DNA from: an uncultured Candidatus Saccharibacteria bacterium
Lineage (GTDB): Bacteria > Patescibacteriota > Saccharimonadia > Saccharimonadales > Saccharimonadaceae
Assembly: GCA_946415265.1 (NCBI GenBank)
Contig: CAMKRV010000011.1
Span: 1 to 32,156, forward strand
DNA: 32,156 bases
Direction of reading: 5' to 3'
Shown: positions 1-32,156 of the stretch, one piece after another
How the letters are laid out: every line of letters starts with the position of its first letter
Position numbering within the stretch: position 1 is the stretch's first letter
Notes under the pieces: generated by a model
Databases searched by the model: none
What the model saw: the letters and a program-made list of their open reading frames with translations, nothing else
Told to the model about the DNA's origin: nothing
Made by a program: the position numbers and the translations under genes

Positions 1-1097
1 AAATCTATGCTAACTCTGCTCAACCAGCTGGTACTTATAATGGTAAAGTTAAATACATAATAGTACATCCAAATAGCAATAATAACACTATTCCAGACTT
101 AGATACCGCCTTTGCTGCAGCTGGTAAAATGAAAGTCTACGAAGAAGGCGGTAGTTCATACTATGCTATGCAGGATATGGACTCTCAAATATGTAGTTTA
201 GTAGGCAATACTGGTGCAAGTACAGCTACACAGTTAGTAGACATTAGAGATAACAACCTTTACTGGGTAACCAAACTAGAAGACGGTAAATGCTGGATGA
301 CTAGTAACCTAGACTTAGATATAGGTGGCTTAAATACTACGGCGCTAAACTCTAATAACACAGATATTAGCACTACTGCATCCGGTAGTGGTATCTACTC
401 AGCTGGCTATACTGAAAAGGATGGTGTCTGGACTTGGAACCCAGTATCTACTGCCATTACCTCCAATCATGTAATATCTGGTACTAGTGTGCCAGGGTGG
501 AATAATGATAATGTCACGCCATATTCGGCTGAAGGAGGTGACACATATTACTATACATCTAACACCACTGGTGACGATATAAGATACAATTCACTACAAG
601 ATTGTAAAAACGCAAGTCATACAGAAGATGAATGTAAACGTTATTTTGCCGGTAACTATTACAACTGGACTGCAGCTATAGCTTCCAATAACTCCACGAA
701 CATAGGTAGTACTGCTGGAGATATCGCTGCTAACTCTATTTGTCCTAAAGGTTGGAGGCTGCCCAATGCTTCCCAAACAAGTAATGAGTATAACGAGTTT
801 GGTATTATGCTCTATAAGGCGGGCATCACCTCAAACTTATCCGCTGGCAATGAGTCTGTAGGTTATGCAACAAACGGCTTTAACAAACTACGCTCTAATC
901 CATACTACTTTGTGCGGTCTGGCGGTATCAATGGCGATAGGACCCTGTACAATCTCGGCGTCTACGGCGGCTACTGGTCTAGTACGGTTAGCAGTAGTAC
1001 CATCGCTTACAACTTGCTCTCTAGAGGTGCTGATATCTACCCAGCCCGTAACTTCTACAGGCACTACGGGTGGTCTGTACGCTGTGTTGCTCGCTAA
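1..1097 (+). CDS. FISUMP-domain secreted surface protein, 5' end outside window
   Basis: The reading frame is open from the window edge (first full codon at base 3) to a stop at 1095-1097, so the N-terminus is missing. The visible part starts with the same GTY.G.V.Y..VH segment that precedes the FISUMP domain in the intact paralogue at 12665-14197. It then shows the FISUMP (Fibrobacter succinogenes major paralogous domain) signature: VDIRDNNLYWVTKLEDGKCW, WMTSNLDLDI, NYYNWTAAIASNNS, ICPKGWRLP and a terminal GWSVRC. Proteins of this family are predicted to be exported and exposed on the cell surface; their ligands are unknown. The two paralogues are close even at DNA level around NYYNWTAAIAS but differ in the last 100 residues. 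The family assignment is firm; the function is not known. Confidence 0.85.
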   Translation, partial: IYANSAQPAGTYNGKVKYIIVHPNSNNNTIPDLDTAFAAAGKMKVYEEGGSSYYAMQDMDSQICSLVGNTGASTATQLVDIRDNNLYWVTKLEDGKCWMTSNLDLDIGGLNTTALNSNNTDISTTASGSGIYSAGYTEKDGVWTWNPVSTAITSNHVISGTSVPGWNNDNVTPYSAEGGDTYYYTSNTTGDDIRYNSLQDCKNASHTEDECKRYFAGNYYNWTAAIASNNSTNIGSTAGDIAANSICPKGWRLPNASQTSNEYNEFGIMLYKAGITSNLSAGNESVGYATNGFNKLRSNPYYFVRSGGINGDRTLYNLGVYGGYWSSTVSSSTIAYNLLSRGADIYPARNFYRHYGWSVRCVAR

Positions 1098-1410
1098 GAT
1101 TAAATGCCTCACAGGGTAGTCATTAATCGACCTTTGTCTCATCCCCCTGAACTATTGAGTAGGGGATAGGGAAGTGTTCGGGTTTTGTTCTGGTACCTGC
1201 AATTCTATAATTTCCTATTCCTGTTCGGTTTTTGTTCGGCAAAAAATGGTAATCAAAATAACGAATAATACCAACGCCCCGACCAAAAACAGGGAAAATC
1301 ATAAAAAAGGGAAATAAACTAAGGGAATTGTCAAATCGGCAAATTTGGCCAAAATCCGCCCAAAAACCCAAAAATCCCACCAAAACCTATAAAATTATCC
1401 TAGAGACACT

Positions 1411-1661
1411 AATTTTAGCTACAACTCTTATTTTAGAAGCCGGACTTGGGCAGTTGATAATCTCTATAAAATCCGGCAGACGCTCGCGTCTTACTCGTCG
1501 ACTGCAATATTTTCTGCGTAGCGGCTCAACCTGGGGCCCAATCTAATGCAATAAATTCTATAAAAACTCTCGTGTTGGACGCTCACGTAACTGGGATTTT
1601 GTAGAGATTACAACGGGCCAAATCATTTTTACGCTTCTAAAATAAGAATTGTAGCTGCAAT
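1411..1661. repeat. Long imperfect inverted repeat
   Basis: Bases 1411-1440 are close to the reverse complement of 1633-1661, sharing TTCTAAAATAAGA and TTGTAGCT. The pairing resumes inward, where 1459-1474 (AATCTCTATAAAATCC) matches the complement of 1594-1609 with one mismatch. The arms are therefore roughly 65-70 bases with gaps, around a loop of about 120 bases. No transposase gene and no clear target-site duplication are seen. It could be a relic of a small non-autonomous element or a strong RNA structure. Confidence 0.65.
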
Positions 1662-1673
1662 CAAAATAGGAAC

Positions 1674-1703
1674 TACGGCTAGTCAAAAATGATTTTAGCC
1701 GTA
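1674..1703. repeat. Hairpin near left prophage boundary
   Basis: TACGGCTA (1674-1681) pairs perfectly with TAGCCGTA (1696-1703) around a 14-base loop. The loop contains AAAAATGATTT, which is also the exact complement of 1620-1630, so two alternative foldings compete. The hairpin ends about 80 bases from the attachment core. The role is unknown. Confidence 0.55.
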
Positions 1704-1778
1704 ATTCCCGCTTGCCAGGAAAAACTTACCTGCAAAAGACGATAACTTTAACTGTCTAAAAACCATAACCGTAATGTC

Positions 1779-2558
1779 TTAAAATCTGTATTGTGCGACG
1801 TTAGGGCTATAATAAACCTTATTAACATTATTATAAATGTCCTGCATTTTGTCAATAAGAAATTCAAAAGTTTCTTTATTTTCTGCTACTTTTCTTCTAA
1901 AAATAGGAAGTGTATTTCTATAAACCGGAGAGTTAATAATTTTAGTTGGCCGAACTAAATTACGCGAACACATAAATCTGCGCTGATTAAAAGATTTAAT
2001 AAAATCTTTAGTTATATATTTAGTAATATAATTAGATACACCTTCTTTAGAATCTATGCCCACAGCAGTCGTGAAACCGCTTCTAAAGCTAGTTATATTA
2101 TATATAGGCCTAAGTGTACCAGTCTTATAACCAGACGGTTGTAGAGAGCCAATATAGCCGGAAATAAGAGCATGAAAATGCCAACGGCCAGATTTATGCT
2201 TTTCAGGAATAATTAAATATTTGAATTCTTTACCTGCTTCCCTACTCCGATCAGACTGATGATGAAGCCAACGGGACATTTTACCCCAACACTTAGCATA
2301 ATTAAAAGAGTCAACCTTAACTGGATCGAAAGTAAATGTACAAAATAATTCAAATTCATTACAAAGAACTAAATCACGCACAAGTGTTTTAGTTCTATTA
2401 AGAGAAGAAACAGATGGAGTATAAGTAACATCATCTACCTCTTCCCTATTCCGTTTTGTAAAATCAGATCTTACAAAAGTTTTGGGTTCTTTATAAATAA
2501 CAACCTTAATCATATCAGGATATTCCTTTGTTATATTAGAAATATACCGTACCTGCAT
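1779..2558 (-). CDS. HUH-family rolling-circle replication initiator (Rep, pII-like)
   Basis: Predicted to nick the double-stranded phage origin and start rolling-circle replication by covalent attachment through tyrosine. The ORF opens at a GTG at 2573, but that codon lies in the Shine-Dalgarno stretch GAGGAG, so ATG at 2558 is chosen (259 aa). Numbering from there, motif 1 is FTFDP near residue 75, the metal-binding HUH motif is WHFHAL near 126-131, and the catalytic tyrosine motif is YITKYITKD near 177-185. The layout fits single-strand phage and plasmid Reps. An extended -10 promoter lies just upstream (2574-2582). The final codons lie in the attachment core, and the stop TAA (1779-1781) lies outside the element; in an excised circle the frame would run on for 13 further codons. 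A plasmid-type Rep is the only alternative, but the neighbours argue for a phage. Confidence 0.88.
   Translation of the reverse strand: MQVRYISNITKEYPDMIKVVIYKEPKTFVRSDFTKRNREEVDDVTYTPSVSSLNRTKTLVRDLVLCNEFELFCTFTFDPVKVDSFNYAKCWGKMSRWLHHQSDRSREAGKEFKYLIIPEKHKSGRWHFHALISGYIGSLQPSGYKTGTLRPIYNITSFRSGFTTAVGIDSKEGVSNYITKYITKDFIKSFNQRRFMCSRNLVRPTKIINSPVYRNTLPIFRRKVAENKETFEFLIDKMQDIYNNVNKVYYSPNVAQYRF
1785..1799. repeat. Left attachment core (attL), dif-like
   Basis: TCTGTATTGTGCGAC is repeated exactly at 7924-7938. On the minus strand, 28 bases starting with ACGTCGCACAA line up with the bacterial dif consensus: CGCACAA corresponds to CGCATAA of the XerC arm, followed by a 6-base spacer TACAGA and a right arm TTTTAAGACAT that agrees with the XerD arm at 6 of 11 positions. 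The core also encodes the last codons of rep (VAQYR). Confidence 0.7.
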
Positions 2559-2573
2559 AACCTCACTCCTCAC

Positions 2574-2582
2574 ATTATAACA
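2574..2582 (-). promoter_or_regulatory. Extended -10 promoter of rep
   Basis: The minus strand reads TGTTATAAT, matching the extended -10 form TGnTATAAT seen upstream of many genes in this window. It lies 15 bases before the rep ATG, so the leader is very short and contains only the ribosome binding site. Confidence 0.6.
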
Positions 2583-2597
2583 TATTTGTTCTATTAC

Positions 2598-2662
2598 GTC
2601 AAAGTGGGCAATTTATGTATTATATTATCAAGTAGAGGGACAATATAATGCCCACTTTGACT
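2598..2662. promoter_or_regulatory. 13-bp inverted repeat upstream of rep, candidate origin or operator
   Basis: GTCAAAGTGGGCA (2598-2610) is perfectly complementary to TGCCCACTTTGAC (2650-2662), with an A+T-rich loop that can extend the pairing (TATTATATT with AATATAA). It lies directly upstream of the rep promoter. In filamentous phages this position holds the plus-strand nick site or binding sites for Rep. Which role applies here cannot be told from sequence. Confidence 0.6.
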
Positions 2663-2673
2663 TTTTCTTTTTT

Positions 2674-2779
2674 GGCACTTAACAGAGTAAAATTTCAGCG
2701 GATTTCCGTCAAGGGTAAATGAACGGGCTTCGCCCGCCCTTGACAGAAACCGCAAGAAATTTTCTTATTCAGTTAAGCC
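2674..2779. promoter_or_regulatory. Long intergenic hairpin, candidate phage origin and packaging signal
   Basis: The arms 2674-2715 and 2737-2779 are largely complementary over about 42 bases: GGC.CTTAA with TTAAGCC at the base, AAATTT in the middle and GTCAAGGG with CCCTTGAC at the top. The loop holds a second hairpin CGGGCTTCGCCCG (2724-2736). It sits in the only sizeable gap between the ATPase gene and rep. Ff phages have their hairpin-rich origin and packaging signal in the matching gap. It may also terminate transcription from the virion operon, though no long T-run follows. Confidence 0.7.
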
Positions 2780-2789
2780 AAAAAAGAAA

Positions 2790-3476
2790 TTAAACAGTAA
2801 TCATACGATGCGTGTCAAATTTAGTACTCGGAAGTCCGTGAACCAAAATGCGTACTGGTTCGCCACTCCAGCGACCTAATTCGTCACACAGAATATCGTC
2901 ACCGTCTATAAAATCATTGACTACATGATTTGTTAATTTAGATTTACGACAATTAACCATATAAAGACATTGTTCCCGGAGATTTTTATTTACACGACCA
3001 TAAATTTGAGCAGTAGAAAGAACATAGATCTGCCGTTTACCTAATTGTGAAAATTCACCCGTCAACTCGTCAATGAGTCGTAATGTCGTCTGATCTTTAG
3101 TATCTTTTGGAAAATAACTCTGTAATTCATCTATAATAAAAATATAAATAACATTTTTATCAAATTTTACCTCTCTAATAATTGCGGACAAATTCATTTT
3201 AAAGACAGGTTGTCCAAAACCCATATTACTATATAAAACTACTTTTTTACCTTGTTTTTCATACCGTTTTTTCAAAAATTCATAATACCAAATAGCACTT
3301 ACAGTTTTACCTGAACGCTGGCGACCAACAAAGAGATAATGACCAAAAGGATCAGTTTTTTTAATTCCCTTTCCATGATAATGTTTAGTTTTAAAAAACC
3401 GACCTATAGGACCAGAACGTCGTTTATTGTTGCGGTCTATCGGATCCAGGCTGACTACTGATTGTGTTCTTGGCAT
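2790..3476 (-). CDS. Zot/pI-type phage assembly ATPase
   Basis: Predicted to power virion extrusion through the membrane, like pI of Ff phages and Zot of CTXphi. The 228-aa product has a Walker A motif GRQRSGKT at 51-58 and a Walker B segment YIFIIDELQ at 111-119, followed by STAQ near 154-157, which may be a sensor. The start is supported by a strong ribosome binding site (AAGGAGG, 5 bases before ATG). Unlike classical pI or Zot, no transmembrane helix is visible, so it looks like a soluble ATPase. The small membrane protein encoded just upstream overlaps its start by 53 bases and could supply the membrane anchor (inference). This is the marker gene for the inovirus call. Confidence 0.88.
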   Translation of the reverse strand: MPRTQSVVSLDPIDRNNKRRSGPIGRFFKTKHYHGKGIKKTDPFGHYLFVGRQRSGKTVSAIWYYEFLKKRYEKQGKKVVLYSNMGFGQPVFKMNLSAIIREVKFDKNVIYIFIIDELQSYFPKDTKDQTTLRLIDELTGEFSQLGKRQIYVLSTAQIYGRVNKNLREQCLYMVNCRKSKLTNHVVNDFIDGDDILCDELGRWSGEPVRILVHGLPSTKFDTHRMITV

Positions 3477-3630
3477 TATCCTCCTTATATTTTTTATATT
3501 CTAAGTTTACAAATGATTTTAATTGATTCTTAATCTCAGCAATACAATAAACTAAATAAATAAACAAAACAACTAAAAACATACTAAAAGCAATTAAGAT
3601 AATATTAATCTGTTCTAAATTTTCTAACAT
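3424..3630 (-). CDS. Small single-pass membrane protein of the phage assembly module
   Basis: 68 aa with a ribosome binding site AAGGAG seven bases before the ATG. There is a strong transmembrane helix at about 9-30 (INIILIAFSMFLVVLFIYLV), then a charged, lysine-rich cytoplasmic-looking region and a polar tail. The 3' end overlaps the ATPase gene by 53 bases in another frame, suggesting translational coupling. It resembles no family I can name. By position it may be an accessory assembly protein anchoring the adjacent ATPase, or a minor coat protein. Confidence 0.7.
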   Translation of the reverse strand: MLENLEQINIILIAFSMFLVVLFIYLVYCIAEIKNQLKSFVNLEYKKYKEDNAKNTISSQPGSDRPQQ

Positions 3631-3660
3631 TTTATCTCCTTTATTATAAATAAATTATAA

Positions 3661-3933
3661 CTAAATAGAAGAAATACTCCAAGAAGTTAAATCGAATATC
3701 TTCTTAGCAATCAAGAAAGATAAAATAGCTATTGTAGCAGTACCTATAGCACCAAACACGGCAAGAGCATTAAATGGTAAATACATAGATACAAGGCCAA
3801 GAATTTCACCAATAATATTACCAAATAAGACAGAGTTAATAAGATTGACAAGATTTATAATAGCAACCATGAAAACAGCAGAAACGGCAATAACGGCAGT
3901 TACTTTTAATAAATTAAATACAGTATCTAACAC
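3661..3933 (-). CDS. pVI-like minor coat protein, multi-pass
   Basis: 90 aa and very hydrophobic, with about three membrane segments (residues 8-32, 36-52 and 55-76). It starts at GTG behind GGAGG and lies 2 bases downstream of the methyltransferase stop. A small multi-pass protein between pIII-like and pI-like genes is the position and topology of pVI, which caps the virion end together with pIII. The sequence shows no recognisable identity, so the call rests on order and topology. Confidence 0.65.
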   Translation of the reverse strand: MLDTVFNLLKVTAVIAVSAVFMVAIINLVNLINSVLFGNIIGEILGLVSMYLPFNALAVFGAIGTATIAILSFLIAKKIFDLTSWSISSI

Positions 3934-3935
3934 TA

Positions 3936-4415
3936 TTAATTAATCCTCCAATGTTTAATTTCTGTTCCGACAATGTGATCACCAAACTCTAAAACTATTG
4001 AGCCAAAAGCAGGAGAGCTTCCTTTCCCAGACCCGTCATCGAACTTGATTCTCCCGTTTGGTATCCACATTCTATATGGTTGTCCTCCCACAATCTCATG
4101 GAATTTCTTAGTAGTAATAGTCTCAGCTGGGAGGAGGAAGAACACCCTGGTTGGATGCCACAAAACAGTCTCAAAAGTTTTCTGAAGAAAATCAAACTTC
4201 TTTGTGAATGGAGGGTTTATCCAGATCTTATCGAATCTACTCCAGTTTTGCTTTAGACCATTCGTCTCTATCGTGTCGTAGTAAGGGATGCCTAAATATT
4301 CGGCCTGCTCCTTGGTAGTGGCAGGGTCGTAATCAAACGGACCAAAAAAATCTACTACATCCTTAGGTGTATTCCACCAATCTTTCTTCTGAAATTGTAT
4401 CCCTGCTTTAGGCAT
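3936..4415 (-). CDS. Phage-type DNA N6-adenine methyltransferase
   Basis: 159 aa resembling the phage Dam family (Pfam Dam, PF05869). It has WWNTP at 13-17, DYDPA at 28-32 as a likely S-adenosylmethionine-binding region, and the catalytic NPPF motif at 67-70, as in amino-methyltransferases that modify adenine. The length is normal for this small family. ATG overlaps the stop of the upstream pIII-like gene by one base (TAATG) behind AAGGAG. By eye it is clearly richer in G+C than the genes on either side, suggesting later acquisition. It probably protects phage DNA from host restriction or marks it; target specificity cannot be read from sequence. A methyltransferase inside the virion operon is unusual for an inovirus. 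Confidence 0.82.
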   Translation of the reverse strand: MPKAGIQFQKKDWWNTPKDVVDFFGPFDYDPATTKEQAEYLGIPYYDTIETNGLKQNWSRFDKIWINPPFTKKFDFLQKTFETVLWHPTRVFFLLPAETITTKKFHEIVGGQPYRMWIPNGRIKFDDGSGKGSSPAFGSIVLEFGDHIVGTEIKHWRIN

Positions 4416-5872
4416 TATTTTTTACTCCTTCCTCTTGAACCAATACTAATATCACCAGAACTACCTTCAAAACTATCTTCAAACATATTACCAGATCTTG
4501 CACCTAACCATCTAACAGCAAAACCAAATACCAACATCATAGAAGAAAGGCCAAGAACAGGAGTAACAATATTACGAACATTGGAATCAAACCAAGGGCA
4601 AACTTGAGTTTCTTCACTATGTATCATACTAGCAATGGTAGGTATTTGAACACAAGAACCATTATCTGTAAATAGATGTAAAATAGGCTCAAAAGGATTA
4701 ATAAATGTAAAATTAAACAATTTAGAAAGAGATAATCCATAATCAGGTTCTTGGTCATGATAATCCTGTTGATAAGCAGAACCAGGAGCAGAGTGAGTAT
4801 CATAACCTTGAACAGGATTATCCCAATCACCACCAGGAGTACTATCATTATCAGTAACAGAAACAGAAGAATCGTAAATAAATTGGAAGAATTTAGTATT
4901 TTCAGTTTCATAATTAAAATGAATATGAAGCCTAAAATATGGAAAAGAATTAGAAGGATCCCAATTACTAGAAGAGCGCAAAATAGTAGGACAAGAATAA
5001 GATAAACTATAAACAGAAGTAGGATCATCAGGATTATCTTTAGATAAATTCCAAGTACAATCAGTAATATCAGGGCCAGCTCCACCATTACTAAACATAT
5101 AACGAGTTTCTAATTGGATAGTAGAACCAGTTAAACCAAAAGCAGAAGATGGATCAGCTAAATCTATAACAAACTCACCAGAAAACTCAATCGGAGTATC
5201 ATTAGTTAAAGTAGAAGAAACATCAGATTTACCAGAACCAAAAGGAATATACAAATCATAAATAGTATTAGGATAACCTTGTGGACCAAAAATATTATGT
5301 AAATCAAATTTATTAGTATAATACAAACCATCAGAGTTACGTGTATCAGTACGATAAAACCCATCATAAGAAAAACGATAAGGCAATAAACGCTGTAATT
5401 CACCAGAAGTGGGAGTACCTAAAGCAGGTGCAAGACTGCCAACAGAAGTAGAATCATAATTAGATAAAGGATCAGTAGATAAACAAGGGTCAAAAGAACC
5501 AAAATTAGAAGGAAAAGAATTTATATTATCATAGCCATTAAAACCATAACTAATATTCCAACGATAATCAGAGGTATCAATATAATAAGGAAAACTTTTA
5601 TAAGCCCGACCCTTACAAGTACCATTATCATTATACATAGATACAACATACTGATTAGCCATTTCAGATGGAGAAATATCATTAGAAGTTAAAATAGAAA
5701 AAGATAAAGCACTAGAATAAAAATTAGGAGCAACAGTATTACTACCTGGAAAATTTAACGGAATTTTTTGAATATTATATTGTAAAGCACTAGAATCGTT
5801 TAAATTTATACTTAATGACAACCCAAGCGTGATGAATAAGGCTGATAATAGACCACATATTTTTCCTTTCAT
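4415..5872 (-). CDS. pIII-like virion tip / receptor-binding protein
   Basis: 485 aa. A signal peptide covers about residues 1-30 (basic MKGK, hydrophobic core LLSALFITLGLSLSI, cleavage probably after SSALQ). A long Ser/Thr/Asn/Tyr-rich ectodomain follows, then a C-terminal membrane helix at about 438-458 and a short tail ending GRSRGKK-like in basic residues. Two cysteines in NGSCVQIP and QVCPWF just before the helix may form a disulfide. This secreted, C-terminally anchored architecture and its place before the pVI-like gene match pIII, which binds the host receptor and releases the virion. It overlaps the methyltransferase start by one base. The ectodomain is not recognisable. A non-virion surface protein is possible but less likely here. 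Confidence 0.75.
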   Translation of the reverse strand: MKGKICGLLSALFITLGLSLSINLNDSSALQYNIQKIPLNFPGSNTVAPNFYSSALSFSILTSNDISPSEMANQYVVSMYNDNGTCKGRAYKSFPYYIDTSDYRWNISYGFNGYDNINSFPSNFGSFDPCLSTDPLSNYDSTSVGSLAPALGTPTSGELQRLLPYRFSYDGFYRTDTRNSDGLYYTNKFDLHNIFGPQGYPNTIYDLYIPFGSGKSDVSSTLTNDTPIEFSGEFVIDLADPSSAFGLTGSTIQLETRYMFSNGGAGPDITDCTWNLSKDNPDDPTSVYSLSYSCPTILRSSSNWDPSNSFPYFRLHIHFNYETENTKFFQFIYDSSVSVTDNDSTPGGDWDNPVQGYDTHSAPGSAYQQDYHDQEPDYGLSLSKLFNFTFINPFEPILHLFTDNGSCVQIPTIASMIHSEETQVCPWFDSNVRNIVTPVLGLSSMMLVFGFAVRWLGARSGNMFEDSFEGSSGDISIGSRGRSKK

Positions 5873-5873
5873 T

Positions 5874-6509
5874 TTATTTTACCCCCGAATTTTTAATTAT
5901 CATACGATATATACAATAAAAGAAATAAATTACAAGACAAGTAGCGGCACAAATCATAATAGAATTATTAATAGCTACTAAATCATTATGGTAATCTCCA
6001 CCAGAACTAGGCGGACAGTCCGTCTCTGGTACATTAACTACAGCTTCAGCATATTGACTTACGTCATAAGTACCATTTTCTGTAATTTCAAAAGAACCAG
6101 ACGGAGTTAAACCAGAAAAAGGATCTTGATCTTGCAAAGTAATATTAACAGAATAACCAGATGGTAAACCAGCAAGACCACCCCAACTAAAAAGACTAAA
6201 AGAAGAAACATTAACAAAATAAAGAACCATTTTAGTAGTGTAATAAGGATAAAAAGAATAATGAGAATTAAAAACAAAATAAGAATTTTGACTAGTAACA
6301 GGAGTAGAAGAAACAAACTCTATTATGGCATAAAAAGGAGAAGAACAATCAAAAGAACCTTGACATTTATCAGAACGATCAAGATTATTAGTATCTATAG
6401 TATAAGAATAAGAAAGGGCATAAGTATCATTTTGATTTGTAATAAATGATCCAAAAAAGACACCCAATAAAGCAAACAAAACAAAAGAGAAGCACCGGAA
6501 ACATTTCAT
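5874..6509 (-). CDS. Second secreted, C-terminally anchored virion protein
   Basis: 211 aa with a signal peptide (MKCFRC then VLFALLGVFFGSFI, likely cleaved near residue 31), an ectodomain, and a C-terminal helix at about 182-203 (IMICAATCLVIYFFYCIYRM) followed by a short basic tail. Residues 144-160 hold NGTYDVSQYAEAVVNV, a motif I know from many phage structural proteins of Gram-positive hosts, where it recurs as ENGTYDV..YA.A.VNV. The gene ends 1 base before the pIII-like gene and starts inside the stop of the upstream small gene (ATGA). It is probably a minor tip protein or adhesin working with the 485-aa protein. Confidence 0.7.
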   Translation of the reverse strand: MKCFRCFSFVLFALLGVFFGSFITNQNDTYALSYSYTIDTNNLDRSDKCQGSFDCSSPFYAIIEFVSSTPVTSQNSYFVFNSHYSFYPYYTTKMVLYFVNVSSFSLFSWGGLAGLPSGYSVNITLQDQDPFSGLTPSGSFEITENGTYDVSQYAEAVVNVPETDCPPSSGGDYHNDLVAINNSIMICAATCLVIYFFYCIYRMIIKNSGVK

Positions 6510-6667
6510 TTCTTTCCCTTTCTAGAAAATCTTACAAAATATCTTTTTATTTGCATAATATTATTACCATTTTCAAAAGTATTATCCAAAGTTTTTTCTA
6601 TTTCTGAATAAATCATAAATAATAAAACTGTATGGATAATTAAAATTAGAAAAATTAAAATAAACAT
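6506..6667 (-). CDS. Small single-pass membrane peptide (53 aa), minor coat candidate
   Basis: Begins MFILIFLILIIHTVLLFMIY, an N-terminal membrane helix, followed by an acidic stretch and a basic tail ending RFSRKGKK. ATG follows AGGAG by 7 bases, and its TGA overlaps the ATG of the next gene (ATGA). It starts only 2 bases after the stop of the 34-aa gene. In size and topology it resembles pVII or pIX of filamentous phages. Confidence 0.65.
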   Translation of the reverse strand: MFILIFLILIIHTVLLFMIYSEIEKTLDNTFENGNNIMQIKRYFVRFSRKGKK

Positions 6668-6669
6668 AA

Positions 6670-6774
6670 TTATCTCCTAAAAAGAGAAACAACCCAAGTA
6701 ACAGCTACAATAGTAGCAAACGGGATTAAAAACCATGCTAAAACGTCTACAAAAGCTTGAGCTAATTGTACCAT
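6670..6774 (-). CDS. Tiny hydrophobic coat-like peptide (34 aa)
   Basis: The peptide reads MVQLAQAFVDVL, then a membrane helix AWFLIPFATIVAVTWVVSLF, then RR. It has AAGGAG eight bases before the ATG. An amphipathic start, one helix and a positively charged C-terminus is the design of filamentous phage coat proteins, and the size fits pVII or pIX. It follows the 55-aa coat candidate with a strong hairpin between them. Confidence 0.7.
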   Translation of the reverse strand: MVQLAQAFVDVLAWFLIPFATIVAVTWVVSLFRR

Positions 6775-6794
6775 TAAATCTCCTTATATTATGG

Positions 6795-6823
6795 GCGAGG
6801 GCGTGAATAAGACACGCCCTCGC
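6795..6823 (-). terminator. Strong hairpin after major coat gene
   Basis: GCGAGGGCGTG pairs perfectly with CACGCCCTCGC (11 bp, 7-base loop), beginning 6 bases after the coat gene stop. No long T-run follows on the minus strand, so it may be a partial terminator or an RNA-stabilising end. Ff phages have a terminator at the same place, directly after the major coat gene, which sets high coat expression. Confidence 0.6.
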
Positions 6824-6829
6824 TGTTGG

Positions 6830-6997
6830 TTAAATGCCCCGGAATAGTCCGATTGCCCAGCGCACTACGTAGAACAAGAAGCCTACGAGAACGGCCACAG
6901 CTACAATTGGCAATAGTGATTGAATCACACCAGCAAAAGTTGCAGTGGTAAGAGCGGAAGTAAGGGCGCTAACATCTAACAAAGCAGTTTCTCCCAT
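6830..6997 (-). CDS. Major coat protein candidate (pVIII-like, 55 aa)
   Basis: The product starts MGETALLDVSALTSAL with acidic residues and an alanine/threonine-rich amphipathic part. A membrane helix follows (LLPIVAVAVLVGFLFYVV), then a positively charged end (RWAIGLFRGI). This is the charge pattern of pVIII: acidic outside, hydrophobic middle, basic inside against DNA. No cleavable signal peptide is visible, unlike Ff pVIII. AAGGA lies 8 bases before ATG, inside a small hairpin ATTCC-AAAAA-GGAAT. By eye it has a higher G+C content than its neighbours, as expected for a heavily expressed gene. Confidence 0.75.
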   Translation of the reverse strand: MGETALLDVSALTSALTTATFAGVIQSLLPIVAVAVLVGFLFYVVRWAIGLFRGI

Positions 6998-7066
6998 ATA
7001 TTCCTTTTTGGAATTCCCACCTTAAGTTGTGAGTTATTTACTCTCCTAATGTTAATATACTAAATA

Positions 7067-7321
7067 TTATTTATTTTGTAAAGATATTTTATGAAGATAT
7101 GCTTCAATAGCAGTTTGATCTAAACCATCTTTGCAAAAATAAGTTTCTTCAATATGTTTAATCTTCTGAATCTGTTTTTCCATCATATAAAGTTTAATCT
7201 TATTATGACGGCGAAGTGAAGAAGCTAATGCAGTACCACCTTGAACAAGTTTCATTTGTTCAAGTAGATCTAAAAGACGTTCGTAAAGAAAGTCATCATC
7301 CGAGGAGGTTAAAATTTTCAT
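7067..7321 (-). CDS. Small phage protein of unknown function (84 aa)
   Basis: The 84-aa product is mostly helical in character, with an acidic start (SSDDDFLYERLLDLLEQM) and a basic middle (SLRRHNKIKLYMMEKQIQKIK). AAGGA lies 7 bases before ATG. It overlaps the end of the upstream 49-aa frame by 26 bases. No membrane segment and no recognised family. Its place among the early small genes suggests a regulatory or DNA-related role, but that is only position-based. Confidence 0.6.
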   Translation of the reverse strand: MKILTSSDDDFLYERLLDLLEQMKLVQGGTALASSLRRHNKIKLYMMEKQIQKIKHIEETYFCKDGLDQTAIEAYLHKISLQNK

Positions 7322-7445
7322 AATTTTCCTTTTGTGCTAATTGTATTAACTTTAAATAATCTGCCTGAAATTTTGGGCGATTCTTCTTAGGGATTTTTGA
7401 AATTTCCCGGTCTATTTGTTGTCTTAGTGAAAAGTAACGATTCAT
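7296..7445 (-). CDS. Very small phage protein (49 aa)
   Basis: An open frame from ATG at 7445 to TGA at 7296 encodes a basic peptide starting MNRYFSLRQQIDREISKIPK. AAGGA lies 6 bases before ATG. Its 3' end overlaps the 84-aa gene in another frame, the close packing typical of this element. It is not recognised; a short basic DNA-binding peptide is possible. Confidence 0.5.
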   Translation of the reverse strand: MNRYFSLRQQIDREISKIPKKNRPKFQADYLKLIQLAQKENYENFNLLG

Positions 7446-7625
7446 GTTTTTCCTTAAATCCCTGTCCTAGGCAATTTTTAGATTACGAAGAAGATAAATG
7501 TGAGGTCGTAGGACAGGGCAACCCACCCTGATATATAGGTTCCATTGGCTGTTCTTCTGCCTATGCGACATTTAACTAACTTGCGAACACATAACGGCGA
7601 GTGTTTTTGTTAGCACCAATAAATG
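7446..7625 (-). other. Structured leader region with 10-bp inverted repeat
   Basis: CCCTGTCCTA (7460-7469) is perfectly complementary to TAGGACAGGG (7509-7518). A second weaker hairpin with CTAAC/GTTAG and AACAC/GTGTT lies near 7573-7615. A 34-codon minus frame starting MSHRQKN is open across it, but without a clear ribosome binding site, so I do not call it. This may be a regulatory leader or a packaging hairpin. Confidence 0.45.
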
Positions 7626-7859
7626 TTAAAATGCAGCGTCTACCTGTTTTTCCATATCTAATTGATCAAAAGCATTAGACCAAGCAAACTCTTCTGAACC
7701 ACGCAAAAACTTACGATATTTGAAACCGTTAGTAAGTGTAATATCTAAACAGTAATAAATATTTCCAGAATCTTTCGCAGTTCCTTGCACTACTTGTATG
7801 CTACCTATAGAAGCCTTTAATTCCTTACCTAAATATTTTGCTAGGGTGTTTTCCATCAT
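7626..7859 (-). CDS. First gene of the phage operon, possible ssDNA-binding protein (77 aa)
   Basis: A strong AGGAGG lies just before ATGATG. The 77-aa product looks rich in beta strands (LKASIGSIQVV, NIYYCLDITLTNGFKYRKFL) with a mixed charged C-terminus. Filamentous phages carry a small beta-barrel ssDNA-binding protein (pV) of similar size upstream of the coat genes. That makes pV the leading guess, but no diagnostic residues can be named. Confidence 0.6.
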   Translation of the reverse strand: MMENTLAKYLGKELKASIGSIQVVQGTAKDSGNIYYCLDITLTNGFKYRKFLRGSEEFAWSNAFDQLDMEKQVDAAF

Positions 7860-7923
7860 ATCCTCCTATGGAAATTAATTATTAAAACGGGTTATGACAT
7901 GCCCTATCTCTATTGTCGGGGTT

Positions 7924-7938
7924 TCTGTATTGTGCGAC
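7924..7938. repeat. Right attachment core (attR), dif-like
   Basis: This is an exact second copy of the 15-base core at 1785-1799. The match fades on both sides: on the left the flank is GGGGTT instead of CTTAAAA; on the right ATTAAAACTATA resembles GTTAGGGCTATA. Identity of one arm plus spacer with a divergent second arm is what Xer-mediated integration of a filamentous phage produces. Confidence 0.7.
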
Positions 7939-7951
7939 ATTAAAACTATAT

Positions 7952-7994
7952 AAAAAAGACGATTGCTCGTCCATCCAGAAAACGTCTATTTTTT
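7952..7994. terminator. Possible bidirectional terminator right of the prophage
   Basis: AGACG (7957-7961) pairs with CGTCT (7983-7987); the stem is preceded by an A-run and followed by TATTTTTT, so it could act on both strands. The loop is large (21 bases), so confidence is modest. It lies just outside the right attachment core. Confidence 0.35.
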
Positions 7995-8033
7995 GGGTTG
8001 GCTGCAGATTTTTGTTTGTTTTCTTTTCTTTCT

Positions 8034-8070
8034 GCAAAAAATCCGGGCTTATTTCTATCTAAACCCGGAT
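8034..8070 (-). terminator. Rho-independent terminator of the TraG-like gene
   Basis: On the minus strand ATCCGGGTTT pairs with AAGCCCGGAT and is followed directly by six T. It lies 31 bases after the stop of the TraG-like gene, a typical intrinsic terminator. Confidence 0.85.
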
Positions 8071-8101
8071 CTCTTAAAGATATCTTGATCTCACCCTATA
8101 T

Positions 8102-11100
8102 TTAGTGTTTTATAGATAAAAATCCATCTACTGAATTATCTTTACTGGCAAAATCTTCTGTATGTTTAACGGGGGTAGACAGGGGTAGAGAATTATGAGA
8201 CGGCTTTATATCTACCACTGATTTTTCTTGGTATTCCACCTCTGGCTTAACAGGGGTAGAATGAATCTGATTATTGCTAGCATTTATGTTAGGTTTAACA
8301 GGGGGAATTGCTCTATCTCTCTCTGTAATATTCGTATTTGCATTATTGTGCGACTTTCCAGACTGCCTCTTTCCCTTTCTGTCGTTACGCCGCTTATTTT
8401 TATTGTTAGCCTTTCCCTTTTTAGCGGACACCGGTACAGTGTCTACCTTTTTCTCTGCACTGTTTCCCTGGCTTTCTGCTACTAATTTTGCCAAATCTTT
8501 CAAGCCTAATCTTTCTTTGCCTTCAGCGGCATTTGGACTAAGATTCTGTTTACGAAAATCTGCTTGCGGAGTAGGCCGGTACCTTAAGTTCGGTTTTTGT
8601 TCGGAAGAAAAACTAGGGCCAGAAGTATGGATAGAAGTAGAAAACTCCTTATTATTACGCGTTACAGGCTTAAATACTGGTTGTTCGGCACTATTTATTA
8701 CCAAACGTGGTTCATCTTGCCGGCCAGAATCAGACAAATTCTTCTTGTACTTCTCGGATTGCTCAATTGTCTCGCGAATTTCGGCTTCCACCTCTAGGCG
8801 CGGTCTAGCATAATTCTCGCGAGAATGTGCTACGATGGCATCGAAATTATCTTTAGGCGTATCTGGAATAGAAAGGGTAGTAGCAGAAAACGCTGGTACC
8901 TTTTCGCCGTTGATAATCATAGAAATTACAAAATGCCGGTTATTTAGCTGGATGATGTCGCCTTCTTCGAAGGTCGGCTCAAATTGTTTTACTAGTACTG
9001 GTGCATCGTCTGCCGATACTCTAAAGCTAATCGTGGTACCTACGTTGCCAAATACCGCGTCGCGTACGCTATCAGTCATCTGAGAAACATATTGGTTTGC
9101 TACGGTTAAATTCAGGCCGTATTTGCGTGCCTCGGAGAGAATTACCGCAAACGAATCCGTAGCAAAGTTCTGGAACTCATCCACATATAGATAAAATGGC
9201 CGCCGGTCCGCTACGTCAGGGATATCGGAGCGCGACATAGCCGCAAGTTGTACCTTAGTTACCAGGAAAGATCCCAAGATTCCAGCGTTATCTTCCCCGA
9301 TTAACCCCTTAGAAAGGTTAACTACTAAAATCTTCCCCTCGTCCATGATCTTACGCACATCAAAAGAAGATTTTGGCTGCCCGATGATGTTGCGGATAAT
9401 CGGATTAGCGGTAAACGCACCTACCTTATTAAGTACCGGTGCGATGGATTCATTTACTTGCTTTTCGTTCCACTGGCCAAACTCATGTTTCCAGAATTGC
9501 AACACGGTCACATCTTTACAATAATCTAAAGTTTCTTTCCGGAACTCTTTATCTGTTAATAATCTAGAAATATCTAGCAAAGTGGCCTCCGGCCTATCCA
9601 ACAAGGCTAGCAGGGTATAACGCAATATGTGCTCCAAACGTGGCCCCCAAGAGTCGCCAAACATCCGTTTTAGCACCCCTATTACTTCCGAACAAATGTT
9701 CGGTTTGCGAGCTGGGTCGGTAATCTCTAGTGGGTTAAATGCCACAGGGAAGGCTGTATCCGCTGGGTTAAAATACACTACATCTTTTACACGAGATTCA
9801 GGTATGAACCGCAAGTTATCTATTGCAAAATCCCCGTGCGGATCAATAATACAATACCCTTGATTATAGAAAACGTCAGAGAGAGCCAAAAGCTCCAACA
9901 TACCGCTTTTTCCTGCCCCCGTTTGCCCAATAATATATACATGACGGCTTCTATCGCGACGCAACAGACCAAACTGATGATTAATCCCACGGAAATTAGT
10001 TAACCCAAAGGCCGAAATATTTTCATCGTTAGAAACCTCGCCAGTTAATACTGGTAGTTTTGCTGGCGGTTCAGCCGTCTTAGATGTAGCCCAGACAATG
10101 TTTGGGGTTTCCACCGAAGTATGCGGCAAGTGGTATACGCTAGCTAGTTCCGAAATATTTAAAATAAACCCGCGGTTAGAAAATTGCCTTAATTTGTACG
10201 CTTCTAAATCTGCCTTATTAAAGCTACCGCCTAATTGCTTAAAGCCGTTTAGGTTAGTGGAGTTATATTGCTTAAACGTCCCCACTAGTGCTTGCATATT
10301 AAGCCTTGCGTCCGTTTGGTCTTGCCCCAGATAAGCCAAGCGAATTTTTACTTCATATCCTAGCTTCGTGGCCTTTTCCTCGGCCTTAGAGATCCGAGTT
10401 TTATCACGTTCGGATAATTCAATCTTTACGTCCGATCCTGTGCCACCCGCCGGTGGGCGAAATAGTGCACCAATCGCTTCTGCTATCCAGGTCCAATCTA
10501 TGCCGGTGCCTGCAAAAAGCGATTTCTTGCCAGATTTAATGCGCCTAATCCATTTATCTGTGGTGTTTTTGTGCCAATCATCCGGAATCGGGCGCGCCAA
10601 TATCTGAATCCACAATTCTTCGGATTTATCTGGGCTAAGCTTTGCTAAAGTTCCAGTAATGCCCGCCAGTGGGTCCACCTCGAAGGTGTCAAAAGTCTTA
10701 ATCGGCAAAGCTTCGTTATCTATCAAGCCTAATTCTGCGGAATAACTCACCGGGTACTTATTGCGCCCGTCGGCATAATCTTCATTCATTTTGTAGATTT
10801 GTACGGTGGGATATTGCGAATAAATCTGCCCTTCTACAAAACTTTGTAGCACTTTTGGTACCCACACATAGAACCTAATCTGTCCGGCGGTAGAAGCTAT
10901 TTCAAAAGACAAATGTTCTTGCACGCCGCCAGAGTTTTTTAATTCTTGTTTATCTCTAAGGATGCCATGTAGAGATGCAAAAAGTTGCTCTGCCGCCAAC
11001 TCTTTTTTGTCGTTATCGCGCGGGATTTCTAGCATTAGCAGCACGGAATCCACGTTTAGTACCTTTAATTTGTTTAATTTTTTATAATTTCTATATGTCA

Positions 11101-11170
11101 AAAAAGCCAGTACTCCCACCACCGGTATCCAGAAGATTGGCATTAAAATAAAATGTATGACTTGTTCCAT
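8102..11170 (-). CDS. TraD/TraG-type membrane-anchored DNA-translocating ATPase
   Basis: 1022 aa. One or two membrane helices lie at the N-terminus (about 4-26). An N-terminal domain of about 350 aa follows. The HerA/VirD4-like ATPase core has Walker A GQTGAGKS at 415-422, IIDPHGDF at 441-448 and Walker B YLYVDEFQNF at 660-669. A long, polar, lysine- and asparagine-rich tail runs from about 800 to 1022. The DEFQNFA segment matches the TraM-recognition region of TraD and TraG, so it belongs to the conjugative coupling-protein class. In CPR genomes such ATPases occur with type IV pilus or secretion genes and may serve DNA movement; no other T4SS gene is visible here. It is co-directional with the HARE-HTH gene 17 bases upstream. 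Confidence 0.85.
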   Translation of the reverse strand: MEQVIHFILMPIFWIPVVGVLAFLTYRNYKKLNKLKVLNVDSVLLMLEIPRDNDKKELAAEQLFASLHGILRDKQELKNSGGVQEHLSFEIASTAGQIRFYVWVPKVLQSFVEGQIYSQYPTVQIYKMNEDYADGRNKYPVSYSAELGLIDNEALPIKTFDTFEVDPLAGITGTLAKLSPDKSEELWIQILARPIPDDWHKNTTDKWIRRIKSGKKSLFAGTGIDWTWIAEAIGALFRPPAGGTGSDVKIELSERDKTRISKAEEKATKLGYEVKIRLAYLGQDQTDARLNMQALVGTFKQYNSTNLNGFKQLGGSFNKADLEAYKLRQFSNRGFILNISELASVYHLPHTSVETPNIVWATSKTAEPPAKLPVLTGEVSNDENISAFGLTNFRGINHQFGLLRRDRSRHVYIIGQTGAGKSGMLELLALSDVFYNQGYCIIDPHGDFAIDNLRFIPESRVKDVVYFNPADTAFPVAFNPLEITDPARKPNICSEVIGVLKRMFGDSWGPRLEHILRYTLLALLDRPEATLLDISRLLTDKEFRKETLDYCKDVTVLQFWKHEFGQWNEKQVNESIAPVLNKVGAFTANPIIRNIIGQPKSSFDVRKIMDEGKILVVNLSKGLIGEDNAGILGSFLVTKVQLAAMSRSDIPDVADRRPFYLYVDEFQNFATDSFAVILSEARKYGLNLTVANQYVSQMTDSVRDAVFGNVGTTISFRVSADDAPVLVKQFEPTFEEGDIIQLNNRHFVISMIINGEKVPAFSATTLSIPDTPKDNFDAIVAHSRENYARPRLEVEAEIRETIEQSEKYKKNLSDSGRQDEPRLVINSAEQPVFKPVTRNNKEFSTSIHTSGPSFSSEQKPNLRYRPTPQADFRKQNLSPNAAEGKERLGLKDLAKLVAESQGNSAEKKVDTVPVSAKKGKANNKNKRRNDRKGKRQSGKSHNNANTNITERDRAIPPVKPNINASNNQIHSTPVKPEVEYQEKSVVDIKPSHNSLPLSTPVKHTEDFASKDNSVDGFLSIKH

Positions 11171-11187
11171 AGATTTATTTTATCACA

Positions 11188-12216
11188 CTAAGTTAAAGTA
11201 TAAGAGTTTTTGTCTACTTTCTTAAACAATGCCTTATTTTGCAAATTTAGTAGGATAGTAGTCTCTTTTACCTTGCGTACTTTTAGCACCTGCTTCACGA
11301 TTTCTTCGCGTGTTAGCGGTTTATCTACTTTTTCTAGGATAGATTTAATAATGTCAGAGATGGTTCCCTTCTTGTATCCCCACGAACTTAGCGCATAAAT
11401 TCCTCGCCCGATTAGCACGAAACGGTCGTCTTTAATTAGCTCGTTGTGGATTGCCTGGATTGTTACATTCTTGCGTTTGAAATTACTTTTAGCAATCTCC
11501 GCCGCAATATCCGAAAAATGCATTGGCTCCTTCTTAGTTTCTAGTATCACAAAGATTTTATCGCGGATGTTCTTAGGGTTTACTGCTGGCCATTTGGCAA
11601 GGCCCCACACGCCGTTTAGGGTAGCAAGTAGCTTAGATATTGACGCCACGGCTTTAATATAGTTAGGATGCTCATAATCTAGCTTATTGTCAAGCTCGTC
11701 GATAGTCATCGGCTTTTTGTTTTCTTTGATTACCTTTACGACTTCGTCTACCTTTTCGCGGATAGCCTTACTATCGCCATATTCGGCAATACCTACAGCG
11801 GCATTATAACGATCATTTTCTTCCACCACAGTAAGACTCTTAGAGAATGTAGCTATAAAATAAAGGCCGGTCTTTTCTGACGCGGTAGCGGTACGATTAT
11901 AGACTTTGTCGGCGAGGTCAGAAATCTTTGCCACCCGACCCATCTCAGTTAGATTACGAATTAAGATTTTTTCAGCAGCAGCGAGTTCTGGGATTTGATT
12001 CTCCTCAGCGGAAATTTGGAGACGAATAAGAATTGCTTTCTCGAGCTGCCTAACCCGTTCCCTAGTAATTGACAACATTTCGCCAATTTGTTCAAGGGTT
12101 TCTTTAGTTCCGGTCAATCCGAAGCGTCGAGAAATGATTTCCTTTTCACGATCTTGTTCGATAATTTTTAGACTGCCGGAGATTGCATTTTTGAGGATTT
12201 CCGCATTTTGGTCCAT
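11188..12216 (-). CDS. Sigma-70 region 4-like and HARE-HTH regulator
   Basis: 342 aa. Residues about 20-62 look like sigma factor region 4 (EKEIISRRFGLTG, then the helix-turn-helix LEQIGEMLSITRERVRQLEKA), the module that reads the -35 box. The rest holds repeated winged-helix units: one near 150-205, a typical HARE-HTH at about 213-272 (KEPMHFSDIAAEI, ending GRGIYAL), and another near 280-340. HARE-HTH also occurs in the RNA polymerase delta subunit. No sigma region 2 is present, so it cannot melt a promoter alone. I infer a transcription or chromatin-type regulator that binds polymerase or DNA. It has its own promoter and is followed closely by the TraG-like gene. Confidence 0.8.
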   Translation of the reverse strand: MDQNAEILKNAISGSLKIIEQDREKEIISRRFGLTGTKETLEQIGEMLSITRERVRQLEKAILIRLQISAEENQIPELAAAEKILIRNLTEMGRVAKISDLADKVYNRTATASEKTGLYFIATFSKSLTVVEENDRYNAAVGIAEYGDSKAIREKVDEVVKVIKENKKPMTIDELDNKLDYEHPNYIKAVASISKLLATLNGVWGLAKWPAVNPKNIRDKIFVILETKKEPMHFSDIAAEIAKSNFKRKNVTIQAIHNELIKDDRFVLIGRGIYALSSWGYKKGTISDIIKSILEKVDKPLTREEIVKQVLKVRKVKETTILLNLQNKALFKKVDKNSYTLT

Positions 12217-12263
12217 CAGTATTCTTCCTTATCTCACCACTGTTAATATTGTTAATTTTACTT

Positions 12264-12292
12264 ATAATATCATAGTTTTATTATAATGTCAA
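12264..12292 (-). promoter_or_regulatory. Promoter of the HARE-HTH gene
   Basis: The minus strand reads TTGACA, 17 bases, TATTAT. This is a perfect -35 box and a good -10 box at the ideal spacing. It lies about 48 bases upstream of the start codon. It is the clearest full -35/-10 promoter in the window. Confidence 0.75.
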
Positions 12293-12423
12293 CTACGATT
12301 TCTAATAAATTCCTATACTATTGTAGCATATTTTTTACATTTGCAAAAGAAAATGTGGAAACATAAGCTTTATACGGATTTTTATTGCTTGAAGAACGTT
12401 TTTTATTTAATTTTTCATATGCG

Positions 12424-12432
12424 TGGTATAAT
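12424..12432 (+). promoter_or_regulatory. Extended -10 promoter of the candidate ncRNA
   Basis: TGGTATAAT fits TGnTATAAT. Transcription would start about 7 bases downstream, almost exactly at the first base of the closing stem at 12439. Confidence 0.65.
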
Positions 12433-12438
12433 AAAAGA

Positions 12439-12591
12439 GCTATACATTATTATTTACAAAGTATTTTTTATAATATGCTTTTATGAGTATTTTACTCTGC
12501 AATTCAAATGGCGCCGTAAGGAACCTTGTTGCAGAGACAAAATACTTTGTATCTAGTGATAATGTATAGCACCCCTTGCGGTGCCATTTTT
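12439..12591 (+). ncRNA. Candidate structured ncRNA, 6S-like architecture
   Basis: About 150 bases between an extended -10 promoter and an intrinsic terminator. The closing stem pairs GCTATACATTAT (12439-12450) with ATAATGTATAGC (12559-12570), 12 perfect pairs. After an asymmetric internal loop, TACAAAGTATTTT (12455-12467) pairs with AAAATACTTTGTA (12539-12551), 13 perfect pairs. A long single-stranded stretch then faces a hairpin CTCTGCAA/TTGCAGAG (12495-12502 with 12529-12536). A long rod with a large bubble and an apical hairpin resembles 6S RNA, which binds the RNA polymerase holoenzyme, but I cannot match it to a known family. A short ATG frame inside (12341-12556) has no ribosome binding site and is rejected. 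It could instead be a leader of the FISUMP gene downstream. Confidence 0.6.
12569..12591 (+). terminator. Terminator of the candidate ncRNA
   Basis: GCACC pairs with GGTGC around a short loop and is followed by CA and five T. Its first two bases are shared with the closing stem of the ncRNA, so the two foldings touch. Confidence 0.6.
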
Positions 12592-12664
12592 GTTAATCCC
12601 CATTAATATAGTGGCACCACGTGGGGGAGTAGTAGTAATCATATATACATAAGTGAGGTAAAAG

Positions 12665-14197
12665 ATGGGCCATAAAGTAAAACAATCTTCAGTAAAAAGT
12701 AGAATAGATTTCTTCTACTATGCTTTCCGCAACATTCTTTTAGTTAGTTTGCCTATTTTAGTTATATCTGCTTTAGTGTTAAGTTCTTTTCATTCTTCTG
12801 CTGTTACTAGTGGTGCTTCAGTGGATAATTTAACGTTGTCTTTGCCTACTTCATGTACTTTATCTAGTGCTATTAACAGTCCACATAGTACTACAATGGT
12901 TAGTGGACTATATGAAGAGAATATAGGAAAGACTACTATTACTACATTATGCAATGATGGTAATGGATATGCTATATATGCTAGTGGTATTAGTAATGGT
13001 ATAGTAGGCAATAACACATTAATTAGTAGCGTAAATAATAATCATAATATTAGTACTGGTATTTATGACCCAGATAATAACAATAATCCCTCTTCTTGGT
13101 CTATGAAGCTAGATGGTGCAACTATAAACAATGACAGCGGTGATAACTCATCCACTGCTCCGCCTACTATATCACCCGCTTATACTTCCTATAATGTAAT
13201 ACCTAATACTTGGACTAGAGTAGCAGAAAAAGAGTCTGGAACTACAGATATGATTAAGGGATCGTCTTTTACTACTACTTATGCTGTATATACTTCCCCT
13301 GCTCAGCATGCTGGTACTTATACTGGGCAAGTAGCTTATCTGCTAGTGCATGGCAGCGGGGATGATAATCCTAACCCATACTTTATGCAGAATGTAGCAG
13401 AATGGAAAGACACTTTGCAGGAAGAACAAAGTATGCAAGCAATAGATGCCAGAGACGGCAAGCAATACTGGGTCACGAAGCTAGCAGATGGACATATCTG
13501 GATGACGCAGAACTTGGATTTTGATATAAACGCTAATATCATACTCAGCTCCCAAACTACAGACTTAAATGTGGTCTACGATTCTAGCACTGGACAATAC
13601 GCGGAATATAATAATGGATATACAGAAAGTAATGGAGTAATATATTGGAAGCCAGCTAGTAGTGCCACTACTATAAACTTCCAGAATAATGGACCCATTT
13701 CTGGTTGGCAGAATAGTAATACTGCGCCATATACTGCTAGCAAGACAGACGGTACTGAAACAGGGCATGCTTCACTAGGTAACTATTATAACTGGACTGC
13801 AGCTATAGCATCTAATAGCTCTTCTTCATTAGCGCAAAATACAGTAAGTGATATATCTAAAAACCCTAAGAACTCTATATGTCCTAAAGGATGGAGATTA
13901 CCTACTATGTCTAATCAGTCCGAAACAATACCTGGTTCTACTAATGAATTGCCTAGACTAAATTATTTATATAACAACGTATCTGTAGCCCCACTGTTTT
14001 TTAAAAAGTCTGGATATGCAAACGCTTCCCTAAATCAACTCGATATCGAAGGAATATATGTTACCAGTTCTAGCTATTCCGGTGTCGGGGTTTGGGGGGC
14101 AGCTCTGAGGGCTGATAATAGATTCACAATAGACCAATGGAGTAGCGGCTACAATGGAAGAAGAGGTGGTTGGTCTGTTCGCTGCATAGCTAGATAA
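12665..14197 (+). CDS. FISUMP-domain secreted surface protein
   Basis: 510 aa, complete. A basic N-terminus is followed by a signal anchor or signal peptide at about 22-41 (ILLVSLPILVISALVL) and a Ser/Thr/Asn-rich extracellular region (50-235). The FISUMP domain then runs to the end: AIDARDGKQYWVTKLADGHI, WMTQNLDFDI, NYYNWTAAIASNSS, ICPKGWRLP and a final GGWSVRC. ATG lies behind GAGG. It is a paralogue of the partial gene at 1-1097. The exported FISUMP proteins of this group have no proven role; surface attachment or host contact is a reasonable inference. Upstream, 12598-12626 can form a hairpin (CCCCA/TGGGG) in the untranslated leader. Confidence 0.85.
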   Translation: MGHKVKQSSVKSRIDFFYYAFRNILLVSLPILVISALVLSSFHSSAVTSGASVDNLTLSLPTSCTLSSAINSPHSTTMVSGLYEENIGKTTITTLCNDGNGYAIYASGISNGIVGNNTLISSVNNNHNISTGIYDPDNNNNPSSWSMKLDGATINNDSGDNSSTAPPTISPAYTSYNVIPNTWTRVAEKESGTTDMIKGSSFTTTYAVYTSPAQHAGTYTGQVAYLLVHGSGDDNPNPYFMQNVAEWKDTLQEEQSMQAIDARDGKQYWVTKLADGHIWMTQNLDFDINANIILSSQTTDLNVVYDSSTGQYAEYNNGYTESNGVIYWKPASSATTINFQNNGPISGWQNSNTAPYTASKTDGTETGHASLGNYYNWTAAIASNSSSSLAQNTVSDISKNPKNSICPKGWRLPTMSNQSETIPGSTNELPRLNYLYNNVSVAPLFFKKSGYANASLNQLDIEGIYVTSSSYSGVGVWGAALRADNRFTIDQWSSGYNGRRGGWSVRCIAR

Positions 14198-14307
14198 GCT
14201 GCCAATTTATCTTTGCAATTTATACTGATTGCCGACTTCTATTGTTCTATGGCCTCTCATTCCAAAACTGTAAATTTTTCCGATCAATTTTGGCTAATTT
14301 CTATCAT

Positions 14308-17300
14308 TTAATTTACCTTTACTGCTTCGTTTCCCACTAGCTCCTTCAATTTCCCTAGCAAATCATCAGACACCTCCACCTTAAACGGCATCCGGAGTGG
14401 TCGTTTTCGTTCCCCGTCGCGTAGCACTAGTACCACTTCTTGGAATCCAGGATTCAGATCCGCTAAGCGCCGTATTGCGCTCAAAGTATCCGTATTATTA
14501 GGATCTTCAACTAATATGTATAATCTCTCTTTGCGGGGGTCTTTAGGCGGCTCTTTTAGTACACGCGGCGTATCTATTGTCGGAGAAACATTACGCGCTC
14601 CGTTCCCTCCGCTACCCCCGTTATACACGCGTTCGGCGGATGTTTTCCCTCGGCGGCGTCGGCCCGCGTCTGGTACCAAAGTTGGTGCTGCAAGTTTAGT
14701 GCCGGTAGGCTGATAATTTTCTAGAACATCGTCAGACACTAATTCTACCGTCTCCGCTAGGAGTTTTACATCAGAAGTTATATTTCCCTCTTTGTCTGTA
14801 GCATTTACTTTACCCCGCACCCGTACTACGTTATCTACTTCTAGCTTACCGCCATATTCCGCAAAAGTACTCGGAAATACGATAAATTCTGTCTCGGCGG
14901 ACTTATTCTCCATTTTCACAAAAGCCATCTTATCGCCTTTTTTGGTCAAGATGGTTCGCACCGCTGTGATAATGCCGCCCACCGTTACCATTTTATTGTT
15001 ATTTTCTGCGGTAATTAAACTCATCGGGTGGGTTTGCTCTTCAAAATAGGTATCGTATTTGTCCAAAGGGTGCGCAGATAAGTATAATCCCATCAAATCG
15101 CGCTCCCACAGTAGCTGCTCTTTTTCTGGGTGTTGTACTGGTGCCTTTTTAATTTCTACTTCTGGCACTGCGCCGGCTTCGCCCATCATGCCAAAGAGAT
15201 CCGTCTGTCCAGAGCCTACATCTTTCTGGATTTTTGCTCCGTAGGCCTGAATGGCCTCTAAATTAAAGAGTAAATCAGAACGCGAATGTCCAAAGCTATC
15301 AAACGCCCCGGTCTTAATCGCCGCTTCCCAGGATTTTTTATTAAACTTAGAGCTATCTACGCGTTTGGCAAAATCGCAAATGGATTTAAATGGCCCGTTT
15401 TTATCGCGCTCCGGGATTACATATTCTTCTACTAGGGCTTTCCCCATACTTTTAATACCAGACAAGCCAAAGCGGATTGTCTTTTCTCCGCCTACGATAC
15501 CAAAATCGCCATAACTTTGGTTAATGTCTGGCCCAAGTACTTTTATCCCCATGCGCTTGCATTCGGCGATTTCAATCGCCAAGCGGTCCGTCCAGCGCAT
15601 ATCCGCTGTCATTAGCGCCGCCATGAATGCATCTGGGTAGTGGGCCTTAAGATATGCCGTCCAATAAGCAATTAAGGCATAACACGCCGCGTGTGATTTG
15701 TTAAAACAGTAGTTCGCGAAATCTAGTAGCTGGCTCCAAAAAGTTTCGGCGATTTCTTCGGTTGCTCCACCAATCTTCACAGCACCTTCAATAAACTGAG
15801 GCTTCACCTTTTTCATCATGTCTATTTTCTTTTTACCTACCGCTTTACGCAGCGTATCTGCCTGCCCACCAGTAAACCCACACCACTCCTTGGAAATCTG
15901 CATGAACTGCTCTTGGTAGATCATAATTCCATAGGTATTTTTGAGGGAATTTTCTAGCCCAGGATGTAAATATGTAATTGGCTCTTCGCCATGCTTGCGC
16001 CGAATAAACGAATCAATAAACTGCATTGGACCAGGGCGATATAGTGCCACCATAGCGATAATATCTTCAAAAGATGATGCCTTGAGGTCGCGCAGATATC
16101 GTTTCATGCCGGCCGATTCTAGCTGGAATACGCCGGTTGTTTCGGCTCGCTGTAATAGCTCGTAGGTTTCCGGGTCGTCCAGTGGTAGTGAATACATATC
16201 TATATCGTCATGGTAAACCTTACGAATCATCCGGAGTGCATTATTAATCACTGATAGGTTAGATAGCCCCAAGAAGTCCATTTTAAGGAGCCCAATTTCC
16301 TCTACCTGGCCCATTGGGAATTGCGCAGCGATCGGGCCTTTGGCGGAAACTTCCAAAGGTAAGAACTTCACCAAATCATCTGGTGCAATAATCACGCCAC
16401 AAGCATGGACGCCGTGGTTGCGAATTGTACCCTCTAGCCGTGAAGCAAAATCTATCACTTCCTTAGAAGTAGGGTTGGTTTCGTATTCCTGCTTTAGATC
16501 CGGCACATCTTTAATCGCATCTGCTAATTTCACATGATGTCCCATTACTGGATCTGGTACCATTTTAGCAAGTCTATCTGCCTCGGCATAAGGCACTTCT
16601 AGCACGCGTGCTACGTCTCGTACGGCGTTTTTTGCCATCATCTTACCAAATGTTGCGATATTGGATACTCTGTCAAAACCATATTTATTGGAACAGTATT
16701 CAATCACCTCGTCGCGCCGTGTATCCTGGATATCTGTATCGATATCCGGCATACTAATACGGTCTGGGTTTAGGAACCGCTCAAAGAGTAGATCGTATCT
16801 TAAAGGGTCTAATTCCGTAATACGCAAGGCATACGCCAAGATTGATCCAGCCGCGCTGCCACGCCCCGGTCCATACACAATACGTTGTGATTTGCCCCAG
16901 TTAATGAAATCCTGCACGATTAAGAAATATCCATTGTAGCCCATTTTATCTACCACAGATAGCTCGTAATCTATACGCGGCAACACCTTATGCACTTCGT
17001 CGCGTTCTTTATCCACTTCTTCCAAGATTTTCCGGCATTCTGCTACTGTCATATCTACGGTTTCTTCTAGTTTTTTACCACCATATCTATATACCAGCCC
17101 CTGGAACACTAGCTTATCTAGATAGGTTTTTTCATCTTCGCCATCTGGTACTGGGAATTTCGGGATCAAAATCCGCCCTAGCTGCAAATCTACATTGCAT
17201 CTATCTGCAATGCGCTTGGTATTGAGCACCGCCTCAGGGCAGGTATCTTGCCAGTGGTCTATAATTTCCTGTGCCGGAATTACATGTAAGTCATAATCTT

Positions 17301-18045
17301 TTAGCGTCATCCGGTTAGTGTCAGACAAATTTGCAGCTGTACCAATACAAAGCAATACCTCGTGCGCATCTTGATCTTCCTTGGTAAGATAATGCGCGTC
17401 GCAAGTTACTACTAGCGGTAACCCTAATTCTTCGGCATGCGCCATGTGCCAATCGTTTACCTTTTTCTGCTCGGCAGAATGCGTAGTAGATTTTGGATGC
17501 CCGTGATCTTGCATTTCTAGGTAGAACCGATCTTTGAACACATTGCGGTACCAATCTATTAGTTCGTATGCGCGCTGGTCGTCGCCTGCCCGTATTGCTT
17601 CGGATATTTCAGACCCCATGCACCCAGAAAGACAAATAATCCCCTCGTTGTATTTCTCTAGTTCGCTATGATCTGTGCGCGGCTTGTAATATTTACCGTG
17701 TTCCTCGGCATTACTCATTATCCGACAAAGGTTTTCATATCCTTTATTATTCATCGCAATTAGGGTGATATGAAACCGTTGTTTGTCGTGTGCTGGATCT
17801 TTGTCAGTCATTTTGCGCGCAGCCACATAGGCCTCTAATCCAAGTAGAGGCTTTATGCCGGCCGCATTGCATTCTTTATATAACTCAACCAGGCCAGACA
17901 TGGTGCCGTGATCCGTAACGGCCACGGCCTCCATCCCCTGTCCTTTGACATATTCAACTAATTCGGGCACCTTAGTTAGCCCATCTAGCAAAGAATAATG
18001 CGTATGGTTGTGTAAGTGAACAAAGTCACTAGGTTTCAGCTTCAT
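14308..18045 (-). CDS. dnaE: DNA polymerase III alpha subunit
   Basis: 1245 aa, the replicative polymerase. The N-terminal PHP domain has HLHNHTHYSLLDG (10-22), TDHG (44-47) and CDAHY (215-219). The metal-binding histidines and aspartates are preserved, so the PHP exonuclease may be active, unlike in E. coli. The polymerase core has GPGRGSAAGS at 392-401 and PDIDTD at 433-438 with two catalytic aspartates. Helix-hairpin-helix, OB-fold (about 1000-1080) and C-terminal parts follow. The length is slightly above E. coli DnaE (1160). The start 3 bases after the stop of the 95-aa gene suggests one transcript from 18624-18632. Confidence 0.96.
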   Translation of the reverse strand: MKLKPSDFVHLHNHTHYSLLDGLTKVPELVEYVKGQGMEAVAVTDHGTMSGLVELYKECNAAGIKPLLGLEAYVAARKMTDKDPAHDKQRFHITLIAMNNKGYENLCRIMSNAEEHGKYYKPRTDHSELEKYNEGIICLSGCMGSEISEAIRAGDDQRAYELIDWYRNVFKDRFYLEMQDHGHPKSTTHSAEQKKVNDWHMAHAEELGLPLVVTCDAHYLTKEDQDAHEVLLCIGTAANLSDTNRMTLKDYDLHVIPAQEIIDHWQDTCPEAVLNTKRIADRCNVDLQLGRILIPKFPVPDGEDEKTYLDKLVFQGLVYRYGGKKLEETVDMTVAECRKILEEVDKERDEVHKVLPRIDYELSVVDKMGYNGYFLIVQDFINWGKSQRIVYGPGRGSAAGSILAYALRITELDPLRYDLLFERFLNPDRISMPDIDTDIQDTRRDEVIEYCSNKYGFDRVSNIATFGKMMAKNAVRDVARVLEVPYAEADRLAKMVPDPVMGHHVKLADAIKDVPDLKQEYETNPTSKEVIDFASRLEGTIRNHGVHACGVIIAPDDLVKFLPLEVSAKGPIAAQFPMGQVEEIGLLKMDFLGLSNLSVINNALRMIRKVYHDDIDMYSLPLDDPETYELLQRAETTGVFQLESAGMKRYLRDLKASSFEDIIAMVALYRPGPMQFIDSFIRRKHGEEPITYLHPGLENSLKNTYGIMIYQEQFMQISKEWCGFTGGQADTLRKAVGKKKIDMMKKVKPQFIEGAVKIGGATEEIAETFWSQLLDFANYCFNKSHAACYALIAYWTAYLKAHYPDAFMAALMTADMRWTDRLAIEIAECKRMGIKVLGPDINQSYGDFGIVGGEKTIRFGLSGIKSMGKALVEEYVIPERDKNGPFKSICDFAKRVDSSKFNKKSWEAAIKTGAFDSFGHSRSDLLFNLEAIQAYGAKIQKDVGSGQTDLFGMMGEAGAVPEVEIKKAPVQHPEKEQLLWERDLMGLYLSAHPLDKYDTYFEEQTHPMSLITAENNNKMVTVGGIITAVRTILTKKGDKMAFVKMENKSAETEFIVFPSTFAEYGGKLEVDNVVRVRGKVNATDKEGNITSDVKLLAETVELVSDDVLENYQPTGTKLAAPTLVPDAGRRRRGKTSAERVYNGGSGGNGARNVSPTIDTPRVLKEPPKDPRKERLYILVEDPNNTDTLSAIRRLADLNPGFQEVVLVLRDGERKRPLRMPFKVEVSDDLLGKLKELVGNEAVKVN

Positions 18046-18047
18046 TA

Positions 18048-18335
18048 CTAATCTGCTGTTTTCTTATCTTCGGTCTTTTTCTCAGCAGGTTTTTCAGTTT
18101 TCTTTTCAGCAACCTTTTTCTCGGCTGTTTTCTTTTCAGCTGGTTCCTTTAGCTCTTTTACTGCTTTTTCTTTATGACAATCGCAATCTTCATCGCAATC
18201 ACATTTATCGTCACCGTCGCACTTTGCTTTTACAGAAACAAATTTGCCCGCAATAGCTCCGGCAATTGCGCCAAGCGCTGCGCCTAAAAAGAACTTTCCT
18301 GCTCCGCTTTTATTTTTCTCGCTTTTCTCCGCCAT
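18048..18335 (-). CDS. Small glycine-zipper protein with Cys/Asp cluster and lysine-rich tail
   Basis: 95 aa. A glycine/alanine-rich hydrophobic segment at about 15-35 (FFLGAALGAIAGAIAGKFV) could insert into the membrane. It is followed by a compact Cys/Asp cluster (CDGDDKCDCDEDCDCHKEK), then degenerate AEKK repeats to the end. The cluster holds five cysteines and a histidine in about 18 residues, suggesting metal binding. ATG follows AAAGGAAAAAAG. It overlaps the upstream 97-aa gene by 26 bases and precedes dnaE by 2 bases. The family is not recognised; the YtxH-like layout (glycine zipper then charged tail) is a resemblance only. Confidence 0.7.
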   Translation of the reverse strand: MAEKSEKNKSGAGKFFLGAALGAIAGAIAGKFVSVKAKCDGDDKCDCDEDCDCHKEKAVKELKEPAEKKTAEKKVAEKKTEKPAEKKTEDKKTAD

Positions 18336-18603
18336 CTTTTTTCCTTTCTTTAATTTTTTCCTTCAATTTAGGGTTGATATACCTATCTACGAACATTTCT
18401 ACTGTGCCGCCAATAGAAGTCATACCTTTAACATTGGTCACAATGCCGTTGGTATTTTTGGCAATATCTTGCCCTTCGATCACTACTTTTTTCACTTCTT
18501 TGCTAAGATCCAGCAATCTAATAATCAATACGATTCCTAGAATCAAGAACAGTAGTAGTGTCATACTTAAAATTGCTACAATTATCCATTCTGCTACATT
18601 CAT
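18310..18603 (-). CDS. Small membrane-anchored protein, DUF948-like
   Basis: 97 aa with an N-terminal helix at about 6-28 (IIVAILSMTLLLFLILGIVLII), an amphipathic helical region (DLSKEVKKVVIEGQDIAKN) and a strongly basic tail ending KERKKDGGEKREK. This layout matches the DUF948/YtxG class found beside YtxH-like proteins, which fits the gene pair here. AAGGAG lies 9 bases upstream. It is the first gene of the transcript leading to dnaE. Confidence 0.7.
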   Translation of the reverse strand: MNVAEWIIVAILSMTLLLFLILGIVLIIRLLDLSKEVKKVVIEGQDIAKNTNGIVTNVKGMTSIGGTVEMFVDRYINPKLKEKIKERKKDGGEKREK

Positions 18604-18623
18604 AGTATTATCTCCTTAAGATT

Positions 18624-18632
18624 ATTATAGCA
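18624..18632 (-). promoter_or_regulatory. Extended -10 promoter of the 18603-dnaE operon
   Basis: The minus strand reads TGCTATAAT, 20 bases upstream of the ATG at 18603. The -10 lies in the short gap after the upstream nucleotidyltransferase gene, giving the dnaE operon its own start. Confidence 0.65.
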
Positions 18633-18636
18633 CTAA

Positions 18637-19515
18637 TTACTTGGATGCTTCTACAATTTTGCGTACATCGTCACCATAGTCTGTGTGGCTTAGTACATAT
18701 TCGAGATGCGCTAAGAAATAATTTTTTGGATCGCCAGTAGTAATCCACTTGCCTTTACTGTGCGCTACTACCACATCGCCATGCTCGGCTAATTTGGTGA
18801 TTGCGTCCACTGTCCATAGCTCACCATCTAGGCCAGTATTAGATGGCACAAGGTAATCAAATACTTCTGGAGTTAACAAATATCGGCCATAGCTAGTGAG
18901 GTTACTTGGCGCAAGGTCTGGTGTTTTTGGCTTTTCTACGATATGGCTCAAAGTTCCATTTTCTTTTAAAGCAATCATGCCGTATTTATGCCAAACTTCT
19001 TCCGGCATTTCTTGCGCAGCAATTACCGCTTTAGCATTTGGGGTTTTTTCGTAATCTTCAATCAATGTTTTTACATCCCCTTCACCCAAGATCAGATCAT
19101 CGCTATACAGCACCACAAAAGCTTCTTCGTCTTTAACGTATTCTTTCGCGGATACTATTGGCGATCCATTGCCGTATGGCAGATTAGCGTCTTGTTCTAT
19201 TACGGTAATTTTTGGAAAATTCAGCACCTTTTCTACCGCCTCAAATCTATCAGATTTTCCCTGCTTGTCCAGCAAAGCTTTTACATTTTCCGCCTTATTG
19301 TGGAAATAATCATCGTATATCTCTTTAGACTTAGTATTCGGTGTTGCTACGATGATAATTTCTTCTATTCCGGCTTCTACACACTCTTCTACGCATAGTT
19401 GCATTACCGGCTTGGCACCAATCGGTATCATCGCCTTTGGGATAGTTTTGGTAATCGGTAAATAGCGGCTGGCAAACCCAGCATCAGTTATAATTGCCTT
19501 TTTTACAGCTGACAT
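18637..19515 (-). CDS. galU: UTP-glucose-1-phosphate uridylyltransferase-like
   Basis: 292 aa, the normal GalU length. It would make UDP-glucose from UTP and glucose-1-phosphate for wall or surface glycans. The N-terminus has TDAGFASRYLPITKTIPKAM, the position of the nucleotide-binding GxGTRxLPxTKxxPK motif. Later come YSDDLI, HIVEKPKTPD and APSNLTSYGRYLLTPEVF, which are specific to GalU. The usual GLGTR is replaced by GFASR, so substrate or activity may have shifted. ATG follows AAGGAG. Promoter TGCTATAAT lies at 19536-19544. A related sugar nucleotidyltransferase is the main alternative. Confidence 0.82.
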   Translation of the reverse strand: MSAVKKAIITDAGFASRYLPITKTIPKAMIPIGAKPVMQLCVEECVEAGIEEIIIVATPNTKSKEIYDDYFHNKAENVKALLDKQGKSDRFEAVEKVLNFPKITVIEQDANLPYGNGSPIVSAKEYVKDEEAFVVLYSDDLILGEGDVKTLIEDYEKTPNAKAVIAAQEMPEEVWHKYGMIALKENGTLSHIVEKPKTPDLAPSNLTSYGRYLLTPEVFDYLVPSNTGLDGELWTVDAITKLAEHGDVVVAHSKGKWITTGDPKNYFLAHLEYVLSHTDYGDDVRKIVEASK

Positions 19516-19535
19516 TTTAATCTCCTTGTGGGTTC

Positions 19536-19544
19536 ATTATAGCA
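19536..19544 (-). promoter_or_regulatory. Extended -10 promoter of the galU-like gene
   Basis: TGCTATAAT on the minus strand, 20 bases before the ATG, in the gap after the HdeD-like gene. Confidence 0.6.
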
Positions 19545-19552
19545 CAAGAAAT

Positions 19553-20143
19553 CTATTTTTTCTTTTTTCGAGCCTGTTTGCGTGCTATTTTATCTTCTAT
19601 ACTTTGCGAGCGATTATGTACGCCGTAAATCGCGCTAGTTGCGCCCACTATTAGCATATACGCCCCAAAGAATCTCACAAAGGTAGAGATTTCGAAATTC
19701 CCTGCATTCAATATCACAATACCAATTATGCAGCCACATACGCCAGCCAATATTCTGATGAATCGGTCCGTTGGATCCACAGTGGATAAAAATCCATGGA
19801 AAATATCGATGACGCCAGAAATCACAGTATAAATAGATAATACTATAACACTATTGGTTAAATCGCTCTTGGCAAAGAACAGTAGCGCCATTGCTGCTAT
19901 TACGTCTATGCCCGCATCTATTATAGAATTAACCCAGCCACGTTTTTTAGTGGAATTATATAGGGCACTCACAGAATCTACCACACCTATCAATAGTAAG
20001 AATATGCTAATCTCCGCAATTACGTTTTCTACCTCTGCCACGTTGCTAAATAGTAACAAAAACCCAAACACCCCCGCCAAAATCCCCCGTATTACAAATA
20101 CTATCCAATGTTTGTCTATATATTTGCGATTCAATTTCGCCAT
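19553..20143 (-). CDS. HdeD-family (DUF308) membrane protein
   Basis: 196 aa with about six membrane helices, including WIVFVIRGILAGVFGFLLLF (13-32), SIFLLLIGVVDSVSALY, MALLFFA, VIVLSIYTVISGVIDIF and MLIVGATSAIYGV. The tail is basic (ARKQARKKKK). RGI.a..fG...l near the start is typical of the HdeD/DUF308 family, whose acid-resistance role in enterics need not apply. ATG follows AAAGGA. A promoter TGTTATAAT lies 25 bases upstream. Confidence 0.75.
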   Translation of the reverse strand: MAKLNRKYIDKHWIVFVIRGILAGVFGFLLLFSNVAEVENVIAEISIFLLLIGVVDSVSALYNSTKKRGWVNSIIDAGIDVIAAMALLFFAKSDLTNSVIVLSIYTVISGVIDIFHGFLSTVDPTDRFIRILAGVCGCIIGIVILNAGNFEISTFVRFFGAYMLIVGATSAIYGVHNRSQSIEDKIARKQARKKKK

Positions 20144-20167
20144 AAAAATCCTTTATTACTTATGCTT

Positions 20168-20176
20168 ATTATAACA
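20168..20176 (-). promoter_or_regulatory. Extended -10 promoter of the HdeD-like gene
   Basis: The minus strand reads TGTTATAAT. It is divergent from the plus-strand promoter at 20203-20211, only 26 bases away. Confidence 0.6.
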
Positions 20177-20202
20177 CAATTCTTTCGTATTTTTATAGTT
20201 TA

Positions 20203-20211
20203 TGTTATAAT
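20203..20211 (+). promoter_or_regulatory. Extended -10 promoter of a small RNA
   Basis: TGTTATAAT on the plus strand, in a gap with no plus-strand protein gene. Transcription would start near 20218, just before the first hairpin. Confidence 0.6.
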
Positions 20212-20217
20212 CAAAAC

Positions 20218-20287
20218 ATAAAAGGAGAGTCTCTAGGAGACTCTCCAAGGGTTGTTCCGCTAAATTTTATTATTTAGCGGATTTTTT
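20218..20287 (+). ncRNA. Candidate small RNA, two hairpins, about 70 nt
   Basis: GGAGAGTCTC (20224-20233) pairs perfectly with GAGACTCTCC (20237-20246) around TAG. After a 10-base linker (AAGGGTTGTT), CCGCTAAAT pairs with ATTTAGCGG and is followed by ATTTTTT, an intrinsic terminator. Promoter, 10-bp hairpin, linker and terminator form a complete small RNA unit with no reading frame. The family is unknown. The transcript start is inferred from the -10 position. Confidence 0.6.
20257..20287 (+). terminator. Intrinsic terminator of the small RNA
   Basis: CCGCTAAAT (20257-20265) and ATTTAGCGG (20272-20280) form a perfect 9-bp stem with a 6-base loop, followed by A and six T. Confidence 0.8.
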
Positions 20288-20301
20288 ACTTCGGCGTTTC
20301 C

Positions 20302-20368
20302 GTCCAGAAAAGATGATACACAAAAGGTCAATTTGTATAGTCATTTTTACATCTACCTTTTCTTGGAC
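20302..20368. other. Structured stretch, possible RNA or terminator region
   Basis: GTCCAGAAAAG (20302-20312) pairs with CTTTTCTTGGAC (20357-20368) with one bulged T. Inside, GATG/CATC and ATACA/TGTAT can pair. No T-run follows within a few bases on either strand. It may be a second small RNA, part of a longer form of the upstream RNA, or the 3' end of the lipase transcript on the minus strand. Confidence 0.4.
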
Positions 20369-20407
20369 CCTAACTTTTTATGAAGTTACCTATTAATAAA
20401 ACTTAAA

Positions 20408-21213
20408 TTAGCTGTGATTTCTTAACCAGTTAATTATATATTCTACTACCTCATTTCTCCTGGTGCTCTGTAATAAACGATGTCTTACTCCGCTGTATGT
20501 TTTTAATATTTTGTCCTTAGATCCAAGACGTGACTCGACCGTATCTAATCTTTTAAGATTAAGAATTGGGTCTACCTCTCCGCACAACAATAATACTGGC
20601 ATCCTCACTTTCTCGAGATTTTCATAAGTAAGTGGGGCGCCAATCGTAAAGATACAACCTAATAGCTTTAAAGAGAAATAATTGCAGGCTAAAGGATCGG
20701 AATAGCTGTATTTTAACATTTCCGGGCTCTCGCTTTTAAATTTCTTTATTTTGATATTACCAAACAATTTATACGGGATAACCCTAAATATGGTAGTTAA
20801 AACAGGGCACTTTACTAATGGGTTAGAGAGAATGAGGAAATCAACATCGTCTTTCATTTCCGCATATCTAGTAGCGATAAGTCCGCCCAAAGAGTGGCCC
20901 ATCAGAGCTATTTTTAGGTGGGGGTATTTATTTTTTACATAAAAAATTACATCACCTAAGTCGGCTACAAAATCGTTAAAATCATCTATGTATCCCCTTT
21001 CTCCACCGCTCTCGCCGTGCCCTCTAATATCTAGCGCCACAATCGAAATATTTGCTCCATGTATTTTTTTTCAAGAAAATCTTTGTACCTTCCCTTATGT
21101 TCGCCCATTCCGTGGACTAATATTACGCATACGCTGGAGTTTTTGCTATATCTTTCATCTAGCGCTATTTCGATATTATCTCTCGAACTTTTTATATATT
21201 TAGTTTGCGCCAT
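20408..21213 (-). pseudogene. Monoacylglycerol lipase-like alpha/beta hydrolase, frameshifted at an A8 run
   Basis: Two frames together make one serine hydrolase of the Hydrolase_4 class. The first part (from ATG 21213) has VILVHGMGEHKGRYKDFLEK. The second part, ending at 20408, has ALDIRGHGESGGERG, the nucleophile elbow GHSLGG, the acid GEVDP and a histidine in GVRHRLLQ, so the full catalytic triad is encoded. The break is at eight A on the minus strand (plus 21067-21074 region, T8). One additional A, or a -1 slip, would join the frames as EKKIHGANISIVALDIRGHG. This may be a real mutation, phase variation, slippage on A AAA AAA, or an assembly error. The gene follows the Nudix gene by 4 bases at the end of the operon. 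The substrate would be a lipid ester, inferred from family. Confidence 0.75.
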
Positions 21214-21217
21214 ATGC

Positions 21218-21649
21218 TCAGATGCCAAGTTCAACTATTTCCATTGGGGCGACGATCCCATTTCGTATATTATCTATCGCGCCCACTATTAATCTCTCGC
21301 TTCTTAGCTCACTCCGCATATTCATAATTTCTTTGTAGCTAAACCAGCCTACATTCAAAATCTCATTTTTGTCAAATTTAATTTCACCACTTATTAATTT
21401 AGTAGTGAAAATTATAGATACTAAATTATCGCCTTTTGACTTTTGGTTACCAATCTGGCAAACTCCAGTCACTTCTACATCGCAGCCACATTCTTCTTTG
21501 ATTTCGCGCTCGGCTCCTGCCATTAATGTTTCGTTGGCATCCAGATGTCCGGCTGGCAAATTCCATTTACCATAACATTTCTCTTTGGCTTCCTGCACCA
21601 AAAGATATTTTCCACCCTTTTCTATCAACCCGCCTACTATAATATGCAT
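21218..21649 (-). CDS. Nudix hydrolase
   Basis: 143 aa. A complete Nudix box is visible at about 38-60: G-5x-E-7x-REIKEECG, starting GHLDANETLMAG. It binds metal and hydrolyses nucleoside diphosphates linked to another group. The N-terminus is IIVGGLIEKGGKYLLVQEAK, and KWNLPAGHLD resembles MutT-like and NADH-type members. Substrate cannot be assigned. It follows the HAD gene with no gap (stop of HAD at 21650), so the two are co-transcribed. Confidence 0.88.
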   Translation of the reverse strand: MHIIVGGLIEKGGKYLLVQEAKEKCYGKWNLPAGHLDANETLMAGAEREIKEECGCDVEVTGVCQIGNQKSKGDNLVSIIFTTKLISGEIKFDKNEILNVGWFSYKEIMNMRSELRSERLIVGAIDNIRNGIVAPMEIVELGI

Positions 21650-22399
21650 TTATCCTCCTATTTTTTCATCTATTAATTTTTCTAAAGACTCAACTTTGTT
21701 AAATTGTAGATCGAACTTCGCTGCTGAAGAATCTTTAACAGCAAACCCATTAAACTTTCTTATCATATTGATATCATTTTCCCCATCCCCGATAGTAAAA
21801 ACTTGGCCCTTCTCTATGCCCAGTATTTCTGCTAGTTTATCTGCGGCTACCTCTTTGCCAGCGGTTTCGGGTATTATGTCAAGAAACGCGATATATCCTC
21901 CAAGTACAGATTTATTATCAGTTAAGCTATCAAATTTCGTCAAAAAAGTTTTTTCATTGATCGTCTTTACTATATCTAAAGACGCCAAGCCATTGTTGTA
22001 ATCTTTAAACCAAAAACGCATTTTCGTCATTTTTTCGAGCGGCTCAAAGCTAAAATCTTCCGCAGTCGCATTAAAGAAAGTGATTACTGGTTGCTCTGGC
22101 AATTCTCTTGTGATTTTAAATAACTCCTCCAAGGTTGTTTCGCTAAAGGTCGTAGACCAAAATATCTCGCCTTCTGCATTAAAAATTGTAGAGCCACTAT
22201 CAAGAATCAGATAATCGAAATAATTTTTAAATTCCGGTAGTTGCCTTTTTACGGATGCAAAACTACGATTTGTCGCCACCGCGAAAATATTTCCATTATG
22301 CCGCCATCTTTGTATCGCTAAAAAATTCTTGTGAGTCAGTTCTTCATCATCTCTAAAATAAATAGTCCTATCAAAATCACTACAGATTAATTTTGTCAT
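21650..22399 (-). CDS. HAD-superfamily phosphatase, Cof-like
   Basis: The open frame begins at 22423, but the family N-terminus is MTKLICSDFDRTIYF, so ATG 22399 is chosen (249 aa). DFDRT is the nucleophile motif, VATNRS motif II, and IGDGENDINMI motif IV with the metal-binding aspartates. This is the Cof/type IIB layout, acting on sugar phosphates or similar. There is no ribosome binding site; an extended -10 (22406-22414) lies so close that the mRNA would start at or near the ATG, suggesting leaderless translation. It could also be read through from the FemAB genes upstream. Confidence 0.85.
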   Translation of the reverse strand: MTKLICSDFDRTIYFRDDEELTHKNFLAIQRWRHNGNIFAVATNRSFASVKRQLPEFKNYFDYLILDSGSTIFNAEGEIFWSTTFSETTLEELFKITRELPEQPVITFFNATAEDFSFEPLEKMTKMRFWFKDYNNGLASLDIVKTINEKTFLTKFDSLTDNKSVLGGYIAFLDIIPETAGKEVAADKLAEILGIEKGQVFTIGDGENDINMIRKFNGFAVKDSSAAKFDLQFNKVESLEKLIDEKIGG

Positions 22400-22405
22400 A
22401 ATAAA

Positions 22406-22414
22406 ATTATAACA
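22406..22414 (-). promoter_or_regulatory. Extended -10 promoter for a leaderless HAD transcript
   Basis: TGTTATAAT on the minus strand, ending 6 bases before ATG 22399. The expected start site is about at the ATG. Confidence 0.55.
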
Positions 22415-22428
22415 TAGCAACAATGGGC

Positions 22429-23448
22429 TTATATATGCCTAACTTTTTTACGGGCAGTTTCTACTATCTTGGTGATTTGGTATTTTACTGGATTTAAAAT
22501 CATGTCGTGCGCTGGTGTATATTTTAATTCTTCACAACCAAATGAACGTTTAAATTCACTTACACCATAAAACCGGTGCGTTTTTTCGTCTAAGCCTACA
22601 ATCCCCCACAAATTATACCGCGTGCAGCCGCGTTTCCTGGCTTCATCCATCGCCGTCATATGGAGTAGTGGTGCTGCCGAATACTTTGTGCCAAGCTGCG
22701 AAGATACGCCATAATGATAGCTCGCCTCTGCGCCGTAGAATATCATAAAATTCTGGGCTAAAATTTCACCATCTTTGCGCGCAGTATAAATCAGCACTTC
22801 ATTGTTTTTGGCAAACGCCTCAAATTGTTTGGTAAGGAAGCTACTGGAAAACGCTACATATTTTTGTCGTTCGGCGTGCTTTTTCTCTAACTCACAAAAC
22901 TCCTTAATGGATTTTTGCTCGGTATCGGCGGTGATTTCTATTTCGTTTTTCTCGGCCTTGCGAAGTTTCCGGCGGAACCCTTGCGACGCCCCTGCCAAAA
23001 TCTCTTCCCGAGATTTATTTAAATCTAGTACCCCGGCATATTCTACGGATAAATACATCGGCGCTTTCTTTAATCCTAATTCTTGCATCAGTTTCAAGGA
23101 ATTATTAGAAAGCGGTAATTGTGGCCGCACTCGCACAAACGCACACCTAGTATCTTTCCCTACTTTACGAATATCTGCAAAAATTTCACGCACCAGCTTC
23201 TTATTTTGCCAGTCCATAATCGGCCCACCAGCAATCGCCATATAAGTGCCGCGTTTGGCGGTTTCTACCACTCCGGCATAGGCCGCCACGATTTTGTCTT
23301 TATCATCTACCGCTGCGCGCCGCACTATTTTCTTGTCGCGATTTTTATGGAATTCGTAAAAATCCCACGATTGCAAAAAATTCGCTTCCGAGTGCGAGGT
23401 GATAAAATCATCCCATTTTTGCTGTTCTGTGATATCAACTATTTTCAC
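22429..23448 (-). CDS. FemAB-family peptidyltransferase (second copy)
   Basis: 339 aa. Members add amino acids from aminoacyl-tRNA to the peptide stem of lipid II, building cross-bridges. Two GNAT-like halves are seen. Diagnostic parts are FLQSWDFYEFHK, GTYMAIAGGPIMDW, CAFVRVRPQLP, SQGFRRKLRKAEKNEIEI, SYHYGVSS, and YNLWGIVG followed by GVSEFKRSFG. The basic end (ETARKKVRHI) fits the family in CPR. Its ATG overlaps the stop of the upstream FemAB gene (ATGA). The two copies share motifs but differ throughout, so they probably add different residues. Confidence 0.9.
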   Translation of the reverse strand: MKIVDITEQQKWDDFITSHSEANFLQSWDFYEFHKNRDKKIVRRAAVDDKDKIVAAYAGVVETAKRGTYMAIAGGPIMDWQNKKLVREIFADIRKVGKDTRCAFVRVRPQLPLSNNSLKLMQELGLKKAPMYLSVEYAGVLDLNKSREEILAGASQGFRRKLRKAEKNEIEITADTEQKSIKEFCELEKKHAERQKYVAFSSSFLTKQFEAFAKNNEVLIYTARKDGEILAQNFMIFYGAEASYHYGVSSQLGTKYSAAPLLHMTAMDEARKRGCTRYNLWGIVGLDEKTHRFYGVSEFKRSFGCEELKYTPAHDMILNPVKYQITKIVETARKKVRHI

Positions 23449-24419
23449 AAATGCCTCCGTTTTTTACGTAAAGTTTCAAATGCAAAATCCGCCATGTAAC
23501 GCATTTTAGAAATTATCATATCGTGCGCCGGCACATATTCTACCACTTCCCCGCCAAACCCAGTTTTAAAGGTGGTCACTCCGGCGTAGCGGTGATTGGG
23601 TTGCCCTGCGGGTGCAATTCCCCACAAGTTAAACCTTTCGTAGCCTTCGGCTTTCAAATCTTTCATTACTTGCCACAATAGAGCGTATGCTCCTGGCATT
23701 TTACGATTTAGGTCCGTAGAGGCTGCTTCGTAATAATCTCCCTCTTTGCCATCTTTAATAATCATACCATAGGCAACTGGCCGAGCATCACTGGTTTTCG
23801 CTACATAAATTGCAATATTTTCACCAAAAGCTTCTTTTTCTGCTAACAAAGTTTTAAGATTTGGTGGCACAAAACCTTGGCGCTTGGCCGTAGCGGCTTG
23901 CACCTTACGAAACTCTTTAAAAATGGCTTCATTATTGCTTTTTTCTACTGTAATTCCTTGCTTAGCGGCACGGCGCACCTCATAGCGCGTCTGCCGGCGC
24001 ATATTGGCTAGTAGCTCATCTTCAGGTTTATTAAGATCTATTATTACTGTATGTTCTGCTGCAAGGTGCATTGGGGATTTTTTAAGCCCTAAGGTCGCCA
24101 AAATTCGTAAATTCTCTGGACTGTTTTTTAATTGCGGCCGCACTCGTACAAACACACACTTTTCTTTTTTTGCAATCTCGGCAATTTTCTTAAATGCTGA
24201 GGCCACCAATTCTTCATTACTGTAGTCTAGCAGTGGTCCGCACGGAATTTCCAAATATCTTCCGCGCTTGGCATTTCGCACTATGATCAGGGCGCGTCCT
24301 TTTCCTCCGAAATCTTCCTCTATAACTTTATCGCCGAGTAGTTCATTCATCTTGCCATATGCTGGCGATTGTAGAAAGTTTGCCTCTGGAAAATTTTTAA
24401 TTATTTCTTGCCAATTCAT
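23445..24419 (-). CDS. FemAB-family peptidyltransferase (first copy)
   Basis: 324 aa, the same family as the adjacent gene. Motifs include FLQSPAYGKMNE, GRYLEIPCGPLLDY, CVFVRVRPQLK, RRQTRYEVRRAAKQGITVE, DYYEAASTDLN, FNLWGIAP and GVTTFKTGFGG. It overlaps both neighbours by 4 bases (ATGA), so translation is coupled from the aminotransferase through both FemAB genes. It is predicted to act at the inner membrane face on lipid-linked wall precursor, using aminoacyl-tRNA. Confidence 0.9.
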   Translation of the reverse strand: MNWQEIIKNFPEANFLQSPAYGKMNELLGDKVIEEDFGGKGRALIIVRNAKRGRYLEIPCGPLLDYSNEELVASAFKKIAEIAKKEKCVFVRVRPQLKNSPENLRILATLGLKKSPMHLAAEHTVIIDLNKPEDELLANMRRQTRYEVRRAAKQGITVEKSNNEAIFKEFRKVQAATAKRQGFVPPNLKTLLAEKEAFGENIAIYVAKTSDARPVAYGMIIKDGKEGDYYEAASTDLNRKMPGAYALLWQVMKDLKAEGYERFNLWGIAPAGQPNHRYAGVTTFKTGFGGEVVEYVPAHDMIISKMRYMADFAFETLRKKRRHL

Positions 24420-25516
24420 TTTTCACCCTCCATATATTCCGCTATAATTTTGCATGCCGGTTCCAAGTCTTTTTTATTGTAATAAGTTGGTAGATTGATG
24501 ATTTTTTTAGCAACTTCTGTAGCTACCGGGCATTTGTCTTCTGGAAAATGCACTTTTTTATAGTATCGTTCTGGGGACACCGGTCTCTCATACCAAAATC
24601 CACCGAAATAATAGCCTTTAGTCTGTAGCTTTTTTAGTACTTCTGCTCTGTCTCGCACTAGACAAAACTCCCGTATTGGTGCTTCACCAGATTTCTTTAG
24701 TTCTTTTAGTTGCTTCAGAGCCAGTTTGGCTTCAAACTTTGCAATTTTGCGCTCTAAATCTAGCTTATTGTCTGCGGATTTTTCTACCCAGTGAATTTTT
24801 ACTAAGCAGCGCATCCATATACCACCTAAATGTACATAGGATAGCCCACGCGAAATAGTACCTAGCAGCGGATAAAATCTGGCTCTTAAAGTATCTGAGA
24901 CTTTCGGGAGTTTGCTAGGCGCTTTAATTGCGCTTTTACAGGGGTGGCGTAAAATTACTGCTCCACCAGAAATGGTGTCTATGGACTTATCTTTGCCAAA
25001 TGATAGAGCTGCTGCTGTGCCCACTGTTCCGGTCTCTCGTCCGTCTGTGTATTTTACTCCCACGCAATGTGCCAAATCCTCAATGATTGTGAGGTTGTGC
25101 CGTTTGGCGAATTTTTCTATAGCGGTAATATCTACTGAGTTGCCCAATGAGTTTTGGATAATAATGCCTTTAATCTTATCCTCTACTATGTGCTTCAGGC
25201 TTTCGATATCAAAATTTAAATTTTCTTTATTAATGTCCGCCCAAATCGGCACTAGCCCAGCCGCTTTCACCGCTTCATATACTGCATAACAGGTAAATCC
25301 GTTCACGATTACCGCGTCGCCTGGCTCAAAATAAGCTTTCAACGCTAAAGCTAGTGCAGATCTTCCATTTTTTGTTAAAATTGCTTCGCCACTGTACTTC
25401 TGCGACAAAAACCTTTGCAACGCTCCGCGATCTTTTTCTAGCCCTACAGCAAAAGTATGTGCCCATAATCTCCCCTTATAATTTGCTGCCGAACCTAAGA
25501 AATAATGTTTTTTCAC
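24416..25516 (-). CDS. DegT/DnrJ/EryC1-type PLP-dependent aminotransferase
   Basis: 366 aa, the usual length. LTKNGRSALALALKA near 48-61 is the early cofactor-binding region, EDLAHCVG near 146-153 holds the aspartate that contacts the PLP ring, and SFGKDKSIDTISGGAV (172-187) carries the probable Schiff-base lysine (K177). The family usually aminates keto-sugars bound to nucleotides. Its place between Mur ligase, hydrolase and FemAB genes suggests a role in wall or surface glycan precursors, but the substrate is unknown. It overlaps both neighbours by 4 bases. Confidence 0.87.
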   Translation of the reverse strand: MKKHYFLGSAANYKGRLWAHTFAVGLEKDRGALQRFLSQKYSGEAILTKNGRSALALALKAYFEPGDAVIVNGFTCYAVYEAVKAAGLVPIWADINKENLNFDIESLKHIVEDKIKGIIIQNSLGNSVDITAIEKFAKRHNLTIIEDLAHCVGVKYTDGRETGTVGTAAALSFGKDKSIDTISGGAVILRHPCKSAIKAPSKLPKVSDTLRARFYPLLGTISRGLSYVHLGGIWMRCLVKIHWVEKSADNKLDLERKIAKFEAKLALKQLKELKKSGEAPIREFCLVRDRAEVLKKLQTKGYYFGGFWYERPVSPERYYKKVHFPEDKCPVATEVAKKIINLPTYYNKKDLEPACKIIAEYMEGEK

Positions 25517-26193
25517 TTCTTAATCCTTTTGATTAAGGCGGTTAGAGCACGCGCTAATTCATCTGGGCTAGAAATATATGGTGCGTGAGTCCAATTAGCG
25601 TAGAATTTTAGTTCGGCATTTGGTAATTTTTCATACATCACGGTGGCCTGACGTGGTGGCGTCGTGGTGTCCTTTTTGCCCCACAGGATAAATGTTTTAG
25701 TTTGAACTTTGCTAAAATCCAAGTCTTTGTCAGACGCCAACATATTCGCTAGAGTCTGTTTCATGTTTTCTGGGGCACGCGAATAATCTGTCGAACCGGT
25801 AATCTTGTGGAATGCCTTATCTATAATTGGCACTTTTTTTAGGGGTTTACCAATTTTCGCCACTTTTTCTACTAATCTTTTTCGCGCAGATGGCTCGTAT
25901 ACCCCTGCCGCATCTAGTAAAATCAGATATTTTAATTTCTCTGGATTTTTGGCGCACAGATTTAGTAAAATCCGTCCGCCGTTAGAATGTCCTAGAGCTA
26001 TCGCCCCATCCGGGATATTTTTATCTGCCCATTCTACATAGTCTTCAATGGCAAAAACTTCACCGGATTTTTCCGTCAACCCGGGCACGTGTAACATTTT
26101 TACACTAATACCATTATCACGTAACATCGCCAGGGTGTTTTTCCACGGTTCCACCGTGTAGGTCCACCCATGAATAATATATAAATCAGCCAT
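25513..26193 (-). CDS. Alpha/beta hydrolase
   Basis: 226 aa. YIIHGWTYTVEPW supplies the oxyanion region, ALGHSNGG (about 66-73) the nucleophile serine (S70), GKKDTTTPP near 174 the acid, and WTHAPY near 203 the histidine, so the triad is complete. Lid helices lie between about 95 and 150. It belongs to the small esterase/hydrolase group. The substrate is not evident. It is coupled to the aminotransferase and lies 42 bases after the Mur ligase gene, with which it is probably co-transcribed. Confidence 0.82.
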   Translation of the reverse strand: MADLYIIHGWTYTVEPWKNTLAMLRDNGISVKMLHVPGLTEKSGEVFAIEDYVEWADKNIPDGAIALGHSNGGRILLNLCAKNPEKLKYLILLDAAGVYEPSARKRLVEKVAKIGKPLKKVPIIDKAFHKITGSTDYSRAPENMKQTLANMLASDKDLDFSKVQTKTFILWGKKDTTTPPRQATVMYEKLPNAELKFYANWTHAPYISSPDELARALTALIKRIKK

Positions 26194-26235
26194 TTTGCCT
26201 TCCTCCAGTTATTTTTGCGCACCTAAATTTTAAAA

Positions 26236-27507
26236 TCACGAATCCAGCCCCCAACTTTTCCGCCGTTGCACAGCTGCTTTTTCTCTTCGGCATAGTTTCC
26301 TTGCGTCTTTCGGGTCGGCCAATAATTTTTCAATAATCCATTCTAGGTATTGGCTACCCTTAAAAATCAATGTCTCGCGCCCTTTGGTACGTTTTTCTAT
26401 ATACTCCAAGGCTTTGCGTGGGTCTAATGTAGCCACTGCAGACACCCCTAGTTTTTTAAGCTCTGGCGCGGTGTATTTTTTGGTCCTACGGCCTACTAAA
26501 ATTACCTTCTCTGGTTCTACATCTGCAATCAAACCGGCTAATTTCTTGTGTTCTTCCGCCTCGGTGGACCCTTGGTCTACGATATCGCCGATTACCAACC
26601 ACTTATGGTCCGCGTGCATCCGTTTTGCCATGTCTAGGATGGATGCCATAGATATCATGTGCGCATTATAGCTACTATCTACAATTTCTAGTCCATTTTT
26701 TCCCTTGAAATACGAACTTCGCCCCGGTGCTACGGTAATATCGGAAAAGTCCGATTTAAACGGTATCTTGAGATATTTCATTAAATCTTGCAATACCAAC
26801 AGATTAAATGCGACATCTTTCGGCTCCGGATGATTAAAATGAAAAGTGGTGTCACCGTAAGTAAAATCCGTAGAATCAGGGTAAACTACATACTTCTTAA
26901 TTTCGGTTTTCTTGATCGGTATCACCTTGGCCTTGATGTCTTGCGTAGCGGTTTTCATCAACTTAGAATTTGCATCTATGTATACCAATTTGGTAGTATT
27001 TTGCGGCAAAGTAGCAAACTCTGCTGTGATTGCCTCATCTAGGCTGGCGAATTTACCTTCCTCTACTTCTTTTTCAAACTGTACTGCGTGTGATCGCCCA
27101 ATTGATACCCAGATAGTCACCTCTGGTTTAAGCCATTTAGCTAAAAATTCAGCTTCGTGTGGACGTTCACCGTCTATCTCTACCACGTAAAATTTTTCTT
27201 TATGGCGTGAGAAGAAAGCCTTGAACGGTGCCGCCGCAAACAGATGAATCCAGCGCAGCTTTGAGCCACGAACTCCTTTTAGCCCCAGAATATCAAAACT
27301 CACCCCAAAGGCGGAGTTTGCGTCATGTGAGTAGTGGGCTTTTTTGCCCATTTCGTGTTCTACCAGGTGAAGCATCGTGGTTTTACCAGCCGAACCAGTA
27401 ATTGCGATCACGCGTGGCTGCCAATGTTTTAGTGCCCTATCTGCAAAATGCCTAAAATACTTCGCTGCCACGAAATAAAAACGCTTCTTAAGCTTAGCAA
27501 CTGTCAT
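26236..27507 (-). CDS. MurF-like Mur ligase lacking the N-terminal domain
   Basis: Start ATG 27507 is chosen over the upstream in-frame ATG because the promoter overlaps the region before it (423 aa). Mur ligases join amino acids or peptides to wall precursors with ATP. The P-loop ITGSAGKTT is at about 36-44, HDANSAFG follows, then VEIDGERPHEAEF, the histidine segment IGRSHAVQFE, DSSYNAHMISMASIL (as in MurF) and WLVIGDIVDQG. The ATP-binding middle and C-terminal domains are present, but the roughly 80-100 residue substrate-binding domain before the P-loop in MurF is missing. It may use another substrate or act in amidation or cross-bridge steps. It is the first gene of the wall cluster. Confidence 0.82.
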   Translation of the reverse strand: MTVAKLKKRFYFVAAKYFRHFADRALKHWQPRVIAITGSAGKTTMLHLVEHEMGKKAHYSHDANSAFGVSFDILGLKGVRGSKLRWIHLFAAAPFKAFFSRHKEKFYVVEIDGERPHEAEFLAKWLKPEVTIWVSIGRSHAVQFEKEVEEGKFASLDEAITAEFATLPQNTTKLVYIDANSKLMKTATQDIKAKVIPIKKTEIKKYVVYPDSTDFTYGDTTFHFNHPEPKDVAFNLLVLQDLMKYLKIPFKSDFSDITVAPGRSSYFKGKNGLEIVDSSYNAHMISMASILDMAKRMHADHKWLVIGDIVDQGSTEAEEHKKLAGLIADVEPEKVILVGRRTKKYTAPELKKLGVSAVATLDPRKALEYIEKRTKGRETLIFKGSQYLEWIIEKLLADPKDARKLCRREKAAVQRRKSWGLDS

Positions 27508-27513
27508 ATAGAT

Positions 27514-27522
27514 ATTATAGCA
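27514..27522 (-). promoter_or_regulatory. Extended -10 promoter of the wall-gene cluster, leaderless start
   Basis: TGCTATAAT on the minus strand, with only 6 bases to ATG 27507. The transcript would begin at or within a base or two of the start codon, and there is no Shine-Dalgarno sequence. Confidence 0.65.
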
Positions 27523-27571
27523 CTTCTGGCCTAAAACTGCTACCATCAAGGGGTAAATAGGCTGGCCGCAT

Positions 27572-27597
27572 CAAAAATCCCCCTCTCGGGGGATTTT
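27572..27597 (-). terminator. Intrinsic terminator after rpsJ
   Basis: On the minus strand AAAATCCCCC pairs with GGGGGATTTT around GAGA and runs on into T. It begins 11 bases after the rpsJ stop and separates it from the wall cluster. Confidence 0.85.
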
Positions 27598-27607
27598 AGC
27601 AAGAATT

Positions 27608-27934
27608 CTACATTTTGATCTCAGCGTCTACGCCAGCTGGGAGCGAGAGATTTTGCAAACTCTCAATCGTTTTAGGAGTAGCGTTGGCGATATCAATCAA
27701 ACGCTTATGAACTTTCATCTCGAAAGCCTCACCGCCAGTCTTATACACATGTGGCGATTTCACTACGGTGAAAGTGCTGCGTTTGGTAGGTAGTGGAATT
27801 GGGCCACTCACGCTTGCGCCAGTGCGAATCGCAGTATCTACGATTTGGCGTGCACTTTGATCGATCACACGGTGATCATAGGCCTTCAAACGGATACGAA
27901 TCTTGAGGCCTTCATCTCTTTTGGTATCTGCCAT
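27608..27934 (-). CDS. rpsJ: 30S ribosomal protein S10
   Basis: 108 aa, close to the usual length of about 102. [34 protein letters not shown] and [18 protein letters not shown] are diagnostic. S10 is part of the small subunit head and also pairs with NusB in antitermination. In most bacteria it heads the S10 operon next to rplC. Here no ribosomal gene follows; a terminator stands right after it, so it is a single-gene unit. tuf is nearby but separated by five genes. Confidence 0.97.
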
Positions 27935-28026
27935 TTTTGTCCTTTCTTCCCTATAACCTTAGATAAACACTTAGATGGTTTGTCGATAAGTTTTTAGGGG
28001 TAGATAATTAATTGCTATATACCCCC

Positions 28027-28035
28027 ATTATGCCA
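28027..28035 (-). promoter_or_regulatory. Extended -10 promoter upstream of rpsJ
   Basis: The minus strand reads TGGCATAAT, one mismatch from the TGnTATAAT pattern. It lies about 93 bases before the rpsJ ATG, leaving a leader of roughly 85 bases. Confidence 0.45.
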
Positions 28036-28081
28036 CACTTCGTCATAAAAATCAAGATAAACAGTTTTTTGCGACCGGTTA

Positions 28082-28106
28082 AAGGGCCCGCACGGGGCGG
28101 ACCCTT
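28082..28106 (-). terminator. Terminator of the helical-repeat gene
   Basis: On the minus strand GGGTCCGC pairs with GCGGGCCC around CCCGT, followed by three T. It begins 12 bases after the stop of the 160-aa gene. Confidence 0.7.
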
Positions 28107-28117
28107 ATATTATAAGT

Positions 28118-28600
28118 CTAGTCTGTTTTTGTTCCCGAGAGAACATTCTGGGCGATTCGCCGCACACGGGTATCGGGGTCGTTTAGTGCCTGTTCGGCAA
28201 ACCGATCCAGTGCGTCCGGGTTATCAATACAAGCGTTAATGGCCGCAAGTCGCAGAATAGCTCCGTCCAAATCATACCATTGCTGTATTACTTCGAACGG
28301 TATATTACGCCCGCGGCAAGCCTGGATTGCAGCATTGAACGTATCCGGATCAGTTTTCCGTAATCCCTGATCTATAAGATCAAGCGGCACGTCGTCTCGG
28401 CCGATACAGGCGTTCATTGCGGCTAGCCACAAGTATTTATGGCCTAAGATATACCATTTTGTGTCTATCCAATCTTGGATCCACCCTATAGGTACATCTT
28501 TTCTACCCTTAAAACTTTCCGCCAAATCGTGCCGGTATCTCCCAATACCGGGCTTTTCTAGCTCGGCCTTCAAAGTTAATAGATCTTGCGGTGGTTTCAT
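28118..28600 (-). CDS. Helical-repeat (HEAT/LRV-like) protein
   Basis: 160 aa built from four to five repeats of about 30 residues: AAMNACIGRDDVPLDLIDQG, AAIQACRGRNIPFEVIQQW and AAINACIDNPDALDRFAEQA share the pattern AA..AC.gr..vP...I. The last unit ends DPDTRVRRIAQNVL, typical of HEAT or LRV repeats. AAGGAGG precedes ATG by 9 bases. By eye it is richer in G+C than its neighbours. It has no signal peptide, so it is probably a cytoplasmic binding protein. The partner is unknown. Confidence 0.72.
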   Translation of the reverse strand: MKPPQDLLTLKAELEKPGIGRYRHDLAESFKGRKDVPIGWIQDWIDTKWYILGHKYLWLAAMNACIGRDDVPLDLIDQGLRKTDPDTFNAAIQACRGRNIPFEVIQQWYDLDGAILRLAAINACIDNPDALDRFAEQALNDPDTRVRRIAQNVLSGTKTD

Positions 28601-28705
28601 GTTTTCACCTCCTTAGACAAACTAGACTATTAATGTGCATTCCAATGTCCTTATTATTTCACACCAATTTTTATAAGTAAAATGTTCAAGTTTATTTTGA
28701 TTGTA

Positions 28706-28730
28706 AAAACCACCGGCTGAGCCGGTGGTT
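28706..28730 (-). terminator. Terminator of the 226-aa membrane protein gene
   Basis: ACCACCGGC pairs perfectly with GCCGGTGGT around three bases; on the minus strand it continues into TTT. It lies 13 bases after the gene's stop. Confidence 0.85.
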
Positions 28731-28743
28731 GTAGGCTAATGGT

Positions 28744-29424
28744 TTAACGATGGCGCCAAATTGGCCGCCAATCTGCCGGGTGTCTGGCAACGATATCTTC
28801 TGAAGTAGCCGGATGATGATTGTCGTTAATCAGGCATCCAATATATAGTGCTATTGCAGCGGTTATTACTAGCCAGTAAGGCCATGATTCTTGCGCCAAA
28901 GCACCGAGATTTTTTAACATTGAGCCGGGTATCTTTTCCTGTGCGAACTGACAGTAACGCCAGACAGTGACGATGGTGATCGTCAATAAAGACAGCAATA
29001 CCCAGGGTATAAATACGTACCCTACAATATCGCGTGTTATTTTGGTCGGACTATGTAAAGCTCGCGTCTCGTAACAGCCCTTTTCATTATTATGAAGCGC
29101 AAAACATACTCCGAATGAAATAACCAGTGCCAGTACCCATATCCATACCGTATCGATAGCTTCATTTAGCATAATAGTGTCGGTTCTTCGGGCAATTTTA
29201 TTAAACATACCGATAAATGCCACCACAATTACGCCAAAAGCCAAATCTCCAGGGAAAAATAGCTTGGCTTGATGTTTCCATATTGGGACTGATCGCCTCT
29301 CGAAAACCCACCCAACCAAGAACATTGTTCCCGGCCAGAATAACCAAGTCATTAACACCATGAGAAATTTACTAGCCGGATTGGCAGTGTACATACTCAT
29401 TAAATAATCAATAATAATGTGCAT
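28744..29424 (-). CDS. Multi-pass membrane protein of unknown function
   Basis: 226 aa with about five membrane helices: around 18-40 (FLMVLMTWLFWPGTMFLVGW), 59-74, 93-110 (VWIWVLALVISFGVCFAL), 134-153 and 183-200. The loops are charged. It starts behind GGAGGGAACT. It has its own promoter (TGCTATAAT at 29464-29472) and terminator. I do not recognise a family, and no catalytic motif is visible. Confidence 0.7.
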   Translation of the reverse strand: MHIIIDYLMSMYTANPASKFLMVLMTWLFWPGTMFLVGWVFERRSVPIWKHQAKLFFPGDLAFGVIVVAFIGMFNKIARRTDTIMLNEAIDTVWIWVLALVISFGVCFALHNNEKGCYETRALHSPTKITRDIVGYVFIPWVLLSLLTITIVTVWRYCQFAQEKIPGSMLKNLGALAQESWPYWLVITAAIALYIGCLINDNHHPATSEDIVARHPADWRPIWRHR

Positions 29425-29463
29425 AGTTCCCTCCTAAATTCGAAAATCCAAGCCTACAACCTA

Positions 29464-29472
29464 ATTATAGCA
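29464..29472 (-). promoter_or_regulatory. Extended -10 promoter of the 226-aa membrane protein gene
   Basis: TGCTATAAT on the minus strand, 39 bases before the start codon. Confidence 0.6.
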
Positions 29473-29508
29473 CAAAATACCAAAAAAGTCAATATTAACA
29501 GAGATGAA

Positions 29509-29793
29509 CTACCTTTTCTCTGTAAAAACGCGGAGTTCATGATAATAATAAATATTCCCCAGAATAAAAACCCCGATGAATAAGAAAAATGTGCCTACGA
29601 TTGGAAAGAATAAGTCATATTTTGGCCTAATCATTTCGGACACTACCAGCCCAACCATTACTAAAAACGCCATCATCGGTACAAAATAAGCCAAGAAAAA
29701 CACCGTTCGCCCGTATAAAGTATGAGAGAAATCCCGTAATAATTTCCGCATTTCCTTTATACTTAAGCTATAAATACTCTTTTTCTCACTCAT
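29509..29793 (-). CDS. Small two-helix membrane protein (94 aa)
   Basis: A charged N-terminus (MSEKKSIYSLSIKEMRKLLR) is followed by two helices at about 28-52 (GRTVFFLAYFVPMMAFLVMVGLV) and 61-83 (FFPIVGTFFLFIGVFILGNI), then a basic end. AAGGAG precedes the ATG. It has a promoter at 29818-29826. No family is recognised. Confidence 0.68.
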   Translation of the reverse strand: MSEKKSIYSLSIKEMRKLLRDFSHTLYGRTVFFLAYFVPMMAFLVMVGLVVSEMIRPKYDLFFPIVGTFFLFIGVFILGNIYYYHELRVFTEKR

Positions 29794-29817
29794 TATACTC
29801 CTTATGTTTATAATGAG

Positions 29818-29826
29818 ATTATATCA
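29818..29826 (-). promoter_or_regulatory. Extended -10 promoter of the 94-aa gene
   Basis: The minus strand reads TGATATAAT, fitting TGnTATAAT. It abuts the purC terminator. Confidence 0.6.
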
Positions 29827-29827
29827 C

Positions 29828-29856
29828 AAAAATCCCCCGTTTACACGAGGGATTTT
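29828..29856 (-). terminator. Intrinsic terminator of purC
   Basis: On the minus strand AAAATCCCTCG pairs with CGGGGGATTTT (one G-T pair) and ends in five T. It is nearly the same sequence as the tuf terminator at 30956-30989. Confidence 0.85.
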
Positions 29857-29881
29857 GGTTGGAAGGGGAGTTGTTACATCA

Positions 29882-30853
29882 TCATTCTTCAGGCCAAGCC
29901 TTGCCAGTGATTCTGCTGTAGAGCTCGACATATCTCTGGCGAGTCTTTGCGATAATTACATCGGGAAGACTGGTAATATCTTCGCCACGAGCCTTGGCCT
30001 CCGCCAAATAATCTCTGACGATTTGCTTGTCGAAAGACTTGGGCTCTTCGCCCGGGACGAATGTCTTCGCATCCCAAAAACGCGAAGAGTCGGGAGTTAA
30101 GATTTCGTCACCGAAGCTGATAATATCATGCCAAAGTCCAAGCTCGAATTTAGTATCAGCAATAATAAGATCACTATGCTCGTATACATAATCACTAGCT
30201 TTTTGATAGAGTTCGATACATCTGTTACGAATATCCATGGCGACAGAAGCGCCTTCGCCTTCGGCGACCAAGTCAGCGTCTTCGATAATCTTTGCCATTT
30301 CTTCAAGTGTGATATTTTCGTCGCGCTGACCTTCCGGAGCCTTGGTGGTAGGGGTAAAGATTGGCTGCTTAAGCTTACTACCTTTTACCAATCCGTTTGG
30401 TAAATCTACGCCACAAATCCTGCGTTCACCCTGCTTGTAGAGCTTCCAGATACTACCAAACAGATACCCACGCACGATGCATTCCACCGGGAACATTCGA
30501 AGGTTATCCATGATAGTAAAGCGCCCAGATAATTCTGGTGCGTTTTGAAAGGAAGGGCCACCCTCGAATGCGTCAATATCGAGGTAGTTAATGTATCTCA
30601 TATGCGGAACGTCTGCGTAAAGATGAGCAACCGGAATACCCCAGGAATCGTCGGCTAAATGAGCAAATTCAGCCGAAATGGCGGTTAAAATTTTGCCTTT
30701 ATCCGGGATTTCGACCTTTAACTTTTGGTCAAAAGCCGAAACACGGTCGGTGGCTACAAGCATTATACAGTCAATGTATTTGTCGGTGTAAATTTCGCGC
30801 ACCTTGCCAGATGCGGTATGCTTGAAATTGCCATATTGTTCTTGGAATTTCAA
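29882..30853 (-). CDS. purC: SAICAR synthetase (phosphoribosylaminoimidazole-succinocarboxamide synthase)
   Basis: 323 aa, nearer the long yeast Ade1 type (306) than E. coli PurC (237). GKVREIYTD at about 17-25 is the ATP-binding start, ATDRVSAFDQ near 34-43, PVECIVRGYLFGS near 122-134, DTKFELG near 233-239, and DEILTPDSSRFWD near 250-262 are diagnostic. It joins aspartate to CAIR in purine synthesis. No other purine gene is visible here. ATG follows AAGGAGTG. Promoter TGTTAAAAT lies at 30914-30922. Confidence 0.95.
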   Translation of the reverse strand: MKFQEQYGNFKHTASGKVREIYTDKYIDCIMLVATDRVSAFDQKLKVEIPDKGKILTAISAEFAHLADDSWGIPVAHLYADVPHMRYINYLDIDAFEGGPSFQNAPELSGRFTIMDNLRMFPVECIVRGYLFGSIWKLYKQGERRICGVDLPNGLVKGSKLKQPIFTPTTKAPEGQRDENITLEEMAKIIEDADLVAEGEGASVAMDIRNRCIELYQKASDYVYEHSDLIIADTKFELGLWHDIISFGDEILTPDSSRFWDAKTFVPGEEPKSFDKQIVRDYLAEAKARGEDITSLPDVIIAKTRQRYVELYSRITGKAWPEE

Positions 30854-30913
30854 ATTACATCACTCCTTTTTGTAATTTCCAACCAAAAAATAAAAGAACT
30901 CCCCCATTTCTAT

Positions 30914-30922
30914 ATTTTAACA
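30914..30922 (-). promoter_or_regulatory. Extended -10 promoter of purC
   Basis: The minus strand reads TGTTAAAAT, one mismatch from TGnTATAAT, about 60 bases before ATG. Confidence 0.45.
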
Positions 30923-30955
30923 TTTTCTAGCCAATAAGTAAAATTTGTTAGCTAC

Positions 30956-30989
30956 AAAAAAATCCCCCAGTTAAACGGGGGATTTTTTA
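30956..30989 (-). terminator. Intrinsic terminator of tuf
   Basis: On the minus strand AAAAAATCCCCC pairs with GGGGGATTTTTT around GTTTAACT and ends in T. It lies 19 bases after the tuf stop. It is symmetrical enough to work both ways. Confidence 0.88.
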
Positions 30990-31007
30990 TCAATCTAGAA
31001 AACTAGA

Positions 31008-32156
31008 TTATTTGATAACCTTAGTGATAACACCAGAACCAACCGTCTTGCCGCCTTCGCGGATAGCGAAACGATCTTGTTCGTTCATAGCTACTGGAGC
31101 GAGCAATTTAACCTTGAAAGTTACCTGATCGCCAGGCATGACGATTTCTTTATCGGCTGGAAGCTCTACTTCACCGGTCACATCAGTAGTGCGGAAGTAG
31201 AATTGTGGTTTGTAACCCTTAGAAAATGGAGTGTGACGACCACCTTCCTCTTTCTTGAGGATGTAAACCTGAGCTTCAAACTCGGTATGTGGGGTAATGG
31301 TGCCAGGAGCAGCGATTACCTGACCGCGTTCGATTTGATCGCGCTCGATACCACGAAGGAGCAAACCAGCGTTATCGCCAGCTTGACCTTGGTCCAAAGT
31401 CTTGTGGAAAGCTTCGATACCAGTTACAACCGACTTTTGAGTATCTTTAAGGCCAACGATTTCAACTTCGTCGTTCAATTTTACGACGCCCTGCTCGATA
31501 CGACCAGTAGCAACAGTACCACGGCCTTTGATTGAGAAGACATCTTCGATTGGCATTAGGAATGGTTTGTCAAGATCGTGTTCTGGTACGTCAAAGTATT
31601 CATCCATAGCTTTAACGAGTTCCATAACGGCGTCTTCGTTTTCCTTGTCACCCTCTAAGGCCTTAGTAGCAGAACCCTTGATGATAGGAGCGTTGTCGCC
31701 ATCAAAACCGTACTTATTCAAAAGATCACGTACGTCCATTTCTACAAGTTCTACGAGTTCTGGATCAGCAAGGTCCATCTTGTTGAGGAAGACGATGATC
31801 TTAGGTACGTTCACCTGGTGAGCCAAAAGTACGTGCTCACGAGTCTGTGGCAAAGGACCATCATTGGCAGCAACTACCAAGATAGCACCATCTACCTGGG
31901 CGGCACCGGTAATCATGTTCTTAATGTAGTCTGCGTGGCCTGGCATATCTACGTGTGCGTAGTGGCGCTTCTCAGACTCATACTCCTGGTGAGAAGTAGC
32001 GATGGTGATACCACGAGCTTTCTCTTCTGGAGCGTTATCGATTTGGTCGTAAGCGACTGCCTTGTTAACATCACTTGGCAAGCGCTTTGCGAGTACGTTA
32101 GTAATCGCAGCAGTTAAAGTGGTTTTACCATGGTCGACGTGACCCATGGTGCCGAC
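31008..32156 (-). CDS. tuf: Elongation factor Tu, 5' end outside window
   Basis: The frame is open to the window edge; the first residues visible are [19 protein letters not shown], so only about 12-14 N-terminal residues are missing from a protein of about 395. G1 is GHVDHGKT, the switch region has [10 protein letters not shown]3 DMPGHADY, G4 NKMD, and G5 GSATKAL. The beta-barrel domains follow and the end is [12 protein letters not shown]-Tu delivers aminoacyl-tRNA to the ribosome. Its terminator is at 30956-30989. Confidence 0.98.

Follow-up and report, generated by a model that had tools for sequence, protein, structure and literature searches.

The stretch 12424-12591 of the window (the whole 32,156-nt stretch of DNA analysed, from an uncultured Candidatus Saccharibacteria bacterium) lies just upstream of a gene for a FISUMP-domain protein, and was originally predicted, from its letters alone, to encode an independent RNA of about 150 nt with its own promoter and terminator and a layout resembling 6S RNA. 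The question it raises is whether such an RNA is a product in its own right, and of what kind, or whether it belongs to the gene behind it. We argue that it is probably a cis-acting transcription-attenuation leader RNA that has been expanded into dozens of switches, each private to its locus, a reading to which we give a probability of about 0.6.

A long rod behind an extended -10 promoter

The minimum free energy of 12424-12591 is -55.9, against -29.8 ± 3.5 in 200 dinucleotide shuffles, none of which was as good (z -7.4). The stacked perfect helices of the original prediction are real: P1 has 16 pairs and the second helix 13, with a 3-nt bulge between them. Above the second helix the 5' side is U-rich; a small hairpin and a 9-pair helix follow, and the rod ends in an apex that has a GUAA loop, the apex strand (A) being mostly unpaired in the predicted fold. 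Six nucleotides separate the extended -10 from P1. The parts of the locus, with the evidence for each in brackets, are these:

12424-12432, plus strand: extended -10 promoter element TGG-TATAAT, TGGTATAAT (sequence; conserved before other rods)
12439-12454, plus strand: 5' arm of P1, pairing with 12555-12570, a different sequence at other loci (fold; P1 covariation in 55 copies)
12455-12467, plus strand: 5' arm of the second helix, pairing with 12539-12551 (fold)
12464-12469, plus strand: U-run on the 5' side; the matching 5' stretch in single-copy relatives holds strand x, which pairs with A (TTTT count in rods; x:A in 18 rods)
12495-12503, plus strand: 5' arm of the upper helix P3, pairing with 12528-12536 (fold)
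12506-12521, plus strand: strand A, AAATGGCGCCGTAAGG, the apical region with the GUAA loop, complementary to T (A:T pairing tests; duplex energy)
12528-12536, plus strand: 3' arm of P3 (fold)
12539-12551, plus strand: 3' arm of the second helix (fold)
12555-12570, plus strand: 3' arm of P1 (fold)
12569-12573, plus strand: T5, GCACC, 5' arm of a short local terminator-like hairpin, overlapping P1 by 2 nt (terminator scan)
12574-12591, plus strand: strand T with its U-tract, CCTTGCGGTGCC-ATTTTT, serving as 3' strand either in the local hairpin or in A:T (the 23-nt stretch 12569-12591 recurs in the genome)
12611-12620, plus strand: D, GTGGCACCAC, a second, partly T-complementary stretch downstream (sequence)
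12665-14197, plus strand: gene for a FISUMP-domain protein of 510 aa (P0001) with a hydrophobic N-terminal stretch (TIGR02145, 42.9 bits against a cut-off of 41.65)

The extended -10 that had been proposed at 12424-12432 is present, and the same element recurs before other rods. We collected 118 rods (114 distinct) by an exact T stretch, keeping those whose P1 is perfect over 10 or more pairs. A -10 that matches TATAAT in five or six of its six positions lies within the 26 nt that surround the rod start in 117 of them, against 36.0 ± 4.6 in shuffles, and in 91 the -10 is preceded by TGn, against 1.9 (largest 5) when the same stretches are shuffled. Control stretches about 50 nt further upstream gave 27 and 2 respectively. 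A -35/-10 scan of the window does not list the TGGTATAAT element, which has no -35. The 3' end of the short RNA would be expected at the U-tract of strand T.

Copy number and distribution

The 23 nt at 12569-12591 occur 28 times in the same genome at up to three mismatches, 20 of them exact, while the reversed control occurs nowhere; the copies we read show the same kind of -10, followed by a rod with a sequence of its own. A covariance model built from 55 rods (R1) matches this genome at least 30 times (all of the 30 candidates that were scored), and these copy numbers are minimum values because the shared stretch after T breaks the assembly. In this genome a T copy lies no more than about 250 nt from one end of each of the contigs C4, C8, C13, C15, C16, C18, C19, C20, C21, C22 and C24. 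Elsewhere, the 18-nt T stretch is found, at up to one mismatch, 38 times in genome G056, 43 times in G468 and 35 times in G469, counts of which a few may be A copies.

Within the genus, R1 is positive in 57 of 147 sampled genomes (own included) and in 35 of 95 among the good genomes, with between one and at least 21 matches per positive genome. An exact scan of named genomes returned at least 94 stretches, and 74 of the 80 titles listed are Candidatus Saccharibacteria, many of them from the ruminant gut. As a plain DNA query the rod matched five genomes of a different set of 99, own included, partly through short, chance-like pieces; and the A..T pattern, searched over 379 genomes of the phylum, matched only the genome of the window, because T varies elsewhere. 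G001, a close relative, lacks the element at the corresponding place. Neither form's exact T pattern had any match in viral_contigs, and a phage origin was rejected on that count.

Stems of free sequence

The original prediction called for covariation in the helices, and it is there. Over its 15 pairs, P1 is intact in 95.7% of cells in the 55 rods; taking P1 together with two apex pairs, the figure is 96.1%, against 70.4% shuffled, with 225 double-changed cells against 62.8. The covariation score over these pairs is 0.744, against 0.235 shuffled (0 of 500 as high); the P1 columns were picked on the same alignment, and sliding them by one to three columns lowers the score to 0.05-0.15. These and the following tests are permutations among related copies, not computed on a tree, and some rows are near-duplicates. 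The rod sequence thus appears to be free as long as pairing is kept. Among 31 clusters at the same chromosomal place in related species, many keep the promoter and P1 and swap the inner stem (read by eye).

Two further regularities are seen in the rods. Of 88 rods, 79 have TTTT on their 5' side, where shuffling gives 27.5 ± 3.9. Of the wobbles in 103 distinct P1 helices, 141 are U.G and 24 are G.U, and they are commonest 10-11 nt from T, the perfection of P1 and the unvarying T in this count, as in the count of A departures below, following from the way in which the 118 rods were selected. The lengths of the arms on either side of the bulge are negatively correlated (Spearman -0.29 over 76 of the 88 rods, a value biased by the bound of the regular expression); a fold-back of the rod at its U-rich bulge, which would bring A to T with the rod intact, is unsupported by this and was set aside.

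Pairing between strands A and T

In contrast to the stems, strands A and T are constrained. Their duplex in the window is worth -26.6 kcal/mol. Across 66 copies (72 aligned matches less one opposite-strand echo and five with gaps or indels; L197/L118 and L215/L241 are near-identical rows) 768 of 792 A:T pairs are kept, against 748.5 ± 2.5 when T is dealt among the copies, a value reached in none of 10,000 trials. Compensatory changes occur at three positions: T4=A is found with A9=T in L148, L149, L215, L241 and L190, and T6=T with A7=A in L212, L236 and L190. The correspondence is not complete, 10 of the 29 copies with a variant T being mismatched at a changed position.

The same constraint is seen within single genomes. 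We tested 80 of 88 copies found in five multi-copy genomes, seven low-scoring ones and one opposite-strand echo being excluded, and did not choose A by a motif: a stretch fixed at 60 nt was searched for its best duplex with the copy's own T and with foreign T alike. In 77 of the 80 the copy's own T is better than the average of the other copies' T, and in each genome none of 5000 permutations did as well. Mean duplex energies with own and with others' T are -22.9 and -19.6 kcal/mol in G023, -23.9 and -19.3 in G516, -23.6 and -19.8 in G041, -24.5 and -17.4 in G052, and -24.2 and -19.0 in G506. A:T is therefore kept copy by copy, which fits a switch acting in cis better than a network acting in trans.

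Such a network is the first alternative to be weighed. The product of about 150 nt could be a trans-acting small RNA whose A binds the T of other loci's leaders or RNAs, so that surface genes cross-talk. The putative promoter and U-tract would suit it, as would the mostly unpaired A in the apex and the free-standing copy L216 described below; and since 20 of the 28 copies in this genome have the exact 23-nt stretch, one A fits many T. Where T varies within a genome, however, A keeps to the T of the same copy, something that a network in trans would not call for, and we consider this explanation fairly unlikely.

The manner in which A departs from T is also informative. Among the 114 distinct rods with one exact T, A departs 186 times from the perfect complement; 181 of these departures are G.U-compatible and five break the pair, which points to pairing of RNA rather than of DNA. 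The perfect complement itself (GGCACCGCAAGG) is A in none of the 114 rods, every A having at least one G.U or mismatch, as if full A:T pairing were avoided.

A:T would have to form at the expense of the rod. The best fold of 12438-12591 is computed at -52.2 kcal/mol, and P1 (-19.2) with A:T (-26.6) amounts to less than this even before loop costs, so that the computed energies favour the rod and A:T would need a trigger or a kinetic route.

The local terminator-like hairpin

The terminator of the original prediction is only partly borne out. A hairpin GCACC/GGTGC, T5 with the 3' arm of T, is present at the single terminator-like site of the window scan, 12569-12584 plus the T-run (one found, 0.3 expected), but it is no longer than 5 bp, and some relatives that keep A:T have lost it. 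These are L300, L315 and L372, which lack T5 and have A:T intact at -22.0, -24.1 and -23.3 kcal/mol; with T5 lost, A:T is their only terminator-type helix, if those copies terminate. Of 5000 permutations, 296 in G023, 8 in G516, 3642 in G041, 447 in G052 and none in G506 pair T5 with the 3' arm of T at least as well as the real copies do, so that the local hairpin is clearly cis-specific in two of the five genomes, G516 and G506, and not clearly so in G023, G041 and G052. It stands in most copies read and could be the sole terminator.

D, a third copy of the A motif, lies about 20-40 nt past T in most multi-copy leaders read. The cis constraint on T:D varies by genome (2132, 99, 817, 59 and 0 of 5000 permutations in the five multi-copy genomes).

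A single-copy form in related genera

Over 101 genomes of the family R1 matched 15, three of the same genus and 12 of other genera; in the latter it matches once in 10 genomes and twice in two. Most of these matches have in common GTCTTA...TAAGAC, an A with GGCACCGCATA, and CACC-TTGCGGTGTCG-TTTTT. RNAalifold, run on 11 of the single-copy forms, gives A:T as a consensus helix of 14 pairs unprompted, and in L261-L266 T is altered and A altered along with it. A model built from these forms (R2) matches 9 of 332 genomes of the phylum, seven belonging to the same family and one, G064, to a different family of the order, the ninth, G384, being within the class but outside the order; it has no match in the genome of the window.

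In 18 rods of the single-copy form, which exclude the near-duplicates L247, L267 and L269, L248 and the same-genus loci L244 and L245, A:T averages -20.5 in cis and -16.3 in trans (0 of 5000). A second pairing appears here: the 5' strand x pairs with the 3' half of A at -10.3 in cis and -8.0 in trans, with 0 of 5000 permutations as good and 16 of 18 rods better in cis. These figures leave out the upper helix; a looser version agrees but partly caught the neighbouring helix, for example in L250 and L252. In the single-copy relatives, then, x would compete with A:T for strand A, and two exclusive pairings, x:A and A:T, together with a U-tract make up the layout of a transcription attenuator. In the five multi-copy genomes x:A gave no cis signal, nor did a pairing of A with the U-rich bulge in rods of the multi-copy kind; in these rods A:T competes with the rod and with T5.

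Three single-copy forms (L264, L266 and L269) lie about 0.84 kb before a gene read by eye as a large serine recombinase (YARKSTTSEDRQASSIEDQ), and small membrane proteins that by eye look VirB2/TrbC-like follow L250 and L253.

Gene context

Of the 53 rods followed by a complete first ORF, 44 have as their next protein, on the same strand, one with a FISUMP-type R[CS] C-terminal pattern, as defined by our own regular expression; 51 further ORFs run off the locus and are uncounted. Among the nine other first ORFs are some that are short or broken, ileS at L057 (by Pfam) and, by eye, a probable transporter gene at L093. Five proteins were tested against profile models, and all five reach the NCBIfam FISUMP cut-off, one by 0.05 bits, while one reaches that of the Pfam FISUMP model. 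In the window the locus is preceded by a minus-strand gene with Sigma70 region 4 and HARE-HTH domains (P0002), and past P0001 lies, also on the minus strand, P0003, read by eye as DnaE.

The independence of the RNA in the original prediction is only partly borne out. With 44 of 53 rods preceding a FISUMP-type gene it is best read as a leader, one that may end early as an RNA of about 150 nt; at L216 the next gene is convergent, and a few copies of this type look free-standing. Copies without a co-directional gene (L216), or in front of other genes (ileS at L057), fit a free RNA better.

A leader might also serve a simpler end. The rod could act as a plain 5' UTR stabiliser that shields surface-protein mRNAs from decay, with the hairpin of T5 weak and mostly read through and A:T an accessory. 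The 5' end would be sequestered in P1, and the element precedes a gene with an RBS-like stretch, both as this explanation would have it; against it, the cis covariation of A:T beside the U-tract and the x:A pairing of the relatives call for a switching role, and it is in our view unlikely.

Comparison with known RNAs

None of the 4227 families of Rfam release 15 exceeds its gathering score anywhere in the window; at E<=10 there are four matches only in 12200-12800, all far below their cut-offs, and in 29 further loci only tRNAs pass. This, together with the covariation, supports the claim that the structured RNA is new and has a promoter and a 3' U-tract of its own. A search of the literature, with most subscription journals outside its scope, listed no paper on this RNA.

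The likeness to 6S RNA, which had been part of the prediction, was not supported. A polymerase-binding RNA of this kind would share with our element the long rod, the internal unpaired region or bulge and the apical hairpin, and the place is vacant in so far as the Rfam 6S model (RF00013) exceeds its cut-off in none of 20 genomes of the lineage and has no match in the genome of the window (control: 4 of 14 well-known genomes). But RF00013 has no match at E<=10 in 12200-12800, there are at least 30 copies linked to surface-protein genes, and the constrained strands A and T, acting in cis, resemble a termination switch and not an open-promoter mimic; that the element is 6S-like is very improbable. 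A weak 6S-like match in another family of the order (L270, G061:C51:16563-16716; 32.4 bits against a cut-off of 46.4) is possibly the true 6S of the lineage.

Two other families were suggested by motifs. Strand A resembles the T-box core, UGGNACCGC, and T is its complement adjoining a U-tract. The T-box riboswitch (RF00230), considered for UGGCACCGC, has no match at E<=10 at this stretch of the window nor at the gathering score in 13 loci; it differs in that the U of UGG is often C in strand A and that L057 is the only aminoacyl-tRNA synthetase among the downstream genes seen. The apex looks SRP-like, with a GNRA loop after CC and then GGAAGC, and was rejected as such when Rfam gave no SRP match.

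The closest likeness that we see is to attenuators. The trp-type leaders and the antisense-controlled leaders of pT181 and pIP501 are transcription attenuators with alternative strands, and the present element shares with them a promoter, exclusive pairings, a 3' strand that runs into a U-tract and a gene downstream. As features of sequence, promoter, structured leader, U-tract and gene follow one another here in that order, and the exclusive pairings covary (A:T in five genomes, A:T and x:A in the 18 rods). The element differs from these attenuators in that its rod sequence is free and changes from locus to locus, in that dozens of copies stand in one small genome, and in the distance of about 50 nt, with a long rod between, from A to the T that follows it. 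We class it as an attenuator-like leader of a family without a match in Rfam release 15.

A proposed model of attenuation

In proposing how the leader works, we start from the observed structure, covariation, cis pairing, copy number and gene context, and infer from the sequence where transcription starts and ends, that there is switching, and its direction and signal. The extended -10 would set the start of transcription, just upstream of P1, and the emerging transcript would fold into the long rod, with strand A in its apex. T, once made, would have two possible partners, the short arm T5 beside it and the A of its own transcript; A, for its part, would either remain in the apex, paired with x in the single-copy relatives, or pair with T. 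These exclusive pairings would decide whether polymerase stops at the U-tract, leaving the RNA of about 150 nt, or reads through into the surface-protein gene. That A:T is kept where T5 is lost makes it the more likely arrangement that A:T is the terminator-type helix and the rod its antagonist, the opposite polarity being the less likely. In this genus the leader would then have multiplied to dozens of copies, each private to one locus.

The wider significance can be stated tentatively. The rod may be a mechanical switch that is free of sequence and counts by its shape only, its letters drifting or being exchanged without restraint, with A:T and the U-tract making the decision, and 30-40 locus-private copies of it, each matched to a T of its own, may allow a large, recombining repertoire of surface proteins to be expressed independently or one at a time; this is possible, though we hold it with clearly less than even confidence. 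Cultured Saccharibacteria live on other bacteria and have genomes near or below 1 Mb, and to our knowledge the regulation and variation of their surface proteins is largely an open question. If true, the proposal would supply an RNA-based counterpart of the promoter-inversion or expression-site systems for surface variation, in a minimal and probably host-dependent bacterium. An RNA class that has no match in Rfam 15, occurs dozens of times and is linked to a large and variable surface-protein family would be a main regulatory device, and an extreme case of structure kept without sequence and so missed by sequence searches. Strands A, T and x make the model directly testable.

Gene replacement and an alternative at the level of DNA

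L133 and L143 are 92% identical as far as about codon 30 and 90% identical beyond the gene; in between there is a single match, of 63 nt. Comparing the window with L157, the rod, its upstream flank and the end of the next gene occur in both, and the FISUMP gene between them aligns only in its first part and in one stretch of 77%. At orthologous sites, FISUMP gene bodies have to all appearance been replaced between conserved flanks, as in recombining surface-antigen families.

The rod, A, T and D might for that reason serve the exchange of surface-gene cassettes as DNA, as recombination or mobility hairpins of the attC kind. The replaced gene bodies (L133/L143 and, in part, the window and L157), copy numbers that vary widely between genomes, the three copies of the A/T/D motif, and the three relatives near a gene read by eye as a large serine recombinase are all in keeping with this; attC sites are likewise hairpins kept in structure rather than in sequence, and adjoin exchangeable genes. 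The details argue otherwise. A tolerates G.U but hardly C.A (181 against 5), and P1 prefers U.G to G.U, each of which is an RNA signature; conservation extends to the promoter and the U-tract; and what is constrained is A and T rather than the rod ends. By eye, no integron R box (GTTRRRY) follows T, where GTTAATC, GTATACG, GTATGAC, ATGTACG and others stand. We keep a DNA-level element as a weak, quite improbable alternative.

The rod with a FISUMP gene is also found in rabbit-gut MAGs titled Oscillospiraceae or Clostridia (L069, L073, L091, L116, L120 and L134), which have 2-4 T-like matches per genome of 2.2-3.0 Mb, some of them A copies, and hence about 1-3 rods each. Either transfer between phyla or mis-binning would account for them; L091 carries a zinc-ribbon repeat gene that looks Clostridia-like by eye.
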